Assembly: GCA_947589605.1 (NCBI GenBank)
Contig: CANQBR010000004.1
Location: 1-64,000, forward strand
Direction of reading: 5' to 3'
DNA: 64,000 nt
From: an uncultured Phascolarctobacterium sp.
Lineage (GTDB): Bacteria; Bacillota; Negativicutes; Acidaminococcales; Acidaminococcaceae
This document shows positions 1 through 64,000 of this stretch, piece by piece. Each line of letters begins with the position of its first letter. Within the stretch, counting starts at the first letter, position 1. The notes under the pieces were generated by a model. It saw only the letters and a program-made list of their open reading frames with translations, did no database searches and was not told where the DNA came from. Position numbers and translations under genes: made by a program.

Positions 1-279
1 ATCGAAGAAGGAGTGCTGCCCGTCTTTTTGGCGTCACGCAGGAGGGAGGTAGAAGATATCATGGTAGTTTTATACGATGAAGCAAAAGTAAGAGAGATCC
101 ACGAGTACAATGTCAGAAAAGATGCCTTGGAGGAGGGTACCGAAAAAGGCATCTCCGCCATGGTCGCTACATTGAAGCAATTGGCCATAGAAAAGGCCGT
201 TGCCAAAGATAAATTGGTACTGAACTTTCACTTATCTCCTCAAGTTGCCGAGGCCAAGGTGGAGCAGTATTGGAACTGA
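1..279 (+). CDS. Rpn-family nuclease/transposase-like protein, C-terminal part (5' end outside window)
   Basis: The reading frame is open from base 1, so the gene starts before the window. The visible 92 residues (IEEGVLPVFLASRRREVEDI, then an acidic/basic helix with EEGTEKG) resemble the C-terminal tail of Rpn (YhgA-like, PD-(D/E)XK) recombination-promoting nucleases. In that family the tail typically reads 'G.L..FL...R.EV...L..YDEE' followed by a charged EGxEKG repeat. The catalytic domain is not visible, so the assignment rests on the tail alone. An internal ATG at 61 would give a 72-residue protein, but the match upstream of it argues for a truncated view rather than a small gene. A hairpin terminator follows. 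Confidence 0.6.
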   Translation: MEEGVLPVFLASRRREVEDIMVVLYDEAKVREIHEYNVRKDALEEGTEKGISAMVATLKQLAIEKAVAKDKLVLNFHLSPQVAEAKVEQYWN

Positions 280-306
280 CGAAAAAAAGAATAAAGAAGA
301 GAAAAC

Positions 307-338
307 GGGGGACGCTCAAAAGGCGCCCCCTCTTTTGT
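307..338 (+). terminator. intrinsic terminator after the Rpn-like gene
   Basis: GGGGG (307-311) pairs with CCCCC (326-330) and CGC (313-315) with GCG (323-325), around a single bulged A and a 7-base loop. TCTTTTGT follows. Confidence 0.7.
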
Positions 339-541
339 CGTGAGCGAAAAGAAAAAGCGGGAGAGTTTTACAGAAGAAAAGAAAAAGTTTGTTCGCGTCG
401 CAAAAATTCGCACGAACTCGCTGGGCAGAGTTTTGGCCATGGCGGCGGCTTTTTTTGCGGCGATCTTCTCCCAAGTCGATGCCGGTGAAATTTTCAAAAC
501 TTGCGCAGACGGAGGGCGAAGGCCGCAAGGCAAGCCCTTTT

Positions 542-570
542 TTGGCGGGAAAAGATTTTTATGTTATAAT
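542..570 (+). promoter_or_regulatory. sigma-70-type promoter for ktrB-trkA
   Basis: TTGGCG (542-547), 17-base spacer, TATAAT (565-570). The expected start lies about 44 bases before the ktrB ATG. Confidence 0.7.
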
Positions 571-620
571 GAGAACATGACAGCCTTGGAATTTTCGCAA
601 GAGAGAAGAGGACTTCTTTC

Positions 621-1970
621 ATGAACAAGATGCTCAGGCTCATCCTCAATTTGAACCGCAGCATGGCGGTGTGCCTTTCCTTCACGGCCCTCATCGCCGT
701 GGGCACTCTGCTCTTGCTGCTGCCTGTGTCCAACACTGCCGGCGAGTGGATGAATTTTACGGACGCCCTTTTCACCGCCACCAGCGCCGGCTGCGTCACC
801 GGCTTGGCCGTGGTGGACACCGGCCGTTACTTCAGTCTCTTCGGGCAAATAGTGATCTTGCTTTTGATCCAGATCGGCGGCGTGGGCATCATGACTCTCA
901 CCACCGTTTTGAGCATCGGCATGGGGAAAAGAGTGGCCATCCGCGAGCGGCTGCTGCTGCAAGAATCGCTGAACCAAGACGAGCCGGGCAGCGTGGTGCG
1001 GACCGCCCGCAACATCATCGTCTATACTTTGGGCGTGGAATTTTTCTTCGGTGCCTTGCTCTCTTATTATTTTTACGAAGAAGCGGGGCTGGGTGCGAAG
1101 GCGTTTTATTGGGGCTTTTGGCACGCGGTGAGCGCTTTTTGCAACGCCGGCTTCGATATTTTGGGTTCTTGGACCAGTCTCACCAATTATCGGGACAACG
1201 CAGTGGTGAACCTCATCTTCATTTTGCTCATCACTTTGGGCGGCCTGGGCGTCATCGTCATCAGCGACGTGGCCCGCAAACGCTCTTGGCGCCGCCTCAC
1301 TCTTCACACTAAGATCGCTCTCACCGCTTCGGCCTGTCTCACCTTCGGCGGGGCTCTGCTGCTGTGGGCGCTGGAATACGATAACCCCGCCACCTTGGGA
1401 GAACTAGCGGCGCCGCAGCAATTTTTGGCGTCTCTCTTTCAATCGGTGAGCCTGCGCACCGCCGGCTTCAACACTTTGGACCTTTCTCAAATGCGCTTCG
1501 GCAGTCTTTTCGCCATGGAAGCGCTGATGTTCATAGGGGCCTCTCCCACATCCACCGGCGGCGGCCTCAAGACCACCACCTTCGTGGTGTTGCTGGCCAG
1601 CACTTTGGCCTTGGTCCGAAACAAAAAAGATGCGGTGCTTTTCAGGCGGCGGCTGAGCCAGCAGAGCATCGGCAAAGCGGCCAGCGTTTTCGTGCTGGCG
1701 GCTCTTTATTTGGCCGTGGCTTTTTTTGCTTTGCTCTTGGCGGACGGCAACAGCCATCCCTTCGCTTTGGCTCTTTTTGAAATATTCTCCGCTTTCGGCA
1801 CCGTGGGCATGGGCGTGGGCATCACTCCCGAATGGAACACGGCGGCGAAATTAGTGCTGATCCTCACCATGTTCGTGGGCAGGGTGGGCATCTTGACCTT
1901 CATAATGTCCTTCTTTGATAAAAATACGGAGAAGATCCGCTATCCCGAAGAAGATGTGTTCATAGGCTAG
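621..1970 (+). CDS. ktrB: TrkH/KtrB family potassium uptake membrane subunit
   Basis: Ion-conducting membrane subunit of a Ktr/Trk potassium uptake system. The 449 residues match KtrB length and are almost wholly hydrophobic. The four pore-loop segments with filter glycines are visible: TSAGCVTGLAV, FCNAGFDIL, TAGFNTLDL and FGTVGMGVG. The loop SPTSTGGGLKTTT is also characteristic of this family. The ATG at 621 follows a purine-rich AGAGAAGAGG. The cytoplasmic RCK partner begins 12 bases downstream, so the two should be co-translated. KtrB (Na-dependent Ktr) and TrkH cannot be separated by eye; length and partner size favour Ktr. Confidence 0.92.
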   Translation: MNKMLRLILNLNRSMAVCLSFTALIAVGTLLLLLPVSNTAGEWMNFTDALFTATSAGCVTGLAVVDTGRYFSLFGQIVILLLIQIGGVGIMTLTTVLSIGMGKRVAIRERLLLQESLNQDEPGSVVRTARNIIVYTLGVEFFFGALLSYYFYEEAGLGAKAFYWGFWHAVSAFCNAGFDILGSWTSLTNYRDNAVVNLIFILLITLGGLGVIVISDVARKRSWRRLTLHTKIALTASACLTFGGALLLWALEYDNPATLGELAAPQQFLASLFQSVSLRTAGFNTLDLSQMRFGSLFAMEALMFIGASPTSTGGGLKTTTFVVLLASTLALVRNKKDAVLFRRRLSQQSIGKAASVFVLAALYLAVAFFALLLADGNSHPFALALFEIFSAFGTVGMGVGITPEWNTAAKLVLILTMFVGRVGILTFIMSFFDKNTEKIRYPEEDVFIG

Positions 1971-1982
1971 GAGGCTGTGTTT

Positions 1983-2642
1983 ATGAGAAAGAACAGAAAG
2001 CAGGTGCTGGTGGCGGGGCTGGGACGCTTCGGCTCCAGCGTGGCCCTCACTTTGGAAAATTTGGGCTGCGAAGTGCTGGCCATCGACGATAACGAGGCGC
2101 TGGTGCAAAATATCAGCAGCAGCCTCAGCTATGTGGTGTGCGGCAACGCCGCCGACGAGCAGACCCTGCGCAATTTGAATGCGGCGGAGGCGGATGTGGC
2201 GGTGGTGGCCATCGGCAATTTAGAGAGCAACATGATGTGCACCCTCTTGCTGAAAGAAATGGGTGTGCCCAAAGTAGTGGTGAAGGCGGTGAGCGAACTG
2301 CACGGCAAAATGGCCGAGAAGATCGGCGCCGATAAGGTGATCCACTCGGAGACAGACATGGGACGGCGGCTGGCCCACAACCTCATCGCCAGCAACGTGG
2401 TGGATTATTTGGAACTGAGCCGTCACATCAGCGTGGTGACTTTGGAACTGCCGGAAGAATTCGTGGGGCAGAACCTCATCCAAGCCGATATCCGCAATCG
2501 TTTCAACGTGAGCGTGGTGGCCATCCAGCGAGGCGACAGCACCATCGCCAATCCTCAGGCGAGGACCGTTTTCGAAGCGGGAGATCAGCTGATAGTGCTG
2601 GGCACCAAAGAAGCTATCAGCGAACTGTGGGAGCGCCTGTGA
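1983..2642 (+). CDS. ktrA: TrkA/KtrA family RCK-domain regulatory subunit
   Basis: Cytoplasmic nucleotide-binding ring subunit that gates the adjacent potassium channel protein. RCK_N occupies about residues 7-130, with a Rossmann motif (VLVAGLGRFGSS) and an acidic strand end (AIDDNEA). RCK_C (TrkA_C) fills the remainder. At 219 residues it is a single-RCK (Ktr-type) protein. I chose ATG 1983 because AGGAGG at 1969-1974 lies 8 bases from it, but only 2 bases from the upstream GTG at 1977. Its stop overlaps the next start (TGATG). Confidence 0.9.
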   Translation: MRKNRKQVLVAGLGRFGSSVALTLENLGCEVLAIDDNEALVQNISSSLSYVVCGNAADEQTLRNLNAAEADVAVVAIGNLESNMMCTLLLKEMGVPKVVVKAVSELHGKMAEKIGADKVIHSETDMGRRLAHNLIASNVVDYLELSRHISVVTLELPEEFVGQNLIQADIRNRFNVSVVAIQRGDSTIANPQARTVFEAGDQLIVLGTKEAISELWERL

Positions 2643-3445
2643 TGGAAAGAGAAGAGATCGGCAGCAGCCGCAATCCTTTGGTGAAAGAAGCGGCGGCGCT
2701 GAAATTGAAAAAAGAACGGCAGCGGCAGGGCCTCTATCTGGCCGAGGGCGTGCGGCAGACAGAGGAAGCGGTGGCGGCTGCGGCGGCCGAAAGGATCTTT
2801 TATGTGCCGGCAGCTTATGCAGAGCAGCCGCGGCTGGCGGCTCTTTTGGAAAAAGCGGCGGCTCAAAGGATCGAACTGATCCCTGTCAGCGAAGCAGTGC
2901 TGAAAAAGATCGCCGACGAAAAAACTCCTCAGCCGGTGATCGCTCTCTGTGCCATCAAAGAACCTTCCTTAGAAAAAATTTTTGCTCAAGGGAAGCCGGT
3001 GGCAGTGTTGGATGCGGTGGCCGACCCGGGCAACGTGGGCAGCATCTTGCGCACGGCAGCTGCGGCGGGAGCGGGGGGAGCCGTCCTCTTAGACGGTTGT
3101 GCCGATCTTTATGCACCGAAAACAGTGCGTTCGGCCATGGGGGCCCTCTATCATCTGCCCTGTGTCACCGGTGTGAAGGAAGAAGAATTGACCTCAGCCG
3201 CAGAAGAGGCTGGCTACGAATTGGCGGCCTGCGTGCCCCAAGGGGGCAGAAATTTGTATAAGTCGGACCTGCGGGGCCGTTTGACTTTCATTTTTGGCAA
3301 CGAAGCGAACGGAGTGAGGCCTTCTCTTGCGGCACGAGCAGAGGAGCGCCTTTGCATCCCCATGCCCGGCCGCAGCGAATCATTGAACGTGGCCGCAGCG
3401 GCGGCGGTGGTGCTTTTCGAAGCGGTGCGGCAGCGGGAAAGGTAG
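2642..3445 (+). CDS. TrmH/SpoU family RNA 2'-O-methyltransferase
   Basis: SAM-dependent ribose methyltransferase of the SPOUT class acting on rRNA or tRNA. The N-terminal ~100 residues form a SpoU substrate-binding domain (SSRNPLVKEAAAL). The knotted catalytic domain follows with the three signature motifs: ADPGNVGSILRTA (motif 1), IFGNEANGV (motif 2) and MPGRSESLNVAAAAAV (motif 3). At 267 residues it fits the RlmB/TsnR group, but target base and RNA cannot be read from sequence. ATG 2642 overlaps the ktrA stop; an in-frame GTG at 2627 lies inside ktrA and is less likely. Confidence 0.9.
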   Translation: MEREEIGSSRNPLVKEAAALKLKKERQRQGLYLAEGVRQTEEAVAAAAAERIFYVPAAYAEQPRLAALLEKAAAQRIELIPVSEAVLKKIADEKTPQPVIALCAIKEPSLEKIFAQGKPVAVLDAVADPGNVGSILRTAAAAGAGGAVLLDGCADLYAPKTVRSAMGALYHLPCVTGVKEEELTSAAEEAGYELAACVPQGGRNLYKSDLRGRLTFIFGNEANGVRPSLAARAEERLCIPMPGRSESLNVAAAAAVVLFEAVRQRER

Positions 3446-3451
3446 GCAACT

Positions 3452-4297
3452 ATGGACGAGGGCTATGCCGATCTTCACATGCACAGCAGTTTTTCCGACG
3501 GAGCAGAAACACCGGCCGCTTTGGTAAAAACTTGCGGAAAATTGGGCCTTAGGGCCATGGCCATCACCGATCACGACAGCGTGGCCGGCTTGGACGAAGC
3601 CTTCGCAGCTGCAGCCAGCTATCCCCGTTTGCTTTTGCTGCCGGGCTTAGAGCTGGACACGAAATGGCGGGGCCGTTCGGTCCACGTCCTCGGCTATCAC
3701 ATCGACAGAAAAAACAAATATTTGCTGGAAGTTTTGGCCGAACAGCGAAGAGGCCGAGAGAAACGACTGGGGCTGATGCTGGCGAAACTGGCAGACTTGG
3801 GCCTGCCCCTCACCGCTCGGGAGTGTTATCCTTCTGCCGCCTTCGGCGAGCACAAGGCCGTGGGCCGGCCCCATTTGGCTCGGGCCATGGTGGCTAAAGG
3901 CTACGTTTCTTCCGTAGAAGAAGCCTTCGATCGTTATTTGGCCGCAGGCAAGCCCGCTTATGCGGAGATCGAGAAGCTGACGCCGAAGGAAGGGGTGGCT
4001 CTCGTCCATGCGGCGGGAGGAGCGGCAGTTTTGGCTCATCCGGGAGAGCTGCCGACGCTGCAGCTGGCGGAAGAATTGCTGACGGGCGAGACGGCGGCGG
4101 GCTTTGACGGCATCGAAGTCTATCACCCCAACAACGTCGGCTGCATGGCCAAGTGGCAGCAGGCCGCAAAAAATTTTCATCTCTTGGTGAGCGGCGGCAG
4201 CGATTATCACGGCATCAAAGGAAAAACACCAGAGCATTTGGGAGAATGGCTGGTGCCCATCTCTTTCGTGAGAGAGTTGCTGGAGTGGCATAAATAA
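3452..4297 (+). CDS. PHP-domain phosphoesterase (RNase AM/YciV-TrpH type)
   Basis: Metal-dependent phosphoesterase of the polymerase and histidinol phosphatase fold. The motifs are DLHMHSSFSDG near residue 8 and AITDHDS near residue 38, with later histidines in VLGYHID, AHPGE and SGGSDYHG. At 281 residues it matches stand-alone YciV/TrpH-like proteins, known as 5'-3' exonucleases or 3',5'-nucleotide bisphosphatases. It starts 6 bases after the methyltransferase stop behind GGAAAGG and probably closes the potassium/methyltransferase operon, since a strong terminator follows. Confidence 0.88.
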   Translation: MDEGYADLHMHSSFSDGAETPAALVKTCGKLGLRAMAITDHDSVAGLDEAFAAAASYPRLLLLPGLELDTKWRGRSVHVLGYHIDRKNKYLLEVLAEQRRGREKRLGLMLAKLADLGLPLTARECYPSAAFGEHKAVGRPHLARAMVAKGYVSSVEEAFDRYLAAGKPAYAEIEKLTPKEGVALVHAAGGAAVLAHPGELPTLQLAEELLTGETAAGFDGIEVYHPNNVGCMAKWQQAAKNFHLLVSGGSDYHGIKGKTPEHLGEWLVPISFVRELLEWHK

Positions 4298-4332
4298 AAA
4301 AAGGAGCTTTTCGACGTATATATTTAACGAGA

Positions 4333-4360
4333 GGCCGCAAGAGCGGCCTTTTTTCTTTTG
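4333..4360 (+). terminator. intrinsic terminator after the PHP gene
   Basis: GGCCGC (4333-4338), AAGA loop, GCGGCC (4343-4348), then TTTTTTCTTTT. Confidence 0.85.
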
Positions 4361-4662
4361 ACTTTGGCGCTCCTCTCTTTTTCTTTCGGCTCAAAGCTTT
4401 TTTGCCCCGGGGCCGCAGGCGCGGGTCTTTCTTTTTATTAAAGAAGAAAAAATAATTTAGCATTAAAGCGGAGCACGTGAGCGCAGAGAAGCGTTGCTTC
4501 GGTTTTTGCTTTATTCGAAAGATCTTCGCGATTTTTTAAAAGATCAAGACTGCGCCGAAGTACTTCGGAAGCTTGACAGAGCAAAGAAAATTTCAAAAAA
4601 ATTTGCGGCGGGCACAGTCGCCGAAGTATTTTGGCACAGGAGGAAGGGAGAGGTACAGGGGC

Positions 4663-4691
4663 TTGTCAAAGAAAAAAGTTGCCGTTATAAT
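4663..4691 (+). promoter_or_regulatory. promoter of the secretin-ATPase operon
   Basis: TTGTCA (4663-4668), 17-base spacer, TATAAT (4686-4691). It lies 38 bases upstream of the secretin ATG. Confidence 0.8.
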
Positions 4692-4729
4692 AAAATCATA
4701 ATTTTTTAAAAGAAAGAAGGTGACGGCAA

Positions 4730-5911
4730 ATGCAGGCGATCTTCGTCAAGGGTCAAAGGCCTCTGACCTGCGGCCTCCGCCTTTTGACCTGCGCCGCTGT
4801 CTTTACGTTTGTTTTCTCATCATTCGAAGTCCTCGCCGCCGCAAACGGTGCTCTTCCTCCTCGACCCCTGCGGGCGGCGGCTCCCATAGAGCCGTCTCAC
4901 GTCGATCCCTTTGCTCCTCCGCCTCAATTGGCGGCGCCTCACACTTTGGAGCAAGGGCCTTCGCCTTTCGAAGAACAGATTAGCCTCACGCTGCCCCTCA
5001 GTTTTTTGCCTGCCGCCGACGCTCTCGAGGTGCTGAAAGAGCAGGTGAAGGGCCGCCTCAGCGCCGATCCTTTCGGCAACGCTCTTCTTTTTCGCGGCAG
5101 CGAGGAGGAAGGAGAGAGGCTGCGGCGATTGTTGAAAGCCATGGATAAAGCGGGCCGGCAGATCACTTTGGAAGCGAAATTGCTGGCGGTAAGTTTGGAC
5201 GACACAGCCTCCGTCGGCGTCAATTGGGCCTGGGACAACATCCCCCGCCGGGGCGAGAGAAATTCTAACGATGCCAACGACAGCGACAGCAGTTTGAATT
5301 ACGACGGCAATTTCAAATTTTACCGAGGCTATGCTTTTCGCTTTCAGGCCACGCTCAACGCTTTGATCGCCAAAGGCAAGGCCAAGATTTTGGCTACGCC
5401 CCGCCTCGTCGCTTTGCCGGGCCGGCAGGCCTCCATCTTCATCGGCGATCACATCCCGGTGCAGACGGAGAAACACGACAGCAGCGGCACCTACACTTCC
5501 ACCGATTATATCGACGCCGGCATCAAGCTGCAGTACACTCCCATCGTCAGCAGCGACGGCAGTTTGGTGACCGCCGCCGTCCACACAGAAGTGAGCACCC
5601 CCACTTTGGTGAGCGAGATCAAAAATTACAAGGTGACCAGCCGCACCGCCGACACTTGGGTGAGGCTGAAGAACGGTGAGACCCTCATCATCGGCGGCCT
5701 CATCGGCGAAGAAGAACAGAAAAACTGGCAGAAGGTGCCTTTTTTGGGATACCTGCCCCTTTTAGGCGCCCTCTTTCGCAGCAAACATCGAGAGAAGACC
5801 CGCACCGAAGTCATTCTCTTGCTGACTCCTCACGTGACCGAGGCAGGGGCGTCCCCGGACATTTACAAAAAAGAAGAGGAGCTTTCGGCTCTGGTGGACA
5901 AAGATGACTGA
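4730..5911 (+). CDS. secretin (GspD/PilQ family), compact form
   Basis: Outer-membrane secretin of a type II secretion or type IV pilus-like machine. A signal peptide spans about residues 15-38 (hydrophobic, ending LAAANG). A Pro/Ala-rich linker runs to about 80, then one short N-domain. The C-terminal secretin domain carries ATPRLVALPGRQASI, GIKLQYTPIV, a NGETLIIGGLI motif and KVPFLGYLPLLGALF. At 393 residues it is much shorter than typical GspD/PilQ (600-750) and has few periplasmic N domains. ATG 4730 follows AAGAAGG by 9 bases. The C-terminus overlaps the ATPase start by 8 bases. Its presence implies a diderm envelope. Confidence 0.88.
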   Translation: MQAIFVKGQRPLTCGLRLLTCAAVFTFVFSSFEVLAAANGALPPRPLRAAAPIEPSHVDPFAPPPQLAAPHTLEQGPSPFEEQISLTLPLSFLPAADALEVLKEQVKGRLSADPFGNALLFRGSEEEGERLRRLLKAMDKAGRQITLEAKLLAVSLDDTASVGVNWAWDNIPRRGERNSNDANDSDSSLNYDGNFKFYRGYAFRFQATLNALIAKGKAKILATPRLVALPGRQASIFIGDHIPVQTEKHDSSGTYTSTDYIDAGIKLQYTPIVSSDGSLVTAAVHTEVSTPTLVSEIKNYKVTSRTADTWVRLKNGETLIIGGLIGEEEQKNWQKVPFLGYLPLLGALFRSKHREKTRTEVILLLTPHVTEAGASPDIYKKEEELSALVDKDD

Positions 5912-7073
5912 CGGCTATGCGGCCCGGCTCTTAAACGAGATCGTGGCCGCCGCTCTAGAGAGAGAAGCCAGCGACATCCATTTGGAAAACGGTCCGGGAG
6001 GAGGCAGGGTACGGCTGCGCATCGACGGTCATCTGCAGATATGGGCGAGAAAAGAGCCGTTGAATCTGGCGGTGCTCCTCACCCGTTTAAAATTGCTGGC
6101 GGGGATGGATATAGGAGAACAGCGGCTGCCTCAAGACGGCCGGCTCAGCTATCAACTGGGGAGCAGACAGTTGGAATTGCGGCTGGCCACACTGCCCACG
6201 GTGGAGGGAGAGAAACTGGCCATCCGCATCTTGGAGAGCAGGCGGGGGCTGCTGCCCTTGGAGCAGTTGGGCTTCGGCGAAGAAAATCTGCGGCTCTACC
6301 GCAGTCTCTATCGCGCGCCTAACGGGTTGGTGCTCCTCAGCGGCCCCACCGGCAGCGGCAAGACCACGACTCTATACGCTACGCTGCAAGAATTGAACGA
6401 GGTAGGCAAAAACATCATCACTTTGGAAGACCCCGTCGAATATCGTTTGCCGGGGATCAATCAGGTGGCGATCAATCCCCGGGCCGGGCTCACTTTCGCC
6501 GCAGGTCTGCGGGCGCTGGTCCGGCAGGACCCGGACATCATCATGGTGGGCGAGATCAGAGACGGAGAGACGGCGGCCATGGCCTTGGGGGCGGCCCTCA
6601 CCGGCCGGTTGGTCCTCAGCACCATCCACACCAACAGCGCCGCCGCCTCCGTGAGCCGCCTTTTGGAAATGGGAGCAGAGCCTTTTTTGGTGGCCGCCAC
6701 TTTGCGGGGGGCAATAGCTCAGCGTTTGGTGCGCAAGCTTTGTCCTCGCTGTAAAAAATTCGCTCCCGCCGACGAAGCGGAGGCCGCTTACTGCGGCTGT
6801 CCCGTCGGCACGCCTCTGCCTCGAGCCGTCGGTTGCGCCGCCTGCGGCGGCAGCGGCTACAAAGGCCGCCTCGCTCTGCAGGAAGTTTTGCCGGTGAGAG
6901 GAGAGCTGAGCCGTCTCATCCTGCGTAAAAACAGCAGCGACTTAGAGAAAGAGGCGGCACTCTGCGGGGGGAGCCTCTACGCCGACGGCCTGAACAAAGT
7001 GAGGGCGGGGCTGACCACGGCGGAAGAAGTGCTGAGCACCGTGGAGCGGCCACCGGTCCTCGCAAAATTTTGA
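5904..7073 (+). CDS. GspE/PilB-type secretion or pilus assembly ATPase
   Basis: Hexameric cytoplasmic ATPase that powers pseudopilus or pilus assembly. The 389 residues begin directly with the N2 domain (SDIHLENG). They contain Walker A GPTGSGKTTT, an Asp box (TLEDPVEY), Walker B (DPDIIMVGEIRD) and a His box (LSTIHTNSA). A tetracysteine zinc motif follows (CPRC, then CGC and CAAC), which separates GspE/PilB from PilT. The N-terminal N1 domain of classic GspE is missing, so this is a short version. It overlaps the secretin gene. No platform protein (GspF/PilC) or pseudopilin lies downstream in the window. Confidence 0.9.
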   Translation: MTDGYAARLLNEIVAAALEREASDIHLENGPGGGRVRLRIDGHLQIWARKEPLNLAVLLTRLKLLAGMDIGEQRLPQDGRLSYQLGSRQLELRLATLPTVEGEKLAIRILESRRGLLPLEQLGFGEENLRLYRSLYRAPNGLVLLSGPTGSGKTTTLYATLQELNEVGKNIITLEDPVEYRLPGINQVAINPRAGLTFAAGLRALVRQDPDIIMVGEIRDGETAAMALGAALTGRLVLSTIHTNSAAASVSRLLEMGAEPFLVAATLRGAIAQRLVRKLCPRCKKFAPADEAEAAYCGCPVGTPLPRAVGCAACGGSGYKGRLALQEVLPVRGELSRLILRKNSSDLEKEAALCGGSLYADGLNKVRAGLTTAEEVLSTVERPPVLAKF

Positions 7074-7075
7074 GC

Positions 7076-7173
7076 CGATGTTCAACAAGGCAAGCTAAAA
7101 TAAAAAAGCACGCCCAAAAATTCTTTGGTTCGATGCTCGACAACGTAAGCTGAAAAAGCACGCTCTAAAATTC
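7076..7173 (+). repeat. imperfect ~50-bp tandem repeat, two copies
   Basis: Copy 1 starts CGATGTTCAACAAGG at 7076, copy 2 CGATGCTCGACAACG at 7131 (period 55). Both continue through AAGCT and AAAAAGCACGC to AAAATTC. The copies differ by substitutions and small gaps. Confidence 0.65.
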
Positions 7174-7371
7174 ATTGCAAAAAGATCGCAGTGAATATAA
7201 ATGCCAAAAGGACCGCAGTGTACGAAAAAGATCGCAAGAGAGAAAACACAAACTCTTTCGTAAAAACTTGCGACGAGTTCGGCGCCGCAGTCTGAAAAGA
7301 TCAAAAATATTTTGACCGGTTCCTCGCAAGAAATTTAGCCGCATTCTCAGCCGTCCGTTCTCGTTAAAAGC

Positions 7372-7399
7372 TTGCAAATATAAAGGACTGTGTTATAAT
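7372..7399 (+). promoter_or_regulatory. promoter of the riboflavin operon
   Basis: TTGCAA (7372-7377), 16-base spacer, TATAAT (7394-7399). The start site would fall just before the FMN aptamer. Confidence 0.75.
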
Positions 7400-7411
7400 G
7401 AAGCCAAAGCT

Positions 7412-7577
7412 ACCTTTGGGGCGTGGAGAATTTCCACACCGGCGGTGACAGTCCGCAAGCCCGGGGCAGCACTCTCGCTGTCTATCTTTCACGAAAGAAG
7501 ACGAGCCGATGAGAGGGCGGCAGGGCAAGACTCGGTGCAACTCCGAGACCGACAGTACAGTCTGGATGGGAAAAGGT
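7412..7577 (+). promoter_or_regulatory. FMN riboswitch (RFN element) aptamer
   Basis: Conserved RFN blocks are present in order: GGGGCGTGGAGAATTTCCAC, ACCGGCGGTGACAGTCCGC, AGCCCG, then GACTCGGTGCAACTCCGAGA, CCGACAGTACAGTCTGGATG and GGAAAAGG. The outer stem P1 is ACCTTT (7412-7417) with AAAGGT (7572-7577). It controls the rib genes directly downstream. In Firmicutes, FMN binding normally promotes termination, and a terminator follows here. Confidence 0.97.
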
Positions 7578-7624
7578 GCTTAGGGTCGAGGGTCTCACTC
7601 GAGGGATCTTCGCCCGAAGCTTTT

Positions 7625-7695
7625 ACCTCTTGAAGCCCTTGCGCAAAGGCAGCAGCCAAACGGCGCCCGGGGCGGGCAGGAGGTTTTTTCTTTTT
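7625..7695 (+). terminator. expression-platform terminator of the FMN riboswitch
   Basis: ACCTC (7625-7629) pairs with GAGGT (7680-7684), and GCCC (7635-7638) with GGGC (7674-7677). TTTTTTCTTTTT follows at once. It lies between aptamer and ribD, as expected for transcriptional attenuation. The base-paired arms are short, so the exact fold is a reading by eye. Confidence 0.6.
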
Positions 7696-7730
7696 GCCGA
7701 CGCCTGCTTTCGGGCAGAGGATGTGAAAAG

Positions 7731-8855
7731 ATGCAAGACAGAGATTACATGGAACTGGCCCTGCGGGAAGCGGCCAAAGCAGCGGGCTATACCAGCCCCA
7801 ATCCTTTGGTGGGCTGTGTCATCGTCAGTCCCAAAGGAGAGATCGTGGGCACCGGTTATCATCATAAAGCGGGAGAAGCTCACGCCGAAGTGAACGCTCT
7901 GGCGGCGGCCGGCGCTGCAGCAAAAGGGGCTACGGCCTACGTCACCTTGGAGCCCTGCTCACACTACGGCCGCACCGGTCCCTGTTGCCGTGCTCTGGCA
8001 GCGGCCGGCATCAAAAAAGTTGTGGCGGCCATGGTTGATCCCAATCCTAAAGTGGCGGGGCAAGGCTTCGCTTATTTGCGAGAGCGGGGGATCGAAACTG
8101 AAGTGGGCCTTTGCGCAGAAGAAGCTGCCAAACAAAACGAAATTTTTCTCACATGGATCGAGAAGGGACGGCCCTTCATCAGTTTGAAATATGCCATGAC
8201 TTTAGACGGCAAGCTGGCGGCGGCCGGCGGCGACAGCAAATGGATCACCGGGCCCGAGGCCCGCAGCTTCGCCCACAAGCTGCGCCATCTCCACGATGCG
8301 GTGCTGGTGGGAGCAGGCACGGTGCTGGCCGACGACCCTCAATTGACCTGCCGTCTGTTCGAAGGAAAAGATCCTCTGCGGATAGTGCTGGACAGCCGGC
8401 TGCGCACGCCGCTTCACGCCAAGGTGCTGAACGGAGAGGCCCCCACTTTGCTGGTGTGCTCTCCCGCTGCGGCGGCAGCCAAAGGAGCGGCCTATCTTCG
8501 GCTCCCTCAAGTGGAGCTTTTGCCCTTGGAAGAAAGGGACGGTCGGCTGCCTTTGCCGAAACTTTTGGAAATTTTGGGGCAGCGGCGCTACACGTCTCTT
8601 TTGGTAGAAGGAGGCAGCGAAGTTTTGGGCTCCTTTTTCGATGCCGGCTTGGTCGATCGCTGCTGGGCCTTCATCGCACCTAAATTGTGCGGCGGCAGCG
8701 AAGCCTTGAGCCCTCTGGGAGGCAGAGGAGCAAAGCTCATGAAAGAAGCTCGGCCGCTTTATGATGCAGAAACGAAAAAATTGGGGACCGATCTTTTGAT
8801 CACCGGGCGTGTCACACAGAGGAAGGCAGGTGAGAAAACATGTTCACCGGGCTGA
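7731..8855 (+). CDS. ribD: bifunctional riboflavin biosynthesis deaminase/reductase RibD
   Basis: Catalyses deamination of the pyrimidine ring and then side-chain reduction in riboflavin synthesis. The N-terminal cytidine-deaminase-like domain (to about 145) has zinc motif HAEVNAL and EPCSHYGRTGPCC. The C-terminal RibD reductase domain has KYAMTLDGKLAAAGGDSKWITG and LLVEGGSEVLGSF. At 374 residues it is full length. ATG 7731 has AGAGG 10 bases upstream; an ATG at 7721 runs straight into a stop. The C-terminus overlaps ribE by 16 bases. Controlled by the FMN riboswitch. Confidence 0.97.
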   Translation: MQDRDYMELALREAAKAAGYTSPNPLVGCVIVSPKGEIVGTGYHHKAGEAHAEVNALAAAGAAAKGATAYVTLEPCSHYGRTGPCCRALAAAGIKKVVAAMVDPNPKVAGQGFAYLRERGIETEVGLCAEEAAKQNEIFLTWIEKGRPFISLKYAMTLDGKLAAAGGDSKWITGPEARSFAHKLRHLHDAVLVGAGTVLADDPQLTCRLFEGKDPLRIVLDSRLRTPLHAKVLNGEAPTLLVCSPAAAAAKGAAYLRLPQVELLPLEERDGRLPLPKLLEILGQRRYTSLLVEGGSEVLGSFFDAGLVDRCWAFIAPKLCGGSEALSPLGGRGAKLMKEARPLYDAETKKLGTDLLITGRVTQRKAGEKTCSPG

Positions 8856-9502
8856 TAGCGGAACTGGGGACAGTGCGTCACTTGGTGCGGCAGGGACCGT
8901 CCTATCATTTGACGGTGGCCGCAAAAAAGATCGCGCCTTTGCAGTTGGGCGACAGTGTGGCCGTCAACGGCGTTTGCCTGACGGTGGTGGCCTTGGATGA
9001 TGGGGCCTTCACCGCCGATGTGATGCCGGAATCGGCCCGTCTCACCAACATCGGTCTTCTTGCTCCCGGCGACAAAGTCAATTTGGAGCGGCCCCTGCGT
9101 TTGAGCGACCGCTTGGACGGCCATCTGGTCAGCGGCCACGTGGAGGGGACGGGGCGGATCGTCCAAGTGAGCCCTGAGGGAGTAGCCAAGATATTCACCG
9201 TTTCCTCCGCCCCTGAACTTTTACGTTACATCATCTCCAAAGGCAGCGTGGCGCTGGACGGCATCAGCCTGACAGTGACGGAGGTCTCGTCGACCTCTTT
9301 CAGCGTGGGCGTCATACCTCACACTGCGGCCGAGACCACTTTGGGGTTCAAAAGCTGCGGCGCCGTGGTAAATATCGAGACCGATCTCATCGGCAAATAT
9401 GTGGAGCATTTTTTGCGGCAGCCCATGGGAGAGCAGCCTCCCGTTTTCAAAAAAAGGGCCGGGCTCGGCATGGAAGAGTTGGCGGCCAACGGTTTTCTTT
9501 AA
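8840..9502 (+). CDS. ribE: riboflavin synthase (alpha chain)
   Basis: Dismutates two 6,7-dimethyl-8-ribityllumazine molecules into riboflavin and the pyrimidine precursor. Two lumazine-binding barrels are visible as internal duplication: MFTGLIAELGTV at residue 1, with SVAVNGVCLTV in repeat one and SVALDGISLTV in repeat two. The GHVEGTGRI segment joins them. 220 residues is the usual length. It sits second in the rib operon and starts inside ribD. Some genomes call this gene ribC. Confidence 0.96.
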   Translation: MFTGLIAELGTVRHLVRQGPSYHLTVAAKKIAPLQLGDSVAVNGVCLTVVALDDGAFTADVMPESARLTNIGLLAPGDKVNLERPLRLSDRLDGHLVSGHVEGTGRIVQVSPEGVAKIFTVSSAPELLRYIISKGSVALDGISLTVTEVSSTSFSVGVIPHTAAETTLGFKSCGAVVNIETDLIGKYVEHFLRQPMGEQPPVFKKRAGLGMEELAANGFL

Positions 9503-9526
9503 AAAGCAGAAAGGGAAGGAGAGAAC

Positions 9527-10747
9527 ATGGAAAAATTCAAGTACAATACCATACCGGAAGCCATTGCCGCCGTCAAGGCGGGGCAGCTGGTGCTGGTTAC
9601 AGACGACGAAGACAGAGAGAACGAGGGAGATCTGATAATGGCTGCGTCTCTCTGCACTCCCGCTGCCATCAATTTTATGGCCAAAGAAGCTAGGGGGCTG
9701 ATCTGCATGCCGGCTGCCGGCAGCGTCATGGACAAGCTGCAGTTCGGGGCCATGGTCAGCATCAACACCGATAATCACGAAACTGCCTTCTCCGTTTCCG
9801 TGGATCACAAAGATACAACTACCGGTATCTCCGCTTACGAGCGGGCTTACACTATGCAAAAATGTGCGGAAGAAGGAGCACAGCCTTCCGATTTTCGGCG
9901 GCCGGGCCATGTTTTTCCTCTGCGGGCCCGAGACGGAGGCGTGTTGGTGCGAACCGGCCACACCGAGGCCACCGTGGATCTGTGCAGGTTGGCAGGTCTG
10001 CCGCCTGTGGGCATCTGCTGCGAGATCATGAAGGACGACGGGCACATGGCCCGCACTCCCGATCTGATCGAATTCGCTCAAAAGCATGGGCTGGTCTTCA
10101 TCACTGTGGCGGACCTCATCGCCTACCGCAAAGACCGGGAGACTTTGATCCACCGGGTGGCAGAGGCAGACCTGCCGTCCAAGTTCGGCAACTTCCGCAT
10201 CATCGCCTACGAAAACGATCTGGACCGGCGCTGTCATGTGGCCATCGTGAAAGGAGACGTGCGGGGGAAGAAGAACGTGCTGGTGCGTGTCCATTCCCAG
10301 TGCCTCACCGGCGACGCCTTCGGCAGTCTGCGCTGCGACTGCGGCGATCAGTTGGCCACGGCCCTGCGGATGATCGAGAAGGAAGGCCTGGGGGCGGTGG
10401 TCTACATGCGGCAGGAAGGCAGGGGCATAGGCTTGGCCAACAAGATCAGAGCCTACGCTTTGCAGGATGAAGGCCTCGATACGGTGGAAGCAAATGTGCG
10501 GTTGGGCTTTGCCCCCGATCTGCGGGACTACGGCTTGGGGGCGCAGATCCTCACCGACCTAGGCCTCACCAGCATCCGTTTGATGACTAACAATCCGGCC
10601 AAACGGGCGGGGCTGGACGGCCACGGCATCACTATCACCGAGTGTGTCCCCATCATCATGGAGGCCAATCCCTATAACGAGCATTATTTGGATGTGAAGG
10701 AAGAAAAGATGGGGCATCGGCTCCATCCCTGTAAAAACTGCCGTTGA
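9527..10747 (+). CDS. ribBA: bifunctional DHBP synthase / GTP cyclohydrolase II
   Basis: Supplies both precursors of riboflavin: 3,4-dihydroxy-2-butanone 4-phosphate from ribulose 5-phosphate and the pyrimidine from GTP. The N-terminal RibB domain (about 1-205) has [15 protein letters not shown] and the [10 protein letters not shown] region. The C-terminal RibA domain has [21 protein letters not shown] (three zinc cysteines) and [13 protein letters not shown]. 406 residues is standard for the fusion. AGGGAAGGAG precedes ATG 9527. Confidence 0.97.
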
Positions 10748-10765
10748 GCAGAAGGAGGTCATAAT

Positions 10766-11227
10766 ATGCGTATCGTGAAAGGAAATTTAACGGCTAAAGG
10801 TCTGAAGGTGGCCATCGTAGTGGCCCGCTTCAACGAATTCATCAGCAGCAAATTGCTGAGCGGTGCTCTGGATTGTTTGGAGCGGCACGAGGCGAAGCCG
10901 GACAACATCACCGTTGTTTGGGTGCCTGGAGCCTTCGAAGTGCCGGTGACGGCCAAAAATCTGGCGGCAAGCGGCAAGTATGACGGCATCATTTGCCTTG
11001 GCGCGGTGATCAGAGGGGCCACGCCTCACTTCGATTACGTGTGCGCCGAAGCATCCAAGGGCATAGCTCAGGTCAGCCTCGAATACAAATTGCCGGTAGC
11101 CTTCGGCATCCTCACCACTGAGAATATCCAACAGGCAGTGGAAAGAGCAGGGACCAAGGCCGGCAATAAAGGCACCGACTGCGCCATGGCTGTGATGGAG
11201 ATGGCGGACCTCTTCAAACAGCTGTAA
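10766..11227 (+). CDS. ribH: 6,7-dimethyl-8-ribityllumazine synthase
   Basis: Condenses the two RibBA/RibD products into lumazine; family members form icosahedral or pentameric shells. The 153 residues carry [37 protein letters not shown] (with the catalytic His) and the C-terminal [14 protein letters not shown]. It starts 18 bases after ribBA behind AGAAGGAGG. This is the last riboflavin gene; hslO follows after 29 bases and may be co-transcribed. Confidence 0.97.
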
Positions 11228-11256
11228 AAAGATTTTCGAGGGGAAAGCAAAAAAAT

Positions 11257-12114
11257 ATGGAAGATCTTTTATTGAAGGCCACCGCCGAAGGAGTGCGCAT
11301 CTACACGCTTCGGTCCACGCAGCTGACGGAAGAAGCGGCGAAATTGCACGGTTGCTCTCATCTGGCTGCGGCGGCTCTGGGACGGTTGCTGGGAGGCGCC
11401 TTGCTTCTCGGGGCGACGATGAAAGAAGCGGAGCGGCTCAGCATCCGCATCAAGGGCGACGGACCTCTCGGTGTTTTGCAAGCCGAGGCTCGGGGGCCCT
11501 TCGTCAGAGGTTTCGTAGAAAACCCCGATGCCTTTTTGCCATTGAAAGACGGCAAATTAGATGTAGGGAAAGGCGTGGGGGCTGGGCAGCTCAGCGTCAC
11601 CCGTTATGCTGCGGGCGGGACCTCCTTCACCGGTCATTGCGAATTGGAAAACGGCGAGATCGCCGCCGACCTCACCCGCTATCTTTATGTTTCCGAGCAG
11701 ACTCCGTCCAGTGTGGCCTTGGGCGTGTTGGTGAGCAAAGAAGGGGAAGTACGGGCGGCCGGAGGTTTCTTCGTGCAGGCCTTGCCCGACTGCGACGAAG
11801 AAGTTTTGAAAAAACTTGAGCACAACGTCACTTATCTGCCTTACGTCACTCAATTGTTGGAACTGGGCTACGGGCCGAAAGAACTGCTAAAAGTTTTGAC
11901 CAAAGGTTTGGACTGTCACATTTTGGAAAGCTATCCCGTAAGTTTCAAGTGCGACTGCAGCAGAGAAAAGATGACCGTCATGCTGGCCACTCTCGGCGAA
12001 GATGACCTGCGGCATTTGGCCGAAGAGAAAGAGACAGAGGTGCAGTGCCAGTTCTGCAGCCGCCGCTATATTTTCGGCGCAGAGGAGTTGCTGGAGATTT
12101 TAGAGAACAAATAG
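11257..12114 (+). CDS. hslO: Hsp33 redox-regulated chaperone
   Basis: Cytosolic holdase activated by oxidative unfolding. The N-terminal core holds [14 protein letters not shown] and [31 protein letters not shown]. The C-terminal zinc redox switch has CDC in FKCDCSREK and CQFC in [10 protein letters not shown], the four expected cysteines. 285 residues is typical. GAGGGGAAAG precedes ATG 11257. recA has its own promoter downstream. Confidence 0.96.
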
Positions 12115-12125
12115 TTCGAAATAAC

Positions 12126-12154
12126 TTGACAAGCAAACAAAGCGTTTGTATAAT
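12126..12154 (+). promoter_or_regulatory. consensus promoter of recA with an inverted repeat in the spacer
   Basis: TTGACA (12126-12131), 17-base spacer, TATAAT (12149-12154): a perfect consensus. The spacer contains CAAAC-N5-GTTTG (12134-12148), which ends directly before the -10. It could be an SOS-type operator, although it is not the classic Firmicute LexA box (CGAAC-N4-GTTCG). Confidence 0.85.
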
Positions 12155-12188
12155 TTTAGCAGAGCCCCGCGAAAAGGAGGAGGTAAGG

Positions 12189-13262
12189 ATGGAAACTGAT
12201 AAGACGGATAAACGCAAAGCCATAGAAATGGCCATGCGGCAAATAGAGAAGGACTTCGGCAAGGGGTCCATCATGCGCTTGGGAGAGGGCTCCAACAAAT
12301 TGAATTTGGAGGTCATCCCTACCGGCGCCCTCAGTTTGGACATAGCCTTGGGTGTGGGAGGCATACCCAGAGGCAGAGTAACGGAGATCTACGGACCGGA
12401 ATCTTCTGGCAAGACCACCGTGGCCTTGCACATGATAGCCGAGGCTCAGAAGTTGGGCGGTTATGCTGCCTTCATTGATGCCGAACACGCACTGGATCCG
12501 GAATATGCCCGCCGTCTCGGTGTGGACGTGGATAATCTGCTGATCAGTCAGCCGGACAACGGCGAGCAGGCGTTGGAGATCGCCGACGCTTTGGTGCGCA
12601 GCGGCGCCATCGATATCATCGTCATCGACTCCGTAGCGGCGTTGGTGCCCAAGGCCGAGATCGAAGGGGATATGGGAGACAGTCATGTAGGTCTTCACGC
12701 TCGTTTGATGAGCCAGGCCCTGCGCAAACTCACCGGCCTTATCGCCAAGAGCAAGTGCGCCACCGTCTTCATCAATCAGATCCGCGAGAAAGTGGGCGTG
12801 ATGTTCGGCAACCCCGAGACTACCACCGGCGGCCGTGCTTTGAAATTTTATGCCACAGTTCGCATCGATATCCGACGGACCGATGTGTTGAAGAACGGCA
12901 ACGACATCATAGGCTCGCGCACTCGGGCCAAAGTAGTGAAGAACAAAGTAGCCCCTCCCTTCAGATCGGCAGAGTTCGATATCATGTACGGCAAGGGCAT
13001 CTCTCATGAGGGCTGTCTGGTAGATCTGGGCACGTCTTTGGATATTTTGGCGAAGAGCGGCGCCTGGTATTCCTATGAGGGCGCCCGTTTGGGGCAAGGC
13101 CGGGAAAAAGTAAAAGAATATTTGGAAAACAATAAAGAAGTGGCCGATAAGATAGAAGCGGCCATCCGAGCCAGGACCATCAGTACTCAGGAAGCTCCTG
13201 CCGTCGACGAAGGCGGCGAAGATGTGCTGGGTGCGGCTCAGTTCCGAGATGATGAAATATAA
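12189..13262 (+). CDS. recA: recombinase RecA
   Basis: DNA-dependent ATPase for homologous recombination and SOS induction. The 357 residues hold Walker [10 protein letters not shown] (69-77), the [10 protein letters not shown] segment, Walker B ([10 protein letters not shown]), loop L1 ([11 protein letters not shown]), the [20 protein letters not shown] segment with L2, and the C-terminal domain. The frame is open far upstream into hslO; ATG 12189 is chosen because AAAGGAGGAGG precedes it and the promoter lies at 12126-12154. The 3' end overlaps recX. Confidence 0.98.
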
Positions 13263-13812
13263 AACGGGGCCGCAACGGCCTTTAGCTGAAGCTTCAGGGC
13301 AAGAAGTCTACGATTGTGCCCTGAAGCTTCTTTCGCAACGTGCCTATTCCGGCGGTCTTTTGGCTCTGCGTTTGCGGCAGCGAGGCGCCGAAAAAGATAC
13401 GGCCGACGAAGCCGTTGCTCGTTTGACTGCAGCCGGGCTTCTGAACGACGAAGCTTACGCCCGACGGCTTTTTGAATTGTGGCAGAGCAAAGGGAGCAGC
13501 GGCCGGGCGGCCTTGGCTGCGGAGTTGAAACGCAAACTGATCCCCTCTCACATCGCCGAAAAAATATTGGACTCAGTGTCTGCCGAGTCGGAGCAAGAAG
13601 CGGCGGCCAAAGCGTTGGCAGTCTTTTGGCGGCGGGAAGCAAAAAAAATACAGACTATCGAAGCTTTGCCTGGGGGGCAGGAGCGAAGCGTTCTTTTGCA
13701 AAAGCTGGCGGCGGCGGCCGGGCGCTATCTGGTGGCCCGAGGGTTTAAGAGCGAGGCCATGGCCTTGGTGTGGGATAAATTGGGAGAAGTGTCTGATTTT
13801 CGGCCTTTATGA
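13249..13812 (+). CDS. recX: RecX regulatory protein
   Basis: Modulator of RecA filaments. About 187 residues, with three-helix RecX repeats visible: [23 protein letters not shown], then [19 protein letters not shown] and [15 protein letters not shown]. It starts at one of two adjacent ATGs (13249 or 13252) within the last codons of recA, so it is translationally coupled. The ribosome site is weak. Location directly after recA supports the call. Confidence 0.9.
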
Positions 13813-14009
13813 TCGCAACACGGCCTTGCACAAAAAAAATCAAAAGAAAAAACGACGGCTCTTTTTTCAGCAGTTCGCTTCGAAAAAATTTTATCGTCAG
13901 CGATGAGCATGACAGCTTCGAGGCGGACGAAAAAATTTTCTTCGGTGTTTGCATGGAGCTCGCGTTGAAGAAGGTCCCTTCGAAATTCGACGGGGCCTTC
14001 TCCTTTTTC
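13813..14009. other. intergenic region after recX
   Basis: Contains two AT-rich CGAAAAAATTTT-type motifs (13881-13893 and 13928-13940). No clear terminator for recA-recX was found, and a 115-codon frame starting at 13809 lacks a ribosome site. Confidence 0.4.
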
Positions 14010-14038
14010 TTGACAAACAATGAATGTTTATTTAAAAT
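14010..14038 (+). promoter_or_regulatory. promoter of the rny leader RNA
   Basis: TTGACA (14010-14015), 17-base spacer, TAAAAT (14033-14038). Confidence 0.75.
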
Positions 14039-14044
14039 GTATGT

Positions 14045-14246
14045 AGCTGACAGCGTCTGGACAGCTCCGCGGGAGGCAGACGGCCGGAACGGCGGCCGCA
14101 GGTTTTTCGCCTCGGACGAGCCCTGTTTCTGGATTTCTAATAGATTATTCTTTTAATATAGATATAAATTAACAGAGTAATGACTTTTTAGATTCATCGA
14201 AAGAAGTACGGGCGACAGGCGCATCAGTGCGTCTGTTTTTAATTTT
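14045..14246 (+). ncRNA. structured ~200-nt leader RNA with terminator, upstream of rny
   Basis: Bounded by the promoter at 14010-14038 and the terminator at 14215-14246. Hairpin 1 pairs GTCTG (14055-14059) with CAGAC (14077-14081), enclosing CTCC/GGAG. Hairpin 2 pairs CGGCCG (14081-14086) with CGGCCG (14093-14098). A long AU-rich stretch (about 14135-14200) follows, then the terminator 27 bases before the rny ribosome site. I recognise no known riboswitch or RNA class (not RFN, T-box, c-di-GMP, SAM or 6S). It could be a cis-regulator of rny or a stand-alone small RNA. Confidence 0.55.
14215..14246 (+). terminator. terminator/attenuator before rny
   Basis: ACAGGCGCA (14215-14223), loop TCAG, TGCGTCTGT (14228-14236; one G-U pair), then TTTTAATTTT. 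Confidence 0.85.
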
Positions 14247-14277
14247 GCGGAAAGATCGCGCATAAGCATATCAGGAG

Positions 14278-15822
14278 GTGAGCAATATTTTAGAACTTAT
14301 CATCGTTGCTGTGGTAGTGGCGGTAGTTGGCGTGATCGCCGGCTATTTTGCCCGCAAGAATATAGCGGAAAACAAAATAGGAGCAGCCGAAGAGAGAGCT
14401 TTGGGCATCATCGAGGCAGCCGAGCGCAGAGGCGAAGAGCGGCGTAAAGAGATGCTGATGGAGGCCAAAGAGGAGATCCATCGTCAGCGCTCCGAAATGG
14501 AGAAAGAGAACAAAGATCGGCGCAGCGATCTGCAGCGGCAGGAACGGCGACTGCAGCAAAAGGAAGAAAATCTGGATCGCAAGATCGAGAGCTTCGAGCG
14601 CAAAGAAGAAAAACTGGTGGCCAAGGAGCAAAAGCTCAACGCCACTCAGGAGAAGGCCGATGCTTTGCTGGCACAAAAGCAGGTAGAACTGGAACGGGTC
14701 AGCGGGCTCAGCAGAGAGGAGGCCAAAGCGGAACTTTTGGCTTCCTTGGAAGACGAAGTGAAGCGGGATGCCGCCGTCATGGTGAAAAATTTGGAGCAGC
14801 AGGCCAAGGACGAGGCCGACAACAAGGCGAGGGAGATCATTTCTCTGGCCATCCAGCGTTGCGCTGCCGATCAGGTGGCGGAGACTACAGTCTCTGTGGT
14901 GAGTCTGCCCAACGACGAAATGAAGGGGCGCATCATCGGCAGAGAGGGACGCAATATTCGCACTCTGGAAACTTTGACCGGCATCGATCTCATCATCGAC
15001 GACACGCCTGAAGCGGTGATCATTTCCGGCTTTGATCCCGTGCGCCGGGAAGTGGCCCGCATCGCTTTGGAAAAATTGATCAGCGACAGCCGCATCCATC
15101 CTTCCCGTATCGAAGAGATGGTGGAGAAAGCACAAAAGGAAGTGGAGCAACGGATCAAGGAAGCCGGAGAACAGGCTACCTTCAAACTGGGCGTCCACGG
15201 TCTGCATCCGGAAGTGGTCAAACTTCTGGGGCGGTTGCGCTACCGTACCAGCTATGGGCAAAATGTGCTGAATCATTCCATTGAAGTGGCCAGCTTAGCC
15301 GGGACCATGGCCAGCGAGCTGGGAGTAGATGTAGCTTTGGCTAAACGGGCCGGGTTGCTCCACGATATCGGCAAGGCTATCGATCACGAAATGGAAGGCT
15401 CCCATGTAGAACTTGGTGCCGAGATAGCGAAAAAATTCCGGGAATCCGAGCCGGTGATCAATGCCATCGCCGCTCATCACGGAGACTGCGAGCCTAAGAG
15501 CGTGGAAGCTGTGCTGGTGAGCGCCGCCGATGCGGTGAGCGCTGCCCGCCCCGGCGCCAGAAGAGAAACTCTGGAAAGTTATCTGAAACGGCTGACCCGT
15601 TTGGAAGAGATATCCGAGTCTTTCGAGGGCGTGGACAAGTGCTATGCCGTGCAGGCCGGCAGAGAGATCCGCATCATGGTGAAACCGGAAGTGATAGACG
15701 ACGCTTCTGCCGTGCTTTTGGCCAGAGACATAGCCAAGAAGATCGAGAGCGAAATGGAATACCCCGGCCAGATCAAAGTGGTGATCATCAGAGAGACCAG
15801 AGCGGTGGATTACGCCAAATAA
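14278..15822 (+). CDS. rny: ribonuclease Y
   Basis: Membrane-anchored endoribonuclease that starts mRNA decay in Firmicutes. It has an N-terminal transmembrane helix (about residues 4-24), a long charged coiled coil (to ~200), a KH domain ([20 protein letters not shown]) and an HD domain ([24 protein letters not shown]). It has 514 residues from the GTG at 14278. The start is doubtful: AGGAGGTG (14273-14280) overlaps that GTG, whereas the in-frame ATT at 14287 lies 6 bases after it, so a rare AUU start giving 511 residues is possible. Confidence 0.96.
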
Positions 15823-15839
15823 CGATTTTGCAGCCAAGT

Positions 15840-15873
15840 CGGCGGCGGGCACGTGCCTGCCGCCGCTTTTTTT
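15840..15873 (+). terminator. terminator after rny
   Basis: A perfect inverted repeat beginning CGGCGGCGGGCA at 15840 and ending GCCGCCG at 15865, followed by CTTTTTTTG. Confidence 0.9.
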
Positions 15874-16008
15874 GTTTTTTGCAGGCTCAATCTGCGGGCA
15901 AAACCCTGTATATAGAAGGAAATTTTCTTTTAAACAGAGAATATCAACAGTTATGAAAAAACAAGAGCCGAGCCCGGGGGCGTCGGCCGGAGGGGAAGGG
16001 TCGAGCTT

Positions 16009-16383
16009 ATGCCTTATGTTATCGTCTTAGCTGTCCTCAGCATCGCCGTGGCTCTCTTTGCCATCCAAAATGCGGTAGGCGTTACCCTCAACTTTATGAT
16101 GTTTACTTTTGAAAGTTCTCTGGTCCTGGTGATCTTGGGAAGTTTCACCGCCGGTCTTTTGGTAGGGGCTGGTTTCATGCTGGGCATGAAGGCCCGGCAC
16201 TTTTTCGCTCAACGCCGTCAAAATGAAGAAATGTTCAAATTGGAGGCAGAGGTGAAACGGTATAAAGCCGGGGTCGAAGAACTCCAAAAAGAGAAAGAGC
16301 GACTGGAGCAGGCGTTGGCCGAGCAAAAAGAGCAGTCTGCTCCTCAAGAACAAAAGCAAGAAACTGCGGGAGCTGCTCAATGA
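16009..16383 (+). CDS. LapA-domain (DUF1049) membrane protein
   Basis: Small inner-membrane protein of 124 residues. Two hydrophobic helices (about 3-24 and 38-60) are followed by a basic turn and a long charged coiled coil (about 70-115) ending in a Gln-rich tail. The pattern VLAVLSIAVALFAIQNAVGV...F is the LapA (LPS assembly protein A) signature. Related proteins scaffold envelope regulators in Proteobacteria; the function here is unknown. GGAGGGGAAGGG precedes ATG 16009. The stop overlaps the recJ start (ATGA), a pairing seen in other Firmicutes. Confidence 0.8.
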   Translation: MPYVIVLAVLSIAVALFAIQNAVGVTLNFMMFTFESSLVLVILGSFTAGLLVGAGFMLGMKARHFFAQRRQNEEMFKLEAEVKRYKAGVEELQKEKERLEQALAEQKEQSAPQEQKQETAGAAQ

Positions 16384-18713
16384 TCCTGCGGGAAAAGATC
16401 TGGGATGTTCTTTCTTACGACAGAGAAAAAGCGGCGCAGCTGGCGGCGGAACTGAACACTTCTCCTCTGGTGACCGGTCTCCTTTTAGAGCGAGGTTTGA
16501 ACGGCAAAGCGGAGATGGCCGACTTTCTCTACGGCAGCCGGCAACCCTTTCACGACCCTTTTTTGATGAAGGGAATGGCTGAGGCTGCCCGGCGTTTGAT
16601 TGTTGCGTTGGAGAAAGGAGAGAAGATCACCGTCTACGGTGACTACGATGTGGACGGCATCACCGCCACCTCTCTGCTTTATCTTTACCTTACGGAGCGA
16701 GGTGGCAAAGTCGACACCTATATACCTTCGCGGCACAGCGAAGGTTACGGCCTGAACGCGGAAGCTTTGCAAAACATCGCAGAGCGGGGCACTGCTCTTC
16801 TCTTGACGGTGGATTGCGGCATCAGCTGCTTTCATGAAGTGGAGCAGGCCCCGAAAAATTTGGATATCATCATCACCGACCACCACACGGTGCCCCCTCT
16901 GCTGCCGCCGGCGTTGTCAGTGATCAATCCCAAGCAGCCCCGTTGTCCTTATCCTTTTAAAGAACTGAGCGGCGTGGGGCTGGCCTTCAAACTCTGCCAA
17001 GCTTTAGAAAAACAGAGAGGCAAAGATCATGCGGCTTTCGAAAAATATACGGAGCTGGCGGCCTTAGGCACGGTGGCGGATATCGTGCCGCTGCAAGGGG
17101 AGAACAGAGAGTTGGTGCGGCGAGGCTTAAAAGCCATGGCGAGCACCGAGCTCATCGGGTTGAAAGCCCTTATGGCAGTCAGCGGCTGCCCGGACAGAGA
17201 CATCACCGCCGAGCACATCTCTTTTGTGTTGGCGCCCAGGATCAACGCAGTAGGCCGTTTGGAGGAAGCGCAGCGAGCGGTGGATCTCTTGACCAGCCGG
17301 GACAGAGCTGAGGCTGAGGAGATCGCTGCCGAACTGAATGCAGAAAATGCTCAGCGGCAAAATATCAGCCGCAGCATCCAAATAGAGGCCGAGGAATTGC
17401 TGGCTAAACAGGAAAAGGTAGAGACCGCCATCATTTTGGCCTCCGAAGAGTGGCACAGCGGTGTCATCGGCATCGTCGCCTCTCATTTGGCGGATAAATA
17501 TCATTTGCCCACTCTTCTCTTCAATATAAAGGACGGAGTGGCCAAGGGCAGTTGTCGCAGCATCCCCGCTCTCGACCTTTATCGGGCCATCGCGGCGGAA
17601 AAAGATCTGCTCACCCAATTAGGAGGGCATCATCAGGCGGCGGGACTGACTCTGCCTCTGGCCAATTTGAAAGAGTTCAAGCGGCGCTTTCTGGCTTATG
17701 TAAAAAATGAACTGAAGCCGGAAGACTACCTGCCGCATCAAACAGTAGATTGCCTTTTGGGTCCCGAAGACGAGATCACGGTGCGGGATCTGGATGCTTT
17801 GACGCTCTTGGAACCCTGCGGCTGCGGCAACCCTACCCCGATCTTTGCTTTCGATGAAGCCGAGTTTTTGTATCCCAAGGCCATGGGCAGAGACGGCAAC
17901 CACTTGAAGGTGCAAGTGCGCAAAGGCAAGCGCAGTTACGACGGTGTGATGTGGAACCGAGGCGACTTGGCCGGGTTGCTCGGCGACAATCCTCTCGGGG
18001 CCGTAGCCTTCGAACCTCATAAAGACGAGTGGCAGGGGACCGTGAAAGTACAACTGCAGCTGCTGGCCGTAAAATTTCCTCTGACGATCTATGATTTGCG
18101 AAGGCGCCCGGAGAGCAAAGAAAAGCTGTTGCGGCAACTTTGTCGCGAAGCAAATGGGGCCACGGTGCTGTTGAGAGAGCCGACGACGGCAGCATTGGGC
18201 CCGGGCACGCGGGTACAAAACTACGAAGAGCTGCAACCCAACCTTTGGGATAGCACTCTGGTGCTCTACGATGTGCCGCCTTTCTCTTTTGCGGTTCTTC
18301 GCAACAGCTTAACTTGCAAACAACGGCAAGTGGTGCTCCTTTATAAAGAAGAAGATTGCAAACGAATTTGGGAAGAAACAGTCCGGCTCTGTCCCACTCG
18401 CAACGAGTTGGTAGCTGCCTACAAAGGTTTGCGAAAAATTTTGCAAGAAAGAGAGCTTTCGTTTGAAGCGGCGGTCGCTGTGTACAGCCCTGCGGCTCTG
18501 GCCGTCTTTAAAGAATTGGGATTGGTGGCGGAAGCCGAAGGTAGGCTGAAACTGGCCTCGACAGAAAAACGGGAGTTGGAAAATTCCGCTCTTTATCGCG
18601 AAGGACTAAAGCGGCGGCAAAAAGCAGCCGCCATATTAAAAGAAGTATGGGAGGGCAGCACCCGAGAATTGAGCAAGGGTCGAACCTTGCACGGGAAGTG
18701 TGATCATGCCTAA
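16380..18713 (+). CDS. recJ: single-stranded-DNA exonuclease RecJ
   Basis: 5'-3' ssDNA exonuclease in recombination and repair. The DHH phosphoesterase motifs are VYGDYDVDGITAT, LTVDCGIS and IITDHHTVP; the DHHA1 domain contains GGHHQAAGLTL. An OB-fold region follows (VQVRKGKRSYDGVMW). 777 residues is the long Firmicute form; the extra ~200 C-terminal residues are a poorly conserved domain. Overlaps lapA by 4 bases and rel by 8. Confidence 0.95.
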   Translation: MILREKIWDVLSYDREKAAQLAAELNTSPLVTGLLLERGLNGKAEMADFLYGSRQPFHDPFLMKGMAEAARRLIVALEKGEKITVYGDYDVDGITATSLLYLYLTERGGKVDTYIPSRHSEGYGLNAEALQNIAERGTALLLTVDCGISCFHEVEQAPKNLDIIITDHHTVPPLLPPALSVINPKQPRCPYPFKELSGVGLAFKLCQALEKQRGKDHAAFEKYTELAALGTVADIVPLQGENRELVRRGLKAMASTELIGLKALMAVSGCPDRDITAEHISFVLAPRINAVGRLEEAQRAVDLLTSRDRAEAEEIAAELNAENAQRQNISRSIQIEAEELLAKQEKVETAIILASEEWHSGVIGIVASHLADKYHLPTLLFNIKDGVAKGSCRSIPALDLYRAIAAEKDLLTQLGGHHQAAGLTLPLANLKEFKRRFLAYVKNELKPEDYLPHQTVDCLLGPEDEITVRDLDALTLLEPCGCGNPTPIFAFDEAEFLYPKAMGRDGNHLKVQVRKGKRSYDGVMWNRGDLAGLLGDNPLGAVAFEPHKDEWQGTVKVQLQLLAVKFPLTIYDLRRRPESKEKLLRQLCREANGATVLLREPTTAALGPGTRVQNYEELQPNLWDSTLVLYDVPPFSFAVLRNSLTCKQRQVVLLYKEEDCKRIWEETVRLCPTRNELVAAYKGLRKILQERELSFEAAVAVYSPAALAVFKELGLVAEAEGRLKLASTEKRELENSALYREGLKRRQKAAAILKEVWEGSTRELSKGRTLHGKCDHA

Positions 18714-20931
18714 TGCGGCTGTAGTGCGCAGTATAGAAGATTTTTACAAGATCGCAGACGAATACCTGTCGCCTCAACAGGTGGCTTTCGTGCGCTCTGC
18801 TTATGAATTGGCGGCGCAGGCTCATGCGGTGCAGGTGCGTAAGTCGGGGGAGCCCTACATCATCCACCCTATAGGCGTGGCCGGCATTTTGGCCAGCCTC
18901 AAATTGGACGATAAAACTTTGGCTGCGGCCTTCCTTCACGATGTGGTGGAAGACACCGATTATACGCTCGACGATATAAAGCAACGCTTCGGCGCCGATG
19001 TGGCCAATTTGGTGGACGGTGTCACCAAGTTGGGAAAGATCGCCTACGTATCCAAAGAAGACAGGCAGATCGAAAGTTACCGCAAAATGTTTTTGGCCAT
19101 GGCCAGAGACATCAGGGTGGTAATGATCAAACTGGCGGATCGGCTCCACAACATGCGGACCATGAGCTACATGCCCGCTCATAAACAGCAGTCTATTTCG
19201 CGGGAGACCCTGGAGATTTATGCTCCTCTGGCTCATCGTTTGGGCATTTATGCCATCAAATGGGAATTGGAAGATCTGGCCTTCCGTTATTTGGAGCCGG
19301 AGCTCTATTACGAACTGGCGGAACAAGTGAAGGTACGGCGGGCTCAGCTGGAGAGCATGGTGAACGAGGCCATGGATACTCTGCGGCAGGCTCTGCAGGC
19401 TGCCAACATCAAGTGCGAGATACAGGGACGGCCCAAAAATTTTTACAGTCTGCACAAAAAAATGGTGCGGGACCACAAACAATTGGGAGAGATCTACGAT
19501 CTGCTGGCCATTCGGGTGTTGGTGGATACGGTGAAAGACTGTTACGGAGCACTGGGCATCGTTCACAGTATGTGGCGGCCCATACCGGGCCGCTTCAAAG
19601 ATTACGTGGCCGTGCCCAAGAGCAACATGTATCAGAGCCTTCACACCACGGTGCTGTCCGGGGCAGGGCAGCCTTTGGAGATACAGATACGCACTTTCGA
19701 GATGCACCGCATCAGCGAGTACGGTATCGCCGCTCATTGGCGTTATAAAGAAAGCGGCTCAAAACCGGCTCAGGGGGCCGACAAAGATTTCGACGCCAAA
19801 CTCAGCTGGCTGCGGCAGCTTTTGGAATGGCATCGAGACATGAACGACAGCAGAGACTTCGTGGACTCGGTGAAGATGGATATCTTTGCCGATGAAGTTT
19901 TTGTCTTCACGCCTCGAGGCGATATCATCGACTTGCCGGTGAACAGTGTGCCCATCGATTTCGCTTACCGCATCCACACCGATGTGGGGAATCACTGTGT
20001 GGGCGCCAAGGTGAACGGACGCATCGTTCCTTTGGACCTGCCTTTGAGCAACGGCGACATCGTGGAAGTCATCACTTCCAAGCAGAGTTCCGGGCCCAGC
20101 AGAGACTGGATCAATATCTGCGGCTCCAGCGATACCCGCAACAAGATCCGCAGCTGGTTCAAAAAAGAACGGCGGGAAGAAAATATCGCCGAAGGCCGGG
20201 AGATGCTGGAGCGGGAAGTCAAACATCTCGGTTATAACAGCAAAGAATTGTGCACCGTCGAGCGCATGAAAGAAGTGGCCGAGAAGCTGCGGCTGGATAC
20301 TGAAGACAATTTGCTGGCGGCTTTGGGTTACGGCGGCGTCGTTTTGAAGACGGTCATCACCAAACTCATAGAAAGTTACAAAGCCGCACAGCAAAGAGAA
20401 CAAACAAAAAATCTTTCGGAGATCTTGGCGGAACTGAAACCCCGCAAGTCTAAGGCCAACGCCAGCCACGGCATCTTGGTGAAGGGAGAGGAAGGCATCC
20501 TTGTCAAGTTGGCTCGCTGCTGCAACCCCATCCCCGGCGATCCTGTGGTGGGCTACATCACCCGCGGCAGCGGCATCTCCGTGCATAGGGCCGACTGCCC
20601 CAACGTTTTGGGCAATAACGGCAACGACAGCGACCGCATGATAGAAGTATCGTGGGATGTGGGCCTCGATGCCGTTTACAAGGTGAACATCATCATCGAC
20701 TCTCAAGACAGAACGGGTCTGATGAGCGATCTGATGAATATCGTCAGCGAAGCGAAGCTGAACATTTTCTCGTTGACTTGCCACACGGATAAGAACCGCC
20801 ATGCCCATACCCACATGGGAGTGGACATCACCGGTCTTGAGCAATTGGAGTATGTGATGAACCGCATCCGCCGCATCAAGGGGATCTTCTCCGTAGAGCG
20901 GGAGTCCATAACGGGAGGCAAGAGCAGATGA
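18706..20931 (+). CDS. rel: bifunctional (p)ppGpp synthetase/hydrolase (Rel)
   Basis: Long RSH protein controlling the stringent response. Domains in order: HD hydrolase (HPIGVAGILASL, FLHDVVEDTDYT), synthetase (KNFYSLHKKM, YDLLAIRVLV, YVAVPKSNMYQSLHTTV), TGS (VFVFTPRGDIIDLP), a conserved Cys region (ARCCNPIPGD) and ACT. The intact HDxxED motif indicates hydrolase activity. 741 residues from ATG 18706, which follows GGGAAG by about 7 bases; a GTG at 18700 is closer to that site and less likely. The stop overlaps dtd. Confidence 0.96.
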   Translation: MPNAAVVRSIEDFYKIADEYLSPQQVAFVRSAYELAAQAHAVQVRKSGEPYIIHPIGVAGILASLKLDDKTLAAAFLHDVVEDTDYTLDDIKQRFGADVANLVDGVTKLGKIAYVSKEDRQIESYRKMFLAMARDIRVVMIKLADRLHNMRTMSYMPAHKQQSISRETLEIYAPLAHRLGIYAIKWELEDLAFRYLEPELYYELAEQVKVRRAQLESMVNEAMDTLRQALQAANIKCEIQGRPKNFYSLHKKMVRDHKQLGEIYDLLAIRVLVDTVKDCYGALGIVHSMWRPIPGRFKDYVAVPKSNMYQSLHTTVLSGAGQPLEIQIRTFEMHRISEYGIAAHWRYKESGSKPAQGADKDFDAKLSWLRQLLEWHRDMNDSRDFVDSVKMDIFADEVFVFTPRGDIIDLPVNSVPIDFAYRIHTDVGNHCVGAKVNGRIVPLDLPLSNGDIVEVITSKQSSGPSRDWINICGSSDTRNKIRSWFKKERREENIAEGREMLEREVKHLGYNSKELCTVERMKEVAEKLRLDTEDNLLAALGYGGVVLKTVITKLIESYKAAQQREQTKNLSEILAELKPRKSKANASHGILVKGEEGILVKLARCCNPIPGDPVVGYITRGSGISVHRADCPNVLGNNGNDSDRMIEVSWDVGLDAVYKVNIIIDSQDRTGLMSDLMNIVSEAKLNIFSLTCHTDKNRHAHTHMGVDITGLEQLEYVMNRIRRIKGIFSVERESITGGKSR

Positions 20932-21392
20932 TAGCTTTGGTGCAGAGGGTGGACAGAGCGAAGGTCGAGGCAGACGGTGCTGTCTGCGGCGCCATCGAAC
21001 GGGGCCTTTTGGTCCTTTTGGGAGTGAAAGCCGACGACGGCGAAGAAGACATCGCTTATGTGACGGACAAAGTGTGCGGCTTACGTATTTTTCCCGACGA
21101 ACAGGGCAAACAGAACTTATCGGTGAAAGATGTGGGCGGCAAGCTGCTGATTGTTTCTCAGTTCACTTTATGCGGTGATGTACGCAAGGGCAAGCGGCCC
21201 AGCTTTGACAGCGCAGCTCGGCCGGAGATCGCAAAAGGATTTTATCTGGACTTCATTCGGCGCTGCCGAGAAAAGGGCTGCGAAGCAGCCACGGGGATCT
21301 TCGGGGCCCACATGCTGGTGGAGCTCACCAACAACGGACCGGTCACCATCATCATAGACAGCGCCGTAAAGACAAAAGGAGGCAAGAGCTAA
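20928..21392 (+). CDS. dtd: D-aminoacyl-tRNA deacylase
   Basis: Removes D-amino acids and glycine mischarged onto tRNA. The 154 residues carry the signature SQFTLCGD and the cross-subunit motif TNNGPVTI near the C-terminus, plus the N-terminal RVDRAKV. It starts in an ATGA overlap with rel, a classic Firmicute rel-dtd pairing, and ends overlapping the next gene. Confidence 0.96.
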   Translation: MIALVQRVDRAKVEADGAVCGAIERGLLVLLGVKADDGEEDIAYVTDKVCGLRIFPDEQGKQNLSVKDVGGKLLIVSQFTLCGDVRKGKRPSFDSAARPEIAKGFYLDFIRRCREKGCEAATGIFGAHMLVELTNNGPVTIIIDSAVKTKGGKS

Positions 21393-22021
21393 TGGAATTA
21401 TATTCGCTGACGGTGGGCATGCTGGCCACCAACTGTTATGTTTTGGTCAATAAAGAAAAGAACGAAGCTATCGTGGTGGACCCGGGCGGCAGCCCCCGAT
21501 CCATTCTGGAGTTTTTGCAAAGCATCGAGCCGGTGAAGGTAGTAGCCATTTTTCTCACACACAGCCACAGCGATCACATCTCTGCGTTGAACGATGTACG
21601 CAAGGCCACCGGCGCCGAAGTTTACATCAGCAGGGAAGATGCGCCGGATCTTCTGGATGCCAACGGCAATCTTTCTTTCTTCGTGGGCACCTCGGTGGAG
21701 TGCGAGGCTGCCGATAAATATTTCGAAGACGGCGCCGAAGTGGAAGCGGCCGGGTTCACTTTCAAAGTACTGGCTACCCCAGGCCACACCGAAGGCGGTG
21801 TTTGCCTTTACGATGCGGCAGACGACATCGCCTTCACCGGCGATACTATTTTCTGCGAATCCATCGGCCGCACCGATCTGCCCGGCGGCAGTTACCGGCA
21901 GATCATAAAGTCCATCAAAGAAAAGATCATGACTCTGCCCGACAAGGTGTGCCTGCTCCCCGGTCACGGGCCCAAAACTTCCGTGGGCTGGGAGAGAAAA
22001 CGCAATCCTTTTTTGCAATAG
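21392..22021 (+). CDS. metallo-beta-lactamase-fold hydrolase (glyoxalase II-like)
   Basis: Binuclear metal hydrolase of 209 residues. Metal motif THSHSDHISAL, then ATPGHTEGGVCLY, FTGDTIF and a C-terminal LLPGHGP supply the ligands. This short form lacks the substrate-binding domain of true glyoxalase II. In Firmicutes it commonly follows rel-dtd (YqgX-like), where the substrate is not established. Its start overlaps the dtd stop. Confidence 0.9.
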   Translation: MELYSLTVGMLATNCYVLVNKEKNEAIVVDPGGSPRSILEFLQSIEPVKVVAIFLTHSHSDHISALNDVRKATGAEVYISREDAPDLLDANGNLSFFVGTSVECEAADKYFEDGAEVEAAGFTFKVLATPGHTEGGVCLYDAADDIAFTGDTIFCESIGRTDLPGGSYRQIIKSIKEKIMTLPDKVCLLPGHGPKTSVGWERKRNPFLQ

Positions 22022-22041
22022 ATTTTTCTCAATGAACGATC

Positions 22042-23118
22042 ATGTTTAAGTATTGGCCGCGCATCCGCACCTCCACAGCTTTTAAATTGGCGGTGACCGC
22101 CTTGGTGAGCATACTGCTCTACCAGACGGCGGCCTTTATGTTGCCCATTTTTCTCTCCGTCGGGCTGGCCTTCGTTCTCTATCCGTTGGTGAACCTCATC
22201 ACCAAGCTCAAGGTGAGCCGCCGCTACTACGTCCATGTGGACCGCATCGTGGCCATCATTATGGCCATTATGGCCTTCTGCGCCCTTTTGGTGTTGGCAG
22301 TGGGCCTTATTTTGTTGCCTCTTTTCGGCCAGATCAACGAACTTTTTCAACGGATGCCCAGTTTAGCTGCCAAGGTTCATAGCGCCGATTGGGAAAATCT
22401 GATCCAATTCGGCGTAGGGAAGCTGCCTAGCAACTTCGACATGCTGTTGGATGATCTGATAAATTGGGGCATGGGCTTCATCGGCAGCGTCCTTCACAAT
22501 CTGGTCCGCTCTTCCATAAACATCGTCAGCAATTTGGTGGGGCTGTTGATCGTGCCCTTTTTGACTTTTTATTTTCTCAAAGACTGGCGGGAGCTGCGGG
22601 CCATGCTCATCAACTTTTTCACCTACGAAGCTCAGCCTAAAGTAGCTCGGGTCGTCGACCGCATCGGCCTCACTCTTTCCGCCTACGTGAACGGCTTGGG
22701 CAAATGCGCTTTGATCAGCGGTTTTTGCATAACCTTGGGCACGGCTATCATCGGCATGGATTTTCCTCTGGTCTTGGGCTTTTGGGCCATCCTCGCAGAG
22801 ACGGTGCCGGTGGTGGGGCCCATGCTGGGAGCGGTGCCGGCCATTTTTATCGCCTTCGGGCAAAGCAGCAGCATGGCCGTGCATGTGGCCCTCTTCTATT
22901 TGATCTATTATCAGATCGATGCCAACTTCATCATGCCCAAGATCATGGGTGAAAAGATCGATCTGCATCCGGTGATCATTCTCCTCAGCCTTTTGATCGG
23001 CGGCAAACTCTTCGGCATTTTGGGCATGATCTTTTCCGTGCCGGTGGCGGTGGTGTACCGAGTGCTGTATAAAGAATTGTGGCACGCCGGCGAGAGCGGC
23101 GAAAAAAATGCGGATTGA
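22042..23118 (+). CDS. AI-2E family (PerM/YhhT-type) membrane transporter
   Basis: Polytopic membrane protein of 358 residues with about eight hydrophobic segments. The family pattern is visible: paired N-terminal helices, a soluble segment (about 100-160) and C-terminal motifs PVVGPMLGAVPAIF, YQIDANFIMPKIMG and HPVIILLSLLIGG. Family members export small molecules such as AI-2 or act in Na+/H+ exchange; the substrate cannot be predicted. It has no clear ribosome site and begins 20 bases after the hydrolase gene. Confidence 0.9.
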   Translation: MFKYWPRIRTSTAFKLAVTALVSILLYQTAAFMLPIFLSVGLAFVLYPLVNLITKLKVSRRYYVHVDRIVAIIMAIMAFCALLVLAVGLILLPLFGQINELFQRMPSLAAKVHSADWENLIQFGVGKLPSNFDMLLDDLINWGMGFIGSVLHNLVRSSINIVSNLVGLLIVPFLTFYFLKDWRELRAMLINFFTYEAQPKVARVVDRIGLTLSAYVNGLGKCALISGFCITLGTAIIGMDFPLVLGFWAILAETVPVVGPMLGAVPAIFIAFGQSSSMAVHVALFYLIYYQIDANFIMPKIMGEKIDLHPVIILLSLLIGGKLFGILGMIFSVPVAVVYRVLYKELWHAGESGEKNAD

Positions 23119-23192
23119 ACCGCCGCAGGCTCACGCTTTTTTCTTCCGTCTTTTACAAAAGGAGCGAAGGAAAAACAGCTGCGGAAAAATTA

Positions 23193-23222
23193 TTGAACAA
23201 GAGACAAAAAATGTGATAGAAT
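23193..23222 (+). promoter_or_regulatory. promoter of hisS-aspS
   Basis: TTGAAC (23193-23198), 18-base spacer, TAGAAT (23217-23222). A leader of about 140 nt follows. It contains hairpin AAAGCGC/GCGCTTT (23236-23258) and palindrome GAGCCCGGGCTC (23336-23347). No T-box motif is present. Confidence 0.6.
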
Positions 23223-23369
23223 TATTGAGTATGTGAAAGCGCTCGCAGCTCGCGCTTTTCGGCGAAGGTTGCGGTGTGCGGCGGCGAGTAAAAATTTTTC
23301 GACAGCGAAAATAATTTTCGACACTTTTTAGGATAGAGCCCGGGCTCGCAGCTCGGCAAGGAGGAACTT

Positions 23370-24650
23370 ATGCTCACAGGTGCTCCCCGGGGTACCAAAG
23401 ATCTTATGCCGGAGGAGAGCGGCTCCTGGCGTCATATAGAAGGTATAATGAAACGGGTGGCCGCAGCCTACGGTTACGGCGAGTTGCGTACGCCCGTCTT
23501 TGAGCACACCGAACTTTTTCAAAGAGGCATAGGCGACACCACCGACGTAGTGGAAAAAGAGATGTATACCTTCGAGGACAGAGGGAAGCGCAGTCTCACT
23601 CTGCGGCCGGAGAACACCGCCTCGGCTGTGCGGGCCTATGTGGAGCACAAAGTTTACGGGCAGGGGGGCACGGCCAGATATTTTTACATCGGGCCCATGT
23701 TTCGTTACGACAGACCTCAGGCCGGCCGCTACAGAGAATTTCATCAGTTCGGTTGCGAAGTGCTGGGCAGCGGCGGCCCCGAAGTTGATGCGGAGCTGAT
23801 CCTTTTGGCCTTGCAGATCTTGCGGGAAGCGGGGCTGAAAGAGCTGACGCTGAAATTGAATTCCGTGGGCTGCCCCAAGTGCCGTCCCATCCTGCGGCAA
23901 AAGCTGAAAGATTTTTACGCTCCCAAATTGGAGCTGCTTTGCGAAGACTGCCGCAACCGTTACGAACGCAACCCGCTGCGTCTTTTAGATTGTAAGACCT
24001 GCGCTCCTCATCGCGAGGGCGCCCCGAATATTTTAGACTGTCTCTGCCCCGAGTGCCGCCGACATTTTGACGGCGTGCAAGAATTGTTACGGGCAGCATC
24101 CGTCGATTTTGTTTTGGACCCCACTCTGGTGCGGGGGCTGGACTATTACACCAAGACCGCTTTCGAAATACAGTACCCGCCCTTGGGCGCTCAAAGCGCA
24201 GTGGCCGGCGGCGGCCGCTACGACGGGTTGGTGGAAGAGATCGGCGGGCCCGCCACACCGGGCAGCGGTTTCGCCATGGGCATAGAGCGGCTCTATCTGG
24301 CCATGGAGAGCCAAGGACTTTTGCCGCAAGTTCAGCCTGTTTATCAAGTGTATGCTGCTGCGCAGGGCGATCAGTTCGGCCCGGCTTTCAAAACGGTGAC
24401 GAAATTGAGGGCCGCTAACATCAAAACGGGGCTGGCCGAAGCAGGCCGCAGCATGAAGGCTCAGTTGAAGGCCGCCAATAAAGCAGGCGCCCGTTTGGTG
24501 CTGATCTTCGGCGAAGAGGAAGCCCAAAGAGGGCAGGTGGTCCTCAAAGATATGGTCACCGGCAGCCAAAGAGAGATCGCCGTTTCGACGGTAACAAATA
24601 CATTACAAAGTATTTTACAAACAGAGGTGGAGCAAGATGAGCAATGCTAA
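23370..24650 (+). CDS. hisS: histidyl-tRNA synthetase
   Basis: Class II aminoacyl-tRNA synthetase. Motif 1 lies in GELRTPVFEHTELF, motif 2 in FRYDRPQAGRYREFHQFGCE, the histidine-specific loops in LVRGLDYYTKTAFEI and GGGRYDGL, and motif 3 in GSGFAMGIERL. The anticodon-binding domain fills the C-terminus (VYAAAQGD...). 426 residues is typical. GCAAGGAGGAAC precedes ATG 23370. The 3' end overlaps aspS by 14 bases, the usual Firmicute hisS-aspS operon. Confidence 0.97.
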   Translation: MLTGAPRGTKDLMPEESGSWRHIEGIMKRVAAAYGYGELRTPVFEHTELFQRGIGDTTDVVEKEMYTFEDRGKRSLTLRPENTASAVRAYVEHKVYGQGGTARYFYIGPMFRYDRPQAGRYREFHQFGCEVLGSGGPEVDAELILLALQILREAGLKELTLKLNSVGCPKCRPILRQKLKDFYAPKLELLCEDCRNRYERNPLRLLDCKTCAPHREGAPNILDCLCPECRRHFDGVQELLRAASVDFVLDPTLVRGLDYYTKTAFEIQYPPLGAQSAVAGGGRYDGLVEEIGGPATPGSGFAMGIERLYLAMESQGLLPQVQPVYQVYAAAQGDQFGPAFKTVTKLRAANIKTGLAEAGRSMKAQLKAANKAGARLVLIFGEEEAQRGQVVLKDMVTGSQREIAVSTVTNTLQSILQTEVEQDEQC

Positions 24651-26433
24651 ACGCAGTCATCACTGCGGAGATCTGCGGCGGCAAGACGCCGGAGCGGCGG
24701 TGGTATTGTGTGGCTGGGTAGCTAAAAGAAGAGACCACGGCGGCCTGATCTTCATCGACATGAGAGACCGCAGCGGCATCGTGCAGGTGGTAGCCGACCC
24801 CGAGACCTCCGGCAGCAGCTTCAAGATCGCCGAGGACATCCGCAATGAGTATGTCATCAAAGTGCTGGGCAAAGTGCGGTTGCGGGACGAAGACACTATC
24901 AACGAAAACCTGTCGACGGGGGAAGTTGAAGTGGTGGCCTCCGAGATCCAAGTGCTGAACAAAGCCAAGACCCCTCCTTTCTACATTCAGGACGGCATCG
25001 ACACCGACGAGAATTTACGGTTGAAATACCGCTATCTCGATCTGCGCCGCCCGGAGATGCAGAAGAACCTGATGCTGAGGCACAAGGTCGCTAAATTGAT
25101 GCGCGACTATTTGGATGAGCACGGCTTCTTGGAGATAGAGACCCCCATGCTCACCAAGAGCACGCCCGAGGGGGCCAGAGATTATTTGGTGCCCAGCCGT
25201 GTGAACCCGGGCAAATTTTACGCATTGCCTCAATCTCCGCAAATTTTCAAACAGCTCCTCATGGTGGCCGGTTACGAGCGCTACTTCCAGATCGTCCGCT
25301 GCTTCAGAGACGAAGACCTGCGGGCGGATCGGCAGCCGGAGTTCACCCAGTTGGATATGGAGATGTCCTTCATGGACGTGGACGAGATCTTGACCCTCAT
25401 CGAGGGCCTCATCGCCCATGTCTTTAAAGGAGCTTTGGGCAAAGAACTGCAGGTGCCTTTTGCCCGCATGACTTGGGACGAGGCCATGGACAAATACGGC
25501 AGCGATAAACCGGACCTGCGTTTTGCCATGCCTCTCTACGATGTAGGAGAAGCAGTGCGCGGTTGCGACTTCCAAGTATTCAACGCAGTGCTGGAGGCCG
25601 GCGGCCAAGTGAAATGCATCAACGTGAAGGGCGATGCCAACATACCCCGCCGCGAGTTGGACGGCTTGGTGAAATTCGTAGGCATTTACGGGGCCAAGGG
25701 CATGGCCTGGCTCCAATTCCCCGAAGAGGGCGGTGTGAAATCTTCCATCGCCAAATTCTTCGGGCCCGAGCACATCGAAGCGTTGAAAAAAGCAGCGGAG
25801 GTGGAGCCGGGCGACCTGCTGCTCTTCGTAGCCGACAGCAAGCGTTCCGTGGTGGCTCAGTCTTTGGGAGCTTTGCGTTTGGAGATGGCGAAGCGCCGCA
25901 AACTCATCGATCCCGACAAACTGGCCTTCACGTGGGTGGTCGACTTCCCCATGTTCGAATACAACGAAGAAGAAAAACGCTGGGACGCTATGCACCATCC
26001 CTTCACTTCTCCCAGAGAAGAAGACCTGCCTTTGCTGCTCACGGAGCCCGGGAAAGTTTATGCCAAAGCTTACGACATGGTGCTGAACGGCACGGAGATC
26101 GGCGGCGGTTCCATTCGTATCCATCGGCGTGATGTGCAGAAGGCCGTTTTCTCCGCCATCGGTCTCAGCGACGAGCAGGCGCAGGAAAAATTCGGCTTCA
26201 TGATGAACGCCTTCGAATACGGTGCGCCTCCTCACGGCGGTCTGGCCTTCGGTCTCGATCGTTTGGTGATGATCATGGCTCAAAGAGATTCTATCAGAGA
26301 CGTGATCGCTTTCCCGAAGACGCAAAGCGCTGCCTGCCTGATGACGCAGGCGCCTAACGAAGTAGATGCCAAGCAACTGAGAGAGCTGCACATCAGACCC
26401 AGCCTCTTGGCAAAAAAAGAAAAAGAAAAATAA
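24637..26433 (+). CDS. aspS: aspartyl-tRNA synthetase
   Basis: Bacterial-type class II synthetase. N-terminal OB-fold anticodon domain (GWVAKRRDHGGLIFIDMRDRSG), motif 1 and flipping loop (FLEIETPMLTKSTPEGARDY), the QSPQ segment (ALPQSPQIFKQ), motif 2 (FRDEDLRADRQPEFTQLD), a GAD insertion (about 280-420), then motif 3 (GLAFGLDRLVMI). 598 residues. Discriminating and non-discriminating forms cannot be told apart here; no gatCAB genes are in the window. Confidence 0.97.
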   Translation: MSNAKRSHHCGDLRRQDAGAAVVLCGWVAKRRDHGGLIFIDMRDRSGIVQVVADPETSGSSFKIAEDIRNEYVIKVLGKVRLRDEDTINENLSTGEVEVVASEIQVLNKAKTPPFYIQDGIDTDENLRLKYRYLDLRRPEMQKNLMLRHKVAKLMRDYLDEHGFLEIETPMLTKSTPEGARDYLVPSRVNPGKFYALPQSPQIFKQLLMVAGYERYFQIVRCFRDEDLRADRQPEFTQLDMEMSFMDVDEILTLIEGLIAHVFKGALGKELQVPFARMTWDEAMDKYGSDKPDLRFAMPLYDVGEAVRGCDFQVFNAVLEAGGQVKCINVKGDANIPRRELDGLVKFVGIYGAKGMAWLQFPEEGGVKSSIAKFFGPEHIEALKKAAEVEPGDLLLFVADSKRSVVAQSLGALRLEMAKRRKLIDPDKLAFTWVVDFPMFEYNEEEKRWDAMHHPFTSPREEDLPLLLTEPGKVYAKAYDMVLNGTEIGGGSIRIHRRDVQKAVFSAIGLSDEQAQEKFGFMMNAFEYGAPPHGGLAFGLDRLVMIMAQRDSIRDVIAFPKTQSAACLMTQAPNEVDAKQLRELHIRPSLLAKKEKEK

Positions 26434-26578
26434 AAAGAGCAAGGGACGAGGGCCCTCGGAAAAAATTTTCGGCTCGTCTTTTTGAACGCAGCGTTCATTT
26501 TTTGCGGTAAGGTCGCAAGAGCCTCGGTCCGCATAAAAAAGAAGAAGCCGAAAGCCGTGGGCGCTTGGGAAAAAGTTG

Positions 26579-26607
26579 TTGACAATAAAACCCTTACTCT
26601 GTATAAT
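26579..26607 (+). promoter_or_regulatory. consensus promoter of tRNA-Pro
   Basis: TTGACA (26579-26584), 17-base spacer, TATAAT (26602-26607); the tRNA begins 13 bases further on. Confidence 0.85.
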
Positions 26608-26619
26608 TAGCGTTGTATT

Positions 26620-26696
26620 CGGGGCGTGGCTCAGCTTGGTAGAGCGCTTCCTTGGGGTGGAAGAGGCCGTGGGTTCGAATCCCGCCGCTCCGACCA
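26620..26696 (+). tRNA. tRNA-Pro (anticodon GGG)
   Basis: 77 nt with encoded CCA. Acceptor CGGGGCG pairs with CGCTCCG (one G-U), D stem GCTC/GAGC, anticodon stem CTTCC/GGAAG around loop TTGGGGT (anticodon GGG), and T arm GTGGG-TTCGAAT-CCCGC. It has its own consensus promoter and terminator and sits as a single gene between aspS and the zinc-finger gene. Confidence 0.97.
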
Positions 26697-26708
26697 TACT
26701 GTGTAAAC

Positions 26709-26740
26709 GGCCTTTACGGTTTCCCGTAAGGGCCTTTTTA
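26709..26740 (+). terminator. terminator after tRNA-Pro
   Basis: GGCCTTTACGG (26709-26719) pairs with CCGTAAGGGCC (to 26734; one G-U), loop TTTC, then TTTTTA. Confidence 0.85.
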
Positions 26741-26790
26741 TTGAACGTTTTCTTTTTGCGGCTGCGGCCCGAACGAAGAGAGGTCCATTC

Positions 26791-27351
26791 ATGATAAGAA
26801 CGGTGAAATTGATTTGCAGTCAGTGCGGCAAGCCTTTCGCCGCCGACGGAGAGGTCTTTTATAAAGACGATTATCTCACCAATAACATCCAAGACACGAA
26901 GTTCCTCTGCTCCGACTGCGTGACCCAATGGCAGAAGAAGTGGCAGATCGTCTCCGCCGCTTTTCACGAAGTCGATTATGTGCTGACGGTAGACATAGAA
27001 TTGGCCGACGGCACCGTTTACCGCGGGTTGGACTGCACCCCCATCGAAGAAAGCGAAACGGTGGTGGGAGGAGTGGACATACCCCAAGCGGCGCAAAAGC
27101 AGCTTTATGGCATCTATCATGCATGGGACCGAGAGCGCAAGGCCAAAATGCTGAAAGATCTCACTTTTTCCGAAGGCTTCATGCGCACCAGCTTCAGCTG
27201 CGAGACTTACGGCGGCGAAAAATACGAAGACGTGGCCTTCAGAGTGACCGTGAAAGGCAAACTGGAGACGGAGCGGCCCATCCCTCCCTATATAGAAGAA
27301 CAAATTTTGGAAGCTTACCGCCTCTACGAAGCGCAAAACGGCGACGAATAA
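26791..27351 (+). CDS. hypothetical zinc-ribbon protein
   Basis: I do not recognise a named family. The 186 residues begin with a probable zinc-binding unit: CSQCGKPF near residue 10 and CSDC near residue 41. A mixed alpha/beta body follows without signal peptide or membrane segment, rich in Glu and aromatic residues (YHAWDRERKAKML, PIPPYIEEQILEAYRLY). GAAGAGAGG lies upstream of ATG 26791. It stands between tRNA-Pro and prfC and may be co-transcribed with prfC (54-base gap). Confidence 0.65.
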   Translation: MIRTVKLICSQCGKPFAADGEVFYKDDYLTNNIQDTKFLCSDCVTQWQKKWQIVSAAFHEVDYVLTVDIELADGTVYRGLDCTPIEESETVVGGVDIPQAAQKQLYGIYHAWDRERKAKMLKDLTFSEGFMRTSFSCETYGGEKYEDVAFRVTVKGKLETERPIPPYIEEQILEAYRLYEAQNGDE

Positions 27352-27405
27352 AGCGGCGAGCGCAGGTACCCAAAGACTTGAAAAATTTTCGAAAATGAGG
27401 ACGAT

Positions 27406-29007
27406 ATGGATCCGAAACAGGAAATAAAAAGGCGGCGCACCTTCGCCATTATCTCTCACCCCGACGCAGGCAAGACGACTTTGACGGAAAAATTGCTGCT
27501 GTACGGAGGCGCCATCCATCTGGCGGGGACGGTGAAGGCCCGCAAAAGCAGCAAGCACGCAGTGTCCGATTGGATGGAGATCGAAAAGCAGCGGGGCATC
27601 TCCGTCACTTCTTCCGTTTTGCAATTCGATTATCAAGGCTATCGGGTGAATATCCTCGACACTCCCGGCCATCAGGATTTTTCCGAAGACACCTACCGCA
27701 CTTTGATGGCGGCAGACAGTGCCGTGATGCTGATAGACGCGGCCAAGGGCGTGGAGCCCCAGACCAAAAAACTTTTTTGGGTGTGCCATCGCCGCCACCT
27801 GCCCATCTTCACTTTCGTGAACAAATTGGATCGCTACGGCCGCAATCCCTTCGATCTGATGGACGAATTGGAGAAGGTGCTGGGCATCAGAGCCTATCCC
27901 ATCGATTGGCCGGTGGGTATAGACGGCCACTACAAGGGCGTCTACAACCGCCTCGACAAAACGGTGGAACTTTTCGAAGAAGACGGCAGCCACGGCGCCA
28001 AAAAATTGAAGTCCACCACCGGCTCTTTAGACGACGCGGCCATCAAAGAACTGCTGGGCGCAGAACTTTACGAAAACCTTTGCAACGATATAGAACTGCT
28101 GGATCTGGCAGGGGACGATTTTTCCATCGAAAAAGTCAACGCCGGCGAATTGACGCCCATGTTCTTCGGCAGCGCCATGACCAATTTCGGCGTGAGAAGT
28201 TTTTTGGAGCGTTTTTTGGAACTGAGCCCCTGTCCTCAGAGCCGTTTGACGAGAGCAGGAGAGTTGGTAGAGCCCCAAGAGACAAATTTCTCCGCCTTCG
28301 TCTTCAAGATCCAAGCCAACATGAACCCCGCTCACAGAGACAGGATAAGTTTTTTGCGCATCGTCTCGGGGGTCTTCGCCAAGGGAATGACGGTAGAGCA
28401 CGCCGCCAGCGGCAAGCCGGTGAAACTGGCCCAGCCGCAGCAGTTCATGGCGCAAGAAAGAGTGAGCGTGGAAGAAGCCTATCCCGGCGACATCATCGGC
28501 GTTTTCGATCCCGGCATTTTTTCCATCGGCGATACCTTGCGAGAGAGCGGACAAAAATTTTTCTTCGAAGATTTTCCGGTCTTTCCGCCGGAGATCTTTG
28601 CCAAGGTGCAGCCTAAAGATTCTTTAAAACGCAAACAATTCGAAAAAGGCATCATCCAATTGTCCCAGGAGGGGGCCATTCAGGTCTTCAAACAAAAAGA
28701 CCTGGGCGTAGAAAGTTACATAGTGGGAGTGGTGGGCGAGCTGCAGCTGGAAGTGCTGGAGTACCGCCTGAGGGCAGAGTACAATGCTCAGCTTTTAAGT
28801 CAGCGGCTGCCCTACACTTTGGCTCGGTGGGTGTACGGAGCGGAGAAGATCAAAGAGCTGAAAGGTTTGGACAACGGGCTTTTGGTGTACGACAAAGCCT
28901 CCAGACCCGTGGTGCTGGTGAACAACCAGTGGGCTCTGAACTGGCTGACGGAACGCAACGAGGGGCTGCGGTTCGAGCCGGTCCCCACAGAAGCGGAAAA
29001 AATTTGA
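27406..29007 (+). CDS. prfC: peptide chain release factor 3
   Basis: Translational GTPase that recycles RF1/RF2. G1 is SHPDAGKTTLTEKLLLYGGAI, switch I includes KHAVSDWMEIEKQRGISVTSS, G3 is DTPGHQDFSEDTY and G4 is NKLDR. The GxGI-like insertion and C-terminal domains separate it from EF-G. 533 residues is the normal RF3 length. AATGAGGACG precedes ATG 27406. Confidence 0.96.
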   Translation: MDPKQEIKRRRTFAIISHPDAGKTTLTEKLLLYGGAIHLAGTVKARKSSKHAVSDWMEIEKQRGISVTSSVLQFDYQGYRVNILDTPGHQDFSEDTYRTLMAADSAVMLIDAAKGVEPQTKKLFWVCHRRHLPIFTFVNKLDRYGRNPFDLMDELEKVLGIRAYPIDWPVGIDGHYKGVYNRLDKTVELFEEDGSHGAKKLKSTTGSLDDAAIKELLGAELYENLCNDIELLDLAGDDFSIEKVNAGELTPMFFGSAMTNFGVRSFLERFLELSPCPQSRLTRAGELVEPQETNFSAFVFKIQANMNPAHRDRISFLRIVSGVFAKGMTVEHAASGKPVKLAQPQQFMAQERVSVEEAYPGDIIGVFDPGIFSIGDTLRESGQKFFFEDFPVFPPEIFAKVQPKDSLKRKQFEKGIIQLSQEGAIQVFKQKDLGVESYIVGVVGELQLEVLEYRLRAEYNAQLLSQRLPYTLARWVYGAEKIKELKGLDNGLLVYDKASRPVVLVNNQWALNWLTERNEGLRFEPVPTEAEKI

Positions 29008-29020
29008 GGGTGTGGTGAAC

Positions 29021-29773
29021 ATGGTTCAGGCAGCGGAGCTGAGGACTATGGATATCTTGGGCGTGCCGGTCTCTTCTCTGACTATGAAAGAGGCTGCGGC
29101 CCACATAGAAGCGGCGGCAGCTGCGGGCAGACAATGCTTTGCGGTAACGGCCAATGCCGAGATCATCATGCAATGCCAAAAAGATGCCCGCTATCGGGAT
29201 ATCTGCTGCCGTGAAGCCGACTTGGTGCTGCCGGACGGAGCGGGAGCAGTGTGGGCCGGCCGCTATTTGGGCTATCATGTGCCGGAGCGGGTGGCCGGGT
29301 ACGATCTTTTGCAGCTGTTGTTGGCCCGCAGTGCCTCAAGCGGAGCCAAAAGTTATTTTCTGGGCAGCGCACCCGGCGTGGCGGAAGCGGCAGCGGCGGC
29401 AGCAAAAAAAAATTACGGAGACATCGACATCGTAGGCTGTCATGACGGTTATTTCTCTGCAGAAGAAGAAGGAGAAGTGGTGGCCGCAATAAATGCTTCG
29501 GGGGCCGACTATCTTTTTGCCGCTCTGGGAGCTCCCAAGCAGGAATTGTGGCTGCAAAAGTGGCGGCTGCACCTCAACTGCCGTCTGTTGATGGGCGTGG
29601 GGGGCAGCTTCGATGTGATGGCGGGCAAGATGGAGAGAGCGCCCAAGTGGATGCAGGACGCTTCTTTGGAATGGCTCTTTCGTCTTTACAAACAACCCGG
29701 CCGTTGGCTGAGGATGCTGGCTCTGCCTCATTTTGTTTTTTTGGTGATATGCAGGGGAAAGAAGAATAAATAG
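29021..29773 (+). CDS. WecG/TagA/CpsF family glycosyltransferase (GT26)
   Basis: Probable N-acetyl-mannosaminyl (or related) transferase acting on undecaprenyl-PP-GlcNAc at the membrane. The 250 residues show the family landmarks: VTANAEIIMQ, ADLVLPDGAGAVWA, YFLGSAPGVAEAA, FAALGAPKQELWL and MGVGGSFDVMAGKMERAPKWMQ. The C-terminal amphipathic stretch (FRLYKQPGRWLRM) is the membrane-association region. ATG 29021 lies 10 bases after GAGGG; the GTGs at 29012 and 29015 are too close to it. It follows prfC by 13 bases. Confidence 0.9.
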   Translation: MVQAAELRTMDILGVPVSSLTMKEAAAHIEAAAAAGRQCFAVTANAEIIMQCQKDARYRDICCREADLVLPDGAGAVWAGRYLGYHVPERVAGYDLLQLLLARSASSGAKSYFLGSAPGVAEAAAAAAKKNYGDIDIVGCHDGYFSAEEEGEVVAAINASGADYLFAALGAPKQELWLQKWRLHLNCRLLMGVGGSFDVMAGKMERAPKWMQDASLEWLFRLYKQPGRWLRMLALPHFVFLVICRGKKNK

Positions 29774-29799
29774 ACAAAAAATCGGCAGTGTTATATAAT
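29771..29799 (+). promoter_or_regulatory. promoter of psd-pssA-GT2
   Basis: TAGACA (29771-29776), 17-base spacer, TATAAT (29794-29799). It supports the psd start at 29833 over an upstream in-frame start at 29788. Confidence 0.7.
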
Positions 29800-29832
29800 G
29801 AGCACATAAAGCAGGGAAGGGGGCAAAGAAGG

Positions 29833-30468
29833 ATGCGCATCGTTAAAGACGGCTATCCTTTCATTGCGCTGCCTTTGCTCGCAGCCGTGCCCGTTTACTT
29901 GCTGTGGGGTTTAACTTGGGCCGTCATTCCTTTGGTGATAGCCTTTTATTTTGCCTATTTTTTCCGCAATCCCGAGCGGCAGATCCAAACGGACCCTGCC
30001 GTCATCTATGCTCCCGCCGACGGCACGGTGATGGCGGTGGAAGAATTTTTCGACAGCGAATATCTGAACGAAGCAGCCACCAAGATCATCATCTTCATGT
30101 CTGTGTTCAACGTGCACGTGAACCGCAGCCCCATCGCCGGCGAGATAAAATATCAAAGTTATGTCTGCGGGCAATTCGTACCGGCCAACGAAGAGCAGGC
30201 CTCGCTGGTTAACGAGCGCCATGCTTTGGGCATCGCCGGCGATAAAGTGAAGATCCTGGTGATCCAAGTGGCCGGCCTTCTGGCCCGCCGCATCGTTTCT
30301 TGGCGCACCTTGGGCAACCGAGTGGAGCAGGGAGAACTTTACGGCATGATCAAATTCGGCTCCAGTTTAGAGATAGTGGTGCCCAAGAATGTGACTGTGT
30401 GCGTTAAAAAGGGAGACACTACCGTAGGCGGCAAAACGGTGATAGGGAGGATAGGGGATGAACTATAG
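29833..30468 (+). CDS. psd: phosphatidylserine decarboxylase, short (PSD-A) type
   Basis: Converts phosphatidylserine to phosphatidylethanolamine at the inner membrane using a self-generated pyruvoyl group. 211 residues: an N-terminal membrane hairpin (about 9-45), then FRNPER, PADGTVM with D63, FNVHVNRSP with H95, and the autocleavage site KFGSSLE (G176-S177). D63, H95 and S177 form the expected processing triad. The short form without a long N-terminus is the type found in many anaerobes. ATG 29833 follows GGAAGGGGG by 9 bases. Confidence 0.93.
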   Translation: MRIVKDGYPFIALPLLAAVPVYLLWGLTWAVIPLVIAFYFAYFFRNPERQIQTDPAVIYAPADGTVMAVEEFFDSEYLNEAATKIIIFMSVFNVHVNRSPIAGEIKYQSYVCGQFVPANEEQASLVNERHALGIAGDKVKILVIQVAGLLARRIVSWRTLGNRVEQGELYGMIKFGSSLEIVVPKNVTVCVKKGDTTVGGKTVIGRIGDEL

Positions 30469-31141
30469 ACGCATCGTGCCCAACAGCATCAGCGCCTTCA
30501 GCCTGATGTTGGGCCTGTTATCCATCTTCCATACAGTGGCCGGCGATTTCTTTTGGGCTCCGGTCTGCATCATCCTTTCCGTCATCGCCGATTCGTTGGA
30601 CGGACGGGCGGCCCGCCTGCTCCGTTGTCAGGGAGATTTCGGCAAAGAACTGGACAGCCTCTGCGATCTGGCCGCTTTCGGCGTGGCCCCGGCCGTGATG
30701 ATCTATTACTACGGTTTAAAAGAGTTGGGTCTTGCGGGCATGGTCGTCGCTTCTTTGTTCACTGTCTTCGGGGCGCTGCGTTTGGCCCGTTTCAATGTGA
30801 ACACCGCCAGCGTCCACGGTTATTTTCAGGGCATGCCCATACCGGCGGGAGCCTGCTTCTTGGCGGCATATGTGCTCTCCGGTTATCGCTTCGCGCCTTT
30901 AGGGGCTGCGGCGATGACGCTGGTCGTCGCCCTCATCCTCTACAGTGAAATAAAGTTTCCCGATTTTAAAGGCAGAGACGGCATGAAACTTTATCCTCTG
31001 CCTATCGCTTTGGGCGTAGCGGTCGGCCTTTTTTTGCTCTGGCAGCGGCCTTTTGCCTGGCCCTTCGCTGCCATGTGCGCCTACACATTGGGCGGCATCT
31101 TGAACAGTATTTATGCTTATTTTCGTAAGGAGCGGCGTTAA
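30458..31141 (+). CDS. pssA: CDP-diacylglycerol-serine O-phosphatidyltransferase
   Basis: Makes phosphatidylserine, the substrate of the preceding decarboxylase. The CDP-alcohol phosphotransferase motif DGRAAR-x8-GKELDSLCD is present near residue 47. The rest is polytopic membrane sequence with about seven helices. 227 residues. It overlaps psd by 11 bases, giving a complete PE branch in two coupled genes. Confidence 0.94.
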   Translation: MNYRRIVPNSISAFSLMLGLLSIFHTVAGDFFWAPVCIILSVIADSLDGRAARLLRCQGDFGKELDSLCDLAAFGVAPAVMIYYYGLKELGLAGMVVASLFTVFGALRLARFNVNTASVHGYFQGMPIPAGACFLAAYVLSGYRFAPLGAAAMTLVVALILYSEIKFPDFKGRDGMKLYPLPIALGVAVGLFLLWQRPFAWPFAAMCAYTLGGILNSIYAYFRKERR

Positions 31142-31173
31142 AGCTGCTCCCCATCCGGGTCGAGGAGCCGGTC

Positions 31174-32454
31174 ATGCAATACTTCTTTGATGTTTTTATG
31201 ATCCCGCTGCAAGCGGTGATCATCTTTTTTACGGTCTACTACTTTTTTATCTCTTGGTTCGGCCTCTTCGGCAAGAAAAAAGAGGTGAAGATCTACGACG
31301 CCAAAAACACCTTCGCTCTTTTGGTGTGCGCTCATAACGAGGCGGCGGTGATCGCCCCGTTGATCCAAAATTTGCAAGAGCTCAACTATAAAAGCGAATT
31401 GTACGATATTTTCGTGGTAGCCGATAACTGCAGCGACAACACCGCCGAGGCAGCTCGAAAAGCGGGAGCCAAGGTGATGGAGCGTTTCAGCGAAGGAGAC
31501 CGAGGCAAGGGCTTCGCCATGGACTGGTTCTTCGAACGGCTCTTTAAAATGGAGCGGCACTACGATGCGGTGTGCGTTTTCGATGCGGACAACTTGGTCC
31601 ATCCCAATTTTTTGCGGGAGATGAACAGTAGGCTCTGCCACGGCGAGCGCTTGATACAGGGTTATTTGGATTCCAAAAATCCCAATGACACGTGGGTGAG
31701 CGGCGTTTTTTCCATTTCTTTTTGGATCGTCAACCACGTGTGGCATTTGGCCAAATACAATATGGGGCTGTGCTGCTGCTTGGGCGGCACGGGCATGTGT
31801 TTGGAGACGGGGCTGCTGAAGCGTTACGGCTGGGGCGCTACCTGTCTTACCGAAGACATGGAGTTCACTATGAAGGCCATGATGGAGGGCATACCCACCA
31901 CGTGGGCCCACGATGCCATCGTTTACGACGAGAAGCCTCTCACTTTCGTTGCGGCGTGGAAGCAGCGGCTGCGCTGGGCTCAGGGCCGCTTCGATGTGTC
32001 CAATCGGTTTTTCCCGCTGATGCTGAAGAAAGCGATCAAAGAAAAAAGCATCATGATGCTGGACTGCACCGTGAATTTGATCCAGCCCTACTTCTTGATG
32101 CTATCCACTTTTTTCGTGTTCTGCAATTGGATCTATGAGTTCGTGCCTTTTTATCACAACATCATCTACGTGATCCTGCCGCTGCAGGTGTGGACGGTGA
32201 TAGGCATAGGCCAATACATCTTTCCCGTGACGGTGCTGTGGAAGATAAGAGCCAGTTTGAAATCGTGGCTCTATCTGTTGCTCTATCCCATCTTCATCTA
32301 CAGTTGGATACCCATAACGGCTCTCGGTTTTTTACGTCGGCACGATCATTATTGGACCCATACCATCCACACCCGCAATATAGAATTCAGCGAGATCGTG
32401 GTGCCGGAGGATCAGGTCCACGACGGGCCGCGGCAGGTAGACTTCAAAAAATAA
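31174..32454 (+). CDS. membrane GT2 glycosyltransferase (BcsA/HAS-like)
   Basis: Processive-type family 2 transferase of 426 residues. One N-terminal membrane helix (about 8-30), a GT-A domain (LLVCAHNEAAVI, VVADNCSDNT, CVFDADN as the metal site, TEDMEF, QRLRWAQGR), then three to four C-terminal helices. The QxxRW motif is typical of enzymes that polymerise or extrude a glycan, or add sugar to a lipid carrier. It follows pssA by 32 bases behind GAGGAGCC; together with the WecG-type gene it points to envelope glycan assembly. The sugar is unknown. Confidence 0.88.
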   Translation: MQYFFDVFMIPLQAVIIFFTVYYFFISWFGLFGKKKEVKIYDAKNTFALLVCAHNEAAVIAPLIQNLQELNYKSELYDIFVVADNCSDNTAEAARKAGAKVMERFSEGDRGKGFAMDWFFERLFKMERHYDAVCVFDADNLVHPNFLREMNSRLCHGERLIQGYLDSKNPNDTWVSGVFSISFWIVNHVWHLAKYNMGLCCCLGGTGMCLETGLLKRYGWGATCLTEDMEFTMKAMMEGIPTTWAHDAIVYDEKPLTFVAAWKQRLRWAQGRFDVSNRFFPLMLKKAIKEKSIMMLDCTVNLIQPYFLMLSTFFVFCNWIYEFVPFYHNIIYVILPLQVWTVIGIGQYIFPVTVLWKIRASLKSWLYLLLYPIFIYSWIPITALGFLRRHDHYWTHTIHTRNIEFSEIVVPEDQVHDGPRQVDFKK

Positions 32455-32469
32455 AACGAAGAAAAGAAG

Positions 32470-32506
32470 ACCTCCTGTGCTGTGAGAAACAGACAGGAGG
32501 TTTTTG
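32470..32506. terminator. bidirectional terminator between GT2 and flavodiiron genes
   Basis: ACCTCCTGT (32470-32478) pairs with ACAGGAGGT (32493-32501), with inner CTGT/ACAG. A T-run follows on the plus strand and a T-rich stretch on the minus strand, for the convergent genes. Confidence 0.88.
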
Positions 32507-32538
32507 CATGCTTCGAAAAATTTTCGCTTTTTCTTTTT

Positions 32539-33696
32539 TTATTCGGCCAATTCGCGGGCGAGGGCGGCGATCTGAGCCGCAGACTTTTCGTCGAGGGCGG
32601 AGCGGATGGTGACCGCCGTAGGAGCGAAGCTCAAATTTTTGCATTTCTCCAGTTGACGGGTCATGCACTTGGCGGCCATGGGCACCCAGCTGCCGTTCTC
32701 GATGAGGCCGAGGCGGCGGTTCTGGAAGTTGCGGCTCACCAGATGATCGATGAAAGTTTTCATGAAGGGGAAGATGTCCGCATTATAAGTGGTGGTGGCC
32801 AGCACCAAGCGATCGTAACGATAGGCGGCGGCCACAGCGGCGGCCATGTCGCAGCGGGCGAGGTCGAAGCAAACGACGGGGTCGGTGCAGCCGGCCTTGC
32901 TCAATTCTTTTTGCAAAAGCTCCACAGCTTTTTGGGTGTGACCGTAAACGGAGGTGTAGGCGATGACCACGCCCTTTTCTTCGGGAGCGTAGCCGGACCA
33001 CAGATCGTAGCAGCGCAGATAGGTCCCCAGATCTTCTTTCAGCACCGGCCCGTGGAGCGGGCAGATGCAGGCGATGTCCAAGCCTGCGGCTTTTTTCAAA
33101 AGGGCCTGCACCTGAGGACCGTATTTGCCCACGATGCCGATGAAATAGCGGCGGGCTTCGTCGAGCCAGGGCTCATCGCAGTCCAGGGCGCCGAATTTGC
33201 CGAAGCCGTCGGCGGAGAAGAGCACTTTGCTGCTGCTTTCGTAAGTGACGATGACCTCGGGCCAGTGGACCATGGGGGCCGCCACGAAGTGCAGTTTATG
33301 AGCGCCCAGCTCCAAAACGTCGCCCTCTTTCACCACTAGGCGCCGCTGGCTGTAATCGGTGCCGAAGAAGCCTTTCATCATGGGAAAAGCTTTGGCGGAA
33401 GAAACGATAACAGTTTCGGGATAGCGCCGAGCGAAAGCGTCGATGCTGCCGGCGTGATCCGGCTCCATGTGCTGCACCACCAAATAGGCGGGGCTGTTGC
33501 CGGCCAGAGCCTGCTCCAAATTGGCCAGCCATTGAGCGGCGAAGTGGGCGTCTACGGTGTCCATGACGGCGCATTTTTCGTCTTTGATGAGATAAGAATT
33601 GTAACTGATGCCGTTGGGCACGCTGTACTGCCCTTCGAAAAGATCGACGGAGCGATCGTTCACTCCCAAATAAATGATGCTGTCGGTGATATACAT
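32539..33696 (-). CDS. flavodiiron protein (FprA-type oxygen/NO reductase)
   Basis: Soluble enzyme that reduces O2 to water (or NO to N2O), an oxygen defence of strict anaerobes. The N-terminal lactamase-like domain carries the diiron ligands H76, E78, D80 (HMEPDH), H144, D163 and H215. The flavodoxin domain starts near 243 (IAYTSVYGHTQKA). 385 residues, class A without a rubredoxin extension, so an external donor is needed. The start is set at MYITDSIIYLG behind GAAAGGAAG; the frame extends further upstream but into the promoter. Confidence 0.95.
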   Translation of the reverse strand: MYITDSIIYLGVNDRSVDLFEGQYSVPNGISYNSYLIKDEKCAVMDTVDAHFAAQWLANLEQALAGNSPAYLVVQHMEPDHAGSIDAFARRYPETVIVSSAKAFPMMKGFFGTDYSQRRLVVKEGDVLELGAHKLHFVAAPMVHWPEVIVTYESSSKVLFSADGFGKFGALDCDEPWLDEARRYFIGIVGKYGPQVQALLKKAAGLDIACICPLHGPVLKEDLGTYLRCYDLWSGYAPEEKGVVIAYTSVYGHTQKAVELLQKELSKAGCTDPVVCFDLARCDMAAAVAAAYRYDRLVLATTTYNADIFPFMKTFIDHLVSRNFQNRRLGLIENGSWVPMAAKCMTRQLEKCKNLSFAPTAVTIRSALDEKSAAQIAALARELAE

Positions 33697-33760
33697 GGCG
33701 CTCTTCCTTTCTCGAAAGATCTGATGCAGTGATGATCTAAAAGCTGTCTCAATACGCTTT

Positions 33761-33789
33761 ATTATAGCACGAGAGAGGCGAGCCTGCAA
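33761..33789 (-). promoter_or_regulatory. promoter of the flavodiiron gene
   Basis: On the minus strand TTGCAG (33789-33784), 17-base spacer, TATAAT (33766-33761), 64 bases upstream of the ATG. Confidence 0.75.
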
Positions 33790-33920
33790 AAATTTTTGTC
33801 ATAGCGAAAAGCCGGAGCCGCAGCACCGAAGGGAGCTTCTTTTTTCGAAAAGTTTCGGCGGCAAAAAGATCGTAAAAATTTTCGGCGAGTCGCTGGAAAG
33901 AAAAATTTTTCGCCAAAGGC

Positions 33921-33949
33921 TGGACAAACGCCGGCGGCGGGGCTATAAT
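33921..33949 (+). promoter_or_regulatory. promoter of a very short plus-strand transcript
   Basis: TGGACA (33921-33926), 17-base spacer, TATAAT (33944-33949). No gene follows on this strand; a terminator hairpin begins 9 bases after the -10. Confidence 0.65.
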
Positions 33950-33955
33950 AAAAAC

Positions 33956-34005
33956 AGAGCGACAAAGGTGTTGCGAGGTTCGTCCTTGCCTTTGTCGCTT
34001 TTTTA
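33956..34005 (+). ncRNA. candidate ~50-nt hairpin RNA
   Basis: GCGACAAAGG (33959-33968) pairs perfectly with CCTTTGTCGC (33989-33998); a 20-nt loop lies between and TTTTTT follows. With the promoter just upstream, the product would be little more than a terminator hairpin with a long loop. A plain bidirectional terminator is the alternative, because the minus strand also shows TCTGTTTTTATT after the stem. Confidence 0.45.
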
Positions 34006-34085
34006 TTGAAGGTTGCTCCTGTACGAGCCGTTTTCAAGAAGAGACGGTGCGACGGAAGCGGCCAAATGAGGGAAAAATAGGGGAG

Positions 34086-34124
34086 AAAAATGTAGACAGC
34101 TTGGTTTGCGAGGCCGAGCTGTCT
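34086..34124 (-). terminator. terminator of the hydE-mnmA operon
   Basis: An 11-bp stem, AGACAGCTTGG (34094-34104) with CCGAGCTGTCT (34114-34124), one G-U. On the minus strand ACATTTTTCT follows. It lies about 90 bases after the mnmA stop. Confidence 0.75.
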
Positions 34125-34211
34125 GCAGAGCCCCCGCAGTCTTTAAAGCAAGACGCGGCGGGTCTATTTTTTTGCGCAAAAAAGCAAGAACACAGGCGTC
34201 GCCGCGAAAAT

Positions 34212-35270
34212 TCAAGGCGAGACGCCGCAGATGAGGCCGCCCCCCAGCACTCGGGCTCCTTCGTAGAGGACGAGGGCCTGACCCTTGGTGAGGGCCCGCT
34301 GAGGCGAAGCGAAGCGGACGACGAGTTTATGATCTTTCGTCAAACAGGCTGTGGCCGGCTGCTCTTTGTGACGATAGCGGGCCTTGGCCAGTACCTGCCG
34401 AGGCTGCCGCCAGTCGCCGCCGCAGGCGAGGTTCACTTCTTCCGCCTCGACCGTGCTGTTGTAAAGAGCGGCTTCGGGAGCGAGGATCACTCGGTTCTGC
34501 TCTCTGTCCAAGCCTTTCACGTAAAGAGGTGCGGGGAGGGCCAGGCCCAGCCCTTTGCGCTGGCCCACGGTGTAATAGATGAGCCCTTTGTGTTTGCCCA
34601 GCACTTTGCCCGTTTCATCGACGAAGTCGCCGGGCGTGCAGCTTTGCCCCCGATAGCGGCAAATGAAGTCCGCATATTTTCCTGCGGGGATGAAGCAGAT
34701 GTCTTGGCTCTCTTTTTGCCGAGCGTTGGCAAAATCATGGGCCGCCGCCAACTGCCGCACCTGTGTCTTCGTGAGGCCGCCCAGAGGAAAGAGCACTCTA
34801 GCCAACTGCTCTTGCGTCAAATTGTAGAGCACATAGCTTTGATCTTTATTCAAGTCCGCCGCCTTGCTTACATAACAGCAGCCGCTCTCTTCGTCCCGCA
34901 CTTTTTGCGCGTAATGGCCGGTGGCCAGATAGCGGCAGCCGAGGCTGTCTGCCGTTTTTAAAAGAGCGCCGAATTTGAGACGGCGGTTGCAGGCGATGCA
35001 GGGGTTGGGCGTGCAGCCTCGTTCGTAGGCGGCGACGAAGGGCTCGATGACCGCCTCTTTGAATTCGTCGGTCAGATCTGCCACATGATGCTCTATGCCC
35101 AAGCGGGCGCAGACCGCAGCTGCTTTTTTTGCAGGGTCGTCCTCTGCGGCAGTATCGAAGAGGCGCATGGTGACGCCGATGCAGCCAAAGCCTGCCTCCT
35201 GCAATAAAAGAGCGGCGACAGAAGAATCAACTCCTCCGCTCATGGCTATCAAAACTTTCTTATCATCCAT
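34212..35270 (-). CDS. mnmA: tRNA-specific 2-thiouridylase MnmA
   Basis: Thiolates U34 of tRNA-Lys, -Glu and -Gln. PP-loop SGGVDSS at residues 11-17, the conserved TPNPCIACN (87-95, with catalytic C91) and the second cysteine in SQDICFIP. The C-terminal beta-barrel ends the 352-residue protein. It overlaps hydE by 8 bases, so the two are co-translated, an unusual pairing. Confidence 0.96.
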   Translation of the reverse strand: MDDKKVLIAMSGGVDSSVAALLLQEAGFGCIGVTMRLFDTAAEDDPAKKAAAVCARLGIEHHVADLTDEFKEAVIEPFVAAYERGCTPNPCIACNRRLKFGALLKTADSLGCRYLATGHYAQKVRDEESGCCYVSKAADLNKDQSYVLYNLTQEQLARVLFPLGGLTKTQVRQLAAAHDFANARQKESQDICFIPAGKYADFICRYRGQSCTPGDFVDETGKVLGKHKGLIYYTVGQRKGLGLALPAPLYVKGLDREQNRVILAPEAALYNSTVEAEEVNLACGGDWRQPRQVLAKARYRHKEQPATACLTKDHKLVVRFASPQRALTKGQALVLYEGARVLGGGLICGVSP

Positions 35271-36339
35271 TTACCTTCTCCTCGGGGCCTTTGGCATCGC
35301 CCCTGTCTGTCACGATCTCATAACCGGCTGCTTTCACCAGAGCCCGCAGGGCGCGGAGCCCTTCGGCGCTCTCGGCGCCGCTGTGGCTCTTGCCGCTGTA
35401 CAGTTGATAAAGCTTGCGCACATTGAGGGGCGAAAGATTGGGCATCACCACGTTGGCCCCGGCCTGCAGGCCTCGGGCTCTTCCGTCGGCGGCGAGAGTG
35501 CTCAAAGCAGTTGTGGCAGGCAGCAGAGCGTAGGGGAAGAGGAGCCGCAAAAGAGAGATGAGTTTCAATGTGAGCTCTGCGCTGCCGTCGGGGCAGTCTT
35601 TGAAGGGCGTGTCGGGGTGATGGATGAAGGGGCCGATGCCGATCATGGCCGGCTGCAATTTTTGCAAAAAACGAAGATCGGCCACCAAATGCTCCGGTTT
35701 TTGGCCGGGGCTGCCCACCATGAAGCCGCTGCCCGTTTGATAGCCCAGTTCTTTCAAATGCCAAAGACAATTTTTGCGATGCTCCAAACTGAGAGAGGCG
35801 GGGTGCAGGAGCCGGTAGTGCTCCGGCGTCGCCGTTTCGTGGCGCAGCAGGTAGCGGTCGGCGCCGGCTGCTTTTAAACGGCGATAACTTTCTTTGTCTC
35901 TTTCGCCCACAGAAAGGGTGATGGCGCAGTCGGGGTATCGGCGGCGGATGGAGGCGACGAGGGCGCACAGTTTTTCGTCGTCGAAATAAGGGTCTTCTCC
36001 GCCCTGCAGCACGAAGGTGCGAAAACCCAAACGATGTCCTTCGGCGCAGCAGCGCAAAATTTCTTCGTCGGCGAGGCGGTAGCGCCCCGCTTTTTTGTTG
36101 CCGGCGCGGATGCCGCAGTAGTAACAATTATTTTTGCAATGATCGGTGAATTCGATGAGGCCGCGGATATAGACGGCGTTGCCGTAGATCTTTCTTCTCA
36201 CTTCATCCGCTTTGGCGGCCAAAGGAGCCTGAGCAAGAGGATCTTCGATGAGCCTAAGGAGCTCTTCGTCGGGCAGATCGCCGTAGCGGGTCAAATTTTC
36301 TATGGTCTTATCTAAAGATAGGTCGGAGATCTTCATCAT
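35263..36339 (-). CDS. hydE: [FeFe]-hydrogenase maturase HydE (radical SAM)
   Basis: Radical SAM enzyme in H-cluster assembly. The cluster motif is CKNNCYYC (C68, C72, C75), followed by FRTFVLQGGEDPYFDDEKL, ITLSVGERD, RHETATPEHY, SGFMVGSPGQ, GIGPFIHHPDTPF and a TIM-barrel end with PNLSP. These match HydE rather than BioB or PylB, and 358 residues fits. Two adjacent ATGs (36339, 36336) are possible; neither has a good ribosome site. HydF, HydG and hydrogenase genes are not in the window. Confidence 0.9.
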   Translation of the reverse strand: MMKISDLSLDKTIENLTRYGDLPDEELLRLIEDPLAQAPLAAKADEVRRKIYGNAVYIRGLIEFTDHCKNNCYYCGIRAGNKKAGRYRLADEEILRCCAEGHRLGFRTFVLQGGEDPYFDDEKLCALVASIRRRYPDCAITLSVGERDKESYRRLKAAGADRYLLRHETATPEHYRLLHPASLSLEHRKNCLWHLKELGYQTGSGFMVGSPGQKPEHLVADLRFLQKLQPAMIGIGPFIHHPDTPFKDCPDGSAELTLKLISLLRLLFPYALLPATTALSTLAADGRARGLQAGANVVMPNLSPLNVRKLYQLYSGKSHSGAESAEGLRALRALVKAAGYEIVTDRGDAKGPEEKVNG

Positions 36340-36453
36340 TATCGAAAAAAATAAAAGAACGATACGCTCTTACCGACGATCTTTTGCGAAAAAGGAGCCG
36401 GCTCGGGAGCGAGAACGGGAAAGAAAAAATTTTCGCCGGAGCCTCATGTGGGC

Positions 36454-37416
36454 TCAAGCCTTGGGCGCACGAAAATTATTTTGGAAAATCTTTGCGGTCA
36501 GGTCCATAAAAGTGAGCATGTATTTGGGATGGACCTCGTCTTTGCGGCAGACCAGAGCCAAAGCGTTGAGCAAGGTCTCGTCCAAGAGAGGGATCACCAG
36601 CAGGTCTTTTAAAAGAGAAGGCCTTTCGGCGGAGGAAGAGACGAGGATCATCTCCAGCACTAAAGCGGCGCAGTAACCCTGACGGCAGAGGGAGAGCATG
36701 GAGCTGCCCCGATTGGAAACGATGAGCTGGTTGGGCTTGCGGTCTTCTTTGATGAAAAGCTGCTCCACGGCGGCGTGGATGCGGGTGCGGGCCGGGCTCA
36801 AGATCAAAGGGATGTCCATGAGCTCCCGCATGTGGGCCCCTGACCTCATCAATTTTTTGCCGTCGGCGGCGGGATAATATTTTTTCAACAACTCTTCGGA
36901 AACGAGGAAGAAGAGATGCTCCTGCATCAGGTCCAAATAAGAAAAGAGAGGATTGTCGAAGCGGGGCTCGCGGCAGCGGGAAGCGATGACGATATCCAGC
37001 TCGCCTTTTTGCAGCAGCTCTTCCAGTTGAGCGGTGTGAGCTTCCACCAAAGTGAGGGTGACATTGGGATGGACCTTGTTGAAGAGGGGCACGATCAACG
37101 GCAAAAAGCCCTGCACCCGGGCGGGGGAGATGCCGATGCGCAGAGTGCCGTAATTATTTTCCGTCATGTAGCTGAGGCGGGCCTTCAACTGCTCGTCGAT
37201 CTTCAGCATTTGCCGGGCAGCCTCCAAGAGCTGAGTGCCGGCGAAAGTGAGCCGCACCTGAGGCTTTCGGTCGAAAAGTTTGACGCCGTAGCAGTCTTCC
37301 AACTTTTTGATGTGCAGGCTCAAGTTTTGCTGAGTGATGTACATGTTGGCGGCGGCCCGAGTAAAATTCAATTCTTTCGCCAATTCGATAAAACATCGGA
37401 GCGAGAAAAAATTCAT
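36454..37416 (-). CDS. LysR-family transcriptional regulator
   Basis: Likely regulator of the divergent RraA-SLC13 operon. The N-terminal winged helix-turn-helix reads FIELAKELNFTRAAANMYITQQNLSLHIKKLE (about 7-38). The ligand-binding domain starts near 90 (GTLRIGISPARVQGFLPLIVPLF). 320 residues from ATG 37416, which has AGGAGG 7 bases upstream; the frame continues 20 codons further without a ribosome site. LysR regulators usually bind the pathway substrate or product and control the divergent promoter, here within 37417-37658. Confidence 0.93.
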   Translation of the reverse strand: MNFFSLRCFIELAKELNFTRAAANMYITQQNLSLHIKKLEDCYGVKLFDRKPQVRLTFAGTQLLEAARQMLKIDEQLKARLSYMTENNYGTLRIGISPARVQGFLPLIVPLFNKVHPNVTLTLVEAHTAQLEELLQKGELDIVIASRCREPRFDNPLFSYLDLMQEHLFFLVSEELLKKYYPAADGKKLMRSGAHMRELMDIPLILSPARTRIHAAVEQLFIKEDRKPNQLIVSNRGSSMLSLCRQGYCAALVLEMILVSSSAERPSLLKDLLVIPLLDETLLNALALVCRKDEVHPKYMLTFMDLTAKIFQNNFRAPKA

Positions 37417-37489
37417 CGCAGCGCCTCCTGCGAGCCTAGGCTCTTTGCTCTGACAATTATAACTTGTCCGCTTCACAAAAATAACTGAT

Positions 37490-37518
37490 TTTACTTACAT
37501 TTTACTTTACTATATCAT
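37490..37518 (+). promoter_or_regulatory. candidate promoter/LysR control region of the catabolic operon
   Basis: TTTACT (37490-37495), 17-base spacer, TATCAT (37513-37518), a weak match as expected for an activated promoter. TTTTACTT-like direct repeats (37489-37510) overlap it, and the palindrome GGAAAATTTTCC lies at 37536-37547. Confidence 0.45.
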
Positions 37519-37658
37519 AGTTTGCAAAGAGCAAAGGAAAATTTTCCGCAAAATCTTCCCGCTCGCGAGTCGTAATTTTTTGACGAAGGCTTGCCCGAAA
37601 AATCGAGGCGAGCACGCAGTCGACGGATGATGAACGATCATGCAAAGGAGGAACTGTC

Positions 37659-38360
37659 ATGTCCGTAGGTAAGAGAATTTATTTGCAACGTGAAATGCCC
37701 GATCCGGAAGTGATGGCCCAATTCAAGACCATCCCCGCATCCAACACCGCCGATGTGATGGGACGCAGCTGCGCCATGAATCCCCGCATCAAATTGGTGA
37801 GCAGCCCCAAAGATCAGATGATGGTGGGCCCCGCCTTCACCGTTAAAGGCCGGGCAGGCGACAACTTGGCTCTTCATGCCGCTTTGAATTTCTGCCGCGA
37901 GGGCGATGTGTTGGTAGTGTCCAACGAAGAGGACGACACCCGCTCCCTGATGGGCGAAGTGATGATGGCTTATTTGAAATATACGAAGAAAGTGGCCGGC
38001 ATTATTTTAGACGGGCCCATCCGCGATATCGACGAGATCGGCAAATGGGACTTCCCCGTTTACTGCACCGGCACCACTCCCGGCGGCCCCTATAAAGAAG
38101 GTCCCGGCGAGATCAACGTGCCCATCTCCTGCGGCGGCGTCAGCGTCAACCCCGGCGACATCATTTTGGCCGACCCGGACGGCGTCATCGTCATCCCCCG
38201 CAAAGATGCTCCCGTTATTTTAGAAGAAGCGAAAAAATTCCAAGCCGCCGACGAAAAGAAACTGGCAGCTGCCAAAGACGGCACCGCCAACAGAGCGTGG
38301 GTGGAAAAAAGTTTGGCAGAAAAAGGCTTCGAGATCATCGACGACGTCTACAGGCCCTGA
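37659..38360 (+). CDS. RraA/HMG-aldolase family protein
   Basis: Class II (metal-dependent) pyruvate aldolase or oxaloacetate decarboxylase fold, homologous to 4-hydroxy-4-methyl-2-oxoglutarate aldolase and to RraA. The 233 residues show TIPASNTADVMGR near 24, VGPAFTV, GE at 99-100 and the metal/substrate motif LDGPIRDIDEI with R122 and D123. The C-terminal GDIILADPDGVIVIPR is a family signature. A regulator-of-RNase-E role is unlikely because RNase Y is used here. AAAGGAGGAAC precedes ATG 37659. First gene of the divergent operon. Confidence 0.9.
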   Translation: MSVGKRIYLQREMPDPEVMAQFKTIPASNTADVMGRSCAMNPRIKLVSSPKDQMMVGPAFTVKGRAGDNLALHAALNFCREGDVLVVSNEEDDTRSLMGEVMMAYLKYTKKVAGIILDGPIRDIDEIGKWDFPVYCTGTTPGGPYKEGPGEINVPISCGGVSVNPGDIILADPDGVIVIPRKDAPVILEEAKKFQAADEKKLAAAKDGTANRAWVEKSLAEKGFEIIDDVYRP

Positions 38361-38439
38361 GCCCAGAGTTCGAGCCGCAAGAAAAGTTTCGGCCGCGAAA
38401 ATGCATGAAAAATATTTTTAGTTGCGAAGGGAGGCTGTT

Positions 38440-39711
38440 ATGGCTCCGTCCACGATCTGCATCATAATCTTAGTTCTGGCGATCATCTCTTTCTTACTGG
38501 AAAAGATCCCGGTCAACATGACCGTTATGCTTACCCTGATCTCTCTCGTGCTGCTGCGGTTGGTGACCCCCGCACAGGCCATCGCCGGCTTCGCCGGCAC
38601 CACCATCCTGATGCTGATCGGCGTCGTGATCGTGGGCAGCGCCCTTTTCGAGACCGGCGTCTGCGATAAGATCGCCGCCACGGTCACCAAATTCGCCAAG
38701 ACCGAACGGCAGATGATCATGGCCATCATGGTGATCTCCAGCATCATGTCCGCCGGCTTGAGCAACTCCGGCACCGTAGCGGTCTTCATCCCCATCATCA
38801 TGGGTATTTGCGCCACTACCGGCTTCAGTCACTCCAAACTTTTGATGTCTGCCTTTTTGGGCTCCATGGCCGGCGGCCGGCTCACTCTGGTAGGCGATGC
38901 CGCCATCAACGTATTGATCGGCGATCAGATCAAAGCTTTAGGCTATCCCTTCGGCTTTTTCGAGATCAGCAAGATCGGCGTGCCTCTCACTTTGATCATG
39001 CTGGTCTACACTTACTTCATCGGTTACAAATTTTTGCCCGACATCAAAATCAAAGGCATGGACGATCAATTGTTCAACAGCAAAGAGCCGAAGAACGCTC
39101 CCCGTTGGAAGCAGATCGCTTCCGTGGTCGTCCTCTTCTTGGTGTTCGTGGCCATGATCTTCGAAAAACAGACGGGCATCCCTTCTTATATGGTGGCCAT
39201 CATCGGTGCGGTGATGGATGTGCTGCTGGGCATCTTCACCGAGAAGCAGGCCTATCAATTGGTCAGCATCAAGACCGTCATCCTTTTGGGCGGCATGGTG
39301 CCTTTGGCCACGGCTCTTAAAAATACCGGCGCCGCCCAGATCATCGCCGATCAATTGATCTGGATCATCGGCAATTCTACCAACGTCTATTTCATCACCA
39401 TCGTCATCTTCGTCTTGACGGTCATCATGACGCAGTTCATGTCCAATGTGGTGGCGGTCACCCTTTTGATGCCCATCGTCATCGCCATCGCCAACACCAT
39501 CGGCGTCATCCCCTCCGCTTTGATCATGGTGCTGGGCATCGCCTCCACTATGTCCATCCTCAGCCCCATCGCCTGCCCTCCCGCCAACTTGATCTATTCT
39601 TACGGCGGCTACAAGTTCTCCGACTATTTGAAGAGCAACATAGGGCTGACCTTGGTGTTCTTGGTGGCCTGCATAGTGCTGATCCCCATGATCTGGCCTC
39701 TGTACGGCTGA
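38440..39711 (+). CDS. SLC13/DASS family carboxylate permease
   Basis: Polytopic inner-membrane transporter of 423 residues with 10-12 hydrophobic segments. Both halves carry a Ser-Asn signature: GLSNSGTVAVFIPI in the first repeat and QFMSNVVAVTLLMPI in the second, which form the Na+/carboxylate site in DASS proteins. The helix-break LTLVGDAAIN also fits. ATG 38440 follows AGGGAGG; an upstream TTG (38422) is less likely. Being in the operon, it probably imports the substrate, likely a di- or hydroxycarboxylate. Confidence 0.9.
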   Translation: MAPSTICIIILVLAIISFLLEKIPVNMTVMLTLISLVLLRLVTPAQAIAGFAGTTILMLIGVVIVGSALFETGVCDKIAATVTKFAKTERQMIMAIMVISSIMSAGLSNSGTVAVFIPIIMGICATTGFSHSKLLMSAFLGSMAGGRLTLVGDAAINVLIGDQIKALGYPFGFFEISKIGVPLTLIMLVYTYFIGYKFLPDIKIKGMDDQLFNSKEPKNAPRWKQIASVVVLFLVFVAMIFEKQTGIPSYMVAIIGAVMDVLLGIFTEKQAYQLVSIKTVILLGGMVPLATALKNTGAAQIIADQLIWIIGNSTNVYFITIVIFVLTVIMTQFMSNVVAVTLLMPIVIAIANTIGVIPSALIMVLGIASTMSILSPIACPPANLIYSYGGYKFSDYLKSNIGLTLVFLVACIVLIPMIWPLYG

Positions 39712-39736
39712 GCCTTTGCCAAAGGAGAGAGGGTAG

Positions 39737-40870
39737 ATGGAACTTCTCATTCGTAACGTTATATTGACAGACACGAAGAGCGGCCGAGAGAGCGAGGCTG
39801 ATGTAGTCGTCGACGAGGGGAAGATCGCTTCTTTGGAGCCGGCGGGCACGGTGCCCGAGACGGGGAAGAAAGTGCTTGAAGGCAACGGCGATCATCTGCT
39901 GCCGGGCCTCGTCGATTATCACACTCATCTTTTTCGCCACGGCAGCACCTTCGGCCTGGATGCGGATCTTTTACTCGGCGCCGGTGTCACCACCGCCGTG
40001 GATATGGGCACCGCCGGTTGGGTGAATTATCCGGCCTTCGCCCGCTGCGATCTTCAAAACAAGAAGCTGCGCCTCTTCAGTTATTTGAATGTTTCTCCCA
40101 TCGGTCAGCCGGGCAAGGGCATCAACGAACCCTTAGACGACGAGTTGTTGGATGAAGAAAAAATGGCAGCCGTCATCAGCCGCTATCTGGGTCAGATCAA
40201 AGGCCTCAAGATCAGAGTGAGCAGAGCCATCGTCAAAGAGCTGGGGCTCGCCCCTTTGCGGCGGGCCGTGGAGCTGGGAGAAAAATTGGGGCTGCCTGTC
40301 TGCGTTCACACCACCGACCCGGCAGAAGGGAGCGAAGCAGTAGCCGCCATCTTGAGAGCAGGCGACGTGTACAGCCACGTCTATCATAACAAAGGCTGCA
40401 CTATTTTGACGGAGAGCGGCGAGATCTGCCCGGGTCTTTTAGAAGCAAGGCAACGGGGCGTGCTGATGGAAGTGGGCAACGGCAGGATGAATTTCAGCTT
40501 CGCTGTGGCCAAACAGGCGGCCGCTCACGCTTTTTGGCCCGACATCATCAGCAGCGATTCTACTCCCGCCACTTTTCACAAAGATACGGCCATGTGGGAC
40601 TTGCCTCGGGTGATGAGCAAATTTCTCGCGCTGGGGATGCCCTGGCCTGCCGTCATCCGTGCAGTGACGGAGACCCCGGCGAAAGTGCTGGGCTGTGAAG
40701 ATGAGCTCGCCAAGATCGCCGTCGGCCGCACTGCCGATCTTTTCCTTTGCGAGTTGAAGAAAGAAAAACTGCTCTTCGAAGATTCGGAAGGCAACAAAAC
40801 GGAAGGCAGTTCGGTGCTGGTGCCCCTCGCTACCGTTTATGCGGGCAGACCGGTCTATCGAGCTCTTTAA
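39737..40870 (+). CDS. amidohydrolase of the cog3964 (dihydroorotase-like) group
   Basis: Metal-dependent TIM-barrel hydrolase. HTH at 62-64, candidate bridging K158 (GLKIR), H191 (VCVHTTD), H214/H217 (SHVYHNKG) and D274 (ISSDST) give a full binuclear set. The segment EVGNGRMNFSFAVA matches cog3964 proteins rather than true dihydroorotase. Characterised cog3964 enzymes hydrolyse acetyl esters of R-2-hydroxy acids such as acetyl-R-mandelate. 377 residues, 25 bases after the permease gene, AAAGGAGAGAGGG upstream. The substrate here is inferred, not shown. Confidence 0.88.
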   Translation: MELLIRNVILTDTKSGRESEADVVVDEGKIASLEPAGTVPETGKKVLEGNGDHLLPGLVDYHTHLFRHGSTFGLDADLLLGAGVTTAVDMGTAGWVNYPAFARCDLQNKKLRLFSYLNVSPIGQPGKGINEPLDDELLDEEKMAAVISRYLGQIKGLKIRVSRAIVKELGLAPLRRAVELGEKLGLPVCVHTTDPAEGSEAVAAILRAGDVYSHVYHNKGCTILTESGEICPGLLEARQRGVLMEVGNGRMNFSFAVAKQAAAHAFWPDIISSDSTPATFHKDTAMWDLPRVMSKFLALGMPWPAVIRAVTETPAKVLGCEDELAKIAVGRTADLFLCELKKEKLLFEDSEGNKTEGSSVLVPLATVYAGRPVYRAL

Positions 40871-40885
40871 AAGAAAGGAGAGAAC

Positions 40886-41845
40886 ATGAGCTATAAAGTT
40901 TTGATCCCTCAACCCATACTCCCGGCAGGGTATGAATATTTGAAAAAGTGCGGGTTCACGGCAGTGAACGGACGGGGCTCTTCGGAGGAAGAGATCATAG
41001 CGGATGCAGCCGACTGCGATGCCATGATCGTCCGCACCGCCAAGATCACCGCCAAAATTTTGGACAACGCTCCCAAATTGAAGATCATAGCCCGCCACGG
41101 GGCCGGTTACGATAATGTAGACTTGGAGGCCTGCCGCCGTCATAAAGTGATCGTCGCCACCGCCGGCGGAGCCAATGCCATCTCGGTGGCAGAGCTCACG
41201 ATCTTTTATATGCTCTATTGCTCCCGCAACTTCAAAGCAGTGCTTGCCCATTGCAGAGAAGATTATCGCTATGCCAAGATGACTTTGCCGAAGACAGAAC
41301 TGGAAGGCAAAGTGCTGGGCCTCATCGGCACCGGCAACATCGGCAAATTGGCAGCCCAAAAAGCGGCCTTGGGTTTCAACATGAAAGTGATCGCTTACGA
41401 TCCTTACGCCAAAGAAGTGCCCGACTACATCACGCTGCTTCAAGACAGAGACAAGGTCTTCACCGACGCCGATTATGTTTCTCTCCACATACCGGCCACT
41501 AAGAGCACCATCCACAGCGTGGGGCAGAGAGAATTCGAATTGATGAAGCCCACCGCCTATCTGATCAACACAGCCAGAGGCGCCGTGGTGGATGAAGCGG
41601 CTCTCATCGCTGCCTTGCGGGAGAAAAAGATCGCCGGCGCCGGGCTGGACGTAGTGGAGAAAGAGCCTTTCGATCCGACCAATCCTCTTTTGGAGATGGA
41701 GAACGTGCTGGTGGCTCCCCATATCGGCGGCAACACCAAAGAAGCTTCCGCCCGCTCTTCCGTCGCCTGCGCTCAGGCCGTGGAAGCCTTCTTCGCCGGC
41801 AAAAGGCCTCAATTCGTCGTGCCGGAGCTGAGCGATCTCTTGTGA
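40886..41845 (+). CDS. D-2-hydroxyacid dehydrogenase (3-phosphoglycerate dehydrogenase-like)
   Basis: NAD-dependent oxidoreductase of 319 residues. Rossmann motif GTGNIG (148-153) with D172 as probable NAD selector. Catalytic R231 (NTARG), E260 (VVEKEP) and H279 (APHIGG) are all present. No ACT or ASB domain follows, so it is the short catabolic or general form rather than a regulated serine-pathway enzyme. It is the last gene of the operon (15-base gap, AAAGGAGAG ribosome site) and would oxidise a D/R-2-hydroxy acid to the 2-oxo acid or run in reverse. Confidence 0.9.
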   Translation: MSYKVLIPQPILPAGYEYLKKCGFTAVNGRGSSEEEIIADAADCDAMIVRTAKITAKILDNAPKLKIIARHGAGYDNVDLEACRRHKVIVATAGGANAISVAELTIFYMLYCSRNFKAVLAHCREDYRYAKMTLPKTELEGKVLGLIGTGNIGKLAAQKAALGFNMKVIAYDPYAKEVPDYITLLQDRDKVFTDADYVSLHIPATKSTIHSVGQREFELMKPTAYLINTARGAVVDEAALIAALREKKIAGAGLDVVEKEPFDPTNPLLEMENVLVAPHIGGNTKEASARSSVACAQAVEAFFAGKRPQFVVPELSDLL

Positions 41846-41891
41846 GCCGAAAAGAAAAAGAAAATTTTTAAAATCTCAAAAGAAAAAAGTC

Positions 41892-41922
41892 AGCGCCGAG
41901 GTCCAAGACCTCGGCGCTTTTA
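41892..41922. terminator. bidirectional terminator between the catabolic operon and proA
   Basis: A perfect 12-bp stem, AGCGCCGAGGTC and GACCTCGGCGCT (41892-41918), loop CAA. TTTT follows on plus and an A-run precedes it (T-run on minus), serving both convergent operons. Confidence 0.92.
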
Positions 41923-41951
41923 AAATGCTCGCGCAAAAAAATATTTTTGCT

Positions 41952-43208
41952 TTACGATCTGAGCTGGCCGTTGCCGTCGATCAAATATTTGTAGCTCGTC
42001 AGTTCAGGCAGGCCCATGGGTCCGCGGGCATGGAGCTTTTGAGTGCTGATGCCTATCTCTGCTCCGAAACCGAATTCGTTGCCGTCGGTGAAACGAGTGG
42101 AGGCGTTCACATAAACGGCGGCCGCATCCACTTCCTGTTGAAAGCGGCGTGCCCGTTGAAAGTTTTCGGTGACGATGCACTCGCTGTGTTTGGTGCCGTA
42201 GGCGGCGATGTGCTCCATGGCCTCATCCATCGAGCCCACCACTTTAACGGCAAGACGCAGATCGCCGTACTCGGCGGCCCAATCTTCTTCTGTGGCCGGC
42301 AGTACTTTGGGGCTGTAACTTTGCACCGTTTCGTCTCCGAACAGTTCTACGCCGGCCTCGAGATAGGCGGCCAGCATAGGAGGCAAGAAGGCAGGAGCCG
42401 CGGCTCGATGTACCAAGAGAGTCTCCATGGCGTTGCAGGTGCTGGGCCGCTGTACTTTGGCGTTGAAACAGATCTTCACAGCCATCGCCACGTCGGCATC
42501 TTCATCTACATAAGTGTGGCAGACGCCGGCCCCTGTCTCGATTACCGGCACCTTGGAGTTAGCGACCACGGCTTTGATGAGCCCGGCACTGCCTCGAGGG
42601 ATGGCCAAGTCCACCAGCCCCTGCATTTGGATGAGATCGATGACCGCTTGACGGTCGGCAGTGTCGATCAATTGTACCGAAGTTTGGGGGAGGCCGCAGG
42701 CCGCAGCCGCCGCCGCAAGGAGGCGGGTGACTGCTTTATTGGTCTCGATGGCTTCGCTGCCGCCTTTTAAAATGACGGCGTTGCCTGTCTTCAGGCAGAG
42801 ACCGGCCGCATCGGCGGTGACATTAGGCCGAGCTTCGTAGATGATGGCGACGACGCCCAGAGGCACTCTGATCTTGGTGACGGTGAGCCCGTTGGGGCGG
42901 CGACCGCCGCCGATGACCTCGCCGATGGGATCGGGGAGGGCGGCCACCTGACGCAGACCGTCGGCCATATCGTCCAAACGGCGGGGGTCGAGACGCAAAC
43001 GATCCAACAGCGAGCTCTTCAGCCCTTTGGCTCGGGCGGCGTCCATGTCCAGCCGATTGGCGGCGAGGATCTCTTCTTCGTTTTCTTCAAGAGCTCTCGC
43101 CATAGCCAAAAGGGCGGCGTTTTTCGCTTCGGTGCCGGCAGCGGCCAACTTGCGAGCCGCTTTTTGAGCAGCCAAAGCTTTTTCTTTCACCAATGCGTAG
43201 GTGTCCAT
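41952..43208 (-). CDS. proA: gamma-glutamyl phosphate reductase
   Basis: Second step of proline synthesis. An aldehyde-dehydrogenase-like protein of 418 residues with KIRVPLGVVAIIYEARPNVT, LKGGSEAIETN and the catalytic cysteine region FNAKVQRPSTCNAMETLLVH, then DAAAVYVNASTRFTDG near the C-terminus. GGAGGAAGC precedes ATG 43208. It lies after proB in the same direction with a 57-base gap. Confidence 0.97.
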   Translation of the reverse strand: MDTYALVKEKALAAQKAARKLAAAGTEAKNAALLAMARALEENEEEILAANRLDMDAARAKGLKSSLLDRLRLDPRRLDDMADGLRQVAALPDPIGEVIGGGRRPNGLTVTKIRVPLGVVAIIYEARPNVTADAAGLCLKTGNAVILKGGSEAIETNKAVTRLLAAAAAACGLPQTSVQLIDTADRQAVIDLIQMQGLVDLAIPRGSAGLIKAVVANSKVPVIETGAGVCHTYVDEDADVAMAVKICFNAKVQRPSTCNAMETLLVHRAAAPAFLPPMLAAYLEAGVELFGDETVQSYSPKVLPATEEDWAAEYGDLRLAVKVVGSMDEAMEHIAAYGTKHSECIVTENFQRARRFQQEVDAAAVYVNASTRFTDGNEFGFGAEIGISTQKLHARGPMGLPELTSYKYLIDGNGQLRS

Positions 43209-43265
43209 GCTTCCTCCAAAAAAGTTTTCGAAAGATCTTCGACGATCTTCAAAGTTTTCTGCCCC

Positions 43266-44396
43266 TCAAAGGATGACGAGATCGTCCCGATGGATGACTT
43301 CGTCGAAAGTTTTGTGGCCTAAGATATCTTCGATCTCGCCGGACTTGCAGCCTTTGATCAGGTCTAATTCGGCGGCCGAATAGTGGACGAGGCCTCGGGC
43401 CAGTTCTCGCCCTTCGTCGTTTTGCACGCTGACGGTGCTGCCGGGCTCGAAGCTGCCGCTGACGGCGGTGATGCCGGCAGGCAAAATGCTGCAGCCCCCT
43501 GCTTTGCGCAGAGCTTTGACACAGCCGGCGTCCACGGTGATGCTGCCTTTGATGCGGGCCCCGAAGGCCAGCCAGCGTTTGCGGAACTGCAGCCGATTCT
43601 CGCGGCTGACGAAAAGAGTGCCGATCTCTTCGCCGGCCAAGATGCGGCTGAGGCTGTCTTTCACATTGCCCCCGGCAATCACCAAATTGATGCCGCTGGA
43701 AGTGGCAGCTTTTGCGGCTTGGATCTTCGTGGCCATGCCGCCGGTGCCCCGCAAACTGCCCACGCCGCCGGCGCCGGCTTCGATGGCGGGAGTGATCTCT
43801 GTCACCAAGCTCATCAATTTTGCTTCGGGGTGAGTTTGGGGATCGGCATCGTAAAGACCGTCCACATCGGAGAGGATGATCACCAGATCGGCGTCGATGA
43901 TGCCGGCCACCAGGGCCGACATGTTGTCGTTGTCGCCGATCTTCAATTCATCCAGAGCGATGACATCGTTTTCGTTGACGATGGGTATCACCCGCTGCTT
44001 CAAAAGGGCCATGAAGGTATTGCGGGAATTGGTGTAGCGCTGTCGATCCACGCTCTCCGCTTTGGTCAGCAACACCTGAGCCACGATCTGACCGTAGTCG
44101 GCGAAGAGCTTTTCGTAAGTGTGCATCAAAACGCCTTGGCCGACGGCGGCAGCTGCCTGCTTGCCGGGGATGGTGGCGGGCTTGCCGGGCAGGCCCAGTC
44201 GGTCCACGCCCACGGCCACCGCTCCCGAAGTCACCAAGATCATTTCTTTGCCCTGATTTTGCAGATCGGCCATCTCTCGGGCCAGCCGATCGATACGGCT
44301 GAAGTTGCGTTTGCCGTCGGGATAGGTGATGGTGCTGGTGCCCACTTTGACTACGATGCGTTTGGCTTTGGCCAGAGCTTTTCTTTCTTCCTGCAT
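43266..44396 (-). CDS. proB: glutamate 5-kinase
   Basis: First and feedback-controlled step of proline synthesis. The amino-acid kinase domain has VVKVGTSTI, LVTSGAVAVGVDRLGL, NENDVIALDELKIGDNDNMSALVA and SDVDGLYDADP, plus a GTGGMATKIQAA nucleotide loop. A C-terminal PUA domain (ITVDAGCVKALRKAGGCSILPAGI) follows. 376 residues. It begins 13 bases after obgE with a weak ribosome site, so coupling to obgE is likely. Confidence 0.97.
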   Translation of the reverse strand: MQEERKALAKAKRIVVKVGTSTITYPDGKRNFSRIDRLAREMADLQNQGKEMILVTSGAVAVGVDRLGLPGKPATIPGKQAAAAVGQGVLMHTYEKLFADYGQIVAQVLLTKAESVDRQRYTNSRNTFMALLKQRVIPIVNENDVIALDELKIGDNDNMSALVAGIIDADLVIILSDVDGLYDADPQTHPEAKLMSLVTEITPAIEAGAGGVGSLRGTGGMATKIQAAKAATSSGINLVIAGGNVKDSLSRILAGEEIGTLFVSRENRLQFRKRWLAFGARIKGSITVDAGCVKALRKAGGCSILPAGITAVSGSFEPGSTVSVQNDEGRELARGLVHYSAAELDLIKGCKSGEIEDILGHKTFDEVIHRDDLVIL

Positions 44397-44409
44397 CAGT
44401 GTGTACCCG

Positions 44410-45684
44410 TCATTCGTTTTCTTTATAGACGAAGACCATGTCTCTGATACGGACGGTGGCCCCTTCTCCTACGCCTTTTTCCTTCAAGGCTTCATCGATG
44501 CCCAAACGTTTCCAGATAAGTTGAAAACGATGGAGAGCCTCGGAGTTGTCGAAGTTGGTCATGGCCACCAACCGCTCGATGTTGCGGCCTCGCACTTCCC
44601 ATTCGGTGTCGTTGCCCACGACGATCTCGAAGCTGTCCGGGTCGATCTCTTCGAAGGGAGCCAAGTCTTCTTCGTCTTCTTCGGGCACGTAGCGGCCCAA
44701 AAGTTCGTAAGCTTTATACATCAGTTCCTGCAGACCTTCGCCGGTGGCAGCGCTGACTTTGGCGATCTCGTAGCCTTTGGCTTCCACGTAGGCTTTGAGG
44801 CGGGCGAAATTTTCTTCGGCGCCGGGCAGGTCCATCTTGTTGGCCACCACCAGCTGTTTGCGGCGGCCCAGCCGTTCGCTGTATTCTCTCAGTTCTGCGT
44901 TGATCTTTTCGAAATCGTCCACCGGATCGCGGCCGTCTACGGCGGCCACGTCTACGATGTGGAGCAGTACCTTGGTCCTCTCGATGTGGCGCAAAAAGTC
45001 GTGGCCCAGGCCTACGCCGTCGTGAGCTCCTTCGATGAGGCCGGGGATGTCGGCCAGCACGAAAGAATGTTCTTCATCGATGCGCACTACGCCCAGTACC
45101 GGGGTGAGAGTGGTGAAGTGATAGGCGGCGATCTCGGGGCGGGCGGCGCTCACTTGGGCGATGATGGAGGACTTGCCCACGGAAGGATAGCCCACCAAGC
45201 CTACGTCCGCCAACAATTTCAATTCCAATTTCAGCCAGCGGTACTCGCCGGGCTCGCCTTTTTCGGCGAAAGTGGGGGCCCTGTTGGTGCTGGTGGCGTA
45301 GCAGGCGTTGCCTTTGCCGCCGCGGCCGCCTTTGGCGGCCACATATTCTTGCCCGTGCTCCACCAGATCGGCCAAAAGAGCATCGGTGGCGTCGTCCCGC
45401 ACCAAAGTGCCGAGGGGCACCTTCACGTAAACGGCGGCGGCCTGCTCGCCGGTGCAATTTTTGTTGCCGCCTTTGCCGCCGGCTTTGGCGATGAATTTTC
45501 TCTTATAACGGAAGTCGATGAGGGTGTTCAAATTTTCATCGGCTCGCAAAATAACGTCGCCGCCCCGGCCGCCGTTGCCGCCGTTGGGGCCGCCTCTCTC
45601 CACGAATTTTTCTCGGCGAAAGCTGCTCATGCCGTCGCCGCCGTCTCCTGCTTCCACGTAGATCCTTGCTCGGTCGAAAAACAT
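44410..45684 (-). CDS. obgE: Obg GTPase
   Basis: Ribosome-assembly and stress GTPase. The glycine-rich Obg fold (about 1-158: GGDGGDGMSSFRREKF, GGNGGRGGDV), G domain (GYPSVGKSSI, DIPGLIEGAHDGVGLG, NKMDL) and a C-terminal OCT domain (about 345-424) are all present. 424 residues. GAGGAGATC precedes ATG 45684. First gene of the obgE-proB-proA operon, a common Firmicute arrangement. Confidence 0.97.
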   Translation of the reverse strand: MFFDRARIYVEAGDGGDGMSSFRREKFVERGGPNGGNGGRGGDVILRADENLNTLIDFRYKRKFIAKAGGKGGNKNCTGEQAAAVYVKVPLGTLVRDDATDALLADLVEHGQEYVAAKGGRGGKGNACYATSTNRAPTFAEKGEPGEYRWLKLELKLLADVGLVGYPSVGKSSIIAQVSAARPEIAAYHFTTLTPVLGVVRIDEEHSFVLADIPGLIEGAHDGVGLGHDFLRHIERTKVLLHIVDVAAVDGRDPVDDFEKINAELREYSERLGRRKQLVVANKMDLPGAEENFARLKAYVEAKGYEIAKVSAATGEGLQELMYKAYELLGRYVPEEDEEDLAPFEEIDPDSFEIVVGNDTEWEVRGRNIERLVAMTNFDNSEALHRFQLIWKRLGIDEALKEKGVGEGATVRIRDMVFVYKENE

Positions 45685-45742
45685 GACGATCTCCTCGGTC
45701 TCTTTTTAAAACACAGAAAGATAAATGCATACAGATACTAAC

Positions 45743-45772
45743 ATTATACTCCTATCTTCCCGCCTTAGGCAA
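45743..45772 (-). promoter_or_regulatory. promoter of obgE-proB-proA
   Basis: On the minus strand TTGCCT (45772-45767), 18-base spacer, TATAAT (45748-45743). Confidence 0.75.
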
Positions 45773-45793
45773 GGAATTTGACGGCCTTGCGGT

Positions 45794-45822
45794 TTGACTT
45801 ATGCCGAAAAATAAACTACAAT
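45794..45822 (+). promoter_or_regulatory. promoter of the DUF815 gene
   Basis: TTGACT (45794-45799), 17-base spacer, TACAAT (45817-45822). It is divergent from the obgE promoter. A leader of about 200 nt lies before the ATG. Confidence 0.7.
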
Positions 45823-46026
45823 TTAGAAAAAGGAGCGCAGTCGCGAGCCGGCACGCAAAATTTTTTTCTTTGGGCGCGCGGCTCGAGGCGCGAGCGGCCT
45901 TGCTTTTTTGAAAAAACCATCGACACTCAGCCTGAGGAGAAAAAAATTCAGAAAAAATATTTCGGCCCGGGCGAGAAAAGCTCCCGACTTTTCAAGACTA
46001 CCGACAGCGCAAAGGAGCGGATTTCT
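45823..46026. other. long untranslated leader of the DUF815 gene
   Basis: The frame of the downstream gene happens to be open back to 45778, but there is no ribosome site there and the translated leader is low-complexity and Lys/Arg-rich. A GC-rich segment with partial inverted repeats (CGCGCGGCTCGAGGCGCGAG, around 45878) may fold. No known RNA motif was recognised. Confidence 0.4.
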
Positions 46027-47349
46027 ATGTATAAAGAATTGGCAAAATTGGTCGTCTATCGCAATTTGGAAGAGGACAACCTCCTCTTTCCCTTGGCGGA
46101 GCTCATCCGCACTTTTTCGTCCGGCTCTTACGACAAGGCGGACCTTTTGGGGCGGGTCTACAGTCAGATCCACAAGCTGCTGGACGTGGCCACCCGCTAC
46201 GGCTTCGACCGCAATTTGTGGCATAACTATCTCACCTATCTTTTGATCAGCACCGAGACTCCTTTCTCCATCACCTGCGAAAAGGTGGGCGCCTGCGAGG
46301 GCACGGTGAATAATTTGGTGAAGAACGATTTCGACGTGTTCAAAAAACTTTTCGACTACGATTTTTCGCCCTTGGAGAAAGCGCTGGACACCGATGTGTT
46401 TTCTCTCATTGAAAATTACCGCAGCGTGGCCAAGAAAAAGAGCCGCTACAACGAAAACATCAGCGAGAAAGTGCGGACCTTGAGCGCCGCCATCGCACAG
46501 GCAAAAGACGGGGAAGAGATCTACCGCCTCGTCACCGATTTTTATAAAGCCTACGGCGTGGGAAAATTAGGGCTGAACAAAGCCTTCCGCATCGCCGGCA
46601 GCGGCGAAGAAGCCTGCTTGGTGCCCATCGCCAACACTTCCAAACTCACCTTCGCCGACTTGGTGGGCTACGAATGGCAAAAGGCGGAGCTGATCGCCAA
46701 CACAGAGGCCTTCATCGCAGGAAGGCCGGCCAACAATGTGCTGCTCTTCGGCGATATGGGCACGGGCAAATCCAGCTCCATCAAAGCCCTCATCAACCAA
46801 TACTACGATGCGGGGCTGCGGATGATAGAGATCTACAAGCATCAGTTCAAAGAACTGTCTGCGGTGGTGTCGCAGATCAAGAGCCGCAACTACCGTTTCA
46901 TCATCTACATGGACGATCTTTCTTTCGAAGAATTCGAGACCGACTATAAATATTTGAAGGCCATCATCGAAGGGGGCCTGGAGATCCAGCCGGACAACAT
47001 CCTCATTTATGCCACCAGCAACCGCCGCCACCTCATCAACGAAACATGGAAGGACCGGCAGGACGTGACCAACGAGGGTGGCATCCACAAATCGGACAAC
47101 ATGCAGGAGAAACTGTCGCTGGTGAACCGTTTCGGCTGCACCATCTACTACGGCCAGCCGGATCAGCAGGAATATTTCCGCATCGTAGACACTTTGGCCC
47201 AACGCCAGGGCGTGAAATTGGCAGAAGAAGAGCTGCACCGGGAAGCAAAACGCTGGGAGCTGCATCACGGCGGCCTTTCCGGCCGCACCGCCCAGCAATT
47301 CATCAATTACCTTTTGGGCCGACAAAAAGAAACAGAAGACCTGCTCTGA
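46027..47349 (+). CDS. DUF815 AAA+-like ATP-binding protein
   Basis: 440-residue soluble protein. A helical N-terminal region (1-~200) is followed by an ATPase core with Walker A GDMGTGKSS (242-250), Walker B FIIYMDDLSFEE and a sensor-like YATSNRRHL. The C-terminal part contains the lid (FGCTIYYGQPDQQEYFRIV). This matches the DUF815 family, widespread in Firmicutes with no established role; sequence relation to AAA+ is inferred. AAAGGAGCGG precedes ATG 46027. Confidence 0.85.
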   Translation: MYKELAKLVVYRNLEEDNLLFPLAELIRTFSSGSYDKADLLGRVYSQIHKLLDVATRYGFDRNLWHNYLTYLLISTETPFSITCEKVGACEGTVNNLVKNDFDVFKKLFDYDFSPLEKALDTDVFSLIENYRSVAKKKSRYNENISEKVRTLSAAIAQAKDGEEIYRLVTDFYKAYGVGKLGLNKAFRIAGSGEEACLVPIANTSKLTFADLVGYEWQKAELIANTEAFIAGRPANNVLLFGDMGTGKSSSIKALINQYYDAGLRMIEIYKHQFKELSAVVSQIKSRNYRFIIYMDDLSFEEFETDYKYLKAIIEGGLEIQPDNILIYATSNRRHLINETWKDRQDVTNEGGIHKSDNMQEKLSLVNRFGCTIYYGQPDQQEYFRIVDTLAQRQGVKLAEEELHREAKRWELHHGGLSGRTAQQFINYLLGRQKETEDLL

Positions 47350-47413
47350 AAAACGCACCCGTCTGCTGCGAGGCGACGCGTTAAAAAGTCAGGTCGAAAA
47401 TTTTCGCACATGC

Positions 47414-47442
47414 AAAAAGACCTCCGGCCGGGGCCGGAGGTC
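47414..47442 (-). terminator. terminator of the PerR-like gene
   Basis: GACCTCCGGCC (47419-47429) and GGCCGGAGGTC (47432-47442) form a perfect stem; on the minus strand TTTTTGC follows. Confidence 0.85.
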
Positions 47443-47452
47443 GTGAAGGCTG

Positions 47453-47893
47453 TCACTCGTTGTTTTTTGCTTTTTTCTTTTGACAAGCGGGGCAGAGCCC
47501 GAAGAAGTAGAACTGTTCGCCGCTGATGCTGTAGCCGCTTTTGGCAGCTACGTCTTCGATCACTGCGGCGGTCCGGGCGCTGGTGATGTCCCGCACTTCA
47601 CCGCACTCCAAACAGCGCAGGTGACTGTGCTTTTCGGTGTTGGCGTCGTAGCGAAAGCTGTTCTCGCCGGTGTTCAGCACTTGGATGAGGCCTATCTTGC
47701 TGAGGGCATCCAAATTTTTGTAAACAGTGGCCAAACTCAATTCTTTGTATTTGGGACGCAAAATTTTGTAGAGCTCGTCGGCATCGGGATGCCAGCGCTC
47801 TTTGCTCAAAGCGGCATACACCGCCAGCCGTTGGGGCGTCACTTTGTACCCGTTTTCATGCAGGGCGGCGGCTACTTCAGCGGTCGTCAGCAT
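47453..47893 (-). CDS. perR: Fur-family regulator, PerR-like
   Basis: Metal-dependent repressor, probably the peroxide sensor. Winged helix to about residue 75 (TPQRLAVYAALS, SLATVYKNLDAL). Structural zinc cysteines are C94, C97, C134 and C137. The residues matching the Bacillus PerR regulatory site are all present: H35, D83, H89, H91 and D102; the Asp at 102 (Glu in most Fur) favours PerR. 146 residues from ATG 47893; the frame extends to a TTG at 47917 inside the operator. Metal and ligand remain unproven. Confidence 0.85.
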   Translation of the reverse strand: MLTTAEVAAALHENGYKVTPQRLAVYAALSKERWHPDADELYKILRPKYKELSLATVYKNLDALSKIGLIQVLNTGENSFRYDANTEKHSHLRCLECGEVRDITSARTAAVIEDVAAKSGYSISGEQFYFFGLCPACQKKKAKNNE

Positions 47894-47916
47894 CTCGATC
47901 CCATCCTTTGCGTGCA

Positions 47917-47937
47917 AATGATCATACCGTAATCATT
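47917..47937. promoter_or_regulatory. candidate PerR/Fur autoregulatory operator
   Basis: AATGAT-N9-ATCATT, a perfect dyad, placed directly after the -10 of the perR promoter so that binding would block initiation. Confidence 0.5.
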
Positions 47938-47964
47938 CTAGCGTAAAAAGGGGCGGGCTGTCAA
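47935..47964 (-). promoter_or_regulatory. promoter of perR
   Basis: On the minus strand TTGACA (47964-47959), 18-base spacer, TAGAAT (47940-47935). Confidence 0.75.
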
Positions 47965-48139
47965 TGTTTACATCTTGCGCCGACGGCAAGACCGCTTTCG
48001 TTTGGGGGACAGGTTTTATTTCTTCCCTTTATAGCAGGATAATGAGCGCCGCAGGGCGAAAGAAACAAAATTGACCATATAACCGCAAACCTCCGGCCCG
48101 CCGCCTGTGCGTCGGACCTTTCAAGGAGAAGTGAAGATC

Positions 48140-49702
48140 ATGAAGCTGTGCAAGATAATATTTTTGTCGGTCCTCTTGCTGCTTTGTCATATGGGGGGAG
48201 CTGCTGCCAAGGGGACTCTCCTCTATGTGCCCATGGACAACAGGCCGGTGAACCTGTCTTATACCGTCGAGACCATGCGTCAGGCCGGCTGGGACGTGCT
48301 GCTGCCGCCCCGGGAATTTTTGGCCGACGAAAAGAAGCCCGCAGACCCCGAAGCTATTTTCGCTTGGCTGGAAGGAAATGCAGAGGGCTCTTTGGCCGTG
48401 GTGGTCTCTTCCGATGCTCTTCTTTACGGCGGGCTGGTGGCCAGCCGTACTCACGAACTGCCTTTTCCTGTGCTCGCTCAAAGAGCTCAGCGTTTGATCG
48501 AGCTCAAACATCGCTACAGAGGGCAGGAAGTGTACGTCTTCACCACCATCATGCGCTCGCCCATGATCAGCGCCGCCCCGGTAGAGCCGGCCTATTATCG
48601 GGAATGGGGGCCGAAACTTTTTCGTTTGGGCGCTTTGGAGGACAAAAAAGAATTTAAAGAGCTCCGCCACGGCGAGGGCAGCGAGCTGAAAAAATTGCGC
48701 AAGCTCATCCCCAAGACCATTCTGGACGATCTGTACGGCCGGCGGGCCGTCAATATCAAGATCACCGAATTGTTGCTCCACGGAGTGGAGAGCGGCGACT
48801 TCGATTATCTCCTCATCGGCAGAGACGACACAGCTCCTTTCTCTCAGGCCCACAGAGAAGCCCGGCGGATGGAGATCTTGGTGAACGAACTGCCCAAGGA
48901 GAAGATACGTTTCTTCGCCGGTGCAGATCAATTGGGCCTGCTGCTTTTGGTGCGGGCGGCCAATCGTTTGCAGATGGAGCTGCCTTTCGTGCAGACGGTC
49001 TATGCTCCGGGCAGAGGCGGCGACACCGTGCCCGTTTATGAAGACGATAAGATCAGTTCAACTGCCAAGGCCCACATCTTCGCCGCCGGGGCCGTGCCGG
49101 TGAGCAGCGGCCGCAGGGCCGACTATATTTTGGCGGTGAACACGCCTAAAGACGGGGCCACATTCATGTCTGCCCATCCTTCCAACACTGCCGCGCCTAA
49201 AAAAGAGACCGCAGCTTTTGTCGAACAGGTGAAAAAATATTTGTCCGAAGGCCGCCCGGTCATGGTGGCCGACGTGAAATACGGCAACGGCGCGGATAAC
49301 AGTCTCATCCCCCGACTTTTTCAAGAAGGGATAGGATATAAGATCAGTTCATACAGCGGCTGGAACACGGCCAGCAATTCTTTGGGCTTTGCTTTGGCTC
49401 AGGGCCTGCTGCGTCCTCTCTTGACGCAGGAGCAGCGGGAAGTTCTGCTCACGCAGCGTTATCTGGACGACTGGGCTTATCAGAGCAACGCTCGTCTTAC
49501 TGTGGCGAGGGAAGTAGTGTGGCCGCAACGCTGGCCCAACAGCGGGCTCGACGAAAAGCAAAAGCAAGTCGTCGAAGCTGCCGTCGCCAAAGCCGTGACC
49601 GAAGTTGCACAGCCTCTCTTGGGAGAGGCGACGATAAAAAAATTTTCGCTGACTCTGCCTTGGAGCCGTCTTTTCGAAGTAGATGCGGAGCCTAAACAAT
49701 GA
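48140..49702 (+). CDS. DUF4127 family secreted protein
   Basis: 520 residues starting with a signal peptide (MKLCKIIFLSVLLLLCHMGGAAA). The mature part opens LLYVPMDNRPVNL and continues with VVVSSDALLYGGLVASR, TTIMRSPMIS and LLIGRDDTAPFSQA, the hallmark segments of DUF4127. The family has an alpha/beta, phosphatase-like look and no established function; conserved Asp/Asn/Arg clusters suggest an enzyme. TTTCAAGGAGAAG precedes ATG 48140. It overlaps the GNAT gene and heads a group of envelope genes. Confidence 0.85.
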   Translation: MKLCKIIFLSVLLLLCHMGGAAAKGTLLYVPMDNRPVNLSYTVETMRQAGWDVLLPPREFLADEKKPADPEAIFAWLEGNAEGSLAVVVSSDALLYGGLVASRTHELPFPVLAQRAQRLIELKHRYRGQEVYVFTTIMRSPMISAAPVEPAYYREWGPKLFRLGALEDKKEFKELRHGEGSELKKLRKLIPKTILDDLYGRRAVNIKITELLLHGVESGDFDYLLIGRDDTAPFSQAHREARRMEILVNELPKEKIRFFAGADQLGLLLLVRAANRLQMELPFVQTVYAPGRGGDTVPVYEDDKISSTAKAHIFAAGAVPVSSGRRADYILAVNTPKDGATFMSAHPSNTAAPKKETAAFVEQVKKYLSEGRPVMVADVKYGNGADNSLIPRLFQEGIGYKISSYSGWNTASNSLGFALAQGLLRPLLTQEQREVLLTQRYLDDWAYQSNARLTVAREVVWPQRWPNSGLDEKQKQVVEAAVAKAVTEVAQPLLGEATIKKFSLTLPWSRLFEVDAEPKQ

Positions 49703-50307
49703 ATTCGCTGCGTTTGCGTTTGGCTGAAGACGAAGATGCCCCCGCTCTGTTGGAGATCTATCGCCCCTATGTGGAGAGCCCGGACTTTTCTGTAAGCGAT
49801 ACCTCTTTCGAATATGAAGCGCCCTCTTTAGAAGAGTGGCGGGAGCGGATGGCGGCGATACGCCGGGTCTTCCCCTATTTGGTGATAGAAGAAAATGCAA
49901 GACCGGTGGGCTATGCCTACGGCCACAGTTACAGAGAAAGGGCCGCTTACCACGGCTGCGTCGAAGTGACTGTTTATTTGGAACAAGAGGCCACAGGTCG
50001 CGGTTTGGGCCGCATCCTTTACGCCGGTCTGGAAGAAATTTTGTGCTCTATGGGCATAGTCAATGCATATGCCTGCATCACCGCCCATAACGAAGCAAGT
50101 CTCGCCTTTCATCGGGCCCTTGGTTATAAACTTTGCGGCTCTTTTCCCAAAAGCGGTTTCAAAAACGGCCATTATATAGATATGGTGTGGCTCGCTAAAC
50201 AGCTGGCTCCCTATCCGCCTATGCTGGGACCGCTGCAGAGAGTTTGCGATCTGGAGCGGGCTCACCTAGAAGCGATCCTTGCGGCGGCCGCCGCAGGCAA
50301 ACGATGA
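49699..50307 (+). CDS. GNAT acetyltransferase (Pat/Bar-like)
   Basis: Acetyl-CoA-dependent N-acetyltransferase, 202 residues. The phosphinothricin-acetyltransferase-like pattern is clear: DAPALLEIYRPYV, SFEYEAPSLEEWRERM, CVEVTVYLEQEATGRGLGRILY (acetyl-CoA loop) and ITAHNEASLAFHRALGYKLCGSF. The acceptor substrate is unknown. A ~30-residue C-terminal extension runs beyond the usual end. It overlaps its neighbours on both sides by 4 bases. Confidence 0.9.
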   Translation: MNSLRLRLAEDEDAPALLEIYRPYVESPDFSVSDTSFEYEAPSLEEWRERMAAIRRVFPYLVIEENARPVGYAYGHSYRERAAYHGCVEVTVYLEQEATGRGLGRILYAGLEEILCSMGIVNAYACITAHNEASLAFHRALGYKLCGSFPKSGFKNGHYIDMVWLAKQLAPYPPMLGPLQRVCDLERAHLEAILAAAAAGKR

Positions 50308-50747
50308 AAAAGAAAGAGCTCTTCGGCTACGATTACAGCCGCAAAGAAGGCATTAAGCTGTTGCTCTATCTCTTCGTGGGAGGAACGGCGGCGTTGGTAG
50401 AGTGGGCGCTCTTCTATATTTTCTTCTATCATCTTTTCGCCGACAGAGGGCTCTCTCTTCCTTGGCTCACCAACATCGCCACGGCAGCGGCCTTCGGCCT
50501 CTCGACTCTTTATCATTATTTTTTGGGAAACATTTTGGTCTTCGACAGCGGCAGCCGTTTTTCCCGGGGCAAGGAACTGAGCTTGGTCTTTTTGGTCAGC
50601 GTGCTGGGCCTCGGTTTCAACCTCATCCTCATGTACTTTTTCGTTTCATTGCTGGCCTGGCCGCCGCTTTTTTCGAAGATAGGGGCCAGTGCCATAGTGG
50701 TGGCTTGGAACTACCTTTCCCGTAAACGATTTATCTTCAGGAGCTAA
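50304..50747 (+). CDS. GtrA family membrane protein
   Basis: Four-helix inner-membrane protein of 147 residues. Helices lie at about 15-35, 45-68, 84-108 and 114-132, with the family ending WNYLSRKRFIFRS. GtrA-like proteins are thought to move lipid-linked sugars across the membrane or assist cell-surface polysaccharide synthesis. ATG 50304 lies in an ATGA overlap with the GNAT gene. Its place beside a lipid kinase and an LtaS-like gene supports an envelope role. Confidence 0.88.
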   Translation: MKKKELFGYDYSRKEGIKLLLYLFVGGTAALVEWALFYIFFYHLFADRGLSLPWLTNIATAAAFGLSTLYHYFLGNILVFDSGSRFSRGKELSLVFLVSVLGLGFNLILMYFFVSLLAWPPLFSKIGASAIVVAWNYLSRKRFIFRS

Positions 50748-50749
50748 AG

Positions 50750-51691
50750 ATGCCTTTGACTTCTCTAAACAAAGAACGATTGCGCAGAGTGGTCATCGTT
50801 CACAATCGCAACAGCGGCAAGCAATTCTTCGCCAGCGTTTTGAGCAGAGTGAACGAGATCCATAAGCGGCTGAAGTCTGTTTTGACCACCAAAGAAGTGG
50901 AACTGTGGGATGTGTCCCGCTTCGAAGAACTGGAAGGGATAGCCGAACGTTTGGCGGCGAAAAAAGTCGACTGGGTGATAATCGCCGGCGGCGACGGCAC
51001 CGTTCGGGCGCTCATCGATCTTATGCTGCGGCAAGACTATCGTCCTTTCATCAGCGTTTTTCCCGCCGGCACCGTTAATCTGGTGGCCAAAGAACTGCAG
51101 TTGAGCATAGAACCGGAGCGTTGGATGAAACGGGTGAGCCGTTTCAATACGGTGCCCGTTTATTTGGGCCGCGCCAACGGCCGCGTCTTTTTGACCGTGT
51201 TGGGCATAGGCTTCGACTCTCTGGTCGTAGACAGCGTTTCTTCTTTAGAGAAAAAATTGCTCAGCAAATTCGCCTATGTGGTGCAGGGCACGGAGCTGAT
51301 GCGGAAAGAATTCATCTTCAGCAATTGGAGCTATCGCTTTCAGGTGCGTTTCGACGATGAAGAAGAATGGCACGAAGGCTCTTCGGTCATCGTGGGCAAG
51401 AGCCGCTATTACGCAGGCCGCTATAATATCTTCAGCGACGCCGCTCTCTCTAAACCCTTGCTTTACGTAGCTCTCTTTCAGGGAAGCAAGCGGATGGATT
51501 TCCTTCGCTATACTGCTTTGATCGGCATGGAAGCTCTCACTATGGACAAAACAGTGCTCTTCAAAAAAGCAAAGAAAGTGGAGATCCGCTGCAACACGGA
51601 AGCTTTCGTGGCAGAGTTGGACGGAGATGCGGTGGCTCACGCTCCCTTGACGGTGGCGATCGATACGGCGCCGCTCTCTTTCATCGCTTAG
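50750..51691 (+). CDS. diacylglycerol kinase family lipid kinase
   Basis: Soluble DgkB/YegS-type lipid kinase of 313 residues. VVIVHNRNSGK near 14, catalytic GGDGT (80-84), FPAGTVNLVAKEL, then the C-terminal domain with VLGIGFDSLV and ELDGDA. Such enzymes phosphorylate diacylglycerol, or related lipids, back to phosphatidate. The next gene is an LtaS-like transferase whose reaction releases diacylglycerol, so recycling is a natural inference. Confidence 0.88.
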   Translation: MPLTSLNKERLRRVVIVHNRNSGKQFFASVLSRVNEIHKRLKSVLTTKEVELWDVSRFEELEGIAERLAAKKVDWVIIAGGDGTVRALIDLMLRQDYRPFISVFPAGTVNLVAKELQLSIEPERWMKRVSRFNTVPVYLGRANGRVFLTVLGIGFDSLVVDSVSSLEKKLLSKFAYVVQGTELMRKEFIFSNWSYRFQVRFDDEEEWHEGSSVIVGKSRYYAGRYNIFSDAALSKPLLYVALFQGSKRMDFLRYTALIGMEALTMDKTVLFKKAKKVEIRCNTEAFVAELDGDAVAHAPLTVAIDTAPLSFIA

Positions 51692-51790
51692 TATCGGCTG
51701 CAAATTCGTGCCGCTTAGATAGAGCTAGGCGGCCGTTTTGATATTTTTCGACCCGGCCACACAAGAATCATGGACAAGGAGGCGGCGCAC

Positions 51791-53845
51791 ATGTATAAAA
51801 ACCTGTTGATCAAGATCGCTGCTGCCTTCGGCCTGTGGCTGCTGCTCACCTTGGAGGCCACCGCCTGCTGGGGCCGTTATGCAACTTTGCAGCCTTTCCC
51901 TTTCAACGAATATCATTTTCTGGCGATCGATCATCTGCTGCGGGATGCTCTCTTGATTTGTCTTTTCTACTGCTGCTATCGAAAACGTTCGTCTTTGAAG
52001 AAATGGGCAGCCGCCTATTTTCCCGTGCTGGTGACGGGCGTCTTGTATTTGGGCTTAGCCGGCTTCATGCTGAAGCAATTGAGCCTCGAATTTAATTTTG
52101 AAAGTGTGCTCGCCGTTGTGACGGGCACTTTCAACAATATTTTTTTGGTGCTATTGGCCGCCCTCTTCTATCATGCCCGAGGCGGCCGAGCGAGCAAAGC
52201 TGTCTATTTTGCCGTTTACTTTTTCACCGCCATCGCCATCGTTTTCGACGGCTTTTATTTTTGGCAGACTTCCATGCACGTGGAGAGCGTGCTCTTTCAA
52301 AATTTGAATTTTTATGCGGCCAAGGGCGTGCTGGCCACCATGAGCCCTCTGCTCTTAGGAGGCATAGCCGTCCTCATCCTTCTCATCGTGTTGCTCTTTC
52401 GCCCGGGACCGTCTCGAGGGCTGCGGGAAAGTTTGCTCCATTTGAGCATAGGGCTCTTTACCGCCCTTCTCTGCTGCAATTTGGTGAGCGGCGTGCTGGC
52501 TCGGGCCGCTCTTTACGGTGTGGAAGAAGCGGTGGGTCTCTATGCCGAAGTGGAAAGCGAAAAAGTACGCTATCGCTATCGTGCCCTCGTGGCCTATCCC
52601 GTCAATGTGAATTTTGCGGCTAAAGCTCTCTTCGACTCCGACAAGAGAGCGGTGGCCGTGAAGGAGCGGCAGTTGACAGAAAAAGATATCGCCGCTCTCA
52701 ACGAGCTGGGCATCAAAGTGCCGCGCCCGGCGGTGCCTCTCAGGCCGCCTGCTTACGAGCGGGTAGTGCTTTTGATCTTAGAATCGGTGCACAGAGACTA
52801 CTGCCATCATTACAATCCGGCGATCCCGGCGGAGGCCACGCCGTTTTTGGACAGCCTTCTGCAAAAATATCCTCACATGGACCGCTACTATGCCTCGGCC
52901 ATCCCTACCATTCAGGGGCTCAACGCCACCTTTCGCTCTCACTTGATCATGGACAGAGACATGGAGGGCCGCAACACCCCCAGCATTTTTCGCAGCCTGC
53001 AGGCCGTGGGCTTTCGAGGCATCTTCATGAATGCTTCCAGTCAATATTACGCCGATGAGCTGCGGGAATATCCCGAGCAGTACGGTATGAAAGAATACTA
53101 TGCCAAAGAGCACTTGGAGAAAGAGGGCTACACCGGGGCCAGCGGCTGGGGCTTTCACAACGACGTGATGTATGAGGAAGCCGTGAGACTTTTGGATAAA
53201 CATCGGCGGGAAAAACTTTTTCTCGTCTGCAAAACTTTGGACATGCACCAGCCCTATCCTTACACAGGCATAAATTGGAACGACCAGCCCGATACTGTAC
53301 AGCACAGCGATTTCGCTACGGTGCGGGGCATGTATTGGGTGGACAAAACACTGGAAAAATTTTTCGCCGCAGTAAGAGAGCGGGGCCTCATGGACGAGGG
53401 CACTCTTTTTATCATCACCGCCGATCACAACCCTCACAGCGGAGGAGAATACACCAAGTTGGTGAGCAAGCCGGAGGACAGGCAGAGCATCGCTCCCATC
53501 CCCTTGCTTTTCATCGGCGAAGATCTGAGACCTTTCAAGGAATTGGACGGCGCACAATTTGCGTCTCAGATCGATCTGGCCCCCACTTTGCTCCATCTCT
53601 TGGGGGCGAAGGTGCCGGCTCTTTTCATGGGCCGCGATCTTTTGGCTCCCGCCGAGCTGCCTTACGCTCTGGGTTATTTCGGAGGCACGGCCTTTTATCA
53701 CAGCGAAAGAGCTCACATCGTAGACGAGATGGCGGCCCCGGTACAGGATAAATATCAAGATGCTCTCAGCAATTACATCGTTCACGAATACGGGCGCTGG
53801 CATCGCTTGGCAGGAGAAAAAAATGACGACAGCGACGGAGAGTAG
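51791..53845 (+). CDS. LTA synthase-like sulfatase-fold membrane protein
   Basis: 684 residues: five to six N-terminal membrane helices (to about 240), a linker, then an extracytoplasmic alkaline-phosphatase/sulfatase domain. The metal/catalytic landmarks are LILESVHRD (E331), the presumed nucleophile T373 in IPTIQGLNA, DMHQPYPY and ITADHNPHSGG. This layout is that of LtaS/OpgB-type phosphoglycerol or phosphoethanolamine transferases. In a diderm, the acceptor is more likely a periplasmic glucan or LPS than teichoic acid. ATG 51791 is set by AAGGAGG 8 bases upstream, not ATG 51770. Confidence 0.87.
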   Translation: MYKNLLIKIAAAFGLWLLLTLEATACWGRYATLQPFPFNEYHFLAIDHLLRDALLICLFYCCYRKRSSLKKWAAAYFPVLVTGVLYLGLAGFMLKQLSLEFNFESVLAVVTGTFNNIFLVLLAALFYHARGGRASKAVYFAVYFFTAIAIVFDGFYFWQTSMHVESVLFQNLNFYAAKGVLATMSPLLLGGIAVLILLIVLLFRPGPSRGLRESLLHLSIGLFTALLCCNLVSGVLARAALYGVEEAVGLYAEVESEKVRYRYRALVAYPVNVNFAAKALFDSDKRAVAVKERQLTEKDIAALNELGIKVPRPAVPLRPPAYERVVLLILESVHRDYCHHYNPAIPAEATPFLDSLLQKYPHMDRYYASAIPTIQGLNATFRSHLIMDRDMEGRNTPSIFRSLQAVGFRGIFMNASSQYYADELREYPEQYGMKEYYAKEHLEKEGYTGASGWGFHNDVMYEEAVRLLDKHRREKLFLVCKTLDMHQPYPYTGINWNDQPDTVQHSDFATVRGMYWVDKTLEKFFAAVRERGLMDEGTLFIITADHNPHSGGEYTKLVSKPEDRQSIAPIPLLFIGEDLRPFKELDGAQFASQIDLAPTLLHLLGAKVPALFMGRDLLAPAELPYALGYFGGTAFYHSERAHIVDEMAAPVQDKYQDALSNYIVHEYGRWHRLAGEKNDDSDGE

Positions 53846-54566
53846 CTCACATAAAGCAGCTCTCTTTCAAAAAAATGCGGAAAAATTTTTAGAGGCACTG
53901 GCTGCTTACTCTGCGCCTCTCGTCTTCAACCCCTGGCGGGACTGGGACGAAGGAGGCAGCGACATCGGTCCGAGAGGAGCAGAGGTGCGCAGAAATAATC
54001 TGCGCCGCTATTTAGAGCTGCGCCGCGAAGCCCGCTGGCTTTTCATCGCCGAAGGGCTGGGTTATCAGGGAGGCCATTTCAGCGGCCTCGCCCTCACCTG
54101 CGAGCGCATCATTTTGGGCCGGCATCCCAAAGTAAGACCCGAAGCTGTGTTGGGCGAGTGGCGCTATGAACGGACCAGCAACGCCGCCAGCCCTCTCTTG
54201 AACAAAACTCAAAAAGAAAAAGGTTTCAACGAGCCCAGTGACACGGTGGTGTGGGAAGCCATCAACAGACACAGTTTGGCCCCGCGGGACGTCATCCTTT
54301 GGAATATTTTTCCTTTTCATCCTCATAAAGCCGGCAATTTATTGAGCAATCGCACGCCGACTGCCGAAGAATTGAAAACGGGTTTGGTTTACGCCCGTCG
54401 GCTTTTGCGCTTGGTGCCGGGCATGAAGATAGTGGCCATCGGGCAAAAGGCCGCCGCAACTTTGAAAGAGGCGGGGCTGAGTTGCGAGGCGGTGCGCCAT
54501 CCCTCTATGGGAGGCGCGGCTCGGTTCAAAGAGGAAGCAGCGCGTATTTTTGCTGAAACAAAATAA
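53823..54566 (+). CDS. uracil-DNA glycosylase-like protein
   Basis: 247 residues. UDG-superfamily landmarks: LVFNPWRDWDE near 36, the FIAEGLGYQGGHFSGLALT loop (compare GEAPGYxGCRFSG in Firmicute UDG-like proteins), ILWNIFPFHPH, and VRHPSMGG near the C-terminus, matching the HPS motif 2. No iron-sulfur cysteines are seen, unlike family 4. Activity is inferred. ATG 53823 follows AGGAG by 6 bases and overlaps the sulfatase gene by 23 bases. Confidence 0.78.
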   Translation: MTTATESSSHKAALFQKNAEKFLEALAAYSAPLVFNPWRDWDEGGSDIGPRGAEVRRNNLRRYLELRREARWLFIAEGLGYQGGHFSGLALTCERIILGRHPKVRPEAVLGEWRYERTSNAASPLLNKTQKEKGFNEPSDTVVWEAINRHSLAPRDVILWNIFPFHPHKAGNLLSNRTPTAEELKTGLVYARRLLRLVPGMKIVAIGQKAAATLKEAGLSCEAVRHPSMGGAARFKEEAARIFAETK

Positions 54567-54595
54567 AAAAGCTGCATTAAGAGCGAGGTAAAAGA

Positions 54596-55396
54596 ATGCT
54601 TTTAGGCACTCTGTCGAGAGAAGAAACTATGAATTTGGCCCTGGTGTTGGGCAAAGTGCTGCTGAAAAGCGGAGCCGAGACCAATAGGGTGGAGGAGACC
54701 GTGATCCGTTTCTGCCGAGCCAACGGTTATGCGGACGTGAATGTTTTCGCCACGCCTTTATTGATCATTTTGGGAGACGAGACCACCGACGGCATGACGT
54801 TGATCTGCCGCATTCGCTACCGCAGCGTCAACTTAAGTCTCATCAGCGAGATCAATGCCTTCAGCTTCGACTTGGCCAAGTGGGACAAAAATTACGAAGA
54901 GACCAAGATCTGGCTGGAAGATAAATTGAAAGAGACGCCGCCCTTCGATCGCTGGCAAGTGATCTTGGCCTCGGCAGTAGGGAGCGCCGCTTTTGCCGGG
55001 ATGCTGGGAGGCAACAGTCACGATTTCGCCGCTGCTTTTTTCGTGGGCGGTTTGAGCATGGCTCTTTTAAAAATTTTAGCCGGTTACAGGCCCAGTGCTT
55101 TCTGGGAGAATGCTTTGGCGGGGACGGCCATCGGCGCGCTGGCTCTCTTGTGCTGCGCCTTCAGCATCCAATGCACCATGGAGAACATCATCGTCGGCGC
55201 TCTCATGCCTTTTTTGCCGGGCATGGCCTTCACCAACGGCCTGCGCGATTATATGGCGGGAGATCTGATCAGCGGCAATGCCCGCATTTCCGAGGCGCTG
55301 CTTTTCGCCATCTCCATCGCCATCGGTCTGACGGCCGTGCTGTTGGCTTGGAACCGGTGGGGTTGGGATCTATGGGGGATGGAAGTATGGAAATGA
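54596..55396 (+). CDS. ThrE-type threonine/serine exporter, N-terminal subunit (DUF1212)
   Basis: 266 residues. A soluble N-terminal region has the protease-like family motif KSGAETNRVEETVIRFCRANGY; five C-terminal helices follow (about 120-260) with PFLPGMAFTNGLRDYMAGDLISG. In Corynebacterium the two parts form one ThrE protein; Firmicutes often split them, as here with the next gene. Substrate assignment is by family only. Confidence 0.87.
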   Translation: MLLGTLSREETMNLALVLGKVLLKSGAETNRVEETVIRFCRANGYADVNVFATPLLIILGDETTDGMTLICRIRYRSVNLSLISEINAFSFDLAKWDKNYEETKIWLEDKLKETPPFDRWQVILASAVGSAAFAGMLGGNSHDFAAAFFVGGLSMALLKILAGYRPSAFWENALAGTAIGALALLCCAFSIQCTMENIIVGALMPFLPGMAFTNGLRDYMAGDLISGNARISEALLFAISIAIGLTAVLLAWNRWGWDLWGMEVWK

Positions 55397-55839
55397 ACCC
55401 TTTGCTGTCGTTTCTTCTGGCCTTCGTAGCCACCATGGCCTTCGCCATCCTCTTTCAAGCGCCGAGATCGACTTTGCCTTGCAGCGGCTTTGTAGGAGCG
55501 TTGGGCTGGGTGATCTTCGTGCTCATGTCCAAAAATTTCGAGTACAGCACGCCTGTGGCCAATTTTTGCGCCACCGTTCTTTTGGCGGCGGCGGGAGAAC
55601 TTTCCGCTCGCATCTTCAAACAGCCGTCTACCGTCTACATCATACCGGGCATCATACCGTTGGTGCCGGGGCTGGGGATGTATCAGGGCATGGCGAAATT
55701 GATCGCCAAAAATTACGAAGCCGGCATGAGCAGTTTGTTGGGAGCTCTTTTAGACTCCATCGCCATCGCTTTGGGCTTGATGATGGTGACCAGCATCTTC
55801 AGGATATTTAAAATGAGAAAAAAGGAAGGGCACTTATGA
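55387..55839 (+). CDS. ThrE-type threonine/serine exporter, C-terminal subunit (DUF3815)
   Basis: 150-residue membrane protein with four to five helices. Family motifs PSTVYIIPGIIPLVPGLGMYQGM and the N-terminal FAILFQAPRSTLPCSGFVGALGW are clear. ATG 55387 overlaps the end of the partner gene by 10 bases, and its own end overlaps metF by 4, so the pair is translated together. Confidence 0.87.
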   Translation: MEMNPLLSFLLAFVATMAFAILFQAPRSTLPCSGFVGALGWVIFVLMSKNFEYSTPVANFCATVLLAAAGELSARIFKQPSTVYIIPGIIPLVPGLGMYQGMAKLIAKNYEAGMSSLLGALLDSIAIALGLMMVTSIFRIFKMRKKEGHL

Positions 55840-56693
55840 AAAAGATCGGCGAGATCTTAACTAACGGTAAAGTGAATATCTCCTGCGAAGTTTTTCCTCC
55901 CAAACAGGGAAAAGGCTTGGCCAATGCTTTTGAGGTAGTAGATAAGATCGCGGCTTCTCATCCCAGCTACATCAGCGTCACCTACGGGGCAGGGGGCAGC
56001 AACGCCGGCGAGACGGTGAAGATAGCCGAGCACATCGAAAAAAGTTCTCTTACGGCTTTGGCTCATCTCACCTGTGCCGGCGCCGCAAGAGAAGAGATCG
56101 ACGCTTCTTTGCAAAAATTGCGAGCTGCGGGCGTGAGAAATATTTTGGCTTTGCGAGGCGACTTGAACGAAAGGCTCGTCTGCCGAGCTTTTCCTCATGC
56201 CGTCGATCTGGTGAGCTACATCAAAAAACAGGGAGACTTTTGTTTGGGGGGCGCCGCTTATCCCGAGGGGCATCCCGAGTCGCTCACCATGGGAGAAGAC
56301 ATCGAGCACACCAAGGCCAAGGTGGCGGCGGGATTGGACTTTTTGGTGACGCAAATGTTTTTCGACAACAACATTTTATATAATTACATGTTCCGTTTGC
56401 TGCGGGCCGGTATAGAAGTGCCGGTGGTGCCGGGCATCATGCCCGTTACTTCCGCCGCTCAGATCGCCCGCATCTGTCAATTGAGCGGGACAAAATTGCC
56501 GCCCAATTTTCGCTCGATGGTGGAGAGATTTGCCGATCACCCTGCGGCTCTGCAGCAGGCCGGCATCAATTATGCGGTGGGACAGATCATCGACCTCATC
56601 GCCAACGGCTTCAACAACGTCCACATCTACACCATGAATAAACCGCAAGTTTTCGGCGGCATCATGGCGGCCATGGGTGAGATAGTGAAATGA
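55836..56693 (+). CDS. metF: 5,10-methylenetetrahydrofolate reductase
   Basis: Supplies 5-methyl-tetrahydrofolate to methionine synthase. TIM barrel of 285 residues: SCEVFPPKQGKG with the catalytic Glu, SVTYGAGGS, ALAHLTC, ILALRGD, FLVTQMFFDN and VPGIMPVTS. Overlaps the gene before and the activation-domain gene after, giving a tight metF-activator-metH operon. Confidence 0.96.
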   Translation: MKKIGEILTNGKVNISCEVFPPKQGKGLANAFEVVDKIAASHPSYISVTYGAGGSNAGETVKIAEHIEKSSLTALAHLTCAGAAREEIDASLQKLRAAGVRNILALRGDLNERLVCRAFPHAVDLVSYIKKQGDFCLGGAAYPEGHPESLTMGEDIEHTKAKVAAGLDFLVTQMFFDNNILYNYMFRLLRAGIEVPVVPGIMPVTSAAQIARICQLSGTKLPPNFRSMVERFADHPAALQQAGINYAVGQIIDLIANGFNNVHIYTMNKPQVFGGIMAAMGEIVK

Positions 56694-57373
56694 GCTGCCG
56701 CATCGAATTCAATGCCGCCGAGGCAGTGCGCTACATGGGAGCGAAGAGGGACGATGCCGCCGCCCTCCTTTTGGCAGAAGAAGCCTATTTTCATTTGCGC
56801 AACGAAGTGCAGCCTCGCCATCTTCTCATTCTAAGTTTGATGAAGAGCGATGAAGAGAAAGGCACCGTGATCTTAGCCGACGGCACCTGCTTTCATTCGC
56901 AAAGTTTGGCCCGACATTTGCAAGGCTGTGAGGCCGTGCTGCTTTTGGCGGCCACATTGGGAGCGAAGGTGGACGCCGCCGTTCGTCGCCTCAGCATAAA
57001 ACGCATCGCTTTGGGAGCGGCGGCCCAGGCAGTGGGAGCGGCCCTCATCGAAACTTATTGCGATAAAGTGACAGCCGCGTACGAAAAAGAAAAGGCCGCA
57101 GATTTCACTTTGCTGTCTCGTTTTTCTCCCGGTTACGGCGATTGGGACTTGACAGAACAGAGCAGCCTTTGCCGACGCATGGCCACGGAGAAGATAGGCC
57201 TGACTTTGACGACGGGGCTGATGCTGGCTCCCGCCAAATCGGTGACGGCCGTCATCGGCCTGCGCAAGAAAGCCGTTTGCGAAGGCGATGCATTTGAAAA
57301 ACAGCAAAACAAAAACGCAAAGGGCAGAAGCTGCGCTTCTTGCGGCAAAAAAGATTGCCCTTTCAGGATATAG
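56690..57373 (+). CDS. stand-alone MetH activation-domain protein
   Basis: 227 residues matching the vitamin B12-dependent methionine synthase activation domain, which reduces and remethylates inactive cob(II)alamin using SAM. The region LLAATLGAKVDAAVRRLS and the key motif RFSPGYGDWDLTEQ are present. A Cys-rich C-terminal tail (CASCGKKDCPF) is extra and could bind metal or serve electron transfer. In E. coli this domain is the C-terminus of MetH; here it is a separate gene directly before the short metH. Confidence 0.85.
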   Translation: MSCRIEFNAAEAVRYMGAKRDDAAALLLAEEAYFHLRNEVQPRHLLILSLMKSDEEKGTVILADGTCFHSQSLARHLQGCEAVLLLAATLGAKVDAAVRRLSIKRIALGAAAQAVGAALIETYCDKVTAAYEKEKAADFTLLSRFSPGYGDWDLTEQSSLCRRMATEKIGLTLTTGLMLAPAKSVTAVIGLRKKAVCEGDAFEKQQNKNAKGRSCASCGKKDCPFRI

Positions 57374-57382
57374 GTGAAGAAA

Positions 57383-59773
57383 ATGACTGAACTGACAGAA
57401 ATTTTAGGTAAAGAATTGCTCTTCTTCGACGGGGCCACCGGCACCATGCTGCAGGCTATGGGCTTAAAGCCGGGAGAATTGCCCGAAAGATGGAACCTGA
57501 CCCATCCCGAGCGTTTGTACGAAGTACACAAGGCTTATTACGATGCGGGCTGCAATTTTGTGAAGAGCAACACTTTCGGCGCCAATCGTTTGAAATTGGC
57601 CGGCTCGGGTCTGGATCAAGAGCAGGTGATCAAGGCGGCGGTAAATATCGCCAAAAAAGCAGCCGCAGGCCGCGACAAAAAATATGTGGCCTTGAACATC
57701 GGGCCCTTGGGCCGTTTGCTCGCTCCTTACGGCGATCTTGCTTTTGAAGAAGCAGTAGACATATTCGGCGAGCTCTGCCGCTTGGGCGCCGCCGCCGGAG
57801 CCGACTGCATCCTCATCGAAACTATGAGCGATATCTACGAGGCCAAGGCAGCCATCCTCGCCTGTAAAGAAAATTGCCAACTGCCCATCTTCATCACCTT
57901 CACCTTCGACGAAGACGGCAAGCTGCTCACCGGGGGCACGGTGGCAGCCGCCGCTATCATGGCCGAGGCTTTGGGCTGCGCGGCGGTGGGCTTCAACTGC
58001 GGCCTCGGACCGAAACAATTGGCGCCGCTCTTGCCTCAGCTGTTGGCGGCGGTGAACATCCCCGTCATCGTCAACCCCAACGCCGGGCTGCCCACAGAAA
58101 AAGACGGCAAAACTTTTTTTGCCGTGGGCCCCGCTGAATTTGCTTCTTTGATGTACGACTTGGTCGCTCAGGGCGTGAGCATCGCCGGCGGCTGCTGCGG
58201 CACCACCCCCGAACATTTGAAAAAAGAGATCGCTTTGTGCCGGTCTCTGCCGGCGGGAGGAAGAAGAAACAATCATCACACCGCCGTCACTTCTCACGGG
58301 CAGGCTCTCTTCATCGGGCCTCACCCTCTCTTGATCGGCGAAAGGATCAATCCCACGGGCAAACCCCGTTTGCAAGAAGCTCTGCGACAAAAAGATCTGG
58401 ATCACATCTGCCGTATCGGCCTGGAAGAAGCAGAGCAGGGAGCCCATATCTTGGACGTGAACGTGGGCTTGCCGGGTATCGACGAGGAAAAAATTTTGGC
58501 CGAGGCTGTCTGCCGCCTGCAGGCTGTCACCGACGTGCCGCTTGAGATCGACAGCTCTTCTCCAGCTGCTTTGGAAAAAGCACTGCGCCTTTATAACGGC
58601 AAGCCTCTTTTGAATTCGGTGAGCGGCAAAGAAGAGAGCCTCAAGGCTGTGCTGCCTTTGGCGAAAAAATACGGGGCCGCGCTGGTGGCTCTGGCCTTGG
58701 ACGACGACGGCATCCCCGCCACGGCAGCGGGGCGTATCAAGATCATCGATAAGATCATCAAAAGAGCCGAAGAAGCGGGCATCGAGAGCCGCGAGATCGT
58801 GGCCGATCCTCTGGCCCTCACCATCAGCACCGGCACGGAAAATGCGGCGGTGGCCCTTGAAGTGGTGGCCGAGATGAAAAAAAGAGGGCAGGCCACCGTG
58901 CTGGGCATCAGCAACATCTCTTTCGGCCTGCCGGCGAGAGAAGCTATCAACGCCGCCTTTTTCGCTCAAGCTTTGGGGGCGGGGCTGAGCTGCGCCATCA
59001 TCAACCCGGGCAGCAAGGCCATGCTGGACGCATATTACGGCTTCAGAGCTTTAAAAGGTCAAGACGAAGGTTTTAAAGATTATCTTGCCCATTATGCGGC
59101 TCAAGAAAAGCAAAAAGAGGCGGAGCCCAAAAAATTTGCTACTCTCGGGTTGAGAGAGGCTATCGAAAAGGGCTTAGCCGGGGCAGCGGCAGAGGCAGCG
59201 AAAGAGGCTTTGAAAAATTTTGCGCCTTTAGAGCTCATCGACGGCGAAATGATACCGGCTTTGGAAGCGGTGGGCAAAGGTTTTGAAGAGAAAAAGCTTT
59301 TTTTGCCGCAACTTTTGATGAGCGCCGATGCGGCCAAGGCCGCCTTCGAGGTTTTGCGCAACGAGGTGGGGGCTGCCTCCCATCGGCAGGGCCCGCTGGT
59401 GATCATGGCCACGGTGGAAGGGGACATCCACGACATCGGGAAAAATATCGTGAAGGCGCTTTTGGAAAATTACGGCTATCAAGTGCTGGACTTAGGTAAA
59501 GACGTGCCGGCGGCCGAAGTGCTGGCCCAAGCACAAAAGACCGGGGCCAAGGCCGTGGGCCTGAGCGCTTTGATGACCACCACCTTAAAAGCCATGGAGC
59601 GGACCATCGAGGCCTTGCACGCCGCTGCCTCCTGCAAGATCGTGGTGGGGGGAGCCGTGCTGACGGAAGAGTATGCTCGGCAGCTGAGGGCCGATGCCTA
59701 CGCGCCCAACGCCGTGAGCGCCGTGCGCTGCATCAACGAGATCTTTGCGCAAGAAAAGGAGGACGGACGATGA
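57383..59773 (+). CDS. metH: cobalamin-dependent methionine synthase, short form
   Basis: Transfers the methyl group from methyltetrahydrofolate to homocysteine. 796 residues: homocysteine domain (about 1-290) with zinc ligands C206, C271 and C272; pterin-binding domain (about 310-570: IGERINPTGKPRLQEAL, LDVNVGLPGIDE); B12 cap and Rossmann domains (about 580-796) with DIHDIG at 681-686, where H683 is the axial cobalt ligand. The activation domain is absent and supplied by the preceding gene. ATG 57383 follows AGGTGA by 6 bases; the GTG at 57374 overlaps it. Confidence 0.96.
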   Translation: MTELTEILGKELLFFDGATGTMLQAMGLKPGELPERWNLTHPERLYEVHKAYYDAGCNFVKSNTFGANRLKLAGSGLDQEQVIKAAVNIAKKAAAGRDKKYVALNIGPLGRLLAPYGDLAFEEAVDIFGELCRLGAAAGADCILIETMSDIYEAKAAILACKENCQLPIFITFTFDEDGKLLTGGTVAAAAIMAEALGCAAVGFNCGLGPKQLAPLLPQLLAAVNIPVIVNPNAGLPTEKDGKTFFAVGPAEFASLMYDLVAQGVSIAGGCCGTTPEHLKKEIALCRSLPAGGRRNNHHTAVTSHGQALFIGPHPLLIGERINPTGKPRLQEALRQKDLDHICRIGLEEAEQGAHILDVNVGLPGIDEEKILAEAVCRLQAVTDVPLEIDSSSPAALEKALRLYNGKPLLNSVSGKEESLKAVLPLAKKYGAALVALALDDDGIPATAAGRIKIIDKIIKRAEEAGIESREIVADPLALTISTGTENAAVALEVVAEMKKRGQATVLGISNISFGLPAREAINAAFFAQALGAGLSCAIINPGSKAMLDAYYGFRALKGQDEGFKDYLAHYAAQEKQKEAEPKKFATLGLREAIEKGLAGAAAEAAKEALKNFAPLELIDGEMIPALEAVGKGFEEKKLFLPQLLMSADAAKAAFEVLRNEVGAASHRQGPLVIMATVEGDIHDIGKNIVKALLENYGYQVLDLGKDVPAAEVLAQAQKTGAKAVGLSALMTTTLKAMERTIEALHAAASCKIVVGGAVLTEEYARQLRADAYAPNAVSAVRCINEIFAQEKEDGR

Positions 59774-60030
59774 AGATCTTTTTTTGGCGGCACAACAAAA
59801 CTTATCACAGCCACAGCATGATCGACGAACCGTGCGTGAGCAGCGAATTTTATTTGGACGCCGTCGCCATCGTCGCGGCAAAAGATAAAGAAGAGGCGTT
59901 GGCTCTTTTGGCGGCAGAGAAGAAAGGCTGGCGCATCGAAGATCTGCGGGCTCTGCCTTGTCGAGAGATGGATATCGAGCAAGCGCAGATCGTTTTCGGC
60001 GAGTTGCGGGGCACCATCCAGCACCTGTAA
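59770..60030 (+). CDS. hypothetical small protein after metH
   Basis: 86 residues, not recognised. It starts in an ATGA overlap with metH behind AGGAGGACGG, so translation is credible. No signal peptide or membrane segment. A cysteine (DEPCVSSEF) and several histidines (YHSHS) lie in the N-terminal half; the rest looks alpha/beta (AIVAAKDKEEALALLAAEKKGW). A role beside methionine synthesis is suggested only by position. Confidence 0.7.
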   Translation: MKIFFWRHNKTYHSHSMIDEPCVSSEFYLDAVAIVAAKDKEEALALLAAEKKGWRIEDLRALPCREMDIEQAQIVFGELRGTIQHL

Positions 60031-60057
60031 AAAAAGAAAAAACCGTTAAAAACAAAG

Positions 60058-60088
60058 GGCCGTCGGGCACAAATACCGGCGGTCTTTT
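60058..60088 (+). terminator. terminator of the met operon
   Basis: GGCCGTCGG (60058-60066) pairs with CCGGCGGTC (60076-60084) with two G-U pairs, then TTTT. Confidence 0.65.
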
Positions 60089-60139
60089 GCTTGGAAAAAA
60101 CGGGGGAGCAAATTTAAACGAACGATTAACGAAATTTCT

Positions 60140-60167
60140 TTGTTCTGAAAATAAAAAATGTTACAAT
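60140..60167 (+). promoter_or_regulatory. promoter of the OmpP1/FadL gene
   Basis: TTGTTC (60140-60145), 16-base spacer, TACAAT (60162-60167), in an AT-rich stretch. Confidence 0.65.
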
Positions 60168-60224
60168 ATAAACAATGAAAGTTTTTCACACAGTGGGTTA
60201 AGTGTGAAAGGAAGACAAACCGTA

Positions 60225-61484
60225 ATGAAGAAACACTGTTTGGCAGCCTTGGCTGCTGCCGCTCTTCTCGCTCTGCCTCAGGTAGCCGCCGCCGAAGGTT
60301 TCGGCATCAACGAATGGTCCGCAGAAGGCGTGGCCATGGGCGGAGCCCGTATGTTCGCAGACAACGACCCGGCCAACATCGCCTATAACCCCGCCGCCAT
60401 CACCAAAGTGCAGGGCGAGGCCGTCAAATTCAGCGCCACTTACATCAGCCCCCACGGCAAGTACGATGCTGAAGTTAAGCGCCCCGGCGAGATCGAGAGC
60501 GGGCATAACCGCATCCATCCCGCATGGGTGCCCGGTGCTTATTGGGTGAAGCAATTGAACGACAAAGAGTGGATCGGCATCGGCGCCTTCACCCGTTTCG
60601 GCATGCTCAGCGAATTCGAAAGGGGCAGTCTGGCTCCTTCCACCAACAATATCTTCGCCAAATTGCAGGGCCTCTCTATCACTCCCACTTATGCCCGCAA
60701 GTTCGACAATAAGTGGAGCGCCGCTTTGGGAGCGGAGATCAACTATGTGAGCCTGGAGTTGCAAAGAAATGCATTTAGTCCTCTGGCCGGCAACTTGGCC
60801 TTCACGCAGACCGAAGGGGAAAGCTACGCTTTGGGCTGGAATGCAGCGGTGAACTACGCCTTCGACGACAAAAACGAAATGGGCGTGGTCTATCGCAGCC
60901 GGGTAAGACATTCCATGGAAGCGGAGACCGATTCTTATCCGACGTCACCCACGTTTGGAACTCATCAAACAGTAGATGCCTATGGCAAAGTTACTCTGCC
61001 TGACAGTTGGGCCATCGGCTACAACCACAAGTTCAACGAAAAGACCCGGGTGGAATTGAACGCCACCCGCACCATGTGGAGCACTTACAAAAATTTGGAC
61101 ATCTACTTCAATCCATCGTTAACATTAGCCGGACAACCTGTGCCCGGTGCCTTCTCCAACAAAAACTGGGAGAGCGGCTGGCGCTACGCCATCGGTATCG
61201 AGCATAAGCTCAGCGATAAATATACGGTGATGGCAGGCTACGCCTACGACACTTCCTCCATCCCCTACGACGGCGGCGACTTCATCGTGCCCACCGGCAA
61301 TCGGCGCACCTATTCTATCGGCGGCCGCTACAACGACAAAGTGCAGGCGCTGGCCTTGGCCATCGGCTTCATGGACATCGGTGATCTGGATTTTGCCGGC
61401 CATACCACCGACAATTACAACAAAGTCCACACTCACGACAATTACGCCAAGATCTTCTCCATCTCTTACGAGAGACATTTCTAA
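60225..61484 (+). CDS. OmpP1/FadL family outer-membrane protein
   Basis: Beta-barrel transporter for long-chain fatty acids or other hydrophobic compounds. 419 residues: signal peptide MKKHCLAALAAAALLALPQVAAA, then the plug motif GFGINEWSAEGVAMGGARMF and NDPANIAYNPAA, followed by alternating amphipathic strands. The last strand ends ISYERHF; a C-terminal Phe is the usual outer-membrane assembly signal. The upstream frame is open but ATG 60225 begins the signal peptide and has AAAGGAAG upstream. Strong evidence for a diderm host. Confidence 0.93.
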   Translation: MKKHCLAALAAAALLALPQVAAAEGFGINEWSAEGVAMGGARMFADNDPANIAYNPAAITKVQGEAVKFSATYISPHGKYDAEVKRPGEIESGHNRIHPAWVPGAYWVKQLNDKEWIGIGAFTRFGMLSEFERGSLAPSTNNIFAKLQGLSITPTYARKFDNKWSAALGAEINYVSLELQRNAFSPLAGNLAFTQTEGESYALGWNAAVNYAFDDKNEMGVVYRSRVRHSMEAETDSYPTSPTFGTHQTVDAYGKVTLPDSWAIGYNHKFNEKTRVELNATRTMWSTYKNLDIYFNPSLTLAGQPVPGAFSNKNWESGWRYAIGIEHKLSDKYTVMAGYAYDTSSIPYDGGDFIVPTGNRRTYSIGGRYNDKVQALALAIGFMDIGDLDFAGHTTDNYNKVHTHDNYAKIFSISYERHF

Positions 61485-61510
61485 AGAAAAAAGAAAAAGG
61501 TCAACTTCCG

Positions 61511-61547
61511 CCGCCGCACGCTCTTTTGTGCGGCGGTCTTTCTTTTT
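61511..61547 (+). terminator. terminator after the OmpP1/FadL gene
   Basis: CCGCCGCAC (61511-61519) pairs with GTGCGGCGG (61528-61536), then TCTTTCTTTTT. Confidence 0.88.
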
Positions 61548-61566
61548 GGCAGAAGGATAGAGAAAA

Positions 61567-61692
61567 ATGCGAAAAAATTTCTTGCCGAGGGCACAGGTCA
61601 AAATTATGAAGCATCTGCTCAAGGTGATCGAGGGTATCGAAAAGGGAATGCGGCCGCTTGCAGAGCATGAACTGCTCGATGCGGACGAATAA
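61567..61692 (+). CDS. candidate 41-residue small protein
   Basis: A short frame starting MRKNFLPRAQ, with AGAAGG about 11 bases before the ATG. The middle (VKIMKHLLKVIEGIEKGM) would form a basic amphipathic helix, and the tail is acidic (EHELLDADE). It lies between two hairpin terminators, as a stand-alone unit would. No family recognised; it could be chance. Confidence 0.4.
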   Translation: MRKNFLPRAQVKIMKHLLKVIEGIEKGMRPLAEHELLDADE

Positions 61693-61709
61693 ACAGAAAG
61701 CGCAGCGAA

Positions 61710-61732
61710 AAGAGAGAGCTCTCTTCCTTTTT
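61710..61732 (+). terminator. possible terminator after the small ORF
   Basis: AAGAGA (61710-61715), loop GAGC, TCTCTT (61720-61725), then CCTTTTT. A nested alternative pairs AGCTC with GAGCT (61741 region) before TTTTT. Confidence 0.5.
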
Positions 61733-61842
61733 CGCGGGAGCTTTTTAAAGAAAAACTTCAAAACAAAAAAGCGGGGACCGCAGGCGTTTATCTTTTGAAA
61801 GACGGCCGCGGCCTTTTTGCTTGCGGGAATTTCGAAAAGAGC

Positions 61843-61871
61843 AAGACAAATTTGTCTCTTTGTAATATAAT
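61843..61871 (+). promoter_or_regulatory. promoter of the FAD oxidase genes with a palindromic operator
   Basis: TATAAT lies at 61866-61871; the -35 is poor (AAGACA, 61843-61848). A perfect 14-bp palindrome AGACAAATTTGTCT (61844-61857) covers the -35 and spacer, consistent with a repressor or activator site. Confidence 0.5.
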
Positions 61872-61941
61872 TAAACGTAGATTTTTATTTTCGACACCGA
61901 TCGAAACGACCGGACCCGAAAAGAGGCGGGAGGCCAAAGTC

Positions 61942-63348
61942 ATGAAAAAATATAACAAGGTGAGCCCCGAGCTGCTGGCGGAATTAGAAGCGGCCTTGGG
62001 CAAAGAGAACGTGCAGACGGAGCCGGAGGTGCTGGACCGTTACAAAACAGACGAAGAGACAGACCCGAAGATGTTTCGTCTGCCGGAAGCGGTGGTGAGG
62101 CCCGCAAGCGCCGAAGAAACTGCGGCTGTGGTGAAGCTGTGCAACAAATACGACGTGCCCATAACGGTGCGGGGCGGCGGCACCAGCTTGGCCGACGGCG
62201 CCATCCCCGTCTATGGCGGCATCGTGCTTTTGACGGAGCGGATGAATAAAATTTTGGAGCTGAACACCGACGGCCTTTACCTGATAGCCGAGGCCGGCGT
62301 GAGGACCGTCGACATCCAAAAGAAGGCCAACGAGGCCGGCTATCTTTACGCCGGCGATCCCTGCAGCGCCGAGAGCTGTCTCATCGGCGGCAATTTGGCC
62401 ACCAATGCCGGGGGCAACAAAGCGGTGCGCTACGGCGTCACCCGCAACCAAGTTTACGGCTTGGAAGTGGTCACTCCCACCGGCGAGATCGTAGAAGTGG
62501 GCAGCCGTTTGAAAAAATGCAGCACCGGCTATTGCATGGAGCAGTTGATCATGGGCAGCGAGGGCACTTTGGGCATCATCACCAAGGCCACGCTGAAGCT
62601 GCTGCCCCTGCCTCCCTATCGTTTGGATCTTTTGGCCATCTTCGACGACCCGGCCAAGGCGCTGGAGATGGTGCCGCTCATCGCCAAGGCCGGCCTCGAC
62701 CCCACTTCCATCGAATACATGGACAATTCTTACGTGCGGGGCACTTCCGAATACATCGAATTCAAAGACCCGCCCTATAAAGAAAACGGCATCTACGTCA
62801 TCGTCACCTTGGAAACTTTCAACGAAGACGAACTGGACAGGAAGATGGAGAAGCTCAGCTCTTTGTGCGAAGAGGCCGGGGCCATCGACGTCTTGGAAGC
62901 CGACGACCGGATCTGGGCTATGCGCCGCAACTGTCAGGAATCGGTGCGGCTCATCTCTCTCATCTCTCTCACCGACGATGTGGTGGTGCCGGTGGACAAG
63001 ATCGCCGACACTATCAAATACATCATGAAGATAGGAGAAAAATATCCCTTCCCCGTGCCCGCCAAGATCAACGCTCACATCGGCGACGGCAATCTTCACA
63101 TCGTCCTCTGCAAGGGCGAGCTCAGCGATAAAGAGTGGGAAGAAAACGTCCACGCTTTTCACGAAGAAGTTTATGAATATGCCTATGCCCAAGGCGGCCG
63201 CCTGGCAGGGGAGCACGGCATCGGCGCCAAAAAGCTGGGCTATATGGCCGAATTCACTCCTGCCGCCGAACTGGAACTGATGAGAAAGATCAAACTGGCT
63301 TGGGATCCGAAACTGATCCTCAACCCCGGCAAGATCTTCGAGTGCTGA
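61942..63348 (+). CDS. FAD-linked oxidase, GlcD/lactate-dehydrogenase type
   Basis: Flavoenzyme oxidising a 2-hydroxy acid such as lactate or glycolate. 468 residues. The PCMH-type FAD domain has VRPASAEETAAVVKLCNKY, ITVRGGGTSLADGAI, GDPCSAESCLIGGNLATNAG and MGSEGTLGIIT. The C-terminal FAD-oxidase domain ends with NAHIGDGNLH, GEHGIG and LNPGKIF. Usually paired with electron-transfer flavoprotein or an iron-sulfur subunit; neither is visible. ATG 61942 follows GGGAGG by 8 bases. Confidence 0.93.
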   Translation: MKKYNKVSPELLAELEAALGKENVQTEPEVLDRYKTDEETDPKMFRLPEAVVRPASAEETAAVVKLCNKYDVPITVRGGGTSLADGAIPVYGGIVLLTERMNKILELNTDGLYLIAEAGVRTVDIQKKANEAGYLYAGDPCSAESCLIGGNLATNAGGNKAVRYGVTRNQVYGLEVVTPTGEIVEVGSRLKKCSTGYCMEQLIMGSEGTLGIITKATLKLLPLPPYRLDLLAIFDDPAKALEMVPLIAKAGLDPTSIEYMDNSYVRGTSEYIEFKDPPYKENGIYVIVTLETFNEDELDRKMEKLSSLCEEAGAIDVLEADDRIWAMRRNCQESVRLISLISLTDDVVVPVDKIADTIKYIMKIGEKYPFPVPAKINAHIGDGNLHIVLCKGELSDKEWEENVHAFHEEVYEYAYAQGGRLAGEHGIGAKKLGYMAEFTPAAELELMRKIKLAWDPKLILNPGKIFEC

Positions 63349-63355
63349 GAAAAAA

Positions 63356-64000
63356 GTGAGACCGCATTACAACAAAGTGAGCCCCGCTCTTTTGACCGAG
63401 CTGGGGGCCGCCATAGGAGAAGAAAACGTTTTTACCTCTCCCGCCGCTTTGGAGCGTTATAAGACCGACGAAGAAGCGGACGAGCGTTGCTTCGCCGTGC
63501 CCGAAGCGGTGGTGAGGCCGGGCTCGGCCCAAGAGATCGCCGCCGTGGTGAAGCTGTGCAATAAATATCTGGTGCCCATCACGGTGAGAGGCGGGGGCAC
63601 CGGCCTCAACGACGGAGCCATCGCCCAAGAGGGAGGAATCGTCCTCTTAACGGAACGGCTGGATAAAATTTTGGAGTTGAATAAAGAAGGCCTCTATTTA
63701 GCAGCAGAGGCCGGAGCCAGAACGCTGGACATCCAAAACAGGGCAAAAGAGGCGGGGCTCCTCTACGCCGGCGATCCCTGCAGCGCAGAGAGCTGTCTCA
63801 TCGGCGGCAACTTGGCCACCAATGCGGGAGGCAATAAAGCGGTGCGCTACGGCGTCACTCGCCATCAAGTCTACGGTTTGGAAATGGTGACGCCCACCGG
63901 CGAGATCGTCACTTTGGGCGGCCCGTTGAAAAAATGCAGCACCGGCTATTGTTTGGAGCAGTTGGCGATCGGCAGCGAAGGGACTTTGGGCATCATCACC
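63356..64000 (+). CDS. second FAD-linked oxidase (GlcD type), 3' end outside window
   Basis: A tandem paralogue beginning with GTG 63356, 7 bases after the previous stop, and open to the end of the window (215 codons). It starts MRPHYNKVSPALLTELGAAI and aligns without large gaps to the first oxidase. The FAD-binding stretch from LYAGDPC to YGVTR (34 residues) is identical in both. Substrate residues near GGGTGLNDGAIAQEGG differ. No good ribosome site is seen, so translation probably depends on coupling to the upstream gene. Confidence 0.9.
   Translation, partial: MRPHYNKVSPALLTELGAAIGEENVFTSPAALERYKTDEEADERCFAVPEAVVRPGSAQEIAAVVKLCNKYLVPITVRGGGTGLNDGAIAQEGGIVLLTERLDKILELNKEGLYLAAEAGARTLDIQNRAKEAGLLYAGDPCSAESCLIGGNLATNAGGNKAVRYGVTRHQVYGLEMVTPTGEIVTLGGPLKKCSTGYCLEQLAIGSEGTLGIIT

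Follow-up and report, generated by a model that had tools for sequence, protein, structure and literature searches.

A LysR-linked operon built around an RraA-type enzyme in an Acidaminococcaceae gut bacterium as a candidate catabolic module for masked 2-hydroxy-dicarboxylates

In the window (the whole stretch of 64,000 nucleotides that was analysed), we observed five intact ORFs at positions 36454-41845: a LysR gene and, divergent from it, four closely spaced genes for an RraA-type enzyme, a transporter, an amidohydrolase and a dehydrogenase, with gaps of 79, 25 and 15 bp between them (Table 1). All five families were assigned by Pfam with scores well over the cut-offs. The ORFs, the Pfam matches and the residues described below all agree with the earlier note on this DNA, which had described four tightly spaced genes with intact active sites opposite a LysR gene. 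Two gene starts differ from the listed ones: The listed LysR ORF begins at 37476, but its profile matches begin only at residue 21, and we therefore placed the start at the ATG at 37416, while the program-made transporter ORF begins with a TTG at 38422, where the ATG at 38440, preceded by GGAGG, is the likelier start. The LysR protein carries both the HTH_1 and the LysR_substrate domain, and LysR genes also adjoin the related clusters L032, L033, L101, L108 and L109. Short inverted repeats (37440-37451 and 37524-37536) lie in the region between the LysR and RraA genes.

Table 1. Coordinates of the genes and other features at the locus.
Feature	Positions	Strand	Remarks
LysR-type regulator	36454..37416	-	Divergent from the operon; PF00126 63 bits, PF03466 89 bits
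Divergent intergenic region	37417..37658		Putative promoter-like sites on both strands (consensus matches only)
RraA-type class II pyruvate-lyase-like enzyme	37659..38360	+	Predicted C-C lyase/decarboxylase; PF03737 151 bits
SLC13/DASS-type carboxylate transporter	38440..39711	+	PF03600 201 bits, PF00939 95 bits
cog3964-type binuclear-metal amidohydrolase	39737..40870	+	Predicted ester/lactone/amide hydrolase; PF01979, PF07969
NAD-type D-2-hydroxyacid dehydrogenase without ACT domain	40886..41845	+	PF02826 186 bits, PF00389 108 bits
Intrinsic-terminator hairpin	41892..41918		Part of the host locus; serves chiefly proA (- strand), perhaps both directions
Island extent	36426..41951		5.5 kb; 185 bp stands there in the sister species G001

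Comparison with the sister species, whose flanking DNA is 91% and 88% identical on the two sides, revealed that the operon forms a discrete island, as a short 185-bp stretch takes its place there. The operon of this Acidaminococcaceae gut bacterium was probably acquired horizontally. The hairpin 3' of the operon, where the earlier note had placed a shared terminator, is indeed strong (-25.2 kcal/mol, z -4.9); however, its best T tract is the one for proA, which lies on the opposite strand, and the sister species has a matching hairpin despite lacking the operon. The hairpin accordingly belongs to the host locus, and at most the operon uses it as a bidirectional terminator.

The RraA protein, encoded by the sole PF03737 gene of the genome, matched this family far above the cut-off (150.9 vs 24.5 bits), which places it in the RraA/HMG-CHA aldolase superfamily, and it narrowly exceeded the cut-off of the subfamily NF004850/PRK06201 (234.3 vs 231 bits), whereas it stayed below the equivalog cut-offs for HMG/CHA aldolase (TIGR02798 and NF006731; 115 vs 304.5 and 132 vs 179 bits). 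Its R122 and D123 align with R123 and D124 of the Pseudomonas putida HMG/CHA aldolase, of which Arg-123 is essential and Asp-124 is a metal ligand, and its G99, H73 and K146 align with the pocket residues Gly-101, His-75 and Lys-147 of 3NOJ (PMC5065237). The second metal acid, Glu-199, stands opposite a conserved but gap-shifted D198, and the two are likely, though not certainly, equivalent. Because the fold, the G-(D/E)-x20/21-R-D motif and the pocket His and Lys are shared with the HMG/CHA aldolase of the protocatechuate 4,5-cleavage and gallate pathways, the window enzyme likely employs the same pyruvate-enolate chemistry. The setting is different, since HMG/CHA aldolase is fed by a hydratase of ring-cleavage products and the window enzyme would be fed by a dehydrogenase. 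We found no other gallate or protocatechuate gene in the operon, and we rejected these pathways, as ring-cleavage partner genes are absent from both the operon and the related clusters. FlDet, an RraA-like 2-keto-3-deoxy-glucarate dehydratase/decarboxylase which is only 20% identical to HMG/CHA aldolase and acts in a different setting, the alginate pathway, illustrates that catabolic decarboxylations of a new kind can be carried out by RraA-fold enzymes (PMC8563752).

The amidohydrolase belongs to cog3964 by its whole-chain fold and its binuclear-metal ligands (HxH, K, H, H, D), and H62, H64, K158, H191, H214 and D274 are conserved without exception in the 26 sequences that were aligned. Its predicted model (pLDDT 93; built with Negativicutes loci only) was closest to 8je0 (Z 55.0, rmsd 1.6 over 370), followed by 8wzy (Z 50.3), 2ics (EF0837; Z 49.5) and 2ogj (Atu3266; Z 48.3), with the next family below Z 30. 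These four proteins share the fold and the metal ligands but are only 25-35% identical to the window protein and have other operon partners. In work from 2013 by Ornelas and colleagues, Atu3266 and Oant2987 are reported to act as deacetylases on acetyl-(R)-mandelate and on similar 2-acyloxy acids. As the two closest structures bear the title "A novel amidohydrolase" and nothing more, and as the window protein scored under the cut-offs of both NCBIfam EF_0837 and the equivalog PRK12394 (NF009060; 372.9 vs 442 bits), the chemistry assigned to it is an extrapolation; its counterpart on the Pantoea plasmids described below passes PRK12394 with 558.6 bits. Our search of the open-access PMC literature turned up nothing on what cog3964 enzymes do or on the PDB entries concerned.

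The dehydrogenase has both domains, the Arg-Glu-His triad and the NAD motif of the D-isomer-specific 2-hydroxyacid dehydrogenases, with R231, E260, H279, GxGxxG (G145/G148/G150) and D172 invariant in 10 relatives. The transporter resembles VcINDY and passes the Pfam cut-offs for CitMHS and Na_sulph_symp, while it falls below that of the DASS subfamily TIGR00785 (173.8 vs 198.6 bits). Plasmid-borne relatives, about 38-41% identical, sit in tartrate operons, and the nearest named context is that of the tartrate/malate loci (ttdAB-oadGAB with an SLC13 permease; the Paracoccus tartrate dehydrogenase locus), which, unlike the window operon, contain a dehydratase or a different dehydrogenase and a biotin-type oxaloacetate decarboxylase, without RraA or amidohydrolase.

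We directly observed that this clustering is conserved. All four families stand in one operon in another Acidaminococcaceae genome (G044, locus L032), where the transporter is 80% identical to that in the window, and on three Pantoea plasmids. Furthermore, of 35 other Negativicutes loci that were sampled by amidohydrolase alone, 9 have RraA next to the cog3964 gene, compared to an expectation of 0.06-0.7, of which we take 0.7 as the conservative value. The gene set is therefore not due to chance, and the gene-neighbourhood co-occurrence that the earlier note had proposed as a check is present. The Pantoea operons encode a hydroxyacid dehydrogenase (54% identical to that of the window), RraA (54-56%), a DASS permease and a metallo-dependent hydrolase, but their amidohydrolase is from a different branch (34%), the permease is of another DASS subgroup, a sigma-54 activator stands where the window has LysR, and the gene order differs. 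In its exact form including the amidohydrolase, the operon is rare: Across 380 genomes of the class, just one besides that of the window has a close orthologue of the amidohydrolase (56%). When the whole phylum was searched, the only close amidohydrolase relative was the gene of the window itself. Megablast found no Escherichia coli counterpart in 5,426 genomes. A single-protein scan of genome contigs gave one weak archaeal place only; an alignment query is better suited.

RraA relatives with 53-81% identity were paired with a window-type dehydrogenase in L101, L108, L109 and L032, with an SDF symporter and an aspartate-type aminotransferase in L102, L104, L106 and L115, and with LeuCD-type hydratases in L100 and L105, all within one RraA clade (95/88). 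Neighbouring genes were called with tblastn from reference proteins, as longest-ORF picking gives shadow ORFs. As such varied partners occur inside a single clade, the common factor appears to be a 2-oxo acid, and most likely RraA cleaves an acidic 2-oxo acid that can be made from either a 2-hydroxy or a 2-amino acid. The transporters near these genes are mostly of dicarboxylate or glutamate types (DASS, GltS, SDF, TTT). In Acidaminococcus fermentans, the cluster consists of LysR, RraA, GltS, dehydrogenase, DASS and DUF6282 genes. RraA-linked amidohydrolases do not form one clade (p-AU 6e-35), and cog3964 enzymes were also found with CaiB/HMGL, TRAP, DgaE/KDGP and MFS modules. The amidohydrolase looks like an interchangeable upstream unmasking step, and the transporter is likewise an exchangeable module. 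The outline of the pathway first suggested is supported: the compound would be imported, deacylated or ring-opened, oxidised to a 2-oxo acid and then split at a C-C bond. The reading needs adjusting in that the conserved core consists of RraA and a 2-oxo-acid-forming enzyme.

Taken together, we consider it fairly probable that the operon, LysR-controlled and probably horizontally acquired, serves to break down a masked 2-hydroxy-dicarboxylate. The families themselves are already known; what is new is their combination, whose joint chemistry is predicted, and our search of the open-access PMC literature found no paper on a pathway of RraA plus a hydroxyacid dehydrogenase. We infer the step order, substrate class, stereochemistry and products, with the R configuration deduced from the enzyme families. 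Most likely, an acylated or lactonised (R)-2-hydroxy C4-C6 dicarboxylate would be converted via the free acid and the 2-oxo acid to pyruvate. The DASS permease would import the C4-C6 di- or tricarboxylate derivative, the amidohydrolase would hydrolyse its ester, lactone or amide bond to release the (R)-2-hydroxy acid, the dehydrogenase would oxidise this with NAD+, and RraA would break a C-C bond via a pyruvate-enolate mechanism, yielding pyruvate and CO2 from an oxaloacetate, or pyruvate and a second oxo acid from a 4-hydroxy-2-oxo acid.

These two outcomes appear about equally likely, and each by itself is a rather doubtful candidate for the actual route. In the decarboxylating version, an acid of the (R)-malate, tartrate or 3-methylmalate type would be freed from its acyl ester and oxidised to oxaloacetate or a 3-substituted oxaloacetate, which RraA would decarboxylate to pyruvate or an analogue. 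This would suit the tartrate dehydratase/oxaloacetate decarboxylase loci and the tartrate dehydrogenase loci that house DASS relatives, although these are only about 40% identical, and also the genes that neighbour related RraA genes, namely those for aspartate-type aminotransferases and SDF symporters and for LeuCD-type hydratases, which make 2-hydroxy-3-substituted succinates. RraA-type aldolases do decarboxylate oxaloacetate, but the characterised HMG/CHA enzyme does so more slowly (2 per s) than it performs aldol cleavage (>10 per s) (PMC5065237), and simpler routes exist already for malate and tartrate. In the aldolase version, a 2,4-dihydroxy dicarboxylate in lactone or ester form, such as the gamma-lactone of 2,4-dihydroxyglutarate (e.g., its 4-methyl form), would be opened and oxidised to a 4-hydroxy-2-oxo acid such as 4-hydroxy-2-oxoglutarate, for retro-aldol cleavage into two oxo acids. 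Classical chemistry then fits every enzyme, the HMG/CHA aldolase residues are conserved, the glutamate-type carriers GltS and SDF near related RraA genes fit C5 acids, and a second aldolase, related to 4-hydroxy-2-oxovalerate aldolase, adjoins a 76% identical RraA relative (L101). The RraA scores far under the HMG/CHA equivalog cut-offs and the poorer fit to the LeuCD-linked clusters speak against it.

It is improbable that the dehydrogenase instead acts as a 2-oxo-acid reductase in an operon for NAD+ regeneration or detoxification, with the amidohydrolase working on an unrelated substrate. In vivo, D-2-hydroxyacid dehydrogenases often run preferentially in the reductive direction, and the many other modules that the cog3964 enzyme accompanies would suit this reading, but the repeated clusters of RraA with dicarboxylate importers, and the aminotransferase that stands in for the dehydrogenase, argue that a 2-oxo acid is supplied to RraA. 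Least credible by a wide margin is the reading of the dehydrogenase as a phosphoglycerate dehydrogenase of serine synthesis in a cluster assembled by chance: Although PGDH (TIGR01327) is the best NCBIfam model for the dehydrogenase (265 bits), this is below the 454-bit equivalog cut-off, the clustering is conserved, and a separate 531-aa SerA (652 bits on the same model) adjoins serC elsewhere in the genome, so that we rejected this role, which the earlier note had named as grounds for refutation.

More broadly, at somewhat less than even chance, the operon may represent an undescribed modular pathway family for masked 2-hydroxy- or 2-amino-dicarboxylates in Negativicutes and Pantoea, with the RraA-type lyase as the common exit and exchangeable front ends, namely a cog3964 or DUF6282 hydrolase, a D-2-hydroxyacid or DUF1932 dehydrogenase or an aminotransferase, a LeuCD hydratase, and DASS, GltS, SDF or TTT carriers. 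If true, this would be the first physiological role for cog3964 and DUF6282 hydrolases and for PRK06201-type RraA proteins. The widespread RraA-family genes are often annotated as RNase E regulator or hypothetical, and cog3964 hydrolases wrongly bear the names dihydroorotase or adenine deaminase, as the titles of PDB entries 2ogj and 2ics show. Since the RraA clade with its 2-oxo-acid-forming partner occurs in many gut bacteria, including Acidaminococcus fermentans, and a near-identical enzyme set is found in plant-associated Pantoea, both families are testable with a handful of obtainable acids, which could reveal a dietary or plant acid used by gut bacteria.

As the earlier note had described, four close-set genes lie divergent from a LysR gene; the gaps are 79, 25, and 15 bp. 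The nearest solved structures by sequence were 3NOJ, an HMG/CHA aldolase, for RraA; VcINDY-type NadC-family transporters for the DASS protein; 8je0 for the amidohydrolase; and the phosphoglycerate dehydrogenase 1wwk for the dehydrogenase. Alignments confirmed that active-site residues are intact: The amidohydrolase metal ligands H62, H64, K158, H191, H214, and D274 showed no variation across 26 sequences, the RraA residues G99, H73, R122, D123, and K146 aligned with pocket or catalytic residues described in PMC5065237, and the dehydrogenase retained R231, E260, and H279, together with D172 and the GxGxxG motif. An AlphaFold model of the amidohydrolase (pLDDT 93) matched 8je0 over 370 residues (Z = 55.0, rmsd 1.6 Å), followed by 8wzy (Z = 50.3), 2ics (Z = 49.5), and 2ogj (Z = 48.3), with every other family listed at Z < 30. 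From sequence, we class the unit as a putative carboxylate catabolic operon.

Genes of the operon and its divergent LysR gene (window coordinates)
Gene	Position	Strand	Pfam cut-off	Remark
LysR	36454-37416	-	passed	divergent from RraA
RraA	37659-38360	+	passed	
SLC13/DASS transporter	38440-39711	+	passed	likely ATG at 38440
cog3964-type amidohydrolase	39737-40870	+	passed	
D-2-hydroxyacid dehydrogenase	40886-41845	+	passed	

The four families, taken in the earlier note as one pathway, do co-occur in other genomes. Another Acidaminococcaceae genome (G044, locus L032) carries LysR and then RraA (59% identity), dehydrogenase (44%), DASS (80%), amidohydrolase (56%), and a DUF1932 dehydrogenase. On three Pantoea plasmids the order is hydroxyacid dehydrogenase (54%), RraA (54 to 56%), DASS, metallo-dependent hydrolase (34%), and then a sigma-54 activator. 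Picking loci by the amidohydrolase alone gave 35 more in the class Negativicutes, of which 9 had RraA within about 8 kb, where 0.06 to 0.7 would be expected at 0.1 to 1.2 RraA per Mb; these loci are related to each other, and P values thus overstate. On the amidohydrolase tree, a single clade for the RraA-linked sequences was rejected (p-AU 6e-35) and the linkage requires at least four changes; the association has therefore arisen or been lost repeatedly.

RraA relatives at 53 to 81% identity grouped as a clade (support 95/88) whose partner genes differ: dehydrogenase, amidohydrolase, and DASS in the window, L032, and Pantoea; D-2-hydroxyacid dehydrogenase and GltS in L101, L108, and L109; a LeuCD-type hydratase in L105 (alongside a dehydrogenase) and in L100 (alongside DUF6282 and a DUF1932 dehydrogenase); and an SDF symporter, an aspartate-type aminotransferase, and an RpiR regulator in L102, L104, L106, and L115. 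Such pairing is common, not universal, since L110 to L113 and L116 have no such clear partner. The dehydrogenase and aminotransferase partners share the trait of forming 2-oxo acids, and the neighboring carriers are mostly dicarboxylate, tricarboxylate, or glutamate types. G044 holds two near-identical RraA copies ~7 kb apart, one clustered with the cog3964 hydrolase (L032) and the other with DUF6282 (L103). From these partners, carriers, and twin clusters, we infer that RraA acts on an acidic 2-oxo acid as the shared exit step and that the hydrolases would unmask differing precursors.

A probable IS30-like transposase ORF lies between the two G044 RraA genes (contig 7, about 6.9 to 19 kb), which together with their near-identity suggests recent module duplication or shuffling. 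DUF6282 (PF19799) proteins repeatedly adjoin DASS and the RraA clade (L100, 10166-11002; L103, 8299-9111; L108; L109), at the position held elsewhere by the cog3964 hydrolase, and are candidate hydrolases of a related pathway. The compact four-gene RraA–SDF–aminotransferase–RpiR unit looks like a route of acidic amino acid degradation via an RraA lyase.

A general scheme, in which a hydrolase would unmask a precursor, an acidic 2-oxo acid would form, and RraA would catalyze the exit, is reasonably probable. The cog3964 enzymes reportedly act on 2-acyloxy acids. At the RraA step, an oxaloacetate-type acid might be decarboxylated, or a 4-hydroxy-2-oxo dicarboxylate might undergo retro-aldol cleavage, two tentative readings of about equal weight on the sequence evidence; oxaloacetate decarboxylase activity is common to class II pyruvate aldolases (PMC5065237), such as the HMG/CHA aldolase. 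The best named relatives of the DASS transporter (38 to 41% identity) sit in tartrate loci, pointing to C4 hydroxydicarboxylates as substrate, and C4-C5 acids would match the GltS and SDF carriers seen beside related RraA genes. A role of the dehydrogenase in serine synthesis is unlikely, because a separate 531-aa gene adjoining serC scores 652 bits against the phosphoglycerate dehydrogenase (PGDH) equivalog cut-off of 454 and the operon enzyme 265. All families, folds, and chemistry classes are known; in the open-access literature searched, we found no description of the four-family set, in agreement with the earlier note, nor of its modular re-use or its substrate.

In the host genome (G000; 1.76 Mb, about 89% complete), window positions 36426-41951 (5526 bp) correspond to 185 bp in the sister species G001, where the radical-SAM and proA flanks adjoin each other. 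Searches of G001 found no close match to RraA or the dehydrogenase and no DASS match at 1e-80, so either this genome acquired the operon or G001 lost it. With two genomes of the genus compared, acquisition seems the more probable, because the operon in its window form was absent from the other genomes of the family. The hairpin noted as a shared terminator is present, but it belongs mainly to proA, since a matching hairpin stands at the empty G001 site.

Other amidohydrolase lineages are accompanied by CaiB/HMGL (including contig 8 of G000), TRAP, DgaE/KDGP aldolase, or MFS genes. On that contig, a second cog3964 amidohydrolase (18277-19383, L045; also in G001, L046) has a CaiB-type CoA-transferase gene on one side and an HMG-CoA-lyase-like gene on the other. 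Several Negativicutes share this trio, in some cases with CitDEF (citrate-lyase-like) added (L038, L041, L047), which suggests another unmasking pathway, with a CoA-dependent lyase as its end step. In larger clusters (L035, L036, L044, L066, L069, L107), RraA and a D-2-hydroxyacid dehydrogenase occur together with a cog3964 hydrolase, a DUF1932 dehydrogenase, an HD-domain protein, and an Amidohydro_2 protein, and the carriers are of the MFS, DASS, or TTT type; these clusters apparently encode another undescribed pathway.
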